This document shows positions 1-64,000 of a stretch of DNA of 64,000 nucleotides, one piece after another; within the stretch, counting starts at the first letter, position 1, and each line of letters opens with the position of its first letter. A program made the position numbers and the translations under genes. A model generated the notes under the pieces. It had not been told where the DNA came from, did not search any database, and was given only the letters and a program-made list of their open reading frames with translations. The stretch lies in assembly GCA_902728285.1 (NCBI GenBank), contig CACVBU010000349.1, positions 186,001 through 250,000 on the forward strand, written 5' to 3'. This DNA comes from Clytia hemisphaerica (lineage: Eukaryota; Cnidaria; Hydrozoa; Leptothecata; Clytiidae).

Positions 1-436
1 AAAATTGAGACAGAATTCTGTCGGATTTTCTCGCTTCAAAGACACAATACACTTTTTTGTAAGAACCAATAAATTTTTTTGAGGGTAGGCTGTTTTTATT
101 TTTTGGGCACTTTGAGCCTCAAATTGTTCTTATCGTAGAGAGTTAGCGAAAAAAAATTGGCTAATTTCAGGCTCAGCATTGTTCTTAGATTGTTCTTATT
201 TTCTGGCGATTTTGAGTTTCATTGTTATTATAAAATTGTTCTCATAAAAGAAAAAAAAGTGTAGAAGATAGGCGTCCAGTTGTTTATAGGTTCATGGAAA
301 ATGGAAGCAAACCAGCAAACCAGTTGAAGAAAATGTCAGTGGAAAAGTATGAGAAGAGAAAAGTGCAAAATCTGCTCATATAGAATGCCATCCTTCGTCA
401 CCGAATGGAAAGAGCTAGGTATTTTTTTTACTGATC
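1..436. other. AT-rich non-coding sequence
   Basis: I see no gene here. It is AT-rich sequence with short poly-A and poly-T runs lying upstream of the Harbinger-like fragment. Confidence 0.5.
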
Positions 437-884
437 ATGAAAACCTACCTATTAAGCATTTTACTTCGTAATCGCAAAATTTGGGCCTATGAAAGAAACG
501 AAACATGGTTTTCACAAATGCTAGTAGATGTCGATCGTCCAAATTTTGAATTGCCATGGCATAACGAATTTACATTTTTGGCTAGAATTGAATTGGTCAG
601 ACCGAGGCTTGAGAAAAGAGACACGCAACTTTAAAAAGCTAATCCCATTGAAAAACGTTTTGGAGTTGCACTCTGGAGAATATCAAATGATAACTCTTTT
701 CAATGCATTGAAAAAAACGTTTGGTGCTGGGAAATTTGCTACCTTGGTAATCAGTGCGAAATTTTGTCGAAAGCTTTTCAGAATATCTCATTTGTTAATT
801 AAATTTCATGGCAGTAAAGAAGAAACTGCAGAAGCCATTATCATTTTCATCGATGAGGAAGATAAATATCTTGAGTGTTGTTAA
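437..884 (+). pseudogene. Harbinger/PIF-like transposase N-terminal fragment
   Basis: Two overlapping reading frames together resemble the N-terminal helical region of HARBI1-type transposases, which precedes the DDE nuclease domain. The first frame (437-634) contains RNRKIWAYERNETWF followed by RPNFELPWHNEF. The second (from about 600 to 884) continues with PLKNVLEL, KTFGAGKFATLV, FCRKLFRISHLLIKF and EETAEAIIIF. The change of frame near 590-640 and the stop at 884, before any DDE catalytic motif, mark it as a broken, truncated copy. Assignment rests on the order of motifs remembered for the family, not on a search. Confidence 0.5.
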
Positions 885-943
885 AATTTTAGAATTTCGT
901 TTTCGTACTTGCACTTGCAGACCAGATTTAAGAAGCGAATTGC

Positions 944-1050
944 AACCGTATGTTTCAAAGTGCGGCCGCGTGTTTCAAAGTGTGACTGCGTGTTATAAAA
1001 TTGCGACCGCATATTGTAATGTGCGACCACGTGTTGGTGCGGCTGCACAT
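944..1050. repeat. Minisatellite, ~20-bp unit, about 5 copies
   Basis: Five imperfect units of 20-21 bp follow one another, each of the form TGCGACCGCGTGTTTCAAAG. They are locally GC-rich against an AT-rich background. The short ORFs on both strands here are products of the repeat. Confidence 0.75.
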
Positions 1051-1468
1051 CGTATCGGAACAAAAGGTTCTTTTCAGCCACTGTAAGCTGTTGTACTTTT
1101 ACGGTGTATGACAGGATTGGCCCTTTTTTAGTACGATATTACGGAATTTGACGAAAAAAAGACGGAAAAACGGCATTTTAAAATCATTTTGCCGGTATTT
1201 TAATCTCTACAAACCAGTGTGACGGTGTTATTATTTTTTCAATTTTCGTGCGGGATTACGGGATTCAGCAAAATTTGACGGGAAACACCCCCCTAAAATG
1301 ACCAAAAATTATTTTTGCTTACTTATAATTGTTGCTTTTTATTAGAGCCCGCCTTTTTCAAATATTCTAACTGGCTCAAAATAGTTAAAATCTTGTGCGA
1401 TCAACCTCGTCCCCGTGTATTCCAGGTTTTACTTACGTTACTGATTGACGCCAGAGAATACCCTTAAG
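1051..1468. other. Non-coding, no gene seen
   Basis: AT-rich sequence with short dispersed ACGG-containing motifs. I see no ORF or RNA gene here. Confidence 0.4.
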
Positions 1469-1537
1469 GCCGGGCTCCACTTTTGCGCGACATGAGAAAA
1501 AAGAACTGTCACCGTTCGCGCGAAAGTGGATCCCGGC
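1469..1537. repeat. Small foldback element
   Basis: A 22-bp left arm starting GCCGGGCTCCACTTTTGCGC is matched by the reverse complement of a right arm ending AAAGTGGATCCCGGC, with two mismatches. The loop is about 25 bp. The shape is that of a very short MITE or its excised remnant. Confidence 0.65.
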
Positions 1538-2300
1538 ATTTGAGGTTGCTGGTACGATTTGAATGGATTAAAGGATAAAATATTAAAGAAACACAGGTAA
1601 GTATAAGTCTTACGATTATGCTCAAATTTATTCTTTTGCTGACTGAAGTGAAAAGGTTGCGAATTTGCAATTTTTGCTTACGGTTAGGGTGGAAATCCGT
1701 CGAAATCTTTTTTACATTGTAACGGAAATCCACTTTTTACTAATGTAACGGTGAACGGAAATCCAAAACGACTTTTTTATAGTACTACGGAAATCCAAGG
1801 AGGATCTGTGTAAAAGTATCGGAAATTCCGGACTTTCTTGAAAGCAATTTGCTACGGAAATTCCATGTCGTCCATTGGGGGGTAACGGATAAAAACTGGA
1901 ATGGCCCATTCTTATAAAAAGCTGATTTTTTCAATTATTCATTACCTGTCTTATAAATTTACAGTTGAGAAAAATATTTTAGTATTGTTTGTATTTAATT
2001 CTTTAATTGAATCAGTAATAGAAAACTTTCATTCCCCCTTTTTAAACAATGTGTCCCTATAAACACTCTCCCTATTTTCATGGCAGCGCTCGAACGGCAC
2101 CTCAAAAATATTTGGGAAGTATTCGTACATATGGTGAAGATCAGAGATCTGACCTCAAGGAGAGAAAGCGTTGAAAATACTAAATAAAATAAAATGAAAC
2201 ATAAAAAGTGACTAATATTTTTATAATTGCGTTACTTTCTATTTCTTTTGAATTTTTCTAAATATATAAATCAAACCAATCAAACATTCTGTCAAGAAAT
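1538..2300. other. Non-coding with recurring ACGGAAATCC motif
   Basis: The motif ACGGAAATCC (or ACGGAAATTCC) recurs at irregular spacing between about 1690 and 1870, suggesting a diverged low-copy repeat. I see no gene here. Confidence 0.35.
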
Positions 2301-3185
2301 GAGAATTTTAGGCGAAATTGAACCAACAAACCATTAGACATAAAGTTTATGAAGCCAAGCAGAAAATCAAAACAGCAATCACATAAACACAAACACCAAA
2401 AATCAATCAAAAACCCAACCAATGCAATCTGGAGTCAGGGGACTTCCACAACAGGTGCAGCAACTTTAAACATGTTTTAAGAACATCCAACACTCAGCCT
2501 CCCCCAGATTCCATAACCCTGAACCGACCCGCAGTGCAAACAAACTAACAAACATAGGAAAATTGCAAAAACTCGCACACAAATACAAAGAAACAAAAAA
2601 GGGGTTAAACAACAGACAAAACAAACAAGTTCAAAGAGACGAGAACAAGACAAACGACAAAAGATAACTATCAAAAAACACAAATTTTCAAAAAGTAGGC
2701 CCAGAGCCCGGTTCGACACCTAAAGTCCGAAATGCCGTGCAGCCGTCCGCACGGGAAAAGAATGCAAAAGAAAATACATTTACCTTAAGTGGATAAATTT
2801 AATCCCCGCCAAAAAAATTCAAAAACAGATCACCCGCCAAATTTAAGATAAAGAATATTATATGAAAAATGAAAACTTTTTAGTATACATTGGGATTTCA
2901 AAAGGAATTTTTATCACCGCTGAAGAAAAAAGTTTCATCGGGGCTGTTAGACAGGGGTGTATAGAGGGAATCTTAGCAATTTCCATCAGCTGAGGGTGTA
3001 TCTTCCTGAGCATAAGTAGGTTGAAGAAAAAATTAGATTTCTTAGATTTCTATTTTCACCCTATAAGCCCGGGGGGTAGAATCTACCACACTGGAGTTCT
3101 TTTGTGTATATCTCAGAGATATCTGAAACTTTCTGACTTTTAACAAAATCTTATGCAGTACTTGTGCAAAATGTTAGGGTTATTA
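2301..3185. repeat. LINE 5'-region-like A/C-rich sequence
   Basis: The purine-rich, AAACAAAC-rich composition around 2350-2720 resembles the sequence at 3186-3610. Both are followed by a short GC-rich block containing CCCAGAGCCCGGTTCG (near 2700 and 3658). This suggests two related LINE 5'-region copies. The rest (2760-3185) has no recognisable gene. Confidence 0.4.
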
Positions 3186-3608
3186 TCTGAAAAAGCTAAT
3201 CAAAATTCAGAAAGCGCGTGTCAAACTAAAAATCAAAAACATTCAAACTGAGCGAGAAATATTTTCACAACTTAACGCGACAAGGACAAAAGTTGAAAAC
3301 CAACAAAACAAAACAGCAACAAACCTTAAAACCAACAACAACAACAAAATAAAACCAAAGAACCAAAAAGTAACAACCCACAAATAAACAATCTTACAAT
3401 AGACAAACAATAAATATAAATGTACAAATTTAGCATAGAGAAAACCGGTAAGTGAATTTAAAGAAAGTTGAGAAATAAATGGAGTGCGGATAGATAAAGA
3501 CCAAAGTCTGGCATCAAGTGTGGCCATGAGTAAGCTTGCCCTGCTACTCTAGAGTCGCCCGTCATCTAACCAAAGGTAAGAAAGTGTTGATCAAGCACAA
3601 TCTAGAAA
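3186..3608 (+). repeat. Duplicate of LINE 5' region (pairs with ~45956-46385)
   Basis: This stretch reappears almost unchanged, in the same orientation, at about 45956-46385, where it directly precedes a LINE ORF1. It starts with CTGAAAAAGCTAATCAAAAT and ends near GTTGATCAAGCACAATC. I infer that it is the 5' untranslated or leader part of that LINE family. It contains no ORF of its own. Confidence 0.75.
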
Positions 3609-4186
3609 AGAAAAGATTTAGAAAGAAAGACGCATAATCGAAGTTTGAAAAGTTGGCCCAGAGCCCGGTTCGGCGTGCCGTATCCGAGCGGCCGTACGTT
3701 AGAAAAAGAAAAAGGAAATGAGGACTTCAAACAAAAAACACTCAAATTTATATCAATACGTGTGAACTTCTTTAACCAAAATTTTTTACTAATGTGAGTC
3801 GCTAATTCACATATCCTGCAAACAAGTGGAGCGCTACCAACCACTAGACTTTCTAATAAGTTCAAACGAGACATTCACAATTTTCAAACTAAAAATGTTA
3901 AAATAAATGTTATATTGCTAGCAAGGGAATGGAATACCTGCTGGCGTCCATATATTTTTTTCAATGTCTTTTGTAAACGAAGTTTCAAAGCGCGGTCCAT
4001 TAAAACTCTACCCGCCAAGCTAAAATTTTCCAAAGATGAACTAACCCGTGCTATCCGGATGATTTCAGCACCAAAACAAGAATAAAACATAGTTGAAGGT
4101 AAATTACTAGTGCAAAAAGGAAGACGTACAATCTCAGCCAGATCAGGTTTTATGACTTTATTGTGAAAAATGACATAAAACCTAGT
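3609..4186. other. Non-coding sequence between LINE fragments
   Basis: It contains the GC-rich block with CCCGGTTCGGCGTGCCG near 3665 and a small hairpin at about 4146-4185 (AGGTTTTATG paired with CATAAAACCT). I see no gene here. Confidence 0.4.
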
Positions 4187-4524
4187 CTGGAGACCATACT
4201 CTGTTACAAAAATATTTCTATCCTGTTAAAATCCCAACAACTTCACTGAAATACAGAGTATGGAATTATTGACTCGATTCAAATCACTTCAAATCACAAA
4301 AGAAAAAACCGTTATTTTTTCAAAACAATTCAAAAGCTCGCTACTTCTTGAAACAATAGAGCTGTTTGACGTCATACTTTTGTTTATCAAATCATAACAA
4401 TAAGATATTAGCCAATCAAATTCTGCGATTAATTCTTGCATCTTGTATAATTCCCGGCTACTACTGTCTATACTTTGATATTTTTTTGAAACCACATAGA
4501 CAGAGAAGTCGGGTCTCCCAGCTA
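4187..4524 (-). pseudogene. LINE ORF1 fragment, inverted copy
   Basis: The reverse complement of this segment matches about 46588-46935. Translated on the minus strand it gives SKKYQSIDSSSRELYKMQEL, the same peptide as in the LINE ORF1 at 46387-46776. The match ends at GGTCTCCAGACTA on one side and near AGCTGGGAG on the other. It is inverted relative to the LINE 5'-region copy at 3186-3608, so this locus holds rearranged pieces of one LINE family. Confidence 0.7.
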
Positions 4525-5811
4525 CATAAAACCCAGCTAAAATCGCTTACAGCTCGAAATTTTAGAATTCTGAACTATTTCAATTCAATCATTTTCGAAT
4601 TTTGACACGTGATAGCCACTAACGGTATAAACGGTCATCAAATTTTGAAAATTTCACTCATCTTCAGAACAGATTTTAAGAAAAAGTCTTCATGGAAAAT
4701 GCAAAACCGGCAATTATGTTAAAGGGCAGCCTTTTATCTTTCAGAATCTTCAAACAAAATCTAGATACCCTTATTAGTTCGCCTGTAATATACAATTTTG
4801 TAAACCATATATTTGGGCCTTTTTCCGACAGGTGGAAATTTTGGGATGACGTCATCGGTTTTTGAATGACATCATCAAATTTTTTGTTCTTCTTGGAAAT
4901 TTTTGTCATGATGGAGAACATCTGTACCAAATTTCATGGCCATAGCTCTTCTAGATAAAAAATAATCGAGGGTGGTAGATTCTACCCCCCCCCCCCAAAA
5001 AAAAAATAAAAAAGCTCTTGGGGCTAATAGGGTTAATAATACTTTGTTTGAATAACCAGGCCCATGCGATAATCAATATACACTAAAAGAGACAGAATTT
5101 GACTGACGTGGTGGTTTTGAGCTTGTCCTAAAGATAATAAGGAGTGGAAGATCGCAAAATAGAAAAATAATCAAAAACATTTGGAAAATGAAGAAGAAAA
5201 GTGAAAATGAAAAATCTAAAGTTTCTTTAGAATCGTCTTATGCTCTTCATTTTAATATTAGGAACTTAAAAGCGATGTCGCTGTGAAAAAGTTTGAAAGA
5301 AACATTTATTTAGTCAACGATATTTCTGTCTGGTTGACTTTAAAACGGGGTCTTTTTAGTTTGTTTCTGGTCAACACTTAAAGTCGGTCAATGATAAACT
5401 GTGCGCTATAATACTTGTCAGCAGAATAGTTTTTTACCAGTGATGATATTCTAAGATCAAAGAATCACTGTTGGGAAAATGGCAGTTACGAATTAATTCA
5501 CGAAATCAATATTTTTCATTTTTCATCTTCTTCATTTTTCAATCTGTTTAATTTTTTTCTATTTTGCAATCTTCCACTACTTATTATCTTTGCAACGAGC
5601 CTGAAACTGCTATTGAATCCAATACTATGAAAGTTGCAGCCCTTTTCATCCCTAGTGCAAAGTATATTGAGACAAACTTTACTTTTGGTATATTAAGAAT
5701 TGTCAAAGTCATATACGCGTCTCTAAAACCACTCTGAAATTTCCTTCGTTTTTGGTAAAGACTTTTTCAGGATTGTTTTGGCTGTTTCAATCTCGTTCTA
5801 TCAAAACAGAA
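4525..5811. other. Non-coding, no gene seen
   Basis: AT-rich sequence with a C-run and A-run junction near 4982-5010. I found no supported gene or element boundary. Confidence 0.4.
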
Positions 5812-5813
5812 TA

Positions 5814-5914
5814 CCGTATTACCACAGGCGTCTTTTTAATTTTTCGGATTTTAGGAAGGGCGTTTATTCGAGGGGGCGTTTAAAAGAAGGGGGTGTTTAT
5901 TCAAAGTAATACGG
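5814..5914. mobile_element. 101-bp MITE with CCGTATTAC ends
   Basis: The ends are CCGTATTAC and GTAATACGG, a perfect 9-bp inverted repeat, each flanked by TA. A TA duplication with short inverted ends fits a tiny Tc1/mariner-type non-autonomous element. The interior holds G-rich motifs such as GGGCGTTTATTCGAGGGGGC, which resemble other G/C-run elements in this window. Confidence 0.6.
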
Positions 5915-6101
5915 TACCCTTAAAGGAAGTAATTTCGACGGGAATTTAATTTTCCTATTTCTATTTCATTTATTAGTATCTCGTGAAAATTAATAAAAAT
6001 CCCGACCGAATAATCATGTTACTTTTTTAGGACTGCTTCATTTTGAAATGAATATCTGCAAGGCATTTGTTGGTTGGAATTGACATGTATTCTTCCAAAA
6101 A

Positions 6102-6545
6102 TTGGCACTTGACTGTGGCTTTAATTCTACAAGTGGCCAGGAGTTTGTCAAAAAAGGAAGCGATCACCATTACAACTGGTCTTTTATGGAGAAGATATTA
6201 TACGCTGGAGTTGACGAGTTGCTTCAACCGTTCATCAATGTAACACCCGACCCAACAGTGGATGGTCATTGGAATTGGGGTAACTCGCAGCACGAACAAA
6301 ACAAACTTTCCAAAAAATATGTCTACTTTCAGCAAATGGTGATGAATCAGCTGATGGCTATTGCTCTTTTTCGATTGAGTGTTAGAAATTAATTTTCACC
6401 CGTTTTAGGTTAACACAGGACTTTGGGTTTGACTTACGTCGTGAGTGTGGCATAATATTTGCCCCTTGTACAACATCAGACAGTGTCTGCCACCTGTATA
6501 ACACAACAACGATTCCCTACAGGTATCGGAAGTGCAATGGAAGAA
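6102..6545 (+). pseudogene. Unrecognised exon-like pair
   Basis: The first open stretch (6102-6392) encodes a 96-residue peptide with DHHYNWSFMEKILYAGVDEL and VDGHWNWGNSQHEQNKL, including two potential N-glycosylation sites. After a pyrimidine-rich acceptor ending CCGTTTTAG (about 6408), a second open stretch encodes a Cys-containing peptide with DFGFDLRRECGIIFAPC and DSVCHLYN. I do not recognise either part. The composition could suit an extracellular domain, and no clear donor joins the two. It may be a gene fragment or chance. Confidence 0.25.
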
Positions 6546-6872
6546 GTGTCAACGCTATTCTTTGGAAGAGACCATAGAATATATCAAAAAGTACATAGAA
6601 ATGTTATTTTTTTCTTAAAATACTAAATCTATTTTGCTATTAAGTGTACTATATCACCGTGTATGTATTTTTACAAGCCCTGGTCTACTTCAGTTAAACC
6701 AATGTCAATTGAAGAAATAGATGGTCAGGAAATCGGGTTTGCGCGAGGCCCGAGGTTGAGATTTTTTCTATTTTGGTCACGTGATCAAAACGCATGGGTA
6801 GAAGTCGGCGGAGAAGGAGGAGACGAAGGTGCTACTTTAGGACTGAAACTTGTAATTATGTCAATTATTATA

Positions 6873-7710
6873 CCGGGTGCGCCACAAAAAGGTTTCTCTC
6901 TTTGAAACTAATTTTCTCAAAATCTAAAATTTTTAAAAGAACCACTCCTATTTCATTGGAAAGAAGAAAGATAGACTTAGATTTTGATGGGTCATTTATT
7001 TAATTCGATTCATTAGATCAAAAGTTATGCTCAATTGAATAAAAAAGTTACTTTCAGAAAGTGCTGGAAAACGTCAAAAATCGACCTATCAAATTTTTAC
7101 TTTAAATTTGGAAATTGCAATAGCCTTTACATAATTAAGAGCATTTTTCTGTAACAAAACACATAAATTTTGAAACGAAAGGGTCGAAAGGGTTTAAAAT
7201 CCTCATCAACATTAATCTAATTTGGTTTTACTGGAATTTTTCTTAGATTTTTTGTTCTAGACTGGATAAAGTCTATGTAAGGCTGGATCTACCTCGATTT
7301 ATGAATTTTACCAGATTATTTGGCCTTTTTTCGACGAATTTTCTTCCTTTCATTGAAATTCAACCTTATTTTAAAAAACTTCAACCTTCCTTTAAATAAC
7401 AAAAGGTCATTTAGACAGCTAATTATCATTTTTAATGACTGAAACGGAAATACTGATATATCATATAACTATGCTTCTGTTTAATTTGATAGGTCGATTT
7501 TTAACGTTTTTGAGCATTTTCTGAAAGTAACTTTTTTATTCAATTGAGTATAACTTTTGATCTAATGAATCGAATTCAATAAATGACCCACCAAAATTTA
7601 AGTTTATCTTTCTTCTTTCCAATGAAATAGGAATGGTTCTTTTAAAACTTTTAGATTTCGAGAGAAGTCGAAGAAGAAGAAAGAGAGAAACTTTTTTGTG
7701 GCGCACCCGG
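6873..7710. mobile_element. Foldback TIR element, 838 bp, TA flanks
   Basis: The left end CCGGGTGCGCCACAAAAA is mirrored by a right end TTTTTTGTGGCGCACCCGG, and both ends are flanked by TA. The inverted arms extend roughly 225 bp (6873-7100 against 7485-7710); both contain the TTTCATTGGAAAGAAG motif or its complement. The middle has no ORF. This is a non-autonomous foldback element of Tc1/mariner type by its TA duplication. It ends just before the P-like transposase gene. Confidence 0.8.
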
Positions 7711-7822
7711 TAATTTATTATCATACTTTCGGACGAAAATAATTAGTGACCCAAACAACAACAAAAACAAAACATTTTTTTCCAAATATCAAAACAAACA
7801 ATTTTCTTTCAAATAGAAAAAA

Positions 7823-10720
7823 ATGGTGAAGGTGAATGGAGATGGATGTGTCTTCCCTGGCTGTCCTGTCTATCGTGGTTCTCCCCAATATAAAGGAGTA
7901 GGTTTGTTCAAGCTGCCTTCTAGGCCAATTGATGCTGAGTGGAAGAAAAATTTGGAGGATGTGATAAAAAAATATCGTGTTATTGACAGTGATTTAAAAA
8001 AGAGAATTGAGAGATCTAAAGTTTGGATATGTGGGAAGCATTACAAAGATTCTGACTTTGAGTTTACATTAAGTGGAGTGAGAAAGCCAAAGTTTAATGC
8101 CTTGCCTGCGATCAATCTTCCTGAAAAATCTCATGAAAAAAGTGTATCTACTCCTCGAAGGGTACTTGTTCGTGTGCCTCCACCACCTGTTGCAGACCCA
8201 ACTCCGGTTGTACCAGTGGTTGAAGAAGAAACTGATGTTGAGGTTGTTGTATTTGAAACTTATAAGGATTTCAAGAGTCGATGTTCGAAGTGGAAACTTT
8301 CTAATTGGAAGGTTGTTTTCACTGGTGAGCAATGCTTTCTCACTTATGAGCTTGAGGATTGCAAGTTTTCCATACCAAAACTTGAAATCATTATAAACTC
8401 ATCTCTTGATTTCACAGTGAGGGTATACGGTTGGTATTTCCCTGATGACCACAATGTTTACAAACAGCATAACCGGTCCATCAGAAAGATCTTATTAACT
8501 GACTTCTGCTCAGATATTTTGAAATTAGAACTTTGTAAAGGTGTTTCTTCTGCCACTGCTCCAAAGTCAACATTGCATGCTACCCCTCTTAAATATGACA
8601 AAGAAGTTCAAGTTCCGCCAGAGATTCGTTATAGAAGTGATGTTTGCGAAGTTCTAGTTGCAGGCAGTAGAGAAATATGTAGAATTTGTAATTCCTCAGA
8701 AAAGAAGAAAGATGTAAAAGACAAAAGTAACCTCACTCCAGCTTCAAAGTTTGCACCACTATCAAAGACGAACCCGCAGAAAGTCATCTTAGTCACTCCT
8801 TCGTCACCTGAGAAAACCAACGTCACCGAGAAACCGAAGAACGATCGACGGTTGACATTCGTTATTCCACCGAAACCCTCGACGACCGAACAGTCTCTTA
8901 CTGAACAGTCTTCACTCAACGATAAGCCGAAAAACCAGACAATTGTTCTCGAGAAAGTCGACCAAAGTGAAAGTAAGAAAACAAAAAGCAACAAAGTTAG
9001 CCCTGCAACAAGAAAGAGCCCTAACAAAGAAGCTAACGATTGATATTGAACACCTCAAAAATGAAATGGAGTCTAAAGGTATTGCTGTTTCGTCTGGTAT
9101 GGCTGATGATGCCATTATGAAAAACCAAAGTGAAGATTCTTCGCCTTTCATGAAGCTTTTTTGGCGCGAGCAGAAAAAACTGTCTTCTCAGGGAAACTAT
9201 GTTTACCATCCCGTGTTGATACGCTTTTGTCTGTCTTTAGCAAAGTCAGCCAAGGCTTACGATGAGTTACGAGATTCCAAAGTTTTAGTCTTGCCAAGCA
9301 GAAGAACTCTCCGTGACTACAAAAATGCCATTCGACCAACCGTTGGGTTCAATCATGAAGTTGTTCAAGAACTGGTAGATTTGACAAAAGATTTTGAAGG
9401 CCACCAAAAGAACATCACATTGTCTTTTGATGAAGTGAAATTCCAAGAAGACCTTGTTTATGATAAGCACACTGGGGAACTTATCGGTTTTGTTGATCTT
9501 GGGGACCCTGATATTAACTACTCTACTTTTAAAGAATCAGATACTGTTGCAACTCATTGTCTTGTCTTTTATGTGCGTGGTATATCAACAGATCTTAAGT
9601 TCAGCTTCGCTTACTTTGCCACTGTGGGTGCCACGGGCTCTCAGTGATGTTACTTTTTTGGAGAGCTGTCTCCGTACTAGAGCTGACTTGCAAGTTAAGA
9701 GTAATTGTCACTGCTGTGTTTGATGGGGCTTCATTTAACAGGGCTTTTTTTAAATACCACAAAGAGTTATCCCAGTCTTTCTCCAGTGTAATTTATAGGA
9801 CAATAAATATGTTTCCCCAAGAAAGAAGGTTCATTTTCTTTTTCTCAGATGCTCCACATCTTATGAAAACTATGCGAAATGCTATCTATCACTCTCGCAG
9901 GGATGGCATAGGGACAAGAGATTTGTGGAACGGAAATCCAATTTTATGGAATCAAATTGTACATGTGGTTCAAGATGACATGTATCGCAGTTTGAAGTTG
10001 CTGCCAAAATTATCTCTGGCACACATCAACCTAACTTCATACTCTTCAATGACTGTCAGTCTTGCAACACAGGTTTTGAGCTCAAAAATGTCAAGTGTCA
10101 TCTATCGCTACTACCCTGAGTACAAAACCACAGCCGACCTCTGTCAATACATGGATTGTTTTTTCGATTGTTTTAACGTCAGGTCTCAGGAGGAAGGAAA
10201 ATTGAAAAGAAAAATCTTTTTAGAACCATTCCGAGATCAAAATGACTGGAGACTTGATTGGCTCCAAAACGTTTTTTTGGGTTATTTTGATAGTTGGAAG
10301 AGAAAGGTCTACTCAATAACAGATAAGACTGATAAGGAAAAGGAGAGAATGTTTATTCCCTATCAAACCTATGAAGGTATATGTATAAATGTTAGCTCAC
10401 TTGTTGAATGAGTTAAATTCCTCTTAAAAAGTGGTGCTGAATTTGTACTGACAGAGAGGTTTTGTCAAGATGTTTTAGAAGAATATTTTGGTCGTCAAAG
10501 ATGCATTTCTGGCTTCAATACAACACCTAGCGTTTTTCAGTTTGGGTACAATGCAAATGCTCTCCGTGTTCAAAGATTCATGACACCCACTCGAACTGGC
10601 AATACCAAAGGTGTTCACAGAGGAAAAAGGATGCCGTCTTGGACAGTTGTTGACAGCCGACCACTGAAAAAAAGGCGAACAAACCAGATTGGTGCAAATG
10701 GAGAAGATGCAAAACGCTAG
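7823..10720 (+). pseudogene. THAP-domain P-element-like transposase, broken
   Basis: It belongs to the P-element/THAP9 superfamily, DNA transposases that bind their ends through a THAP zinc finger and cut with an RNase H-like domain. Residues 1-80 form the THAP finger: CVFPGC, then WICGKHY. A coiled-coil segment (LALQQERALTKKLTIDIEHL) follows at about 8980-9070. The nuclease domain shows LSFDEVKFQEDLVYDKHTG, FDGASFNRAFFK and DAPHLMKTMRN. The C-terminal part has [19 protein letters not shown] (about 10450-10500). Three lesions are visible: a frame change between 8943 and 9043, a one-base frameshift near 9640 (GATGS/LFWRAV junction), and an in-frame TGA at 10409-10411, after which the frame stays open to the TAG at 10718. 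The frame change at 8943-9043 could instead be a missed intron. Start chosen at ATG 7823 (AAAAAATGG). Confidence 0.88.
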
Positions 10721-10963
10721 GTGTTGTATTGAAGCCAGAAATGCATCTTTGACGACCAAAATATTCTTCTAAAACATCTTGACAAAACCTCTCTGTCAGT
10801 ACAAATTCAGCACCACTTTTTAAGAGGAATTTAACTCATTCAACAAGTGAGCTAACATTTATACATATACCTTCATAGGTTTGATAGAGAATAAACATTC
10901 TCTCCTTTTCCTTATCAGTCTTATCTGTTATTGAGTAGACCTTTCTCTTCCAACTATCAAAAT
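10284..10963. repeat. Inverted duplication, ~253-bp arms, in P-like transposase 3' end
   Basis: The left arm (10284-10536) and the reverse complement of the right arm (10710-10963) are almost identical. I can see one substitution, giving FIPYQ in one arm and FILYQ in the other. The loop is about 173 bp (10537-10709). The premature TGA of the transposase is present in both arms, so duplication came after that mutation. Beyond the right arm the minus-strand reading continues into unrelated sequence (LGAFKLAIKTMFNYPLFKPI). A transcript across it would form a long dsRNA hairpin. Confidence 0.9.
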
Positions 10964-11388
10964 GAGGAATAGGTTTGAATAGAGGATAGTTGAACATAGT
11001 TTTTATGGCCAGTTTAAAAGCTCCCAGTTTAGTTTTATTAAGTTCTTCATATAAATATACTGTTGTGATGTACAAGTTTGAACGTTTGCTATTATATTAT
11101 TTCTAGTTGATTGTTATTTTATATTGAATGTTTTGAAATAATTTTTATGGACTGTGTTTGGGTCTGCAACAAAAAAATCACAATGTGTAGTTTAGTGGGA
11201 GTATTCCCTAAAAGTACTATTTGTGTACCTCCTGATAGATATTACTTGAGGGAGTAACTAACCATTGCCTAGTCCAAAGTCTAGGAGTGTCACTCAGTCT
11301 AGTCAAAAACCAACAATGGTAGCCAAGAAAAGGGGAGTTTCAAATTAAGTTAGATTTCACGAAAGTTGGTAGGGGTGGTAGAGGGTGA
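10964..11388. other. Non-coding, no gene seen
   Basis: AT-rich sequence following the inverted duplication. A minus-strand frame runs in from the duplication to 11075 but resembles nothing I know. Confidence 0.4.
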
Positions 11389-11511
11389 GTGGTGACAAAG
11401 CAGGATGGACTTCCTCAAGTGATATCTTCAAATTCATATCTATGTTCTGACCTTTTAAATTACTTTAATTTCTGTATCTATACTGTTACTTTCTTTTTAC
11501 AGCAAAAAAAT

Positions 11512-12090
11512 AAAATGCTCGAATTGTATTACAAAGATTGTGCTTTTGACCTTGAGTTGGCAGAAAATGATGCCCGTCTTAGATTGGACGGAAAAAGAGA
11601 GGCAAAAACCGGCAACGAAGACAACGACAGAACAAACAAAAAAAACTTTATGAACAAGAAATTGCACTTTTAAAACAAACAAACCAGGATTTACTAGAAA
11701 AATTGAGCCCGTCAAACCTAAAGGAAAAAGAAGTGAGTATGGACATTGAGGAGAATAAAGACACTGACAAAACAAAGAACAAAACAACGGACAAGGACAA
11801 AAAGAAGGACACAGAAACAAAGAACACTAAAACAAACAAAAATTGTAAAAGCTGGAAAAAGAAAAATTTCAAGCAAAACCAAAAACGTTACAAAACCCTT
11901 ACAGCAGCAAAGCAGAACAAAGAATCGTTACACCGCCATTACCCAGCCCGAAGTACCCTTGTAAATAGTTTTCCAACCAATCAACCTTCCACCTTCAACC
12001 TTCAACCTCCGACCATCCTTCAACCTCCAACTATCTGTCAAAGCTTACCACCCTTCCAACAGAACAACATCCACTTCCTGACCTGGTAGA
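11512..12090 (+). pseudogene. Lysine/threonine-rich coiled-coil fragment, unknown
   Basis: Two frames overlap near 11610-11700. The downstream frame begins with a charged helix (QEIALLKQTNQDLLEKL), then a long Lys/Thr/Asp-rich stretch (DKTKNKTTDKDKKKDTETK), then a Pro/Gln-rich tail ending at the TAG near 12090. The upstream frame contains LELYYKDCAFDLELAENDAR. The order coiled coil, basic linker, Pro-rich tail is that of a nucleic-acid-binding accessory ORF, but no domain can be named. TTTTTACAG at about 11503 is a plausible splice acceptor. Confidence 0.3.
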
Positions 12091-12471
12091 GAATTCAATT
12101 GACATTGGTTAAACACATGGCCACAAGCTGGCACCATCTTTTATATTTCCTAAGAGTAACTTGGTTGACTGTACTGTTTCATTCATATGGACCATGTTTT
12201 ATTTACTATCATAAGTTTATACAAATCTCGTCAAATTGAACTACGTTCTCCCACAACGAGTGAAAACCATTTGGCTTCCCTCACTGGCAACATTGATGAC
12301 TGGTAATGAAGACAGCTGTCAAGGAGGTCTACCTATTTATAATTTCAAATTTTTACTGCATATTGGGTAGTGCTAATTTCGTTAATTGGTATTAATACTT
12401 TCAGACAAAAGTTATCAAGGGCAAAAAGGAGTCCCATTATTCACAAATGAACCACTCTTTCATTTTGTAGG

Positions 12472-12545
12472 CGATGCCTGTTTGGAAGAGATCAACAAGA
12501 AACTAAAGTATTGGCTGCCAGACACGGGGTGCCAGACATGAAGGA
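12472..12545 (+). pseudogene. Possible exon fragment (LEEINKKLKYWLP)
   Basis: After an acceptor-like TTTCATTTTGTAG the reading frame gives GDACLEEINKKLKYWLP and then a stop. Similar leader peptides occur, as I recall, in transposase-like proteins of invertebrates, but this piece is too short to classify. Confidence 0.2.
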
Positions 12546-12653
12546 ATGATTGAAAGCTATTCGTTTGTTAGAAAAAAAGAGGTAACGAAATGAAGTTTAT
12601 TTACTTGATAACAAAACCAATATTTACCACATAAAACTCGGGTAAACAAATAT

Positions 12654-13400
12654 TTAAAAGATGAAACACAATAAAAAGGCAGTTATCAAAATAAATAGAA
12701 ATAATATAAAGACCAGATATAAATTCAAGTTCAATGGCCTATTTTTTCTTCCGTATTTGGGTCCGCTGTTTTTGATGTGTGGCTCGTTCTGCGTTTGTTT
12801 TTTGGCCCTTCCCCTTTGTTCCATACATTTTTGCCACCGTGTACAATGCAAGTGTATTCGATTTGTCAAATATCGTCTTTTGAGGTTATGGTTGACCCGC
12901 ACACCGAACGTGGACCCAATGGTCACACTCATCCACTTCTCGCATCCCATAAACCTATTGTTGATCTTAAATTCAACAGTTTTGCTGTTATCCACAGGTG
13001 AGTGTGCGACCAGTTCACAAACGGCACATCCGCTCTGAAGAGGGCGTGGCTCACCTACTGACAACTGTTGCTTTTTGCTTTCCCGTTTCTTCGGTAGTTT
13101 CAGTATTGGAGGCATTGACTTGGATGGATTTTTGACCGAAAGCTTCTTTGGCCACTTGACCGGCCCTCGATTTTCTGGGACCTGAAACTGTGATGAGGTA
13201 TTGATCAATGTTTGAATGTAGTTCAATCTATTTTTTGTGTAGGCCGTGCTAAAGAAGAAGTTTTTGACGTGTAACTAAAACAATTAATAAAGTACCTTTA
13301 CCATATTTATTGGTGGTATACTACTACTTAGATCATTTGCGTTGTTGTTGCTGTCACTCGTCACTTGAGTTTCAGTTTGGAACTTTTCCTAGTAAATTAA
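12654..13400 (-). pseudogene. Pogo-like transposase C-terminal region with broken PHD finger
   Basis: On the minus strand a Lys/Pro-rich linker (KKLSVKNPSKSMPPILKLPK) leads into GCAVCELVAHSPVDNSKTVE and RFMGC. After a frame change near 12925 the other frame continues DECDHWVHVRCAG. Together these give the Cys4-His-Cys3 order of a PHD finger with its WVHVRC signature. Such fingers sit at the C terminus of some pogo/jerky-like transposases. A pyrimidine-rich acceptor (CACAGTTTCAG, about 13185) and an upstream open stretch with a donor-like ATGGTAAAG (about 13300) suggest an intron. It is opposite in strand to the pogo-like N-terminal exons at 15239. The long hydrophobic tail of the first frame is an out-of-frame artefact. 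Confidence 0.45.
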
Positions 13401-15238
13401 AAGGAAGCATAAGCTGATGCTGATATCCTATTCCTTCCTCAAACTAGTTTTGATCAGCTTGATAAAATACACCCTTTTCGCCTTGTTTATGCAACCGCCT
13501 ACGTCGTTAAATAAATGAAAAATGTATACATTACCATAATTCTACCATAACATTTCTCTTATTCATCCTTGAACCGTAGCTTGAGCTCGTATTGAATACA
13601 GAACTTTGCACAAACAAATTTAATTTGAAAACAAAAAATTTTCTCTTTTAGCTACGCAAGACTTTTATTTTGTCTTGTGGTGATGAAAACACAGGCAAAA
13701 AGCAGACAATCCACACTGTAGAAATTGACTTTATCCGGTCCACATTTAGAAAAGCGAATTTCTTCAGACGAGGTACAACATAATGTTTTTAATTCTGACA
13801 CCCCTTTTTCAGCATCATAATTCTTTACCATGCACCAATAATGATAGATGGTACTGTATAAGACAATACGATGATTTTACGTATGGTATAATATTACCTT
13901 GTATGGACTCAATTAATTATGTCATTCAGTCGATCTTACTAACATACCCAAATTTTTAGCATGCTAATTTCGCATTGAGCATGCTTGAAAAAATGTTTTT
14001 GTAAGCAAAATGTTGATCGTAAACAAACTCCTATTATTTCTAGATATCAACAGCCTCGCTTCCTTCGGGGGCGAAGAAGAATTGGACTTATTTACTTCGA
14101 AGACACCATCAAAGAACACAAGACTGTTAAAATGTATGCTATCTTAAGTAAACGTCAATTCCCAATGAAATAGTATTCATCACCAAATAAGAACGCAAAG
14201 ATGCAAACAATATAGACAAGCTGACAATCAAGTATACATTACCGTAGAATCGTCTAATATGAACATGCGTCTTCTAAAGTCGACACCGGATCTGTAAAAT
14301 AATCAAAACAAACCTTGAATTCTTGGTATCATTCTTATCGAACAAGTTCATCCATCAAACTAGAAGTTCAGTAAACATTGCAATCCTTTCAATAAAAAAA
14401 CAGCCAAATTATAAGCAGTTTCACACAACACACGAAACGCATGCGAGCTTCCTCGTAACTTTCTCGTGTCCATCATTAAAATTTTACAACTTTATTAAGC
14501 TTCAAGTAACGTGATAAAAATAATTCGCGCGCTTAGTCGACCTGGTTTCCCCGACCTTATTATTTATTGCAAGCACACGCTCAAGGCGCTAAGAGGGCGC
14601 GTTAAACTTCTAGGCGCCGCACCTAGCACACCCGGTCCCTTTTTAAGTTATTTATTATGTGCTCTCCGCCAGGGTGGGGAAGAAGAAAACTAACAAAACT
14701 AAAAAGATTTAACGGAGTAGAGAAATGCTCTTTTTATCTTTTATTAATAAATAAATTGTAATCAAGCATAAATCTCTGGGGGATAACTTCCATCCGCACA
14801 TCCGCTCATACCACTCTCTATTTTTCATAAAATAGAGAGGTTTTTTCAACTAAAGACTTATAGAAACATCATAATTAAAGGAGCAAATATTTCCCAGGAG
14901 AACGATCATCTTGGGATATTGTAGTGTATAAAATGGTATTCTGCACCAGAGAGCTCACACAGCCATCAAAGTCCTCTTCATTAGGACAGCGAGGGGGTCG
15001 TACACAAAGAAAATAATAGAAAGGCGAGTGGTGTTTAAATTTGTTTTAGTTAACTTTTCTGCATGGAGACAGAGACTTCACTCTATTACTCTTTTACAAT
15101 CTTAATTTGCGACTGGAGTTTTTTGGTAGCTTTTCTAAGTTATCTGTGATATCTTAACTGTATGCTCCAATTTTCTGAGGATTCCTTTTGCCATTCTTTT
15201 ATCAAAGTTTCACCTCTTTCGTAATATTTAGTGAATAT
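13401..15238. other. Non-coding, no gene seen
   Basis: Mostly AT-rich. A more GC-rich patch at about 14515-14700 (GGCGCTAAGAGGGCGCG, GGCGCCGCACCTAGC) stands out but has no ORF or repeat structure that I can name. It lies upstream of the pogo-like exons. Confidence 0.4.
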
Positions 15239-16185
15239 GGCTCCTAAAGGCAATACATCAAAGCTGGAAAGAGAGGAAAGATTTCAGAAGGCGATCAAGG
15301 CAGTTAGTTGGCGATGGCGAATCCGTTAGGCAAGCTGCAATCAGGTTCGACCTTCCGAGAGTCACCTTGTTGGGTCGGACCAATGGGAAAACTAAATCAG
15401 GAATGCAGGCGCACCCATCACATTAGCAATAGATGAAGCAAAACGCTTTGTTGAAGTGAGTAACTTTCTTAAAGGCGGAATAAATGTTTTAAAAAAAATA
15501 TTGAAAAACCACTAGTACTAGGTTTCAGTTTTAAAATATCAGAGCAGTGATAATCACTATTGGGTATTATTTGTGGGGTATTTTAATTTTAAAAAGCAGG
15601 CTTATAAAAACCTCTGCCTCTGGAAAATAACTTCACCTCTCTTTCCCAACAGGTTTTAAACGTGTTTGCACAATGGAAATTTCCAATTGATGGGACGACC
15701 CTACGTGAAATGGTGCAAAAATACTTTAACAAATTGGGAAGAAATGTGAAATGTTTTAGAAACAATTTACCGGGAGACAAATGGTTGCGTGGGTTCAGAA
15801 AAAGAAATAACGTGACTGTGCGATGTGCGGACACAGTCAGCAGAAAACGCTTCAACGTCACAAGAAACGACCTGAAATTAAGTGCACGTGTAATTTTGTG
15901 TTTTGAGCCTAAGGTCGGATGGAACTTGTAGCGGGTTTGGAAGTTTTTTGAACTGCTTTTTGCTGAGGTCATCAACTTTGTTATAAGCGACCATAATTGA
16001 TAACAAGGGTAAAATATAGAGAGGCCGATAGGGTTTGAATGAAATACGGCTATTATTTATTACACAGAAGTACCACGAATAATTGTCAACGGCTGTAAAG
16101 GACGATTATGACGAAACTAATTTACAGGACGATCCTGGGAAACAAAAGAGAGTAGAAAAATTGGAGCATTCAAAACAAGCTTACA
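15239..16185 (+). pseudogene. Pogo/jerky-like transposase, N-terminal exons
   Basis: Exon 1 (15239-15455) starts MAPKGNTSKLEREERFQKAI and carries a pogo-type helix-turn-helix (ESVRQAAIRFDLPRVTLLGR) with a frame change near 15305. It ends at the donor GAA|GTGAGT. Exon 2 begins at 15653 after TTTCCCAACAG and encodes a CENP-B-type second DNA-binding half: FAQWKFPIDGTTLREMVQKY, FRNNLPGDKWLRGF. A third open piece (about 16068-16185) after ATTACACAG contains YDETNLQDDPGK, the usual first-Asp motif of the pogo DDE domain. No later DDE exons are seen; an unrelated LINE fragment begins at 16488. The copy is therefore truncated and mutated. Confidence 0.65.
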
Positions 16186-16487
16186 GGTGTGTGAGAGTTC
16201 ATTCCTGAAGCTTTCAAGTATTTCTTATCGGTTTTTCTATTGTTTTGTAATTATTATGTAACGGGGAATTACTTCTATTTCCTACGCCTCATCACTTAGC
16301 ATGCATAGCAAAAACATGAAAAAGACGACAAAATGAGATTAGAATGTCATAAATGTCAGTGTTCGACTGCATTATGCATGCACAGGACTACCATCTTACC
16401 AAATACAAATGTTCCTGAATAAAGGCTATCGAAAATACCAATGCATAAATTGCTGTTGAAATTGAGGCGTGCGAAAATATTATCAAG

Positions 16488-17310
16488 GTGATAAACGAGA
16501 ATGAAAGGAAGTTGAATGTTGCGGTTAAAGAATTACAAGCTAGATGTCAGGGATACGTTAAAGAAAGGAACCATGTTGCCGATACAATTCAAGCTCAATT
16601 TTTAGCGCTGGAAACTAAACTTACCACTAAAATCGAAGATACAATGAATGCGAAACCTACAGATAAAAAAACGAAAACAAATTCAAAGAAAAGTTTTGCC
16701 GAAATCACGAAAACCAATGACGAGTTAAATATATCCAGCATGAAACAAATACTTCGCAGCGAAAAGGTCGAAGAACAAATGGAAGAACAGAGAAAGCAAT
16801 CAAGGGAAGCTAACATCATCATCCATGGAGTGGAAGAGAATGGCAATAGAGATGAAAATGATTTCGTAAACGAACTCCTAAACGACGTTAAAATAAACAC
16901 AGAGCCAACTTACGTCTCCCGTATTGGTAAAGAATAAAATCGTACACGACCAATCAAAGTTGTATTTAATGGCGGGCATGTAAAATACAAATTTATGAGA
17001 AACTTAAGGGAATTGAAGCAGTACGACAAGTACGCCAACATGAGCATCACAGACGATTTAACAATAATGGAAAGAGACCAAGTAAAAGAATGAAGAAGTA
17101 AAGAAAACGAGAGAAATCGAGCAATGCCGCAGAGCGATTACAAATGGAGAGTGCGAGGAAGTCCTCAAGGAGGATTATATTTAGAAAAGATATTTTGTAA
17201 AACAAGATCGGTTTAGTAACCTTTGTAATAAACCAAACCAATGTATGAGCAATTTATAGAGGCCCATGTGCATGCACGGTGGCCTGGAAATCTGTAAAAC
17301 ATTATTATTA
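16488..17310 (+). pseudogene. LINE ORF1-only derivative with (ATT)n tail
   Basis: The ORF (16488-16937) has a coiled coil followed by an RRM-like ORF1 signature (NIIIHGVEENGNRDENDFVN, VSRIG). After a TAA the same gene continues in matching style (RPIKVVFNGG, then YKWRVRGSPQGGLYLEKIF) to about 17210. This is the end of a typical LINE ORF1 with a WRVRG motif. There is no endonuclease or RT. Instead a short tail ending in ATTATTATTATTAG follows near 17310, as in CR1/L2-type LINE ends. It looks like an internally deleted, ORF1-only LINE. Confidence 0.7.
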
Positions 17311-17455
17311 TTAGAATAGTGAATTTTGAAAAGTTTTGAAAATGAACGAAATGCATTCACGCTTTTTGCCGAGAAAAATCAAGGATTCACCTTATTAAGG
17401 TGACAAAACTTTGAATGTCACCCTATTATAGCAGCATTCACGGGATTCCAGGTAA

Positions 17456-17592
17456 TTTCACCTTATCACGGAAAAAAGTCACCTTTTACCATGCATTCCA
17501 GATATTGTCACCTTGTTACGGAAAAAGTCAGCTTTTACCATGCATTCCAGATATTGACACCTTGTTACGGAAAAAGTCAGCTTTTCCTGTAC
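17456..17592. repeat. Short tandem repeat, ~56-bp unit, 2-3 copies
   Basis: The unit contains ACCATGCATTCCAGATATTG followed by CACCTTGTTACGGAAAAAGTCA. It occurs twice almost identically, with a more diverged first copy. The plus-strand ORFs here only reflect the repeat. Confidence 0.7.
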
Positions 17593-18719
17593 ATCCCCCG
17601 GGAAGGGGCACTCGATCTGAAGACCACCATACGTCCGGCCCAAAATTTGGCTTCTAAAATCGGATCCTTACAGTGCAATAAATTTTCTAAAAAAATCATA
17701 TATACCCTTACAGTGTAGGGTTTCAAAGTTTCTCTCAAAAATTTTGGAATTTTTCTCCAAAATTTGCCAATTTTAACCAAAAGTTAACAAAAATTGACCT
17801 TTTAATGCAATTTCCTACCCCGGGCTCCTAACCTTACAGTGCATTAATTGAACCTTGAAAAACCTACCTTAAGGGCCGCACGTCTGGTGGGTCATTTACC
17901 TTGAGTGCCTCCCCCGAGCTATCCCTCAAAAGGGATAGAGAAGCAAGGACTAAGTTTTGCGATTAAAAATCTAAAATTTTCACACTTTTCGTAGACCACC
18001 CTCTTCTTCAGCTAGTTTATTTTTCTAGGGATACTGGAAAACCCACTATTTCAATAGTTTCCCACAGAGAAATGAGAAAAATGCCCAAAATGTGCGAACA
18101 TCGTAAAACTTGAGTATGACGTTAGAGTGATCGCTAATTAGCAATTAGAGTTTGTCCGCATTTTGGAGTTTTTTATAAGGGTTTGACCAGAAAACTAACG
18201 GCCAGCCAGAAGAAGATATTTTATCTTCTTACTTTTTCGAAAAAAACGTGTTTCGCGTGTACAGTATCAAATTTCGCGATTGCTGATTTCTGGAAAATTT
18301 TCGCTTGTATTAAATTTCGCGATTCACTAAATTAAGTATTTTGAAAAAGTGGGAATATAGTGTCTTTATAGTCATTTTTGAAAACTTCGCCTTTTTCAGC
18401 CTATTTAAAAAATCTTACAGTGTATTTAATTTCGCGAAAATTGACCGAAAAACTCCAATAAGGTACCTTTTTTAAATTTCATTTAAAAGGAGATGGTGTA
18501 TGTTCGAGCATTTTTAGAAGGGTAAAATAATACGGGTAAAGACTAACGTCACAGAAAAAAATCACCCCCTGGATCTTAACTTTGACGAAGATTGGAAGGT
18601 GGTCCCACCGATGATGCACTCAGTATTGGCACTATCTCGGATAGTTTCCTGCCCTATGATAATAGAGAAATCATGACGATTGCGAGACACCGCTAACCTT
18701 GAGCTAACAACAGAGCCAT
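17593..18719. other. Non-coding with scattered TTTCGCGA motifs
   Basis: I see no gene here. TTTCGCGATT-like motifs at 18270-18450 resemble those of the foldback element at 21531-21856, so a diverged relative may lie here. Confidence 0.35.
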
Positions 18720-18721
18720 TG

Positions 18722-19108
18722 CATATCGCTACCTGATATTCAGATCTGGAATTTGCTCCGGACACACTGAAGCTCTAAAAGTCCAGGCAAATTAAAGATC
18801 TGAAAGTTTGGTACGATCCTTTGATGTGCCGCTGCCTGTAAGAGCTTGGAGAAAATTTTATGTCACGAAATTTCGCAACAAATTTTGGATTTTTGGCGCC
18901 CTATCGAAATAAAATTCCTATGTACACATAAGCAAGAGGTTTTATTCCAGGAAAATTTCATCCCATGTTTCTGTGTATTTTGCAGATCTGTACTCTGTAA
19001 AGATTTTGCGTTCCGAACTTTCAGATCTTTAATTTGTCCGCGACCTTTAGAGCTTTAGCGTGTCCGGGGCAAATTCTAGATCTGAAAATCCAGGTAAGGC
19101 GTATCGGT
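18722..19108. mobile_element. Foldback repeat, ~85-bp arms
   Basis: The left arm (about 18722-18811) contains AGATCTGGAATTTGCTCCGG and AAATTAAAGATCTGAAAG. The right arm (about 19013-19108) is its diverged reverse complement, with CTTTCAGATCTTTAATTTG and GGGGCAAATTCTAGATCT. The arms flank about 200 bp without an ORF. I could not fix a target duplication. Confidence 0.65.
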
Positions 19109-21530
19109 AACGGTACTCGAACAGCACGGGAGAGCATTGCATGAACCAATGAGCACCGTCACCATTCCACACACGATGCTAACACTTCCCCACACTTTTG
19201 TATCAGAGTAAAGGTACCCAGTTCTCCTCGCTCATATTGCATTGGTTGGCCCGGCGACGGTACATTCACTTAGTGAAAACTACTATGTTCTTCGTGTCCA
19301 CAGACTTGTTACAAGCAAACTAACTTTTTAAAATGATCAATTAGGTCCTGAAGATCACAAAAAGTGATGTTGAACTGAGTTTTGAAATTTTGAGTGGCCA
19401 CCACGTGACGTCATCACTTTTGCTGGGGTTTGAAAATGAAAGTAAAAATTAGGAGCTCAAATATGGCTCAAATGAAAGATATTCAGCTATAAATTTCAAA
19501 TAGTATAACAACATATAGCTGATAACAAATATTTCAGAAGCTATAAAGGAAAATGGCTCAAAAATGATATCACTGATGACGTCATCGGTAATTGAAAATA
19601 ATGAAAATCGATTTTTTTTTTTGTTTCATTCGAAAGAGAGCCATCTAATAAATAAAAAATATTATTACGGAAAACCGTGAATTTCACTTGATGGGAAGCA
19701 TTCTGTGAGAAATGTCCAGGGGGTACTACCCTTGCCGACCGACGGGGGTGCTCCGCTGAGGTTCGAAAAGCAGACCCTACGTGGGACTCGCTTTTTGCGA
19801 AAAAATTGACACTGAATGAGACTAAAATTCCCAAATTTTCTCAACATTTTCTGATTTTGTCCCAAAATTTCCAAAAGTGGTACCCTACGAGGGACTGATT
19901 TTCTATTTTGGTGTTTTTGCGCCCCTACGTGGGACTGGTGGAGGTGAAAAAGGTACCGTGACCAGCGAAAAAAAATTCAAAGAAATTACTGACAATTCGG
20001 TCATTGTAGGGCAAAAGTGGCCCATTTCTATTGAAAATACCTTCATTCGTGAATGAATTAAATGCAACAAAACTCGTTAAAGTTTCGCATTAAAAAGATA
20101 TAACCTCTGAAGTTAGAAACAAATGTTCCGCTTCTAAATCTTGTAAACGAAATTTTACGGAGACGGGCCGTTGGTGTTAAAAAATGGAATTATGAGACCG
20201 AAAATCCAAAATTTTCTTATTTTTTTTCCCTACGAAACACCAAAAATGACACTCTACCGATCTGTAAAATTTTTTTGAGCAATTTCAATTTACGATTACA
20301 AGTACAAGGTGCAGTTTACTGAAATACTATAAAGCCCCAGTTATAGCCTATAGACTATCGTGCTCTCGGGTACCTAAATAAAAAGAGGTGGAATAAGCAG
20401 GGAATTGGAAAAATTCTCAAAAGCTAATAAGCGGGGAGGGTTGGATTAAAAATGTCCTGGGAGGAAAAAGTTAAAAAATAGAGGCTCATACAAAAGAATC
20501 AGGGCAAGAATAGAAGATTTTGAAAAAAACATTTCTCAAAAACTAATTAGCGGGAGTCATTAAAATTTAGAAGTTAAAAGGGAATATTCTTTTCTTCTCC
20601 AATCGTCCTTTTTTAGCTTATTGTCTCTTTCGTAGCAGTTTTGTGAAAAATTCCCCGTCTATTACATTTATGAAAATTTTGCAGGACTCCAAATATATAG
20701 GGACAAAACTTTGCGCCTTGACTTTAGACCTTTTTACACATGCATCTCAATCAAAGGCTGACGAAAACCAATCGATCGTAAAATATCTAATCGCGAGAAA
20801 ACGCAGACCTGTAGAAAGAATTAAGCGAATATTCCCAAGGAAAATTTAAAAAATCGTAAATGACTCCTTGTACTTGAATTTGTGACTCATCCAAATAATC
20901 AGGTAGAATTGCATAACTACTAATGGTGTAAAGATAATGATGATGGTGGTGTAAAAAAATTTTGCACAGAGGTCCAGATACTTGAGTTATTGTAGAAAAA
21001 CGTACTATGTCCGCCATTATAGATTTGAGGTGGTTCCCATCTTCCAGGGGGTGGCGATTTTTTTGGTTGTTCATGACATGTTTCTGGACCTCTCTGCGAA
21101 ATTTTATCGTTAGATCATTTTTTTCCAGGTTTTAATGGGTTTTTGCCTAATTCTACGATTAAAACAGAAATACGGAAAATGCTCGATTTTATCACGTTGT
21201 TAAGTACCTGAATCTGATTAGAAACACCAAAACGAGCTGCAAGTTTGTTTGCAATCCAATCACGCGTATGCATAAAAGTACTGAAGAAAATCGATGACCC
21301 GAGATTTGACATACCCTGGCACTCAGGCTAGATATTGATGAACTTAGGTTGATCCGACCACCAGTTGTCCAGGAAGTAAAAAATGGACTGGTTCGTAAAA
21401 CCGGATTTCATTGACCTAATTAACAAATTTTTAATTTCCAAATTTTAAAACAAATTTTTATGCTATGGGGAAAAAGCTTTATAAGTCATGTTACGGTAAG
21501 TTAGAAAGCTCCTTTTAAGATTACCTTAAC
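19109..21530. other. Non-coding, repeat-rich, no gene seen
   Basis: It contains two TGACGTCATC palindromes (19406, 19577), repeated CCTACG(T/A)GGGACT motifs around 19775-19935, and near 20366 an end-like GTGCTCTCGGGTACCTAA that matches the ends of the MITE at 52335-52617. No ORF is convincing. Confidence 0.4.
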
Positions 21531-21856
21531 GGAAGAAATTTTCGCGGGAATTTAATTTCGCGGTTGGTCAAATTTTTTTTTTCGCGGGAATTTAATTTCG
21601 CGGTTCATCAATTTTCGAAAAATTCGCGGGAATTTAATTTCGCGGTTTTTGATCAAAAACGTTATTAAATAAGAAAAAACCTGTTTTAAGGCTTGAAATA
21701 GTACGAATTTGGAGGAATGCGTGAAATAAATTAAATTTCGCGGGAATTTAATTTCGCGGATTGACGATTTTGTAAAATTTCGCGGGAACTTAATTTCGCG
21801 GTTTTAGGCAAAATCCGCGAAAACCGCGAAATTTTGTTCCCGCGAAAATTTCTTCC
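21531..21856. mobile_element. Foldback element built of GCGGGAATTTAATTTCGCG motifs
   Basis: The ends GGAAGAAATTTTCGCGGGAA and the complement TTCCCGCGAAAATTTCTTCC form an inverted repeat. Inside, GCGGGAATTTAATTTCGCG (or a one-base variant) occurs five times (about 21545, 21587, 21627, 21740, 21781). Flanks contain CTTA on both sides, but no exact duplication is clear. There is no coding capacity. Confidence 0.7.
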
Positions 21857-22045
21857 CTTATCTTTTAGCGCGATGAAATTTTGTATTAGATTTTCAATCG
21901 GAAATACTTGTGGCCGAAAAAATCGTTCTAAATGGAACAAAATTTGCCTGAAACGTATAAAAAGAGCACGTTGTTGCATGGTAATATATCCAAGTAATTT
22001 GGTAGTCTTTGTAGGCGGCAATCACAAATGTGTTCGTTTCAAACG

Positions 22046-22673
22046 ACCGACCGACCGACCGACCGACCGACTGACCGACCGACCGACCGACCGACCGGCT
22101 GACTCACTTTTTAGATCAACCGACCGCCTCATTTTGTAGATCGACCGACCGCCTCACTTTGTAGACCGACCAACCGACCGCCTCACTTTGTAGACCGACC
22201 AACCGACCGCCTCACTTTTTGTAGACCGACCGACCGACCGACCGCCTCACTTTGTAGACCGACCGCCTCATTTTGTAGACCGACCAACTGCCTCATTTTG
22301 TAGACGAACCGACCAACCAACTGCCTCATTTTGTAGACCGACCGACCGACCGACCGCCTCATTTTGTAGCCCTACCGACCGCCTCATTTTGTAGCCCTAC
22401 CGACCGCCTCATTTTGTAGACGGACCAACAGCCTCATTTTGTAGACCGACCAACCGACCGCCTCATTTTGTAGACCTACCAACCGCCTCATTTTGTAGAC
22501 CGACCGACCGCCTCATTTTGTAGACCGTCCGACCGCCTCATTTTGTAGACCAACCGACCGCCTCATTTTGTAGACTGACTCACTTTTTAGACTGATCGAC
22601 CGTCTGACTCACTTGACCGACATACTCACTTGACCGACCGACTCACTTGACCGCCCGACCGACTCACTTTTTA
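22046..22673. repeat. CCGA microsatellite and GACCGCCTCATTTTGTAGAC minisatellite
   Basis: A pure (CCGA)n tract (22046-22098) passes into a longer-unit array in which GACCGCCTCATTTTGTAG recurs about 14 times with variable CCGA spacers. It then degrades into CTCACTTGACCGACCGA units. The array resumes after the inserted MITE at 23113 (GACTGATCGACCGACTCACT). Confidence 0.85.
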
Positions 22674-23112
22674 GGGTGCATACCATTTAGCCAAAAACAG
22701 TGAAAAGTGAAACAGAGGGTTTAGCGAACGCATTGATTCATTTAAAAGTTTACCTAAACAGACGATCAAAGCCAACAGTCTTTTTTCTGTGTTTTCTTCG
22801 TTCGCTAAACCAAGGGTTTAGCAAACAAACTGCACCATTTGATTTTTTGTTTTGATAAACCATTATTCTAACCAAGCACTACACCTTGTTTACGCTGGTT
22901 CACTAAGCGCACACATGCATGAGCCCTAAGCTTTAATGTTTTCTTCCGCTGGGCTACCATTTTGAAATTCGTTGCTGTGACTGCAGGCAAGATCCTAGAA
23001 ATCGAATTAGCAATGTAACAGCTTCTTTGTTTAGGTAAACAAACCCAAACCATTTGCAGTTTAGTGAAACAGTTTCAGTTTTTTGGTTTTGAACATTAAA
23101 AGGTATGCAACC
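22674..23112. mobile_element. Harbinger-type MITE, 439 bp, TTA duplication
   Basis: It starts GGGTGCATACC and ends GGTATGCAACC (10 of 11 bp inverted), and is flanked on both sides by TTA. A 3-bp TTA duplication and GG-starting ends are typical of the PIF/Harbinger superfamily. It interrupts the CCGA-type minisatellite. The interior repeats GTTTAGC and GTTTAG(T/C)GAA motifs and has no transposase. Confidence 0.75.
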
Positions 23113-23159
23113 TTAGACTGATCGACCGACTCACTTTTTAGACCCAACAAGGACGCAAA

Positions 23160-23260
23160 ATGAAGATATTTGTGATTGCCGCATTATACGTTTCTCTTCG
23201 ATACTTTACTTTGGTTGCGGGCTGTGCTGCGCAAGAAGAAGCAGCAACAATGAATATTTG
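23160..23260 (+). CDS. Candidate first exon with signal peptide
   Basis: The ATG at 23160, in the context GCAAAATGA, opens a 33-codon stretch beginning MKIFVIAALYVSLRYFTLVA and continuing GCAAQEEAATMNI. It runs to a donor TTTG|GTACGT. A short basic N-region, a hydrophobic core and a small-residue cleavage context (VAGCA|AQE) look like a secretory signal. No downstream exon is identified in the following kilobases, which become Helitron-like. It could be the first exon of a secreted-protein gene or a remnant. Confidence 0.35.
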
Positions 23261-23614
23261 GTACGTACAATATTGTAATCATTTTTATTATGTTGTTGTA
23301 GATAGGAAAAGGTTATAGTTTTATTGACACCATTATATGATAAAATGAATCATTCTAATTTCATTCAGATTTGTACACATTAAATTTATCACTAGCACCT
23401 CTTCAATTAACACTAAACCTCATTATAAAAATATTGACATTATCCTATCTTCCATTTCTTTGGGTTCCTTTATAGTATTGAGCGGATGTTATTTTCATTT
23501 TATACCATACCAGTTTTTTGTCCTCCAATAACTTCATGTTGTCTGTGTAGTAAATGGTTTTGGCCTTCGAGCTTAGCTTCTTGCTTTTAAAGTATTCAGT
23601 TGTTAATCATTATA
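23261..23614. other. Non-coding, no gene seen
   Basis: AT-rich sequence between the signal-peptide exon and the first Helitron-like element. It would be intron if that exon is real. Confidence 0.35.
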
Positions 23615-24321
23615 TGTCTATATAATATAAAAAGTAAAATGGGTAATAGGGAAGGAAAATAGGAAAAAAACTTTTTCTAATCTGTGACACATTTTTGTTC
23701 CTTGTGTTTTGTTTATATCGGGAATCCGCCATTTTTCTTTAAATCCGTTCACATAGCAACGTGATAGACCGTATATTTTATAGCCCGGGCTTTTACGGAA
23801 GAGAGCTAAGAAACTTAACAAGGCAATATCTCGAGATTGGAAAGGAGTTAAGAGATGGTTGACCCCTCATTGGATCGGGAATTTAATAGAGAATAAGTTA
23901 AGAAAGGTAAGAGTGGGTATAAAGAGACTTTCGAAAATAAATATATTCGGGCATCTTTGGCCCGATGACGTCATCAGAACCTAAAAAATAGAATATCTAA
24001 AGTTTGAGAAGGATTTAAGCAATGGTTGACCCCTCATATTGTATCGGAAATCATCGAGAGAATCTTTTCGGTAAATGATAAATTGATTTCAGTCAAGCAA
24101 AATATTAATTACCCTTTCAATGACGTCATTTAGGACCCAAATGACGTCACAAAACATTAAATTTACGATTTTTCGATTTTTGATTGGTCTGCTTGAGTGA
24201 CAATTTTTCGTTCTTTGGGAATAAATCAGTCCATAATATTCCCTTTACTTACTATCCAAAGGGCTTATGATGCGTTCAGCTTATCTACTCCTCGGCGGGT
24301 GCGACGCCGGGTGACGGCTAG
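23615..24321 (+). mobile_element. Helitron-like non-autonomous element, upstream copy
   Basis: The 3' end is clear: a hairpin CGGCGGGTGCGACGCCG (5-bp stem), eight bases, then CTAG at 24318-24321 followed by T. This is the Helitron terminal pattern. The 5' end is uncertain; TCTATATAATATAAAAAG near 23616 is a candidate. The body shares with the next element the repeat that contains ATATCTCGAG and TGACCCCTCATTGGATCG. No Rep-helicase is encoded. Confidence 0.6.
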
Positions 24322-25364
24322 TCTATATTACTAAACGTAGAATGTGAGTGAGCCGTGAGGGGGCCATTATGGATTTTTGAGATGGGGGTTCGAGAGTTAC
24401 GTGACCGATTTTTTGGTTGGATGGTTGGTTGGGTGGGTGGTTGAAAACGAAAGCGAAAGTGGTCAGGGGAAGAGTGTGGAAATTAGCGTTTTTGTGAAGA
24501 AGTCGTTGCAGTGCAAATTTTTCGCAAATTTAAAAACCCACTTTCCCGTGGAAATGATTGACGTTTTTTGGTTTTTTGGGACCCTTGGGGCACAAGGTAC
24601 CCGTTGATCGCAAAAATTCTGAAATTCGCGAATTGACCGTTGACAACATTAGGGGTAAAGGGACCCAATGACGTCACAGATTTTGGAAAATTTTCAAAAT
24701 GCGATATCTCGAGTTTGAAAAGGAGTTGGGAGGTCGGTGACCCCTCATTGGATCGAGAATTTTATGTAGAATAAGATGGGAGGGGTTATGAGGCTTGAGT
24801 GTGACTTTAAAATTTGGCTGAATTTTTAGGTGTTTTCAGTTGATGACGTCATCAAAACAGAAAAAATGCGATATCTCGAGATTGGAAAAGAGTTATGAGA
24901 TGGTTGACCCCTTATTGGATCGGAAATTTAATGGAGAATAATTTGGGAGGGGTCAGGGTGGGTATATTGAGACTTTCGAAAATAAATATATTCAAATTGT
25001 GGCTTTATGGGTCCGATGACGTCATCAAAAACGGAAAAATACAATATCTTGAGTTTGAGTAGGATTTAAGCAATAGTTGACCCCTCATTGGATCGGAAAT
25101 CATCAAGAGAATCTTTTGGATTAATGACAAATTGATTTCAGTGAAGTGAAAAGTTTATTACCCTTTCGATAACGTCACTTATGGCCCAAATGACGTCACC
25201 AAACATGAAATATGCGGTTTTCCGAGTTTTGATCAGTGAAAAGTTGTAATATTTCGTTCTTTGGGCTTACAATATACAATTTTTACCCTCCCCCACCATC
25301 CAAAGGGCTTTTGATGTGTTCAACAACACTCTACTCGGCGGGTGCGACGCCGGGTGACGGCTAG
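24322..25364 (+). mobile_element. Helitron-like non-autonomous element, 1043 bp
   Basis: It starts TCTATATTACTAAACG directly after the CTAG of the upstream element. It ends with the same hairpin (CGGCGGGTGCGACGCCG) and CTAG (25361-25364) followed by T. It has no inverted repeats and no target duplication, as expected for rolling-circle elements. Inside are about three 165-bp tandem units (from about 24700, 24872 and 25046), each starting near GATATCTCGAG; the first two end with TGATGACGTCATC-like sequence. The ORF at 24377 has no recognisable product. Confidence 0.75.
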
Positions 25365-27285
25365 TTTTAGAACTAAATGGAGAGTCAACTTCAATTAATC
25401 TGCATATTATCCTTGACAGCAAACTGCTAATATATGTTGCTTTGGGATAAAGCTATTAATTTGGTATTATAACATCACGGGAAAAATAAATTATTATAAA
25501 AAGCGGGTGCTTTTGCACTGACATTTCGAAAATCGAGATTCGTGCTCATTAAAGGCTTAACTGACTGCTAGACTTGGGCCTCGTTAAGACCTAGGTTTAA
25601 AGTGATTAGTTTTACATGCTTCTTTTATTTCACTAGTGGGGGCGTACGGTTTTTCGGAATTGCGGAAATCGGCCCTTTTTTCTTCGGTATTTCGGAATTC
25701 TGAAACTGTTTCAGTATTGGAAATCCATGAATTTTTGCTTCGAAATTTCGGTATTATTAAGTTTTTATCCCCTTTTTTTGGAATTCATACATGAAAAATC
25801 AAATTTGATTAAAAATTAGTCCAAACGAGGAAAAAAACCCTAAAAGATCGGTATCGACATTGCAAGTATATTTTTATGGAATTTCGGAAATTTTGGCAAA
25901 ATTATTCGGTATTTCGGAAATCACAAACCCCGTACGCCCCCCTTACTATTGTATTCAAATTTATGCTCCTCATTAGTTAGTTTAAAAAGGAATCACCTTC
26001 TGGTTTAAGAAAAAAGTTTTCACGACTTTGTCTCAATTATTTGAATAGGGAAATCAGGTTTATTGCGGAAAAGATTGTTGTGTTTCGACTCGATACTTTA
26101 ATTAAGAACACCCTGTAGAACAAATTTGTCGTTTCTGATTGATTTGAAAAATAACGCGTTCTAAACAGTTTGTCATTTTTAATTGCTCTTGGAAATAGCG
26201 TAGATGTTATCATTTTTGCCTTGGATAACAATATATTTTTACTGCCTTGGGAATACGAAAAGTCTTCGTCAAAAGCAATCAGGTTTTTACCGAGTTTGTT
26301 TGCAACATAGAGGTAATAAAAATTAGATGGAGTATCAACTTTTCTGTAACAGCTTTAGTGGTCGTAAAAATCTTTAGAAATTTCTTTCAAATCGGCCTCC
26401 TTTGATTACCAATCATTGTTAGCAAAAATGAGTCAAGATTTAGATTAGAAGAAATAAAGTAGCTTATTTTGTCAAACAAAACCTCATATTTTTAGGAGAA
26501 TTGCAAAAAAAATTTACTGTGACAATTTTTTTATTAGGTAAAATAAGTTTTTCATTTTGTAGGGAAACTTTCGGGAGGTAAACTTTTTCAAATTTTGCGA
26601 ATTCTTCGCTATTTTTGGAAATTTCTTTGTTACAAGTATCTTTAGATCTAAAAGAGCAGCTGCCTTCGAATTTAAATAGAATGTAGATGAAAGGTTGCTA
26701 TTAGTAGAAATCAAAAAATCAAAAAAAAAATCAGGATCTTCCGAGCAGCGAAGATTTTAAATTCGATGTTCTGTGCTTATTCTTGCAAGGTTTCCTTATT
26801 TTTTATCAAAAAAGCTGTCATCACACAATGAACAAATTAAAAATGTTGTTTATTTTTATTCAAAGTCTATTCGACTTTACTAGTCCCATGAGTGAAGGCA
26901 AAATTAATGGCTTTTTCCCAAAGCAACAAAGCAACAGTTTGCTATCAATGATATTATAAAATAGAATAGTAGGAGTGATGGCTCGATCTATTTTTATTAC
27001 CTTCATGTTCGCAACAAAGCTAATAGAAGACATCATATTTTTCTACTATTAGCTTAGAACCTTGGCTAAGCTCTGCCTCTCTTTTCACACAAACTTTTCT
27101 ACTCAATAGCATGTTCAAACTCGATACTTTAATTAGGCACACCCTGTACAACTCCGTGGAAAGAGTTATCTTGAAGATACTAAATTTGGCGCGTACTCTT
27201 AGGTTCCAAATAAACGCCCGCCCCCGCTTGTTAATTTTTCGATTTTTTTCCAACCCCCCGGACGTTATTAGGACCCCCCCCAAAG
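25365..27285. other. Non-coding with two mariner-like end motifs
   Basis: The sequence ACTCGATACTTTAATTA followed by an ACACCCTGTA end occurs at about 26088-26122 and again, same orientation, at 27118-27152. Read on the minus strand it starts TACAGGGTGT, a common mariner terminus. Near 27193, GTACTCTTAGGTTCCAAATA matches the end of the MITE at 53267-53859. I see no gene here. Confidence 0.45.
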
Positions 27286-27571
27286 ATCTGTAAAGCCCGA
27301 AGGGCTAGATTTGCGGCTTTTATCAAAAAGTGAAGCCTAGGTTTGGAAGGATTTCCTACCAAAGTCACGTGACTAAAATATGCAATTTCACTGCTTTGAG
27401 AGATGTGAAATACCGTTTGCCGCCTACTTTTTTTTATCTCGCGCTCCGAAAACAATTAAAATGCTAGATCCTATCCATCGGCACGAAATTTAAAAAGTCA
27501 AATTTTTGCTTCACTTTTTTTTGCTGGAGAAAGCTTGAAGTTGCCTATCTAGCCCTTCGGGCTTTACAGAT
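27286..27571. mobile_element. Foldback MITE with 25-bp ends
   Basis: The left end ATCTGTAAAGCCCGAAGGGC (continuing TAGAT) is the reverse complement of the right end at 27547-27571. Each end is itself a hairpin (AGCCCGAAGGGCT). The interior has no ORF and contains the AAACTT/CACTTTTT motifs mirrored around its centre. Confidence 0.7.
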
Positions 27572-28318
27572 ATCTGTGACCCCCCCCGTTTATTAATTTT
27601 TGAAAAAATTCCCAGCTCCCAAAAGGAAAATTTCTTGTTTTACTCTAAAAAGCCTAAATTTAGTCTATTTCGACCCTTTTTTCAAGGTTTTTTAGATTTC
27701 CAATTTTTTAAAGATTTTTTCGCGAGCATAAACTTTCGCGAATCGCCCTGTTAAGAATTTTTAAAGACATTTACTTTCGCGTAAAGGGCCAAAATTCACG
27801 AAAATCGCGAAAGTTTCTGCTCGCGAAAGTTTGTACGCCTGAGGTAAGCCGATTTTATTGGGATGAGCTTCTTACGGTATGCTTGGCTTGGGTTTTCAGC
27901 TCTTTTCAAAATCTACTTATCTATCTAGCTGATTTTGGACTTCATTCGAAAAAAAATACCGAGCAAATCGTTCAAATATATTCGGGTAAACGGCCAGGAA
28001 ATAGTTCCATTTCCATCTGAAGATATTGCAAAAAAAATTGACGACAGTCTTACCTAATGAAAAAAAGCGTTTGAAGCAAAAAAGCCCTCTTTTAGCTGTA
28101 GAAACTCCTTCTCAAGTCCCAAAAATGAAAAAAAAAAAAAAACTGAAACAAATTTTTTATGACCAACTCCATTTTTCCGGTCAGGCCTGGGGTTGCTAAG
28201 GGTTTTTCGAAATCCAGGCCCAAAGTTGCTTAAAATTTTCAAGCTTAAAATGGTTCAAAAGCACATTTTCGAAGATTTGCAAGGCTTTCTTTTAAAGTTG
28301 TGTCACAGTTATTCTTTC
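27572..28318. other. Non-coding, no gene seen
   Basis: Sequence with TTCGCGA-type motifs (27720-27830) like those at 21531-21856. No supported gene. Confidence 0.35.
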
Positions 28319-28415
28319 CCAGCTGGCACAAAACGTTGTTTCAACATTCATCTAACGTTATATGGACGTTGTGAATGTTAGATAAGCGTTGAAACAATGT
28401 TGTGTGACCAGCTGG
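28319..28415. repeat. 97-bp hairpin with CCAGCTGG ends
   Basis: CCAGCTGG occurs at both ends and the arms pair imperfectly through AACGTTGTTTCAAC and GTTGAAACAATGTT, then ATCTAAC and GTTAGAT. The loop is about 20 nt. The size and the imperfect stem are those of a micro-MITE or a miRNA-like precursor. Confidence 0.7.
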
Positions 28416-28925
28416 TCTATTGCTGGGGGAAAAGTTGCTAATTTGGATTTGAAGCCTCATGGTTGCTAAGAAAGTTGCTTAATTTTTGGGCCATTTTGAG
28501 GCCTGAGCCCTTAGCAACTCGGTTGCTTATATAAAAAAATGTGTAATAAGATAGGAATATCCGAGTGCCAAGCTTGTATATTTTAAATTTCCGTGACAAT
28601 TTGCAATTTTCAAATTTTTAACCCCTTTATTACTTAAAAAATGACCCCTTTCCCAATTTTATGGCATTCGTGCTACAAGTGCCGAAAATCCTCATTTTTC
28701 TAGGGATTTTCGGCGAATCGCCCTCACCTCGTTTTATTATTTCCAGCAGTACCTACGTCCCCGCCTATTTCAGTCCCTACAATTATGCACAAAAGAGGAT
28801 AAAGACAAAATCGAATTGGAAGTTTATGTTATATTTTACATAATGTTTTCAAAAATGAAAATTTACAAGTAAACATATACTAAAATATAAGTGAACAAAA
28901 TAAACACAGAAGTGCGTGAGGTGGG
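28416..28925. other. Non-coding, no gene seen
   Basis: Repeats of GTTGCTAAG/GGTTGCTTA-like motifs at 28190-28530 suggest an old diverged repeat. I see no coding sequence. Confidence 0.35.
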
Positions 28926-31900
28926 TGCGGCGGTTTCGACGGTTTGTCTCTATCAAGATCTTTATCAGGATCGTTAGATGTTTCTTTAAATCTGACAACT
29001 ACTGACAATACTAAAATATATATTCACTAAAAACAGCTGCCGAGCTTGCTAAACTGAAGGAGACCATCACAGAGAATGAGATCGTAGAGTCCCAAAAAGA
29101 AGAGTTGTCAGATTTAAAGAAACAGCTATCTAACGATCCCGCATTTACGTTAGAGAATAATTTTAGAGAATATGCTGGATAAAAAACTAGAGGATTTGCG
29201 TACACAAATTTTCTCCGCCATGAAAGAAGAATGCACAAAATCGTACGCAGCTGCAGTAACTGCTGATAGAGAAACTGCTCCATCCACCGAATGCATTAAG
29301 ACTGCCGTTAAGAAAGTACATGAAGAAGCAGATGCAGAACAAAGAGAGCAAAAAGAAGATCGAAAAACATCATTATCCACGGGGCTGCAGAACCAGCTGA
29401 TAATGTACCTAAGCACCTAAGCATGATGCAGAGTATGTGAAGACGCTCATTTAAAACCTCCGGGCAAAGGTATTAAAAAAAAAGAACATCTTTGGGAACC
29501 TCGCCGCTCTTAAGGGTAACATCACGTAGAAGGGATGAGTGTCTTTGAAGACCTGACTCCAGATCAGAGGAAAAAATATAAAGACTTAGTTGCACAAGCA
29601 AAAGACTTAAACGAAAAGAATAAAGGGAAAACAGATGTAGTGTTTAGAGTCCGTGGTTCCTCAAAAAACGGGTTCGGCATCAGGAAGGTGAAGGCCACCA
29701 ACCTTCAACAACACCAGTAAATGCAACTGGTCAAAAAAACGAAAAAGAACAAAAAGAAGAAAAAAACAAAAACAACGAAATACAACAAAACCAAAAAAAC
29801 AACAAAAAAACCGTCAACACTCTACCAAATCGCAGAGCGTCCAACAAATCTAAATAGAAAAAGAATCTTGTCAAGGACATAAAAATTATGTACACCAACG
29901 CAGACCAACTTACACCTAAGAAAATAAACAAACTACAAATCCAAGCACAGAAAGAGAAACCGCATATAATTGCAATCTGCGAAGTCAAAGAAGATTATTG
30001 CCGCAGACAAGAAATACTCTCACAAATGTTTGGTTGGTGATTTCAATTTCCCAACAATTAACTGGGAAAATTGGACCACACCGCATACCGAGCAGAGTAA
30101 AGAAGAGTAGTTTTTGGATGCAATCCGTGATTCCTTTCTACATCAACACGTGGATGAGCCAACACGTTGTCGAGGAACCGATGACCCATCTACGATCGAT
30201 TTAATTTTCACGGGCGAGGAGAATCAAATACGTGACTTGCAATATCTAAGCCCACTAGGGAAGTGCGATCATAGTGTTTTGGCTTTCACCTTTGCTTGCT
30301 ACACTGAGCGCAAAGTTAACTCAAAGCGATACGTCTTCAACGATGGTAATTATGCTGCAATGAAACAGTCTCTTGTAGCACATCAATGGCAAGAAGGATT
30401 ACTCAATACGAAAAAACTGTTGAGGAAATTTGGCAATCATTTAAAAAATAAATTATTAGAGCTTAGAAATCAATTTGTTCCGTTGAAAGAATTTGATTGT
30501 CAGAGTTGGAAGAGGAAGGGATCTATACCAATGGGAAATAATCTGCAAAGAGAAGAAACCGAAAAATCGATTGCACAGAAAATGGGCCCGAGCTTTACGT
30601 CCCGAGGAAAGGAGACGCAATCGGTTTACCTATGTTACATCACGTAACAGGGTAAATCGGATGATGTCACAAGCACATCAAACATACGAACGCAACATAT
30701 GCACTAAAGTAAAAACGAAACCAAAAGTCTTTTGGTCGCATGTAAGAAGTAAGATGAAAGCTGTGACAGGTGTTTCTTCACTTCTCGAGTCACCTGAAGA
30801 CATCGATACAACGCAACTTGAAGACGAGGGAGAAACCATGATCAAAAATTACATTGTCGCCAATGAAAGCCAATGAAAGCGTGCGTTTGAAAGACTTACT
30901 ACTGCAACACATCGATAATTACATTGAAGACGAAAGCGAGATTCATCACAACAATTGCGACGGTTCCAAAACCTGGTCCATGAATCTCTGACCATGCGGT
31001 GACTACTATTTATTATTTTGCGAAGTCATCGCTGCGTCATGAAGACCACGAGAAAGCAAACATTCTCCAAAAACAATCCTGCAGTGTCTTTACCATTAAG
31101 CCTGAAGGGGATCTTCCAGAATTTCCACGAAGAACAGAAAATAATATTGTGGACATCATCATAACTAAAGATATATCGTAATAAAAAAAATCAAAGATCT
31201 GGATGTAAACAAATCTTTTGGTCCTGATGAAATACACCCAAAAATGTTGAAAGAACTTGTCGACGAAATTTCCGAGCCCCTTTCAAGGTTTATGAAAAAA
31301 GACACTGGCTGAAGGGATTGGTAGGTTGCTCACGTCACGCCAATATTTAAGAACAAAGGGGCGCATAACTTGGCCGTCAACTACAGACTAGTCAGTTTAA
31401 CATACGTGGTTGGCAAGCTGATGGAGTCGATCTTACGAGAACATATCACGAACCACCTCACAAACTTAAACCTCCTAGCAGTACGGCTTCATCAACCCAA
31501 CTATCAAAATATGTTGACCGGTACTGCGAAAGTATATCAGATGGAAAAGTTGTAGACTGCATCTATTTTGATTTCGCTAAGGCATTTGATACCGTGCCTC
31601 ATCGTAGGCTTTGCAAGAAGTTAGAAGGGTATGGCATAGTTGGTTCATTAAAAAATTGGATATCATCGTTTCTGAGTGGAAGGAAGCAGTTGGTCAAAGT
31701 AAACCAATCAAAATCCAACGTGGATAGTGTATTAAGTGGAATACCACAAGGAAGTGTCTTGGGCCCTCTACTTTGTCATATACATTAACGATTTGCCTGA
31801 CAAAGTGATATCGACTCTGCTACTTTTCGCCGATGATACAAAGATCTTAAAAGAGGTAGATTCAGTATGTGACTCCCTTGTCATCCAAAGTGATAAAGAC

Positions 31901-32240
31901 ACACTCAAAAAATGGTCCAACGATTGGCTAGTACAGTTCCATCCGGATAAATGTCATGTCCTTACACTCGGCAAATTCGCAAATATAAAACACGCTCATC
32001 CATATAGCCTTGGTGATAATTAGATTGAACATGTATTTGAACAAAAAGACCTGGGTATATTGGTTGATAGTGAACTGAAACACCAAAGTGCACACTGTAC
32101 AAGAGCTTGAGTTATTACATAGAGAATGGCATAAGGTGCGTGTAAAGGCGGGTAGTTCTTTGGACGATTCATCTGGCACTACACAACAATTGTTCGAGAA
32201 GATGTTGAAAGTACAAGAAGAATAGCGCTTGCTTGTCTGA
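28926..32240 (+). pseudogene. Non-LTR retrotransposon (LINE), heavily degraded
   Basis: The order is that of a complete LINE. ORF1 pieces come first: a coiled coil at 29040-29400 and the ORF1 end at 29535-29720 (DLTPDQRKKYKDLVAQAK, VVFRVRG). The endonuclease starts near 29887 (MYTNADQLTPKKINKLQ) and resumes near 30033 with GDFNFPTINWE, then KCDHSVLAF (30260), so its middle is deleted. The RT shows DFAKAFDTVPHRRL (31570), GIPQGSVLGPLL (31740) and FADDTK (31828). At least six stops or frameshifts interrupt it. The motifs suit a jockey/CR1-group LINE, and it cannot be functional. Confidence 0.85.
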
Positions 32241-32267
32241 AAGTTTTTTGATGTGCCACAGTTCGTA

Positions 32268-32345
32268 CCGTGAGATCGGGTAACTTGCATCAGTGTAGGC
32301 TAACATGCATAGCCCTCAAATGACTGACCAACCAAGTTACTAAGA
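32268..32345. mobile_element. Half copy of palindromic MITE (see 41145-41362)
   Basis: CCGTGAGATCGGGTAACTTG, then GCATCAGTGTAGGCTAAC and GCATAGCCCTCAAAT, match one arm of the foldback element at 41145-41362. The second arm is missing. Confidence 0.75.
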
Positions 32346-33355
32346 AAGGGTGATACTTCTCGGAAATGCAAAAATCTCAATTTTGAAAAAAAATATAATT
32401 TTCCCCAAAAATCCATTAGACTACCACCTTAAAACAATATTCTTGTAAGGTTATCATAGGCCTTTCAGAGCTATGCACCCAGTTGTCCACTGCTCTGAAA
32501 TTGCGTAAAAATGTTAAATTTAGCCCAGTGACAGTGCTTAGATTCTGGAAACGATTTAAAGTCGTGATTTTCGTCTATTTGACTATACTGTCTCTAAATT
32601 TGATACAAAGTATACTAAAAGTTCAAACCAAGTTGGTTATAACACTATAATAAGGACATTTTGCACAACATAGAGGCAAATAATTCATTTAGGAAACTGA
32701 AACTGAAATGAACCAAGTTGGCCACAATACCAAAAACGTGAGCAATTGCCAAAATATTGAGAAAATTGGTATTTAATAGATTTTTTCACTATACTTGTCA
32801 ATTTCCAATGATCGATTTGAATCAACCTTTTAATTTGGTCTTGGAGTTGGTTCTCAAACTATAATTAAAATGATCTTTTGGATAGAAAACGATTGAACAG
32901 CCACTTCTATATGCTGCAACCACATTAAAAAAGTCTGAAATTGAGCAGAAAGCGCAGATAATGCTGTATTTCAATTTTATCGAATTTTAGTATTCTGGCC
33001 AACCCGGTGCGTACTGGTACTGGTACAAATTTCAATTCCAAAGTTCATCTGAGACTATTGACATCATCAGTAGCATGTGAAGAAATTAAGAATTTCTGTC
33101 CAACTATATTCACTCAGGAGATTTGGGTGGCAGGGCAGCATAAGCATTTCGTTCTTATTAGAACTCGTCAACACTGCAGAGAATAGCAGGTGCAAGTATC
33201 ACACAGAAATGCCTATTTTTAGGCATCTTGTTCAACTTGGGGCATAGAGGTATGAGGCTTAATATTAATTTTCAGAAAAAATGAGTACGATTTTCGGATC
33301 AGCCCCAAAAAATGTCCTAATAAAAAATCGAAAGGTCCAATGCCAGTCACAAACA
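32346..33355. other. Non-coding, no gene seen
   Basis: AT-rich sequence. ACCAAGTTGG-like motifs recur (32330, 32630, 32712), hinting at an old repeat. Confidence 0.35.
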
Positions 33356-33576
33356 TTATTTTAATTTTAACTTTTCTTTCCAATACGGTAATCTTCTTTC
33401 GTATGCAATTCTCGTTCGAATTTGCGTAAGAGTATATTTTTCACAGAGACGCGAGCCAAGAATTTTGATAGTTTTGTCGTTCATTTGCATTTCTTTGCTG
33501 ATGAATGGCTCGCAGTTTTTACGTAATTCATTTTTGTCTCTCATCGACCACAAAGATTGTCGGCTTCCTTCCTCCT
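33356..33576 (-). CDS. Possible terminal exon of an unknown protein (SANT-like?)
   Basis: On the minus strand an acceptor-like TTGTTTTCATAG precedes an open stretch of 72 codons that begins EEGSRQSLWSMRDKNELRKN and includes KYTLTQIRTRIAYERR. Tryptophan spacing and the basic helix ending QIRTRI resemble a SANT/Myb-like or homeobox-type helical domain, but I cannot name a family. It could be a last exon or a transposon-derived fragment. No upstream exon is recognised. Confidence 0.3.
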
Positions 33577-33953
33577 ATGAAAACAATAAATATTAGTCTA
33601 TATTAGTTTTCAAGAAAAGATCGTTTTAAAAGAACTAATAAACATCACAATAAAAATCAAGTTTTTTCAATTGGGGTAATTTTAAAGGGATAATCAGATG
33701 GTAAGAGATATTTAGCCTGCATATAGGCAAAACCTCCAAATTTTTTCGGTGTACTTATTTTTCCAACACAAGTTAATGGGACTTTTCAGGGACAACAAAA
33801 AAAATAGGAATTACCAAAAACCGGGTTTTCCGGCATATTTCCGGGATTTTTTCGAAAATCGGGCTCCGTCATATTTGAGGGTTTATGGTCATGCACCTTT
33901 GTGCCAAAAATCAGAAAAAACTAATGAACAAATCTCGAGAAAAGCTGGCAACT
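33577..33953. other. Non-coding, no gene seen
   Basis: AT-rich sequence leading into the CGAA microsatellite. Confidence 0.35.
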
Positions 33954-34166
33954 AACGAACTAACGAACGAACGAACGAACTAACTAACGAACGAACGAAC
34001 GAACAAACGAACGAACGAACGAACGAACGAACGAACGAACGAACGAACGAACGAACGAACGAACGAACGAACGAACGAACGAACGAACGAACGAACGAAC
34101 GAACGAACGAACGAACGAACGAACGAACGAACGAACGAACGAACGAACGAACGAACGAACTAACGA
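33954..34166. repeat. (CGAA)n microsatellite, ~210 bp
   Basis: About 53 units of CGAA/AACG with only a few substitutions (TAAC units near both ends). The long minus-strand ORF (repeating SFVR) is a translation artefact. Confidence 0.95.
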
Positions 34167-34170
34167 ACAT

Positions 34171-35370
34171 GGGTTAATTTATAGGACCTCCAGGTAGGTC
34201 CAATAACGAAGTTTTCTTTCTGATAACTTTTAACTTAACAAAAGATTACGTCGCAGTCACAGAGGGACAGTTCGAAAACCAAAAATGGTTAAAAGAAAAG
34301 ACCCAGGGAGAGGGCTTCTAATTGATAAAGAAATTCTCCATAACATGCAGAATGTGTGTGTACGTGTGAGAGAAATCAGTTAGAATTTAAATTGTTGTCA
34401 GAAGAGATCATCCATAAAGAAGGTCGGCAAAACATGACTTGAGTGGAATGTATTTCAAAAAAGGACATCCACATGTGGCTGACCTCTTTCTCTTCCTTTC
34501 CGCCCGTGTCTCTTTTCAAACCCCTTCTATGCCCTAGACTGTGGATATATTTGATGGATAGTGATTTTCGAAAAAAAGATAATGGAAATCGTCGGTCTTC
34601 AAATTGGATTTTCAAAGCGCCTAAAAAATCACTCTCATATTGTTTACTATCATGCTACACGTCATCAATTATAAATTTACCTCGAAACAATTTCTCAATT
34701 TGTCTGGCTCCAACTGTACATGCATTTTCACGGTCAAACATGTCGTAATGCATGTTAGCAGTTTTTTCACACGGCGGGAATTTTTGCGCGGAAATATTAG
34801 CAATGATTTTTTTGCGGCACACGCAGCTTTAAGCGCTTTGTTTAATTAGCTAAGCGAGAGAGCTAACTTCCCTCTTTGAAACTTGTTATTGGCTTTCAGT
34901 CTATGCAGTTTCGCGGGAATTTTTGTTTTATTTTCAGTCTGGAGGATCTCTTTTATCAAATAAATCAGTTTTGAGTGCTGGTCTAGCTTATTTGCCTTTT
35001 ATTTTTCCTTCTGAGAAAGGGTCATATTGATTTTTCTACAAAGTATTGCTCCTTTGAGGCTTGATCAATCATGCTAATGAATTTTTTTCTCTGGAAACTA
35101 TATGATTTTTAGAGAGAGAATAGGTTAATTAAGATTTCTGTAATTTTCTTTTTTTAGATTTCAACTTCTAAGTTTTGAAACAAGCCATAAAACAGCGGCT
35201 ATTTTTTACTAAAGAATCGGTCTTCCTTAGTAACTATATTACCAATTCCTTCAATTTTTACTTTTATTTTATCATCTCATCTCTGCCAACCCAAGTTTTA
35301 TTTCAACTTCAAGAAATGTGTTTTTATTACTCTGTTATAGCCAGTAAAATTAAAATTAAAAAAGTATATA
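34171..35370. other. Non-coding, no gene seen
   Basis: AT-rich sequence with no supported element. It is upstream of the ORF at 35371. Confidence 0.35.
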
Positions 35371-35880
35371 ATGCCTGGTTCTCATCCGTCATATGATCGA
35401 TTGGCGCTGAAAGAAGTTAAAGTTTACGAAATTATAACGTGGAAGTGGGTGGAGATTTTGAAAGCTGTTAAGCGCAGAATCATTTTTAAGCAGAAGTTTA
35501 AAGATCCTTGGATCATAAAAATAACAGAATCAATTCATCGTTCAGTTTTTATACCGTGTTTCCAAGCCATCCGTGATCACGTCGTGCACTTTGATTTCAG
35601 TTTTAATGTAAAACGCAATCGACAAGGACATGGTGAGTTTTATACTCTTGTTTTCAAACATTTTGGGGAGTTGCATTTTCATTTGTCCAAATTATCAGGG
35701 CAGACAAAAGGTGAAGTGATGAAATGCCTAAAAAAGGATGGTTCGCACGAAAGAAAAGCATCTGTGGTGGTTTCTCCTGAACGACCGGCAACAATAACGT
35801 ACAACGTTAAAAAAGCCAGAATGACTGTTGAACTCTCTTATGATATTACAAACCGATATGGAAATGTTTGTAGCCATTGA
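35371..35880 (+). CDS. Unknown 169-residue ORF upstream of transposase-like gene
   Basis: ATG at 35371. The product starts MPGSHPSYDRLALKEVKVYE and includes FHLSKLSGQTKGEVMKCLKK and KARMTVELSYDI. I do not recognise a domain. It is in the same frame as the transposase-like ORFs at 35944 and 36718. A pyrimidine-rich stretch ending TTTTTATAG just before 35934 looks like a splice acceptor, so it may be an upstream exon or ORF of the same element. A strong donor-like ATG|GTGAGT lies at 35632, but joining it to 35934 would put the next ATG out of frame. The uninterrupted length suggests recent coding function. Confidence 0.4.
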   Translation: MPGSHPSYDRLALKEVKVYEIITWKWVEILKAVKRRIIFKQKFKDPWIIKITESIHRSVFIPCFQAIRDHVVHFDFSFNVKRNRQGHGEFYTLVFKHFGELHFHLSKLSGQTKGEVMKCLKKDGSHERKASVVVSPERPATITYNVKKARMTVELSYDITNRYGNVCSH

Positions 35881-35943
35881 ATAACTTTGATTGAATCTTC
35901 CTTTTGTAAATAATTTTTTTTTTCTTTTTATAGATTACTAGCT

Positions 35944-38106
35944 ATGCCGAAGCGAAAAGGTAGCAGAGAACTCGTTAAAAAGCAAGGTCTTCTTAGTAAG
36001 TTCCAGGCAAACAAAAAGACTATTACTAGAATGGAGGAAAGAATAAAAGAGCAGGTTTCTCTTATAGAACAACTTCAAGAAAAAGTCGAATATAATGACA
36101 GAAAATTGTGTGATCTTGAGAATCAGTTGAATAAACAACAAGAAATAATATCTGCAAAACGTGCAGAGTTAGAAAATTCTAAGAATAGTATTACCACAAT
36201 CCAAAATGAAAACAACAAGAAATACAGCATTCAGATAACTTCTTGCACCTCAAAGAAACGACGCGCCAATCCGTCATCAGAAAATTTGAATTTAAAAGCG
36301 AAGTGTGTTCGGAGGAATGAAACCTTCCAAATTTGTCAAAAAGTTCATGGAGGTACTGATTTAGATAATAAACCAACTCTTTTTGGAATGGTAGATACCC
36401 TCACAGCCAAGTTTAAATCGAAAGAGGTTTCTGATACTTTACTCTCATCAAAACAGTCGTTGACAAAATGTTTGAAAGAATCACAAATTAAAAGTTGGAG
36501 TGACGCTTATTCCAATTCTGAGGAAAACAGGTTGCGTTCATTAAACGTATATTACAGCAACGACGTTATGGGAAAGAGGAAATATTCAAATGTCAGGAAA
36601 GCTAATAACAGAGCAAAGTTTGAGGGACAAAGTATTCCAAATTTCATTCCATACAAGAACCTTGCTAAGTAAATCGAAAGTGTTGATATAGGTATAACAA
36701 ATGATGCAAATAATTTATTGCCTGGGGGGCAAGAAGTTGACGGAGTCTACAGAGAGCCTGCGTCTTTTATCAAGCGTTTGGGAAAGTTTTATCTTAATCA
36801 TAATAAAGAACGTTCGGACAAATTGAAAGAGTTTCCAAACCTTCCAAAGAAGGACAACGACTCTTTTATGTTTGCAATAGCTTTTGGGGGAGATGGGGCA
36901 CCGGGCTACGGTACCTCTGTTTTGGTATCCTTCTTGAATGTAGGCCAACGCATAGCAAGCAGCTCAGAAAACTTTCTTTTGTTCGGAGCAGATGTTGACG
37001 AAAGCTCTGATGTTGTAGGGGCATTTATTAAAAAGCTTACCCCTGATATTAAAGATCTTGAGAGTAAAGTATTTGAAATCGAAGAACACAAAGTTGAGTT
37101 TTGTGTTGGCGAAGTTCCCAGTGACATGAAAATGCTCGCACATCTTGCTGGAGAATTGAGTAATGGCTCAACTTATTTTTCAACATTTGCAAATGTCTCC
37201 TCTCATGAATCAAATGACTTTACAAAGAAATTCAGTACCTCCGACAAAAAAGCTGATCGGAAACCATGGGATTTTAATACAAGGATTAAGCATGCGGAAG
37301 ATGTTGCTAAATTCAAAGACACTTTAAAATCTACAAACGCAGAATCAACCAAACGAAACAAAGTTACCAAACACATAAGCAAAACCTTATCCAGTCGTCA
37401 AGAATTTAAACCCTTAATTGGGTCTTACGTTGAAAAAGCAAAAGCAGAGCCACTTCATTTAAAAAATAACATTGTTAAAGAAAAATTCATGAAACATTTT
37501 AAAATCTGCACCTCTGAATCTAAGTTGAATGGAATAAGTTCATTTAAAGATATTCCATCTGCAACACTTTTTGTCAAATTTGTAAATTTCATTCACGACG
37601 AGATGAACTCTAATTTTCTTTCCAAAAAAATTAAAAGGTGGTTCAATGACTTGTCCAAAGTAAAGGAAAAAGATTTTTCATTTCGGTTTCGAGGTAAAGA
37701 GAGTAATTCATTTTTGAAACATTTTCCTCAATTAATTTTTTTTATTATGAGCCAAGTTACAAAGCAGTCGATAAAAACTCGTCTTCTTGAAATTCACCGA
37801 CAATGCATTGCTTTGAGAAAGTTGTTATCATACAGTGTTCGCATAATCAATTTCAACGAAACTCAATCAAAAGAAATGTTTGATTTAGGAAATGAACTGT
37901 TTAAAACTTGCTGTCTCTTTGAACAAAATGTCACGCCAAGTCTTTGGACTTTATGCAATGCCGCTCCTGAACACGCAAAACTATGCCTCGAAAAGTACGG
38001 TTTTGGATTAGGGTGCAATACTATGGAAGGCAGGGAACAAAAGCATCAAGCCATAGAAAGATGCCAATAACACTACATTCCAAAATAGATGGCCTGGTAT
38101 TTTCAG
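35944..38106 (+). pseudogene. Unclassified DDE-like transposase, one stop and one frameshift
   Basis: The N-terminal 80 residues form a basic coiled coil (starting MPKRKGSRELVKKQGLLSKF). A Lys-rich linker follows, then MGKRKYSNVRKANNRAKF and IPNFIPYKNLAK. A single TAA at 36670-36672 interrupts an otherwise continuous frame, which goes on to 38070. The second part carries AIAFGGDGAPGYG, LFGADVDESSDVVGAF, GEVPSDMKMLAHLAGELSNG and near its end NTMEGREQKHQAIERC. Acidic residues in that order with beta-strand-like segments suggest an RNase H-fold transposase with a large helical insertion, distantly reminiscent of Transib/RAG1. A one-base shift near 38065 then gives NNTTFQNRWPGIFRH, where the sequence changes to a LINE. 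No TIRs were identified. The family is not one I can name. Confidence 0.5.
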
Positions 38107-39110
38107 ACATGTATAAAAAAGGCCAATAAAGGAATTGGTCTTATTATCCGACTTCGCAAGCATGTGCCTAGGAGATCTCTACTAACCATTTATAAATCTT
38201 TCATTAGGCCTCATCTTGATTATGGTGATATCGTACATGACCGCCCAGGAAATGCTACCTTTGTGCAGAAGCTTGAACTATTCAATATAATGCCTGTTTA
38301 GCTATAACAGGTTGTTTTCGTGGAACGTCTCAAGAAAAACTATATTCAGAACTTGGTCTTGAAAGTCTTGCTGACAGGCGCTTTGCTAGAAGAATGACAT
38401 TCTTCTATGCAATTATTAACAATTTAGCCCCTTCGTATTTACGTAACTACCTGCCAGTAAGACTTACAGCACCAGGTGGCGTTAGAACAAGAAATCCTAT
38501 TTATCCTCTTAATATACGAACTGAGCGTTTCCGTAACACTTTTTTTCCGTACTGCATATCTCAGTGGAATGTTCTGGGAAGTAATATACGAGATCTACCT
38601 TCAATTAAAACTTTCAAAAAAGCAATCTATGAATTTTTGAGACCCAAGCAATCTCATGTTTTTGATGTTCCTGACATTCAAAGAGTGATCTTTCTTAATC
38701 GACTTCGGGTCGGTTTCAGCCATCTCAACGAGCATAAATTTAGACATGGCTTCCGCGACACTTTAGACCCTTTCTGTGGTTGCCGAACTAACTCTGTTGA
38801 AAACATTCAGCACTTTCTTCTGCACTGCTCTATATATTCCCATGCAAGACAATCTTTGTTCGACAAACTTCAGACCCTAGGCATTATTTTTCATCCGCCA
38901 CTTAACCCTCCTTTTTTCTGTCGGCTTTTATTATATGGGGATGAAAGTTTGACTTCAAATCTAAATAAATCTATTCTTTGTTCTGTCGTTGAATTCCTTA
39001 ACGAAACTGGAAGGTTTAGCGGTGCTTTATTTTAGGCTTTTACCTAACAATTGTAGCTTTCCTTCTCCAAGATTTATTTTATTTTATTTTTTTTTTATTT
39101 TACTTATTTA
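38107..39110 (+). pseudogene. 5'-truncated LINE (RT C-terminus to 3' end)
   Basis: From 38107 the translation is the end of a LINE RT: KKANKGIGLIIRLRKHVPRR, then IYKSFIRPHLDYGDIVHD. A stop or shift near 38300 is followed by the C-terminal domain (38394-39035), with RTERFRNTFFPYCISQWN and a zinc-like CGCRTNSVENIQHFLLHC. The tail near 39080-39120 is T-rich and A-poor, so the true 3' end is uncertain. It interrupts the transposase-like gene and must have inserted later, with 5' truncation as usual for target-primed reverse transcription. Confidence 0.8.
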
Positions 39111-41140
39111 TTTATTTTTTTGCGAAGCGAATATACATGAGCGAAGCAGTTTTGCTATAGTGTGTGCGTACCTTTAAACTCTATATACCAGGGAAGCGCA
39201 GAAGGAAAATGAAAATTTAGTTCCCATCTGTTAAATGTAGATAAGTATTTCGTTCAAGGTTGTGTTTCTTGTTCAAATATGGGTATCAATCTCGGTTTGG
39301 TAGATGGTTTCGTTAATAAAGTTGATCTTTACGGCACCGAAAATGTCCGAGTATGGCTTTTTTCCAAAAGAGACATTTCGTCGTTTCCGTATATTTTGTA
39401 TCTCTTCCTTCACCTATGAGACAGCTGATTGGTTAATATTTTCGTACTATCAGACAACTGATTGGTTGATATTTTCGTTGCTATGGTTTCGATATTTTTA
39501 TTTTTATTTATCGAAACCATTTTGTGAATTTTTTATTCGAAGAATATTTACTGGAAGAATTTTATCAACCTGGAAGCTTCTGGAAAACTCTACCAACTAG
39601 CTACCAGTTTAGTGAATTTATTGCTCTGCTGTGGCGATTATCATTTGGAAAAATCATATAATCAGTTTCATCCACCATAACATTTTGGATTCAACAAAAC
39701 ACAACCCATAACTTTGTGCACCAACAGGGAAGTATATATTTGTTGACTTTTTCCTCACTTTTGGCAGTGGGAAGGAAATTGCACTCCACCTTTTACAGTC
39801 ATAGTTTTCTTTTCACTTGAGAGAAATTTTTTTGACACAAGAGTTAAATTTCCCAGCATCCTGTCTGTCTGTCTGTAACTATCCGATCTGATAAAGAAAT
39901 ATCAACACCGACAGACCGACACTTTTTAAATGAAAAATTTGACGTCCGACTAAAACAGAACAGTCCTAGATATCCACTATTTCTATATTTCTCTCATCGT
40001 GTTCGTCAAAATGTCAGGACAATCAAGACTTTTATCGCTATTTCAAATGCACCGATTGAAACATACCATTTGATTCCTTCTTTTTGTCTTGGGACGGATT
40101 ATGATCACAGTCACTTTCAACAGTTTGATGCTCAAAAATGTCTAATATATTGAATGAAGTTTCAAGATTAGTTAATGCCCCACATGGACAGTTGCTTCAA
40201 GACTTGTATGATTCTGCAAATTGTCCATCTCGCACAATAGCTACGAAAAGTAAAACAATTATCAACATATCTGAATATTTGATTGTCTCACTAAAAATAT
40301 TTTGCTATGATCAGGCATCAAACACTTCAAGAAAACTAGTTCCCAACCTCAATATTGAAACTCATTTTGAAAATGCATTACTAGGGAAATTTGTTTCCAT
40401 TTTGATGGTTGAGAGATTCAATTTCTTGATTGCGAAAACAGGACAATTTTATAACTTTCACTGACTTAGGTTAGTTTTAACTCAACCTTGGAGCAAAATG
40501 GACTGATTGATAATTGGATTTCACTGAGTTCTTCTTCTACAACATTGACTTAACTGGCAAGTAAATTAGAAAAAGGTGAACCGGGGGATGGAACCGAGAT
40601 GAACTCATCTGGTAAACCGGCTGAATCGAGGTGAACCCAGAACCCAGCTTCTGCAGAACTTACTTTGAAATGTTCTTTGTGGATTTTTTGAATGTGGAAA
40701 AGTTTTGTTGTCAATATACTTGAAAATTTTCTTAACTTTTGCCGTGAACTTTTGAACCTTCTTTGAAATGCCTTTTGTCGTCAACTATAAAAACTTTGAA
40801 AAACCTTTGTTGTTCTTGAGTTAGTTCATCTAATCTTTCCAGCTCACCCAAATAGAGACTTATTCGCATGCATAATTTTGCGTTCTTTTAAACCATATGT
40901 AGTTAATTCCTGTTACAAAAAATGATGAATGAATCTGTAGGGGTGGTACAGTCACTTTCGGTCGGGGTTGTGGATGGCAAAATATGTTTTTCTTTGATTA
41001 ATAGGGTTTGTTGTTCTTTTTTGGTGCTTTTTAATAGATATTTGTCGTTCTTTTTAGATGGACTGGAAACGTTAGATTAAAACAGTCTCTTTTCTCCTTT
41101 CTGTTCGCATACCTTACAAATGATCTTTGGTTTTGAACTT
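39111..41140. other. Mostly non-coding; one unknown ORF at 40138-40464
   Basis: It includes a hairpin at about 39483-39519 (TGGTTTCGATA paired with TATCGAAACCA) and a directly repeated ACTGATTGGTT(A/G)ATATTTTCG (39424 and 39460). The ORF at 40138-40464 (108 residues, MSNILNEVSRLVNAPHGQLL) matches nothing I know. Confidence 0.35.
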
Positions 41141-41144
41141 GATA

Positions 41145-41362
41145 CCGTGAGATTGGGTAACTTGCATCAGTGGAGGCTGACGTGCATAGCCCTCAAATTA
41201 ATGACCTGGCTGGTCATTAAAATACAACTACACAGCTCCGCTCACAGCTCTACTCTACCATTTTTGTTTTGATTTAACTTTGTGTTTTAATGACCAGTCA
41301 GGTCATTTATTTGAGGGCTATGCATGTTAGCCTCCACTGATGCATGTTACCACATCTCACGG
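41145..41362. mobile_element. Palindromic foldback MITE, ~80-bp arms, TA flanks
   Basis: The left arm starts CCGTGAGATTGGGTAACTTG. The right arm ends GTTACCACATCTCACGG. Both are flanked by TA (41143-41144 and 41363-41364). The arms share CATCAGTGGAGGCT and GCATAGCCCTCAAAT or complements, with a loop of about 60 bp. Half copies occur at 32268-32345 and 50456-50537, so this is a family. There is no ORF. Confidence 0.85.
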
Positions 41363-42565
41363 TATATAATTGTGTTTTAAATGTGGAAAGCTGTCAATTT
41401 GGTAATTTTCTTCCACGTTTGTCTAATACTCTCGGTTAGTCGGGGGGTTTGGAATAGGCAGGGTACAGGGGGGTTGGAAGAAATCTCAAAATTTAATAAG
41501 CGAGGGGGGGTTTTCCCTCCTTGCAATCTGTTGGAAATTATGAATATGAAATTGCTTTGTCCTGTTTTGAAAGTTTTTTCCTTTTTTTAACATTATTAGT
41601 ATATTATGATAATGCAAAATGACTTTTTTTTTTAATTATGAAATTTTTTGTGAAGGTGAAGCGTGACGCTACAGATCAAATCTGTGTTTTGACTGGACTC
41701 ACCAACCTTTATGATTATAAGGGTACAGTTTGTTTTTTATTTTTTTAAATTCAAAATGCCCTGAATGTGTTACTATAGTGTTTTCATCTTACTTTTCTTA
41801 TATTGTTGTTTCTTTAAACTTTTTGCTATTTATTCTAGAAAATGAAAAATAGAACGGTTGAAGCTTCATTTTTCATCAATGAGAGAATCTACAGATGTCA
41901 TTTTTATAGAGAGGGGCTATAAATTTTTTGCGAATGATAAGATATTCGGAAAGACTGCACAAATGCCATTGAATATACAGTGTTTGTATGTCTTAAATTT
42001 CTTGCTTGCAACTTGCGAATCGAGGAGGCTCTGGATCGCTTCGCAACTTTTATATATATACGGCTTGTACATAGTCTAGTACCTCTGGCGATATAACGTT
42101 AGTTCCTAGCGGGGGGAGGGACTATATTTTATGTTTAAGTAATGTTTTGTAATATATGTTCGTAGTGTACACGTGTTTTTGTTTCAATAATAAAAATAAA
42201 AAAAAAGACCTTTTTTCCCAATTCTGTATATGGCACCTATTGATTTAATTGTATACATACAATATAAATGTCAGTAGTTTGAATAACATGACGCAAACGA
42301 GAATTTCTGCCTCTTTCGGGGCTTAAGTATTTATAAAAAATTAATATCGATTTCCATTCATGTACGAAATCGATATGTCAACATCTTTTTTATTACATTC
42401 TCTATCGATTCTTTAGGAAATTTAGAAGCTGTTATTTTTATAAAAATATATGGGTGGGAATTCACCAGGGGGGCTATATAAATAATATGGACCACCTTTT
42501 TGGCTCGCTGATTTTGCTAAATAAGGAGTTTTTAAAAAAGCGAGTAAGAGTCGATCGTCGACATA
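41363..42565. other. Non-coding, no gene seen
   Basis: It includes G-run repeats near 41440-41515 (TCGGGGGGTTTGGAATAGGC) akin to the C/G-run MITEs elsewhere, and an AATAAAAATAAAA signal-like stretch near 42187. No supported gene. Confidence 0.35.
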
Positions 42566-42676
42566 AGGGGAAAATTACGAAATTTGGTGCTTTACACCTG
42601 AGCCAAGTCTAAAAAATATTTTGAAGGGTCAAGCTAGCGAAGGAATGACATCCCTGAGAAGTTGTTGCAAGGTATG

Positions 42677-42752
42677 GTTTGAAGTTGGCCCAGTGGTATA
42701 GGGAGATGGCTCACGCACTAGCGATCCCCAGTTCGAGTCGGGTTAGGGGCAC
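42677..42752 (+). tRNA. tRNA-like, probably SINE-derived pol III promoter
   Basis: The A-box-like TGGCCCAGTGG and B-box-like AGTTCGAGTCG lie about 45 bp apart, matching internal RNA polymerase III promoter consensus. I could not draw a convincing acceptor stem or a normal anticodon arm. A tRNA-derived SINE head or a tRNA pseudogene is more likely than a working tRNA. Confidence 0.4.
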
Positions 42753-43475
42753 TTTTGAAATCTTTATCCAGGTTTTGATATTTCATGTTTTTCTGGGTGT
42801 AGATTCCGAAAAAATAGGTCCAAAGTCCTGAAAAGTTGACGGAAGGGCGCTACGGGACCGTAAAGGACCCGCACGGGACCGTATATGACCCCCTCCACTA
42901 GCACCGGACTGGGTGGGTCTCACGACTCGAAACTTTCTGGAGACGTCAAGCATATCGAAGCAGGAAAGCATCCCAAATTTCATCACTCCACCGTCACCGG
43001 TCACCGGGCCGCGAAGGGTACGCTGCAGGCAGGACGTCCCCGTAAGGACAATTGCCGGGCCGTACGGCGTTTTTAGCCGGTCAAACTTTCTGCATCTCTA
43101 CCGAATGGAAAACAAGGCTGCAAAACATCTAAGACGTAGCACCAAAATTAAAGACACAGCACCCGATTAGATTTTGCCTTTAATCGCACGATGGGTTATT
43201 TTTTCTTATTTAGCGCGCCCTCAAAGAGAACAATTAATCGTTAATCACACTCTTCGATGCAGTGCCAATGTTTACAAAATTGATTTTTATGTTTTTTCTC
43301 ACATTTTTTTTTCATCGAACGTTTTAATTGCATTCGAAATTCATTTTGTGAGAAAGAAAATCTATAAACAACAATAAAAGAAAAACATAGAGAGAAGAGA
43401 AAAATATAAAACTTTTAGTGTAATTTCTTTAATTTAACTGGGAAAAAGTAGTGAAACCCATTGTGCGATTAGCTC

Positions 43476-43596
43476 GTAATCACATAATAACTCGTACAAT
43501 TCGAAAATTACACTCGTGATTTTTTTGTTTCGAATTAATAACAAAAAAATCACTCGTGCAATTATTCTCGAATTGCACTCGTTATCATGTGATTAC
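43476..43596. repeat. 121-bp near-perfect hairpin
   Basis: The arms run GTAATCACATAATAACTCGT and the complement ACTCGTTATCATGTGATTAC, with AACAAAAAAATCACTCGTG mirrored near the loop. The stem is about 55 bp with a few mismatches. It is nested in the element 42566-43708. It could be a MITE and a small-RNA source. Confidence 0.8.
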
Positions 43597-43708
43597 ATAT
43601 AAAAATCGGTCTGGACTTTTTTAACAATTAGTACAGCGCAAGACCTTCCCGTAAGGAGGATGATTGCCGGACCGCACGTGTCTATAATAAATTTCGTAAT
43701 TTTCCCCT

Positions 43709-44669
43709 TATAAATTTCCCGTTTGCGCAATAATATTCTTGTCCCCGTTCCGGAATCTTTCCGCTATTTTCCCCGGGATAGCCTCTATGGGCATGCTATT
43801 GTCTGTTTGATGATGTTGTCACAAAAGAAAGAGGATTTATATTTAGTATCGTTTTTGCAGCTCAAAGGCTGGGCAATGCATAAACACAGAAAATTATATT
43901 TAAAAAACAAATTCAAATTTTAATTATTATTTCTGGTTCTGCTCTTTTTTAGATGTAATGATTTCACGATCACAGATCAGTTTGCAAACGAAGACACTGG
44001 TCATCAAACACAAGCTGCTCAAGAGACAACGTGAATATTGTTTACTTTTTACATACCAAATTACTGGGCGTAATTTATAAAATATATGCCTAGGTTGAAT
44101 TGCTCTTTTCTCCTTTATTGCAGGGGTGGGTAAAATAGGCACGGGTTGTATTCACAACATGGGGCGGTAAAACGAAAGAATCTGGCCACTTTGTAATATT
44201 AAGATAAGATATAGTGATAGTAACGGAAATGAGTGAGAGAGGGGAAGATATGTTTGAAAATCACAATCCGAATTTACAGTGATGCTTTTTTCTAATTCTT
44301 TGGTTATACCCAGATAACGTCAACTGCTGGTCAGACACCAATATATCATGCACCAATAATACGTAATAATTTACTTTGTTTTTAGTAAAGAAATTTTTAC
44401 AGAAAAATTTACAGTTGATAAGAACTTACACTTTTTTTTGGAATAAACTAGTTCTACCACGCAACCTAGAAGTTTTTTAAGAAATGTTAAATGTTTCTTA
44501 CATGTTTCTAAACTTTTTGACATGGGAAAAATCAAAATATAATAGCCGCATCCTTTTTTAACCGCCCAACATAAACTTTTTGACATAATCAGCCTTTTTC
44601 ATGCAAAGAAAAAAAACATTTATTTTGATTGGAAGGTTTATAAAAAAACCGAATTAAATAATGTTATTA
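43709..44669. other. Non-coding, no gene seen
   Basis: AT-rich sequence between two TIR elements. No ORF is convincing. Confidence 0.35.
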
Positions 44670-45916
44670 GACAGGCAGCTGACGACATCTAAAATCTAGA
44701 CGACTTCGGGACAAACGTAGAGTTGAGTTTTCTTGTTACCATATATCTACTGATCCTAAAAATTTTACTCGGCGTCCGAAAACTTATTTAACGGACATGT
44801 CCGGTAGTAATTTGTCAAATGATGACGTCACCACCAAAAGTTAAAATTTGATTTCAGCATAAAATAATGATATATATATGGAGGCCAGAATTCGGCCACT
44901 CTTTGTTGTTTGTTGTTTGTAGGAGAAAACATTTTATTTTTTCATACTATATATATTTGCCTAGTACATCAGGGGATGTCCCCTGCCTGGTGTCTAGTGC
45001 AGTTGGCTCCAAAGGAGTCTAAGGTGTTTACACCTTTGTTGATTCATGTTTTGTTTTCTTCTCCTGTCAGTCTACCTGGAGTTTGTTGTCATCTTGTACA
45101 GGCCGCTGGGGTAATGTCGCCTGACTGTCTTAAATGACAGTCAGCCTGTCCCAAGCCAGGATAAAGACAGAGGGACCCAGAGAGGACTAATTACCCTTTC
45201 ATTGTAACATCGTCTCTCTAAGAGGAAAAAGAATTCGGCCACTCTTTGTTGTTTGTAGTTCTGACAGGAGAAAACATTTTATTTTTTCATACTATATATA
45301 TACCATTCGACGCATTTTTCGATCTAGATTCTAAATCACATCAGTCTCACTCAATAGGTAAAAATTTAGATTTCAAAAGTTATGACTTAAATTTGACATG
45401 TGATTTTGGTCAATCATGACCCTCTCACCCCCTAAAAATGTCAAATTTCAACGTCATCAAATCGAAAAACAATTTACACCATTCGGAAGCTCGTCAAAAA
45501 CTATTTAGAAGACATTCGTATGTTCGATTTCTCAGCCTAACTCGAGAAAATTGAGATCGTAATTCCTCATAAAATGGGGCATTTTTTCAAAAATGACGTC
45601 ATAGAAGAGCTAGGGACCTCAATAACTTTTCATATTCAATTTTTTACTTATTAAGATTGATGTGATTTGAAATCTACATCAAAAAACGCTTCGAATGGTA
45701 TGTAAAACTTTGAAATTTTGCAACATCAATTTTTCACTTTTCCTTGTGACGTCATCAATTAATAAATTATTCTCGGACACGTCCGGTAAAGATTTCTAAA
45801 CACGCCGAGTAATTTTTTCTGACTCTCTAAACTATAAAGATTTCTAAATAAGTACTCAATATGTTTTCCTCGAATTTTCACTGATTCACTTTTTTTGATG
45901 TCATCAGCTGCCTGTC
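44670..45916. mobile_element. Large foldback TIR element, 1247 bp, TA flanks
   Basis: The ends GACAGGCAGCTGACGACATC and the complement GATGTCATCAGCTGCCTGTC differ by one base and are flanked by TA. The inverted similarity continues inward: GGACATGTCCGGTA pairs with TACCGGACGTGTCCG, and TACCATTCGACGCATTTTT pairs with AAAACGCTTCGAATGGTA. A roughly 65-bp direct repeat (AATTCGGCCACTCTTTGTTG near 44889 and 45233) brackets a SINE-like insert (about 44950-45230) in the left arm. No transposase is present. Confidence 0.75.
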
Positions 45917-45955
45917 TATATTTTCTCATTTCAACCTCAGCATGATTCTTAGTTT

Positions 45956-46385
45956 TTATCTGAAAAAGCTAATCAAAATTCAGAAAACGCGTGTCAAACT
46001 AAAAATCAAAAACATTCAAACTGAGCAAGAAATCATTTTCACAAACTTAACGCGACAAGGACAAAAGTTGAAAACCAACAAAACAAAACAGCGACAAACC
46101 TTAAAACCAACAACAATAACAAAATAAAACCAAAGAACCAAATAGTAACAACCCACAAATAAACAAATTTACGATAGACAAACAATAAATATAAATCTAC
46201 AAATTTAGCGTAGAGAAAACCGGTAAGTGAATTTCAAGAAAGTTGAGAAATAAATGGAGTGCGGATAGATGAAGACCAAAGTCTGGCATCAGGTGTGGCC
46301 ATGAGTAAGCTTGTCCTGCTACTCTAGAGTCACCCGTCATCTAACCAAATGTTAAAAAGTGTTGATCAAGCACAATCAAGCACAA
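45956..46385 (+). repeat. LINE 5' region (copy of 3186-3608)
   Basis: It matches the copy at 3186-3608 in the same orientation and leads directly into a LINE ORF1. It is taken as the 5' untranslated part of the LINE that spans this locus. Confidence 0.75.
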
Positions 46386-46386
46386 A

Positions 46387-46935
46387 TTGAAAGGAAAAAC
46401 AACCAGAGACATTGGTTTCGATAAAAACAACAACATTTACATCAACGAGAGTTTAACAAGGATCAACGGGAACATATTTAAAACCACAAGAAATCAACTT
46501 AAAGAGAAGGGTTACAAGTTTATTTGGACAGTCCATGGAGTAACCATGGTAAGAAAAAATGAAAACTCTGATATCAAACTAGCTGGGAGACCCGACTTCT
46601 CTGTCTATGTGGTTTCAAAAAAATATCAAAGTATAGACAGTAGTAGCCGGGAATTATACAAGATGCAAGAATTAATCGCAGAATTTGATTGGCTAATATC
46701 TTATTGTTATGATTTGATAAACAAAAGTATGACGTCAAACAGCTCTATTGTTTCAAGAAGTGGCGCGAGCTTTTGAATAGTTTTGAAAAAATAACGGTTT
46801 TTTCTTTTGTGATTTGAAGTGATTTGAATCGAGTCAATAATTCCATACTCTGTATTTCAGTGAAGTTGTTGGGATTTTAACAGGATAGAAATATTTTTGT
46901 AACAGAGTATGGTCTCCAGACTAATATCAAACCTG
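46387..46935 (+). pseudogene. LINE ORF1 C-terminal part
   Basis: The frame encodes NNIYINESLTRINGNIFKTT, YKFIWTVHGVTMVRKNENSD and KLAGRPDFSVYV. This is the end of a LINE ORF1 of the type with an FP-protein-like C-terminal domain. It then continues with SKKYQSIDSSSRELYKMQEL to a stop near 46776. Non-coding sequence up to 46935 is shared with the inverted copy at 4187-4524. An ORF1 start is not evident, so the N-terminal part is probably lost. Confidence 0.65.
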
Positions 46936-46966
46936 TAAAAGCAATAGCACACATTAGTAAATTCAT

Positions 46967-47440
46967 ATGATGGGTACCACTATAGAATCGGTTATTTGCC
47001 ACAAGTGCAAACTTATTTGTCTGAATGACTGTATTTTTTGTGACCTATGTAACACCTGGATACATGCTAAATGTTTCAAAATTTCTAAACGTCAGCTCAC
47101 TCTTTTTGCCAATAGTGAACACCCATTCTTTTGTCCAATCTGCATATCTTGTTCCATTCCATTCAGTAATGTAACGAATGCCCATATTGACCAATTTAAC
47201 TCATCCATGGACCATAGACAGCAACCATGTCATAACTGCACTAAATGCCTTTAAACCATTAACCATAATGATAAGATTGAATGTAAACTACGTAAACACT
47301 CCCTTCGTATAAAATGCACAAACATTAATTCATTAAATGAGATTAATCGAGCCACATGGTCATGCAGTGATTGCCTCACATTCCCATTCCAAAATCTTAA
47401 TACTAACCTAACCAACTCATTTCTGAACAAAAATTGTTCT
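46967..47440 (+). pseudogene. LINE PHD-type zinc-finger domain, one in-frame stop
   Basis: The first finger shows CHKCKLICLNDCIFCDLC, WIHAKCF and FFCPIC. A TAA near 47254 interrupts, and the same frame continues TINHNDKIECKL, HSLRIKCT and WSCSDC, a second finger. Such paired PHD-like fingers precede the endonuclease in some CR1/L2-type LINEs. One expected Cys in the second finger reads Arg (KLRKH). Coding similarity ends near 47440, where another sequence is inserted. Confidence 0.75.
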
Positions 47441-48200
47441 GGAAATCAAAAAATTTCCTAAAAATCTTGAATTTTCCGACCCTTAGAGAGACTAATTTAA
47501 AACTTTCTGATTTTTCCGACCCTTATAGAGACTTTGAAAGGTGAAAAACCGACCCTTACCGTCCGCACATACCCATCATCCATTTTTGCCTAAGTACCCC
47601 TCCCCCCCGGGTTTATTCAAAGTAATACGACGGGATTGTAAACAGACGGTTATTTTGAAAATCAGCTGATAATTTTCTTGACTGCCGAGAGAGATTTGAT
47701 TTGATTTTATGTTAGATGATTTTTTTATTCGCTTTTTCATTACTACTGCCTGCTTGACAAGATTTAAATGCTGTTATATGTAATCATCTGATATGGAAGT
47801 ATCTAGATGTCAATATTTACCCTAAAACCAAAGAAAAACCTATCTAGCATAGGTTTAAAAAGACACAGATTCATGTAATATTCAGATTTGAAGGAAGCAA
47901 ATTTTTATTTACTTGTTGCTTGCCTTGCTATTTTATCGATTAAAACTTATACTTGAAAGCTTTATCAACATGCCTTTTATCTGGGGTAAGTAGCAAAGTT
48001 TTTGACAGGACTGACTGATGGTAGAAAACTGTACAAGAAAAAAAAAGAGGTTGACAAGAAAGATTTTTTAACATGGTCCATGGTATAGCCCAAACTTTTT
48101 AGGCCAGGCTTTCAATATCAAAGGCAAAAATTCTTTTGTATATAGCCCAAACTTGAACCGAACATCAATGTTTGTTTGGGCCAAAATGATGTTTTGCTAT
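47441..48200. other. Insertion within the LINE, no gene seen
   Basis: This stretch separates the LINE finger domain from its endonuclease. It contains CGACCCTTAGAGAGACT repeated with variation (47480 and 47520), C-runs like other MITEs here, and a short hairpin GGGCCAAAATG...CATTTTGGTCC-like near 48178-48210. I could not define its ends. Confidence 0.45.
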
Positions 48201-49790
48201 TTTGGTCCAAACATCTCATAAAACACAGACATAAACGTTTAACACAGTTAAAACTCAGTCAAAAAATATCAGAATTAAAACTAACACTACCAAAAATATC
48301 TTTCTGTGATCCATCTGCTCCTGAAACTGACATAAACATTAATTTTAACTATTATGAACAAATCAGAACTCTTAACACTTACAAATGAGGATGAAAACAT
48401 TAGCTTTTTTCATACTAACATCCGTTCATATGACAAAAATTACAAGTTTTATGTTATAGGTCTATCTGAAACATGGGACTCTCCATCCAAACCAATTGAC
48501 CTTCAAGAGCATCTTGGCTATCAACCATTAGAAAGTGTTGGAGGTAAGTCTCAAAACGGTGGAGTGATTGTGTACATCAAGGAGGAATTGAACTATCATA
48601 GAAGAAGAGACCTCGAGAAAGAATTGAAATCAGGTGAGAACTTTGAGTGTGAATCCTTATTTATAGAGCTAAAATTAGGAAGTGCTCTAAGTAACTACAT
48701 TGTTGGAGTTGTGTATCGTCACCCAAGCAATAAAATCAAACTCTTTAATGAAAAACTTGAAAGTTTTTTGAATAAGATTGGCCGAGAAAATAAACAGATA
48801 ATCTTAATGGGTGACTTCAACATTGATCTTCTCAAAGCTAACAAACGCAGAGAAACCAATGATCATGTAGATTTAATGTTCAAAAACTTTCCCCTATATT
48901 ACTCATCCTACAAAATTTGACAAAGAGCTTAATGCAACTCTTATAGACAACATCTACCACGACAATGTTTCCGGTGAATTTATAAGTGGAAATCTCATCT
49001 CAAGTGTCTCAGATCACTTACCTAATTTTTTAATTCTGTCTTCTGTCAAAACCAAACCTATCAAAAAGAAAATCCTGAAACGTGATTTCAAAAACTTTGA
49101 CATAGCTGAATTCCGCTCAGACCTCCTGAGTGCAGGCATAAAAAATAAGATTGAGCAGACACACGATCCATCAAAAATGTATGATTTTCTTCACAATACA
49201 TTATCAATTTTATTTGAAATGCATTGCCCAATAAAACCTATCACACGTAAAGAACAAAAGCGTCTACGTAAACCCTGGATCACTGATTCCATTCTAAAAA
49301 ACATTACCAGGAAAGAAGAACTTAATAAAATCTATTTAAGAACAGGCAACCGAGAGATTTTCAAAGACTATCAATTACTTAAACACAACATCAACAAAGA
49401 AATTAGAAACAGTAAATTTCACTACCAAAAACGAAGATTTGAATTGTTTAGATCAAACTCAAAAAAACTATGGAAAGAAATAAACCATCTTCTTTCAAGA
49501 AATTCTTCCAAATCTCTTCCACAAACTATGAATCGAGGCAAGAAACAACTACAAAATAAGCAAGAAATTACCAAAAACTTCAATGAACACTTTTCACAAG
49601 TAGCACCAAACCTTCTCAAAAACATGAAAACAGGCAATAACCCTTTAGCAGGCATCAAACACACAAAGCAAAGCATGTTCTTTGAACCTGTTAATGAGTA
49701 CGAAGTTCAAGTCTGATTAAAGAACTAAATCCAGAAAAAGCCCTCGATATATACAAATTTCCAGTTAACGTCATTAAAGAAATCAGCGAT
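48201..49790 (+). pseudogene. LINE ORF2: endonuclease and start of RT
   Basis: The apurinic-type endonuclease is recognisable from VIGLSETWDS, GGVIVYIKEEL, VVYRHPSNK, MGDFNIDLLK and, after a frameshift near 48897, SSVSDHLPNFL. These are the E, N/D and SDH catalytic motifs. About 30-40 residues before VIGLSETW seem deleted (IRSYDKNYKF). The linker (49177-49716) has RKPWITDSILKNITRKEELN. After a frameshift near 49712 the RT approach IKELNPEKALDIYKFP is cut at 49790 by the 8.66-kb element and resumes at 58458. Confidence 0.88.
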
Positions 49791-50455
49791 CTAATCTATG
49801 GTGGCCTATAAATGTCATAACAATTATTAAGGAAAAATCACAAAAAAGGAAAAAAAATCGATGATTTCTCACAAAATCTTTCAAAAAATTAAGAAAAAAA
49901 AAAAAAAAAAAAAAAAGATGTAAAGTGAATAAAAAAAATCTAAAACACATAAAAAAATAAAAATAAAAATAAAAGTGTGAACAATAACAAAAAAAACAAA
50001 AAAAAACTCATAACACCCGCGTGGCCCATCGATCTCATAGCCTTTCGGTGTCATACGGTGCCGTATCCTTGAGTGACCGAGAATTCGGCAACCGTGATAG
50101 TGTATAAACATTGTTCGTCAGCCGTAAAAGTTTACCGATCGAAATCGAAAGTATGTTTCTAAACAACATGAAACAGATAATGGATTTCAATGTTTGTTGT
50201 TTTGTCTGTTTGTGGTTGTGGTTTTGCTTTATCAAACTAGTTAATTTTACCTCATAATTGTGTTTATCAGTTAGTTTAATTAATTCGAGCACTTTCTTGT
50301 ACGCTTTTATACATCTTTGGTCTAACTAAATAGCAGCAACTTTACTGTAATGATCATTAATCTTATAAATCTGAAATCTCCTAGATTTATCCATAAAATT
50401 TACTCTCCTGGAAAAAGAGAACAGATATTTCAAAGAAATCTGCGGCTGCTCTTGT

Positions 50456-50537
50456 ATTTTAATGACCAGCCAGGTCTTTTAATTGAGGGCTATGCATGTT
50501 AGCCTCCACTGATGCAAATTAACCAATCTCACGATAC
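50456..50537. mobile_element. Half copy of palindromic MITE
   Basis: It matches the right arm of the element at 41145-41362: AATGACCAGCCAGGTC, GAGGGCTATGCATGTTAGCC, TCCACTGATGCA. It lies between the left TIR and the integrase gene. Confidence 0.75.
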
Positions 50538-50752
50538 TGTAACCAAATTTCTAAGCAAGCTTAAGTACCTGCACACTTTTTATGAGAATACTATAGGTTG
50601 GTGTTATCTTGTAGAGGGAGATAATTCTTATTTTCAACAGCTTTTTGTGTGCATATCTTGCCAATATTGATGTTATACATTTAAAGCCTCAAGCTTTTGT
50701 ATTTGTCTCTAAGCAACTTTTTCACATTTTGAGGAAGAGAATAAAAAGAAAA

Positions 50753-52845
50753 ATGAGTATCGCAAGAATCAGAAATGATAGTTGGAAGGATGATGAAAAC
50801 CTAAAAGAAGTGTTAACCGACTATGTCTCTAAGACTTTCAAGAAATGTGAAATTCTGGATTTTGTCAAAAGAGATTTCCCTCAATATGCTTGGAGTCCAT
50901 CATCACTATCACGTCGACTGAACCACTTCAGAATCCAATATACTGACTACAATGTCCCTGTTGATGTTATTCAGGGGATAGTTAGCAATGAGATGGGTGG
51001 ACCTGGAGCCCTTCTAGGCTATAGAGCTATGCATCAGAAAATCAGACAAGAATACAAATTAAACGTTCCAAGAGCTGTGGTACATGGTGCCATGTTTAAT
51101 GAAAATCCAGAGCTTCTAGAAGCAAGAAGACCAGGAGCAAAAAAGAAAGAGAAAGGACACTTTTCTTCCCCTGGTCCTAATTTTGTCCACTCACTTGATG
51201 GACACGATAAGTTGATGGGATACCAAAACAGTACTTTCCCGATAGCAATTTATGGATCTATCGATACATGTAGCCGAAAAATTTTGTGGTTGAAAGTATG
51301 GAGTAGCAACAGTAATCCAGATCTGATCGGAAGGTTTTACATTGAATACCTATACAAAAGCAAAGTCGTTGCTCAAAACCTTCGAATAGATAAAGGAACA
51401 GAAACTGTCCAGATGGCTGGTGTACATTGTTATTTACTGAAGGATAAAGTGGACGATCCAACAAAAAACATCATATTTGGACCATCAACCTCAAACCAGG
51501 TAAATATTAAATTCATTTTGGTGATTCTATATTCTGTCAAACTTTGTACAGGTCTTCCAACCAATTCTTTTTTGGACTAGGATAAAAGTGAAAATCAAGA
51601 AAAATTGTAAAAATTTAAAACTCCATTTCAATCAACATTTCAAATATCTAACCATCTACCCCCTCCCCTAAAGCATCAAAAAAATCCGTCTATAATCTCA
51701 GATCCTTTTTTTATCAGATTGAACGCTGGTGGAAGGAGTTGCATGAGAAACTAGAAGAATATTATAAAGACCAATTAAGAACCATGAAAGACAACCTTAT
51801 GTACGATCCAAAAAACGAATTACACAGGTAAGTAAGGTATTACAGTATTTCAAAAAAGAAAGAAAACTGGCAGTCGCCTCATTTTGATATATTTTATCAT
51901 TTTATTCACTATATGAAGAATTTATATATGTAGTTTTTGTTGAAATTATGTCCATAACATTCAAAACTAAAATTTAAAATGACATTCAAAACGTAAAATC
52001 AGAATTTCTTTCTCTAAGGAACATGTTTTCTTTTTTCAGGGAAATTCTTGCGTATGTTATGGTACCAATAATTCAACATCAAGTGGATGTATTTGTTGAG
52101 TTGTGGAATAATCATCGGATTCGTAAACAAAAAGAAACGTATTTGCCTACCGGAAAACCCTCTCATATTTACAGTTTTCCAGAGAATTGGGGTCTTCACG
52201 AGTGTGGTATGTTAATTTTGCCATATAATTTTATTTTTATCAATACATTACATTGAGTTCGGATTTACATCTTTCAACAGATGAAAATTTTTAATTTGTT
52301 TAAATTTTCGTTGCATTATATAAATTATTGACTACTCTCGGGTACTTAATAGCCGTCCCCCCCCCCCGCTAATTAATTTTTCGAAAATTTTCCACCCAGG
52401 ACATACTTATTCCAACCCCCCCGCTTATTAATTTTTGGGAAAATATTTTTGAAAGTTCCCTTTTTTGTCCTAATTCAGCTGTAATAGCCTCCTTTTCAAA
52501 AATTTTCCACCCAGGACATTTTTATTCCAACCCCCCCCCCGCTTATTAAGTTTTGAGATTTTTTCCAACCCCCCCCCCCCGCTTATTCCAACCCCCCGGC
52601 TATTAGGTACCCGAGAGTAATCAAGAGAGTAAACCTTTTCTCAAATCTCAGGTTTTGAAACTACACAAGAGGAATTGACTGAAGTGGCACAGCTATCGGG
52701 AGTTTTTAACAATGATGATCTTGATGATTACATCAAACCGGAAACGCGAATTCGTTGTGAGCAGCTGAAAATGATCAATCCCGAAGAAGACTCTGTTAAC
52801 ATAATTGCACCCTTTCTCTACATAAGAGATCACTACGGGGATTAA
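50753..52845 (+). CDS. rve/DDE integrase-type transposase, 4 exons, intact
   Basis: Exons 50753-51499, 51718-51827, 52040-52206 and 52652-52845 join in frame to 405 codons plus TAA. Borders are consensus: CAG|GTAAAT, TTATCAG|ATT, CACAG|GTAAGT, TTTTCAG|GGA, GTG|GTATGT, ATCTCAG|GTT. The N-terminal third is helical and may bind DNA (WSPSSLSRRLNHFRIQYTDY). The catalytic core shows VHSLDGHDKL (first Asp), LRIDKGTET (second Asp) and, 38 residues on, NQIERWW (Glu), with the second and third acids split by intron 1. This is the integrase core domain found in eukaryotic DNA transposons. The C-terminal part has WNNHRIRKQ and ENWGLHECG. No lesion is seen, so the protein could be active. The start was chosen at the first in-frame ATG; an acceptor-like TTTTCAACAG at 50640 leaves room for an upstream exon. 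Confidence 0.88.
52335..52617. mobile_element. C-run MITE in integrase intron 3, TA flanks
   Basis: The ends CTCTCGGGTACTTAATAGCC and the complement GGCTATTAGGTACCCGAGAG differ by one base and are flanked by TA. The interior is made of long C-runs alternating with GCTTATTAATTTTT-like units. The same end occurs near 20366. It lies wholly within the intron, so it does not disturb coding. Confidence 0.8.
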
Positions 52846-52985
52846 TAGAAAAGTCATTGGTCCTTAACATGTGCATGTATTATATCATATTTACGATTAC
52901 TGTAATCTTTGACACTTTTTGATAATTTGAAAGAAAGTTTTCTAAAACTAGAGAGATTTTGAAATAATTTTAAGTATTCAACACT

Positions 52986-53247
52986 GGGCTCTTCCAGAAA
53001 AAATCCGTTCATGGGGGGTGGAGGATATATTATTTTTTTCATGAATTACCCCTGGACATTTTGATTTTTAACCCCCTGGACACGGGTTATACCCCTGGAC
53101 AAACATCAAATCAACCCCGTGGACACAAAAAATTACCCCTGGACATTGGAATTTACCCCCTGGACATTGCAATTTTTTGGTATTTTTTCAATACCCCTGG
53201 ACAATTCATCCTCCACCCCCTATGAACGGACTTTTCTGGAAGAGCCC
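52986..53247. mobile_element. Foldback element, ~37-bp ends
   Basis: GGGCTCTTCCAGAAAAAATC near 52986 and GACTTTTCTGGAAGAGCCC ending at 53247 form the ends. The inverted similarity continues through CGTTCATGGGGGGTGGAGGAT. The interior repeats CCCCTGGACA about eight times. I cannot fix a target duplication. Confidence 0.7.
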
Positions 53248-53266
53248 ATTGTCCAAAATCTAAGTA

Positions 53267-53859
53267 CTCTTAGGTGCCAAATAAACACCCCCCATAGTAT
53301 GAATAAAGGGGGGTCCGAGTTTTCAAGGAAGGCTTTATAGGGGGGATGGGCAATTTTCCAGTTAAAATGGGGGGTTTGAGCTTATAGGGAGGGGGATCAA
53401 ATAAAAATTGGGGGGGGGGGATAGTTGATGAAAGTCTTATTTCTTATTTTTCCTAGTTTTACTATTATTAGTTTACTGTTTATTTGCTAGTGTTTTCAAG
53501 TTCATTGACTATTGGTACGAATTCACACTGAAAAATATATTTTATTCATCAAAATTCTTCCCCAATACTGGGAGTACAAATTATATGCTGGGGGCTCGGA
53601 CCCCTGTAAATGGCGTGCGGGATCAAAAAATTTTAAAAATAGGGGGATACCTTTATAGGGGGGATGAAATATTAATGGGGGGTCCAGACCCCTCTGCACA
53701 CTATGCCCCCCCCCTCCGCTTGTTAATTTTTTTTAAGCTGTCAAAGAGAAGGCCCCTTATTTTGCTCTAAATAGCCTGATTTTAGCCTATTTTTACCTTA
53801 TTTTTGGGTTTCAGAAGTACAATTTCCAAGCCCCCCCCCGTTTATTTGGAACCTAAGAG
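53267..53859. mobile_element. G/C-run MITE, TA flanks
   Basis: The ends CTCTTAGGTGCCAAATAAAC and the complement GTTTATTTGGAACCTAAGAG differ by one base, with TA on each side. The interior is dominated by GGGGGG and CCCCCC runs. The ends resemble those of 52335-52617 (CTCT-GGT-C pattern), so they look like two members of one family. Another end of this type is at about 27193. Confidence 0.78.
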
Positions 53860-54695
53860 TACTGTACTTTTGTTTTTTGTGAAAACCATAGAACTTTGAA
53901 TGTTGAGTTGAATGTCAAAACTTAGCTCCTACACCTTTTTTTTATAAGCATATCCAGGCTGAGATAACAATTATTAACAATATTAACACTATAAGCACAA
54001 TCGAAGCTTAGCTCGAAAAAAGCTGATGCTTATATAAAAACCTTTTTTTTTGTAATTTTTTTTCTTCAGACATGTTCAAGAAATTGAAATAGAAAGTGCT
54101 CTGTATTTCGAGAAAATTTTCAGCCCATCTAAGGGGAGTGGAGGCAAGTTAGGGTTATTTGTCAGAGACTGACTGACAATTGATAATTGGAGTAAGGATC
54201 TTAAAAAGGTGGGTTTTCGTTTTTTCAATGTAATAATAAAAAGCTAACTAGTCAAAAATACTACAATAATACATACAAAGACTTAATAGGTAGGTTTCGT
54301 TTTTCCTATATACAAAATATTTAGTCAAAATTTTGACTTCTTTTTAAAGTCTAAAATCAAAATCACTTTTCAATAAATAAATTCACACCAAAGTCAAGTC
54401 AATGGGTGAATTCCTAGAAAATGTTCCATCCACATAAACTGTGCAATCTTTTCACCCTCTTTCAGAAGAATAAACAAAAGCTAAAAACAAAATACTCACA
54501 GAAATATTTGTATATATGTTTGTGATGTCTGAGGGCAAAAAAATGAATTACACTTCATGAAATAACTCAAAAAATAATAACAAAATAGGAACAGGAGAAC
54601 AATAAACAGTTCGAGTTTCAAAAATTACTCAAAAAGAAAATGGAAGAAGTTTCAATTTAAATATGATTGTATGTATGATATGTACGTTTTGAAAG

Positions 54696-55987
54696 TCATT
54701 CTCCAAATCTCTTACCAATTTGCTTGCACCAACTATTGCACTTGTGCACTTTTAAAAATTTCTGGATAGCTTCATGACCCCAATTTCCTGTACAAAAGTA
54801 CATCTTGTCTGTACTGTCATGCGAGTTTTGACTGGCAATTTCAGGGTCGCTCAAAGTGTATTTCACCCCTTGCAGATCTACGACCATTAAAGATTTTCTT
54901 GATTCTAGGTATGTATAGTGAGCAAATGTTTCAGCCTTTTTTAACAAAGTTTTATCTAACTCTGGTGCATGGTTAATATTACCATCATTATTGACAAATT
55001 TCTCAAATTCTCCCTCCAAAAACCTTTCTACAGTAACGTATTGATCACCATTACCATCGTTGAATTTACCAAAATACAAAGTTGTGTACACAAAGGATTC
55101 ACCAAAATCCTTAGGAATCACTTGTTTGAATTTAACTGAAAGGTATTGTGCTAGGGCATGCATTTGAACTGTTTTTCTGGCATGCTCTTCCTCTGTGAAT
55201 AACCTTTCTTTAAGAACATCAATTTTTTCTTTTTGAAATGTTTTTACAACATAATCACCATAGAGTTTATTGCAGCTGAATGCTTTAAACACATCTCGGA
55301 AGCCACCATGTCCAAATGGTTGTTCCTCCATTGTCATTTTCACCTCAAAGGGGGTAACCATCTCTGCGTGTTGACATTGAATTCCTCCAATGTAAACACT
55401 TTCAATTTTGAATTTTGTGGCTCAATCAGTTGTCCCATTTTCATGTATTTTGATGGGGGTAATGATACAAGTGGCCCATTGATGTTTGCCACTGGAAGCT
55501 TGCTTGTTGGAAAGTGTGATTTTTGTATTTGAGTTGAATTATTACTAGAAATACCAGATGCATTTGCTGATCTTTTGCGGGCTGGTGGCAATGAAGACTT
55601 AAATGTAGATGTTTCATTATTTGCTTTCCCAGGAACGAATCTAATGTGAAGAGGAACAAACTTCTTGATTTCTGAGATTTGGGTCCAGGAAGGGCCACGT
55701 TCTCCAGCCAAAATATCGATCTCTTGGTTCTGTTTCATCTCAAGATGAAAGTGATTTTTACATGCCTTCTTAATATTGTCAAGTGTAAGCTGCATACCAT
55801 TGAAATTAACATAGGTGAGGGGTCCAATCCGGTCGTAGGTTTGTAATTTGCCTGATACTCCAGTGGACATTCTCTGGACGGTCAAATTTTCGAAGGATTC
55901 AAATTTCCCTCCTTTGCTGCTCTTTTTGTCTTTCAAACCTTCAAGAAAAGCTTTGTATTGATCTTGTCCTCGCTTTTTTCCAGACAT
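54696..55987 (-). pseudogene. Alpha-kinase (eEF2K/MHCK-type) gene with one-base frameshift
   Basis: Alpha-kinases are atypical Ser/Thr kinases that often target alpha-helical substrates. The ATG at 55987 starts MSGKKRGQDQYKAFLEGL. A middle region has YVNFNGMQLTLDNIKKACKN and DILAGERGPSW. The kinase domain follows a frameshift near 55350 (a C-run after TGGTTA): a Gly-rich loop FGHGGFRDVFKAF, the putative catalytic Lys in GDYVVKTF, VERFLEGEFEKFV, the metal-binding motif LMVVDLQGV with LSDPEIA, and the zinc and activation end NWGHEAIQKFLKVHKCNSWC. All key residues look present. One base restores about 430 codons, so it may be a very recent lesion or a sequencing error. No intron is seen. It faces the integrase within the same TIR element. 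Confidence 0.85.
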
Positions 55988-56287
55988 TTTGGATTTTTTC
56001 TGCTGCTTTTGGACTGCTTCACTGCTTCCCGCGTGTTTCAAGTTCAATATGGCGCAGGATGTAAACAAACAAACTTTACGGTAGCCGGCCTATCGAACGA
56101 TTACATTACGGCAACGACAAATTATAGTTGACGGCACCGTATGACATCCTTGGGCTATGATATCGATGGGCCACGTTAAACACGATAAATAAAAAACTTT
56201 TTCATTTTAAACTTTTTTAATTTCTTTTATATTTTCTTTATTTTCTTTATTTCTTTAAATTTTTAAATAAATATATATATTGGCACA

Positions 56288-57514
56288 GGGAATGAGACAT
56301 ATGTCAAAGTCCATCGTGACAAAATGGAGATTGTTGATAAAAATGTTTTGTATTCAAAACGTCTTGGGTTTACGGTTTCGGACAAAGACTTGGATCTTCC
56401 AAGTATCTATTGGACCCCCAAAAAGCATAAACATCCCACAGGAAAGCGATTTATCATAGCATCAAAACATTGTTCTACTAAACTTATTTCGAAATCTATA
56501 AGCTTAGTATTTAAACTCATTTATCGACAGATAGAAAATTTTCACACAAAGTCAAAATTCTTGAGTAATTACAATAAGTTTTGGGTGCTTCAAAATTGCA
56601 ATCCTGTTTTGGAGTCCTTAAACCGTATCAATAAAAAGAAGAATGCTAAGTCTATTTCCACCTTTGACTTCAGTACTCTTTACACAAAGATCCCTCATGA
56701 CAAACTTATTAAAGAATTGGCAGAGGTTATTGACTTTGTTTTTGATGCAGGTAGTTCGAAATATATTGCCATCTCCCAGAACGACAAAGCTTACTGGTCG
56801 AGAACGAAACCTAAATCGTCTATTTCCTTTTCAAAAAGTTCTTTGAAAACCGCTGTCAAACATCTGATTAAAAATTGTTTTTTCAAAGCTGGCAATGTTG
56901 TCATGTGTCAGGTCATAGGTATCCCAATGGGCATCGATCCAGCGCCATTTTGGGCTAACTTATTTTTATATCAATACGAACATAGATATATGACCCAGTT
57001 GATTGAACAAGATAAAGTGAAGGCTCGTCATTTTCATTCAACCAAACGATTCATTGATGATCTCTGTGCTGTAAACGATGGGAACATGTTCGAATCAGTA
57101 TATAGAGAAATATATCCAGATGAACTTGAGCTCAAAGTTGAACACTCAGGATCTCATGCTTCGTTCCTTAACCTTGACATTTCCATCAAAGACGGGGTTT
57201 TTGTTTACAAGTTGTTTGACAAACGCGATGCCTTCCCTTTTTCTATTGTTCGTATGCCTCACATTGACAGTAATATGCCAGAGTCCATTTTTTATTCTTC
57301 GTTTGTTGGTGAGTTTTTGAGAATAGCTCGATCCACTCTTTTATTTGAAGACTTGAGAGACAAATCTCACATATTTATTCAAAGAATGCGTGCCCAAGGC
57401 GCTACAGTTGGTAAACTCAATCTTAGTCTGCGTAGAGTCATTACACGTCACAGTTCGGAATTTTCAAGGTTTCAACTCAGTTTAAATGCAGTCGTTCACC
57501 AGCTTTTGCGGTGA
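56288..57514 (+). CDS. Reverse transcriptase ORF, 5'-truncated (PLE-like or unclassified)
   Basis: The frame is open from about 56288 to the TGA at 57512-57514. It has LPSIYWTPKKHKHPTGKRF, FDFSTLYTKIPHDKL (first catalytic Asp), GIPMGIDPAPFWANLFLYQY (motif B), and RFIDDLCAVND (the Y/FxDD box, here FIDD), then SHASFLNLDISI. This resembles RT proteins of Penelope-like or other unclassified animal retroelements, not the LINE RTs in this window. The N-terminal region is missing: coding resemblance begins abruptly after the T-rich flank of the inner element. There are no internal stops over more than 400 codons. It lies between the inner and outer right TIRs. Confidence 0.72.
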   Translation, partial: GNETYVKVHRDKMEIVDKNVLYSKRLGFTVSDKDLDLPSIYWTPKKHKHPTGKRFIIASKHCSTKLISKSISLVFKLIYRQIENFHTKSKFLSNYNKFWVLQNCNPVLESLNRINKKKNAKSISTFDFSTLYTKIPHDKLIKELAEVIDFVFDAGSSKYIAISQNDKAYWSRTKPKSSISFSKSSLKTAVKHLIKNCFFKAGNVVMCQVIGIPMGIDPAPFWANLFLYQYEHRYMTQLIEQDKVKARHFHSTKRFIDDLCAVNDGNMFESVYREIYPDELELKVEHSGSHASFLNLDISIKDGVFVYKLFDKRDAFPFSIVRMPHIDSNMPESIFYSSFVGEFLRIARSTLLFEDLRDKSHIFIQRMRAQGATVGKLNLSLRRVITRHSSEFSRFQLSLNAVVHQLLR

Positions 57515-58432
57515 GCGGCCACGGGGATACGAGGCATCGAACCGGGCTATCACCCAACTTTTCAAAAAATTCTCATGCTTTTTTCCATCCTTTCAATCTT
57601 CTTCTCCCTTGTCATAGATGGTGGCAGTCTATTTCAAGTGTTTTTTCTTTACCTTCGAATGTATTATCTGCAACGTTAGTGGCAGAACGGGTCAAAGATG
57701 TGGCAACTTTGTCCAGTGGGTAGAACTTCTCTAGCTAGTTTTTGGTATCTTCGGCAGGTCCGTAGGTTTTATGTTTGAGTTTGTTTTTATACTTTTGCGC
57801 GCGTTTTAATAATTCAAAGAAACACATTTATTTTTACGACCTCATCTGTGGTGATGCCTGATCAACATTGCTAGGCCTACCTACATTACCCTGTTTATAT
57901 CATTAGGGAGGATATTTTCGAAAATGGCCGAAATCCTATGTAGGTTGAAAACTGAAGAACAGAGTTTGTGTTTTCTTTGAATATATTTAATTGATTCATA
58001 TTGAGTCACTTTTACTTGTGTTTAATTTTACTTTTTCTCACATTGAGTTGCTTCTTTCCTTTTGGTCGATTTAGATCATGATGTGCACTTTTGCTTTTGA
58101 GATACTTCCGAAGAATACACCATTGTCCCATTTCTGTTTTTCTGCTCCATCAGAATTATGTACAAATAGTTTAGATCTTTTGTCATCATTTGATATCACA
58201 GACCTGGTTTCCATTTTATGAATATTCATCCTGAGCATGTTGTGTTGTTGTGTCCTCTTGTTGGTATTGTTTTGTCTCTTTTTGTTTATTACATTTTTTG
58301 AATAGTTGAAGGTTCAATACTTCTTTGACTATATATATTTTTTCTTTTGTTAAAAATCAATTTTTTTCTTTTATTATTATTTAATTATTTTTCAACATTT
58401 TTTAACATTTTAATGTTTTATTTTCAAAAGTA
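57515..58432. other. T-rich non-coding tail of the outer element
   Basis: I see no gene here. T-rich sequence leads to the right TIR of the 8.66-kb element. A GC-rich patch just after the RT stop (GAGCGGCCACGGGGATACG) includes ATCGAACCGGGC. Confidence 0.4.
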
Positions 58433-58457
58433 GTCATGACACTCATGGGCCACCATA

Positions 58458-60020
58458 CTAATCAGTCCAGAATTAGCTATTATCATCAATAAATCTGTAA
58501 AAAAGGGCGTATTTCCTGAAAAACTCAAGACTGCCAAAGTTACACCAGTTTTTAAAAATAATGGTAATAAGCATGATATTTCGGTGCCGTAGGAAGCATT
58601 TTCATATTGGGGGGGGCTGAAGTTTAGTGACACCGCGAGGGCCAACCATGGTTTGGGCCGAGGGGGAAAATTTTGAAAATTTGAGCTCTAGATTGCTTAA
58701 AAATACACTCAAAACATGCACATAACGACAATTATGACAAATTTAAAAAAAAAACTTTGCATCTTGCAAAATAACCATTTTTGACAAAAATATTGGGGGG
58801 CATAGCCCCCCTTGCCCCCCCCCCAGTTGCTACGGCACTGATATTTCAAATTACCGACCCATTTCAGTTCTTCCTATTTTTGATAAAATCTTTGAAAAAG
58901 CCATAAACCATAGAATGAAAAAGTTTCTCATAGATAATAACATACTCTACCAAGACCAATTTGGTTTTCAGACAGGTAAGTCTACCTCAGATGCTGTGTT
59001 AAAGTTGACTGATGAAATATATTCACAAATCAAAAAGAAAAAGATCTGCTGTACTATTCTGCTTGATCTAGCTAAGGCATTTGATACAGTCAACCATGAC
59101 ATTCTCATAAGTAAGCTAAATGCAATTGGAATAAGGGGTCCACTGAACAAGTGGTTTCAAAGTTACTTATCCAACCGAAAACAAGTTGTAAGTATTGATT
59201 CAGAAACATCAACCCCTCTTGAAATGGAATACGAAGTTCCCCAAGGCTCAGTCCTATGTCCCACACTTTTCCTTATTTATATCAATGATCTTCCCTTGTC
59301 ATCAGCTAAATTTTCATTTACCCTATTTGCTGACGATACATCTCTCTTTTCATGCAATGACGACCCTCAAACCCTAGAGAATTTGGTAAATGAAGAATTA
59401 GAACTTGTAAATAATTGGTTGGTGAACAATAGGCTATCATTAAATATTAAAAAATCTTGCTTTCTTCTCTTCACAGGTAAAAAGCAAGTTGAAAATTTCA
59501 ATGTTCTGATATCAGGTAACCAAGTTCAACCAAATATCTTGGAGTAATTATTGATGAAAAACTAGATTGGCAAGCTCATATCCATCATGTAGCTAACAAA
59601 GTAAAACAAGGCTCTGGTCTTGTACGTAAATTAAGTTATTTAATTTCTCCTCATTGTTTATCTTCTCTTTATCATGCTTTTATACAATGTCACTTACAAT
59701 ATTGTATTACATCTTGGGGCTCACCTAGCACCAAGGGTCTAGGTGAGTTAAATTCTCTGATAAACAGTATATCATACAAGATAGAAAAAATCTACTATAA
59801 AAATAATACGAAACCACTAAATGCATTTAACATCAATTCCCTCTATAAACTAGAATGCAATAAACTCATCTATAAATTCATCCATAAAATATCACCTAAA
59901 AGTCTAAACATGTTATTCAGTAAACCAATACATAATCTTGGCACGCGTCAACCTGCATCCAATTCACTGACAACTTTAGTAGTTTTTGCTGACTCTCCTT
60001 CTCCCATTCGTTTTTATGGA
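58458..60020 (+). pseudogene. LINE reverse transcriptase (continuation of 48201-49790)
   Basis: The frame resumes with LISPELAIIINKSVKKGVFP and TPVFKNNGNKHDIS. After the inserted MITE it goes on with NYRPISVLPIFDKIFEKAIN, LLDLAKAFDTVNHDIL, VPQGSVLCPTLFLIYIND and LFADDT, the usual RT blocks with the FADD catalytic pair. A frame change near 59535 leads into the thumb (YLGVIIDEKLDWQAHIHHVA) and C-terminal part to about 59990. The long ORF 58915-59547 shows that decay is mild. It ends at the satellite array, so no 3' tail is preserved. Confidence 0.9.
58583..58839. mobile_element. hAT-type MITE, 257 bp, 8-bp TSD GATATTTC
   Basis: GATATTTC occurs immediately on both sides (58575-58582 and 58840-58847). 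The ends GGTGCCGTAG and CTACGGCACT are inverted with one mismatch. An 8-bp duplication is the hAT signature. Removing the insert rejoins the LINE frame exactly at HDIS/NYRP. The interior contains G-runs and C-runs and no transposase. Confidence 0.88.
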
Positions 60021-63000
60021 GTATTTATCTTGCCAATCATTATACTGAATGAAAATTGATTATCTTTTTAGGCTTTTATTATATTTGTAAAGTTTTTAGG
60101 AATGTTTATTCTTGCCTATCATGCTTTATTGGAAAACTTATTGATACCATGAATGTAGCAAGACGGTTGAACATCCTATGGAAAGTTTGGTTTTTCGAAG
60201 ACTCCTTTGTATTTATCTTGCCAATCAATATACTGAATGAAAATTGAACATCATTTTAGGCTTTCTTTCTATTTGTAATCTTTTTAGGAATGTTTATTCT
60301 TGCCTATCATGCTTAATTGGAAAACTTATTGATACCATGAATGTAGCAAGACAGTTGAACATCCTATGGAGAGGTTGGTTTTTCAAAGACTCCTTTGTAT
60401 TTATCTTACCAATCAATATACTGAATGAAAATTGAACATCTTTTTAGGCTTTCATTCTATTGGTAAACTTTTTAGGATTGTTTATTCTGGCCTATCATGC
60501 TTAATTGGAAATCTCATTGATACTTTGAATGTAGCAAGATGGTGTAAAATTATGTGGAAAGGTTGGTTTTTCGAAGACTCCTTTGTATTTATCTTGCCAA
60601 TCATTATACTGAATGAAAATTGATTATCTTTTTAGGCTTTCATTATATTTGTAAAGTTTTTAGGAATATTTATTCTTGCCTATCATGCTTTATTGGAAAA
60701 CTTATTGATACCATGAATGTAGCAAGACGGTGGAAAATCATATGGAAAGGTTGGTTTTTCGAAGACTCCTTTGTATTTATCTTGCCAATCAATATACTGA
60801 ATGAAAATTGAACATCATTTTATGCTTTCATTCTATTTTTAAAGTTTTTAGGATTGTATATTCTTGCCTATCATGCTTTATTGGAAATATTATTGATACC
60901 ATGAATGTAGCAAGACGGTTGAACATCCTATGGAAAGTTTGGTTTTTCGAAGACTCCTTTGTATTTATCTTACCAATCAATATACTGAATGAAAATTGAA
61001 CATCTTTTTAGGCTTTCATTCTATTGGTAAACTTTTTAGGATTGTTTATTCTTGCCTATCATGCTTAATTGAAAAACTCATTGATACTATGAATGTAGCA
61101 AGACGGTGTAAAATCATGTGGAAAGGTTGGTTTTTCGAAGACTCCTTTGTATTTATCTTGCCAATCATTATACTGAATGAAAAATGATTATCTTTTTAGG
61201 CTTTCATTATATTTGTAAAGTTTTTAGGATTGTTTATTCTTGCCTATCATGCTTAATTGAAAAACTCATTGATACCATGAATGTAGCAAGACGGTGGAAA
61301 ATCATATGTAAAGGTTGGTTGTTCGAAGACTCCTTTGTATTTATCTTGCAAATCATTATACTGAATGAAAAATGATTATCTTTTTAGGCTTTTATTATAT
61401 TTGTAAAGTTTTTAGGATTGTTTATTCTTGCCTATCATGCTTAATTGAAAAACTCATTGATACTTTGAATGTAGCAAGATGGTGTAAAATTATGTGGAAA
61501 GGTTGGTTTTTCGAAGACTCCTTTTTATTTATCTTGCCAATCATTATACTGAATGAAAATTGAACATCATTTTATGCTTTCATTCTATTGGTAAACTTTT
61601 TAGGATTGTTTATTCTGGCCTATCATGCTTAATTGGAAATCGCATTGATACCATGAATGTAGCAAGAAGGTGGAAAATCATATGTAAAGGTTGGTTGTTC
61701 GAAGACTCCTTTGTATTTATCTTGCAATTCATTATACTGAATGAAAAATGATTATCTTTTTAGGCTTTAATTATATTTGTAAAGTTTTTAGAATTGTTTA
61801 TTCTTGCCTATCATGCTTAATTGAAAAACTCATTGATACCATTAATGTAGCAAGACGGTGGAAAATCATATGTAAAGGTTGGTTGTTCGAAGACTCCTTT
61901 GCATTTATCTTACAAATCATTATACTGAATGAAAAATTATTATCTTTTTAGGCTTTCATTATATTTGTATAGTTTTTAGGATTGTCTATTCTTCCCTATC
62001 ACGCATAACTAAAAAACTCATTGATCCAATCAATGTAGCAAGACGGTTAAACATCCTATGGAAAGGTTGGTTTTTCGAAGACTCCTTTTTATTTATCTTA
62101 CCAATCAATATACTGAATTAAAATTGAACATCTTTTTAGGCTTTCATTCTATTGGTAAACTTTTTAGGATTGTTTATTCTGGCCTATCATGCTTAATTGG
62201 AAATCTCATTGATACTTTGAATGTAGCAAGATGGTGTAAAATTATGTGGAAAGGTTGGTTTTTCGAAGACTCCTTTGTATTTATCTTGCCAATCATTATA
62301 CTGAATGAAAATTGATTATCTTTTTAGGCTTTCATTATATTTGTAAAGTTTTTAGGAATATTTATTCTTGCCTATCATGCTTTATTGGAAAACTTATTGA
62401 TACTTTGAATGTAGCAAGATGGTGTAAAATTATGTGGAAAGGTTGGTTTTTCGAAGACTCCTTTGTATTTATCTTGCCAATCATTATACTGAATGAAAAT
62501 TGATTATCTTTTTAGGCTTTCATTATATTTGTAAAGTTTTTAGGATTGTTTATTCTTGCCTATCATGCTTAATTGAAAAACTCATTGATACCATGAATGT
62601 AGCAAGATGGTGGAAAATCATATGGAAAGGTTGGTTTTTCGAAGGCTCCTTTGTATTTATCTTGCCAATCAATATACTGAATGAAAATTGAACATCATTT
62701 TAGGCTTTCTTTCTATTTGTAATCTTTTTAGGAATGTTTATTCTTGCCTATCATGCTTAATTGGAAAACTTATTGATACCATGAATGTAGCAAGACAGTT
62801 GAACATCCTATGGAGAGGTTGGTTTTTCAAAGACTCCTTTGTATTTATCTTACCAATCAATATACTGAATGAAAATTGAACATCTTTTTAGGCTTTCATT
62901 CTATTGGTAAACTTTTTAGGATTGTTTATTCTGGCCTATCATGCTTAATTGGAAATGTCATTGATACTTTGAATGTAGCAAGATGGTGTAAAATTATGTG

Positions 63001-64000
63001 GAAAGGTTGGTTTTTCGAAGACTCCTTTGTATTTATCTTGCCAATCATTATACTGAATGAAAATTGATTATCTTTTTAGGCTTTCATTATATTTGTAAAG
63101 TTTTTAGGAATATTTATTCTTGCCTATCATGCGTTATTGGAAAACTTATTGATACCATGAATGTAGCAAGACGGTGGAAAATCATATGGAAAGGTTGGTT
63201 TTTCGAAGACTCCTTTGTATTTATCTTGCCAATCAATATACTGAATGAAAATTGAACATCATTTTATGCTTTCATTCTATTTTTAAAGTTTTTAGGATTG
63301 TATATTCTTGCCTATCATGCTTTATTGGAAATATTATTGATACCATGAATGTAGCAAGACGGTTGAACATCCTATGGAAAGTTTGGTTTTTCGAAGACTC
63401 CTTTGTATTTATCTTACCAATCAATATACTGAATGAAAATTGAACATCTTTTTAGGCTTTCATTCTATTGGTAAACTTTTTAGGATTGTTTATTCTTGCC
63501 TATCATGCTTAATTGAAAAACTCATTGATACTATGAATGTAGCAAGACGGTGTAAAATCATGTGGAAAGGTTGGTTTTTCGAAGACTCCTTTGTATTTAT
63601 CTTGCCAATCATTATACTGAATGAAAAATGATTATCTTTTTAGGCTTTCATTATATTTGTAAAGATTTTAGGATTGTTTATTCTTGCCTATCATGCTTAA
63701 TTGAAAAACTCATTGATACCATGAATGTAGCAAGACGGTGGAAAATCATATGTAAAGGTTGGTTGTTCGAAGACTCCTTTGTATTTATCTTGCCAATCAA
63801 TATAGTGAATGAAAATTGAACATCATTTTATGCTTTCATTCTATTGGTAAACTTTTTAGGATTGTTTATTCTGGCCTATCATGCTTAATTGGAAATCTCA
63901 TTGATACCATGAATGTAGCAAGAAGGTGGAAAATCATATGTAAAGGTTGGTTTTTCGAAGACTCCTTTGTATTTATCTTGCCAATCAATATACTGAATGA
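60021..64000. repeat. 188-bp satellite array, ~21 monomers, runs off window
   Basis: Monomers repeat every 188 bp from GTATTTATCTTGCCAATCA at 60021 to the window end. Each contains GAATGTAGCAAGA and TTTTTCGAAGACTCC or close variants. Monomers starting at 60244-61184 recur nearly unchanged at 62688-63628, an offset of 2444 bp or 13 monomers. The one at 61936 is the most diverged. Nearly every monomer has a 63-codon frame from a TTG, but 188 is not a multiple of three and no ATG opens it, so I do not call genes. Confidence 0.93.

What the first reader, a model, noticed from the sequence alone, without database searches (positions are those of the whole stretch)
50020..56175. TIR transposon pairing an rve integrase with an alpha-kinase gene
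Two 45-bp inverted ends (39/45 identical) enclose only two recognisable genes: a four-exon integrase-core transposase and, convergent to it, an alpha-kinase. A signalling kinase as cargo of a DDE-integrase DNA transposon is not an arrangement I know to be described. It could explain multi-copy alpha-kinases in some animal genomes. The ends and both genes are read from the sequence; the cargo idea is inference.
Basis: partly seen in the sequence, partly recalled or inferred. Interest (0 to 1): 0.9.

Follow-up and report, generated by a model that had tools for sequence, protein, structure and literature searches.

The report
Jellyfish jumping gene carrying a kinase
In the jellyfish Clytia a cut-and-paste jumping gene of the IS3EU kind carries its own protein kinase; the pairing was already noted in print for fungi, and here it accounts for many of the animal's kinase copies.

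Summary
The transposon is real and the kinase belongs to it, but the reported ends are wrong. The genome is that of the hydrozoan Clytia hemisphaerica (inferred). The 45-bp arms are subterminal repeats. The element is 49797-58457: TATGGTGGCC termini and a perfect 6-bp duplication, CTAATC, inside a LINE that exists uninterrupted elsewhere in the genome. The four-exon transposase (PF24764) and the convergent alpha-kinase (PF02816) are confirmed; the kinase frame is shifted here but open in the other haplotype. Of 55 related transposase loci 46 have an alpha-kinase within 20 kb (0.5 expected), against 0 of 47 loci of a more distant group; seven elements hold both genes between termini with perfect 6-bp duplications. 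Termini and duplication fit the IS3EU superfamily. Kojima (2025, PMC12730594) already states that TET-bearing fungal IS3EU carry transposase and alpha-kinase in opposite orientation, so the arrangement is not new. Not found in print: an animal case, same-strand layouts, a shared N-terminal domain of ubiquitin-like arrangement, and the link to alpha-kinase multiplicity in an animal. Against: 53 of 99 kinase loci have no such transposase nearby. What the kinase does is inferred only.

The parts
49791..49796 (.). target-site duplication CTAATC, left copy
49797..49826 (+). left terminal inverted repeat, TATGGTGGCC..; 23 of the first 30 bases match the right end
   Evidence: same base is the border of the C786 copy, which has another flank
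50020..50064 (+). left subterminal inverted repeat (the finding's left 'end')
50753..51499 (+). transposase exon 1 (holds D149 and D213; first base of codon 250 onward in exon 2)
51718..51827 (+). transposase exon 2 (holds E251)
52040..52206 (+). transposase exon 3; the C662 haplotype has a 3.9-kb insert near its end
52652..52845 (+). transposase exon 4 with stop codon
54696..55987 (-). alpha-kinase gene, ATG at 55987, stop at 54696-54698; frame shifted once between about 55343 and 55421 in this haplotype
55634..55897 (-). conserved N-terminal domain of the kinase protein, predicted ubiquitin-like arrangement
56131..56175 (-). right subterminal inverted repeat (the finding's right 'end')
56282..58329 (+). 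insert of about 2 kb with a reverse-transcriptase frame (56267-57514, Penelope-like by eye), absent from the C662 haplotype
58428..58457 (-). right terminal inverted repeat, TATGGTGGCC.. on the minus strand
58458..58463 (.). target-site duplication CTAATC, right copy
48336..49790 (+). LINE flank (endonuclease frame), not part of the element: left half of the target
58464..60059 (+). LINE flank (reverse-transcriptase frame), not part of the element: right half of the target

Best explanation
The tract is one member of a kinase-bearing branch of the IS3EU (IS3EU/GingerRoot) superfamily of DNA transposons in Clytia hemisphaerica. The DDE transposase recognises the TATGGTGGCC termini, and probably the symmetric subterminal repeats, and inserts the element with a 6-bp staggered cut; movement by cut and paste follows from what is known of such enzymes. 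The second gene is an alpha-kinase with a conserved N-terminal domain of ubiquitin-like arrangement; it is a standing component of this branch, not a one-off capture. Shown: termini, 6-bp duplications, uninterrupted target copies, pairing in the genome, conserved catalytic residues. Inferred: that the kinase helps the element, most likely by phosphorylating the transposase or a host factor that limits transposition or silences the element (about 0.35 for such a helper role; substrate unknown). The confidence below is for the element's identity and for the kinase as its standing component.
For: Ends and CTAATC. Six LINE copies at 95-98% identity run unbroken across the joined target, while the window's own match splits with a 6-bp overlap; the joined flanks give a continuous LINE frame. 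Both genes between termini with perfect 6-bp duplications in seven elements: window CTAATC, C523 GTAGAG, C628 CATAAG, C314 CTAGAC, C771 AACCTG (convergent), C248:576155-584025 GTTATG and C274 CACGTG (same strand). Pairing 46 of 55 against 0.5 expected, and 0 of 47 distant transposases. Triad D149/D213/E251 in 37 of 37 aligned relatives, the first 37 of 120 listed hits. Conserved kinase residues in 34 of 34 aligned rows. N-domain in 27 of the 30 best-scoring kinase loci, 12 of which supplied the queries. Kinase and transposase distances correlate: r 0.96 over 17 loci, r 0.37 with p 0.018 over 9 dereplicated ones. Superfamily traits from PMC10045372 and PMC12730594 (passages).
Against: No Repbase IS3EU transposase could be compared directly. 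C562 has two termini but unequal 6-mers, GAGGGG and GTCTTC. 9 of 55 related transposase loci have no kinase within 20 kb and 53 of 99 kinase loci no such transposase. The 55 are not all independent: C248 and C662 are haplotypes of one insertion, and several families have near-identical copies. Among 136 kinase pairs dS is saturated in 131; of the other five, three give dN/dS 0.13-0.26, one has no synonymous change and one gives 2.4 on five changes. No tool tests kinase activity.
Confidence: 0.85

Rival explanations
1. The kinase is passive cargo: a host alpha-kinase gene was caught between the termini and is carried along without use to the element.
For: 9 of 55 related transposase loci lack a kinase nearby and 0 of 47 distant ones have it, so such a transposase can exist without it. 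Several kinase copies are broken, the window's among them.
Against: Pairing across transposase lineages that share only about 40-60% identity, in two layouts; conserved residues and a conserved extra domain; dN/dS 0.13-0.26 in three informative pairs; the same pairing reported in fungi (PMC12730594).
Confidence: 0.25
2. The kinase serves a selfish end other than transposition, for example a toxin-antidote or germline drive that favours carriers of the element.
For: Nothing direct; kinases as drive genes on mobile elements are recalled from other systems, from no call.
Against: One kinase gene with a canonical active site and no separate antidote gene was recognised between the termini; no inheritance data.
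Confidence: 0.07
3. The alpha-kinases are host genes that the transposon likes to insert beside.
For: 53 of 99 kinase loci have no related transposase within 20 kb.
Against: In seven elements the kinase lies between the termini and their 6-bp duplications, and the window's target is a LINE without a kinase.
Confidence: 0.02
4. The finding as given: the element is 50020-56175 with an AACAC duplication.
For: The 45-nt arms are real and AACAC occurs on both sides.
Against: A copy on C786 and the LINE target put the left border at 49797; the arms are internal in C662 and C786 too.
Confidence: 0.02

Closest known systems
TET-bearing IS3EU families of fungi (Kojima 2025, PMC12730594)
   Same: Transposase and alpha-kinase in opposite orientation; rust families with TAYGG..CCRTA ends and 6-bp duplications (passages read).
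   Different: Those lie in fungi and have a TET/JBP gene between the two; none was recognised here, but I did not scan the gap for one. In Clytia 25 of 46 pairs have both genes on one strand.
IS3EU/GingerRoot superfamily in general (Kojima and Bao 2023, PMC10045372)
   Same: TA..TA ends, usually 6-bp duplications, no HHCC motif upstream of the core (passages).
   Different: The word kinase does not occur in that paper's main text.
Ginger1 and Ginger2 DNA transposons
   Same: Integrase-type DDE core.
   Different: 4-bp or 4-5-bp duplications, and an HHCC motif in Ginger1, according to PMC10045372; here 6 bp and a single cysteine before the core.
Alpha-kinases TRPM7/ChaK, myosin heavy chain kinase A, eEF2K
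   Same: Catalytic domain by sequence and by predicted fold, best 1ia9.
   Different: Here the gene lies inside a transposon; the N-terminal domain was not matched to these proteins in the results I saw.

Membership tests
IS3EU superfamily | TA..TA termini, TAYGG..CCRTA in rust families | tested here: met
   TATGGTGGCC at both ends of the window element and of seven others (C523, C628, C314, C771, C248, C274, C562)
IS3EU superfamily | 6-bp target-site duplication (usual) | tested here: met
   7 of 8 elements with both termini read have a perfect 6-bp duplication, none extends to 7; C562 has none
IS3EU superfamily | no HHCC motif before the catalytic core | tested here: met
   only one cysteine, C32, precedes D149
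IS3EU superfamily | transposase groups with IS3EU/GingerRoot in a tree | not testable with these tools
   Repbase sequences are not held; only PF24764 and the DDE triad were tested
IS3EU, fungal TET-bearing families | TIRs longer than 30 bp (rust families) | tested here: inconclusive
   23 of the first 30 bases match between the two ends; a second symmetric 45-bp pair lies inside
IS3EU, fungal TET-bearing families | TET/JBP gene between transposase and kinase | tested here: inconclusive
   longest stop-to-stop frame in the gap 52846-54695 is 112 aa; it was not scanned for TET/JBP and exons could be missed
IS3EU, fungal TET-bearing families | alpha-kinase in opposite orientation to the transposase | tested here: met
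   window: transposase +, kinase -; in the genome 21 convergent and 25 same-strand pairs
Ginger1/Ginger2 | 4- or 5-bp duplications | tested here: not met
   6 bp
alpha-kinase family | alpha-kinase domain with conserved catalytic residues | tested here: met
   PF02816 E 1.9e-38 on the open copy; K249, E321, D371, Q373, D381, G401, N402 invariant in 34 of 34 rows; which of them are catalytic is recalled

The most novel reading that the evidence does not exclude
The alpha-kinase is an ancient working part of one IS3EU branch, older than the split of fungi and animals: a transposon that carries its own regulatory kinase with a ubiquitin-like docking domain, needed for efficient transposition or for escape from silencing. 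Much of the excess of alpha-kinases in cnidarians and rust fungi would then be transposon proteins, not host signalling genes.
Probability: 0.35. Interest if true: 0.75.

Novelty: new member of a known kind. Interest (0 to 1): 0.5.

Why it matters
Proteins named by public sources as signalling kinases (TRPM6 in the octocoral Paramuricea and TRPM6-like in the hemichordate Saccoglossus, alpha-protein kinase 1- and 2-like in Dendronephthya, MHCK-A-like in Oculina, eEF2 kinase in Exaiptasia) match the profile of the element kinase, so counts of alpha-kinases in such genomes may partly count transposons. A table row in PMC4469406 (passage) gives 79, 39 and 5 alpha-kinases in three of ten columns and 0 in seven, and the text calls the family highly expanded in rusts; the fungal IS3EU report could explain that in the same way. 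It makes a clean question testable: does a eukaryotic transposon use its own kinase to control its movement?

Tried and rejected

Not in print: the searches listed no report of an alpha-kinase in an animal IS3EU or in Clytia; one search listed 15 of 18 papers, most listed papers were not opened, the library holds open-licence papers only, and Repbase entries could not be seen.

Full report
Source. A protein identical to the window's transposase over 84% of its length is annotated in Clytia hemisphaerica on a contig of 1,464,641 bases. The window's own assembly, G000 (417 Mb, 951 contigs), holds a contig of exactly that length, C662; the window is C248:186001-250000. That the genome is Clytia is inferred from length and identity.

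Observation. The 45-nt arms exist. The plus-strand gene splices in four exons into 405 residues with the Pfam integrase core PF24764 and the triad D149, D213, E251, present in 37 of 37 aligned relatives, the first 37 of 120 listed hits. The minus-strand gene is an alpha-kinase. Its frame is shifted once in the window; the C662 copy has an open frame of 464 codons.

True ends. Related elements at unrelated places (C432, C504, C523, C628; C207, C314, C832) stop matching at or within two bases of TATGGTGGCC where that end is kept; some ends are truncated. The motif occurs in the window at 49797 (plus) and 58457 (minus), each bordered by CTAATC. Of six motif sites in 64 kb only this pair has matching 6-mers; 200 mononucleotide shuffles had none. 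Another copy of the left end, on C786, has a different flank and begins at the same base. The finding's arms begin at base 223 and 225 from the two ends of the C662 haplotype, and share 17 and 14 of 25 bases with the terminal motif beside them; I read them as inner transposase-binding repeats, which is inference. The window haplotype has an extra insert of about 2 kb with a reverse transcriptase between the right arm and the right end. The C662 haplotype has instead 3.9 kb inserted near the end of transposase exon 3, where the public protein P0001 breaks off. So this insertion has an uninterrupted transposase gene with a shifted kinase frame in one haplotype, and the reverse in the other.

Empty target. 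The flanks are two halves of a LINE: an endonuclease frame to the left, a reverse transcriptase to the right. Joined over one CTAATC they give a continuous frame. A search with 240 nt of that joint gave 31 matches; six genomic LINE copies at 95-98% identity run unbroken through the site, and more distant ones at 69-76% do too. The window's own halves match 1-130 and 125-240, an overlap of exactly six bases. This is evidence of insertion with a 6-bp duplication, from paralogous LINE copies.

Pairing. PF02816 gives 113 matches in the genome, merged to 99 loci. The window's transposase gives 110 matches, merged to 102 loci; the tool scored 103 of 541 candidates, so this is a lower bound. By identity they fall into 55 at 40% or more and 47 at 35% or less. 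Of the 55, 46 have a kinase within 20 kb (44 within 10 kb, 40 within 5 kb), 21 convergent and 25 on one strand, and 9 have none; of the 47, none has. Chance would give 0.5 of 55 (for randomly placed loci). The 55 are not all independent: C248 and C662 are haplotypes of one insertion, and several families have near-identical copies. Of 99 kinase loci, 53 have no such transposase nearby; among the 30 best-scoring ones 4 lack it, and of those C622 has a terminus and transposase exons and C948 a terminus. Seven elements have both genes inside termini with perfect 6-bp duplications; C562 has two termini but unequal 6-mers.

The kinase protein. Across 34 aligned sequences the residues usually taken as catalytic (recalled) are invariant, and a region before the kinase is conserved. 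That region was found in 27 of the 30 best kinase loci, 12 of which supplied the queries. The full model has mean pLDDT 83.9; its kinase matches TRPM7/ChaK, MHCK-A and eEF2K. The N-domain alone (pLDDT 90.9) has three strands, a helix and two strands and resembles ubiquitin-like folds, at scores that may mean only a common arrangement. Of 136 kinase pairs, three with usable dS give dN/dS 0.13-0.26; 131 are saturated, one pair has no synonymous change and one gives 2.4 on five changes. Kinase and transposase distances agree strongly over 17 loci (r 0.96) and moderately over 9 dereplicated ones (r 0.37, p 0.018). A EukProt entry (TCONS_00023830) is 95% identical to this kinase over half its length and has a shortened end too; its name suggests that it comes from a transcript (inference).

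Elsewhere. Proteins of the same architecture occur in octocorals, a stony coral and the hemichordate Saccoglossus, with a partial match in the anemone Exaiptasia, and in many unnamed sources. Six contig lengths are shared exactly between the transposase and kinase lists, one of them a named Dendronephthya contig of 4,408,652 bases; this suggests, but does not show, linkage.

What is known. Kojima and Bao 2023 (PMC10045372; passages and part 1 of 5 read) give IS3EU as TA..TA-ended with usually 6-bp duplications and no HHCC motif. Kojima 2025 (PMC12730594; passages and outline read) states that all TET-bearing IS3EU families have a TET/JBP gene between transposase and alpha-kinase, which are in opposite orientation, and that the rust families end in TAYGG. 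The window fits these traits apart from the TET/JBP gene, which was not recognised. The arrangement is therefore known in fungi. The animal case, its scale in one genome and the same-strand layouts were not found in the library searches.

How it likely works. Shown: a DDE transposon with defined ends and 6-bp duplications that stably carries a kinase. Inferred: cut-and-paste movement, binding of terminal and subterminal repeats by the transposase, and a helper role of the kinase through phosphorylation of the transposase or a host factor. Retention across lineages argues for a function, but no result names a substrate.

Noticed in passing
window 48336-49796 and 58464-60059: A LINE (endonuclease and RT frames) is the insertion target; copies elsewhere are uninterrupted.
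   Followed up: yes
window 56282-58329: Insert with a reverse transcriptase (Penelope-like by eye; RVT_1 just under its cut-off) nested in this haplotype, absent from contig C662.
   Followed up: partly
C662:897307-901208 and C662:904468-909565 (L006-L008): The other haplotype carries two other inserts: 3.9 kb near the end of transposase exon 3, and about 5 kb in the flanking LINE with an 8-bp overlap at its border.
   Followed up: partly
window 7817-10411: THAP domain (just under cut-off) followed by TNP-like RNase H and GTP-binding insertion domains in several frames: a P-element-like transposase (name recalled).
   Followed up: no
G000, 47 loci at 29-35% identity: A distant group of related transposases in open frames of about 300-600 codons, none with an alpha-kinase within 20 kb; ends not examined.
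   Followed up: partly
window 35914-38070: Two adjoining frames (252 and 465 codons) without a Pfam match.
   Followed up: no
C786:630081-640715 (L009-L011): Two partial copies of the window element's transposase on one contig, 98% identical in protein, with one left end and no right end found in 622000-649999.
   Followed up: partly
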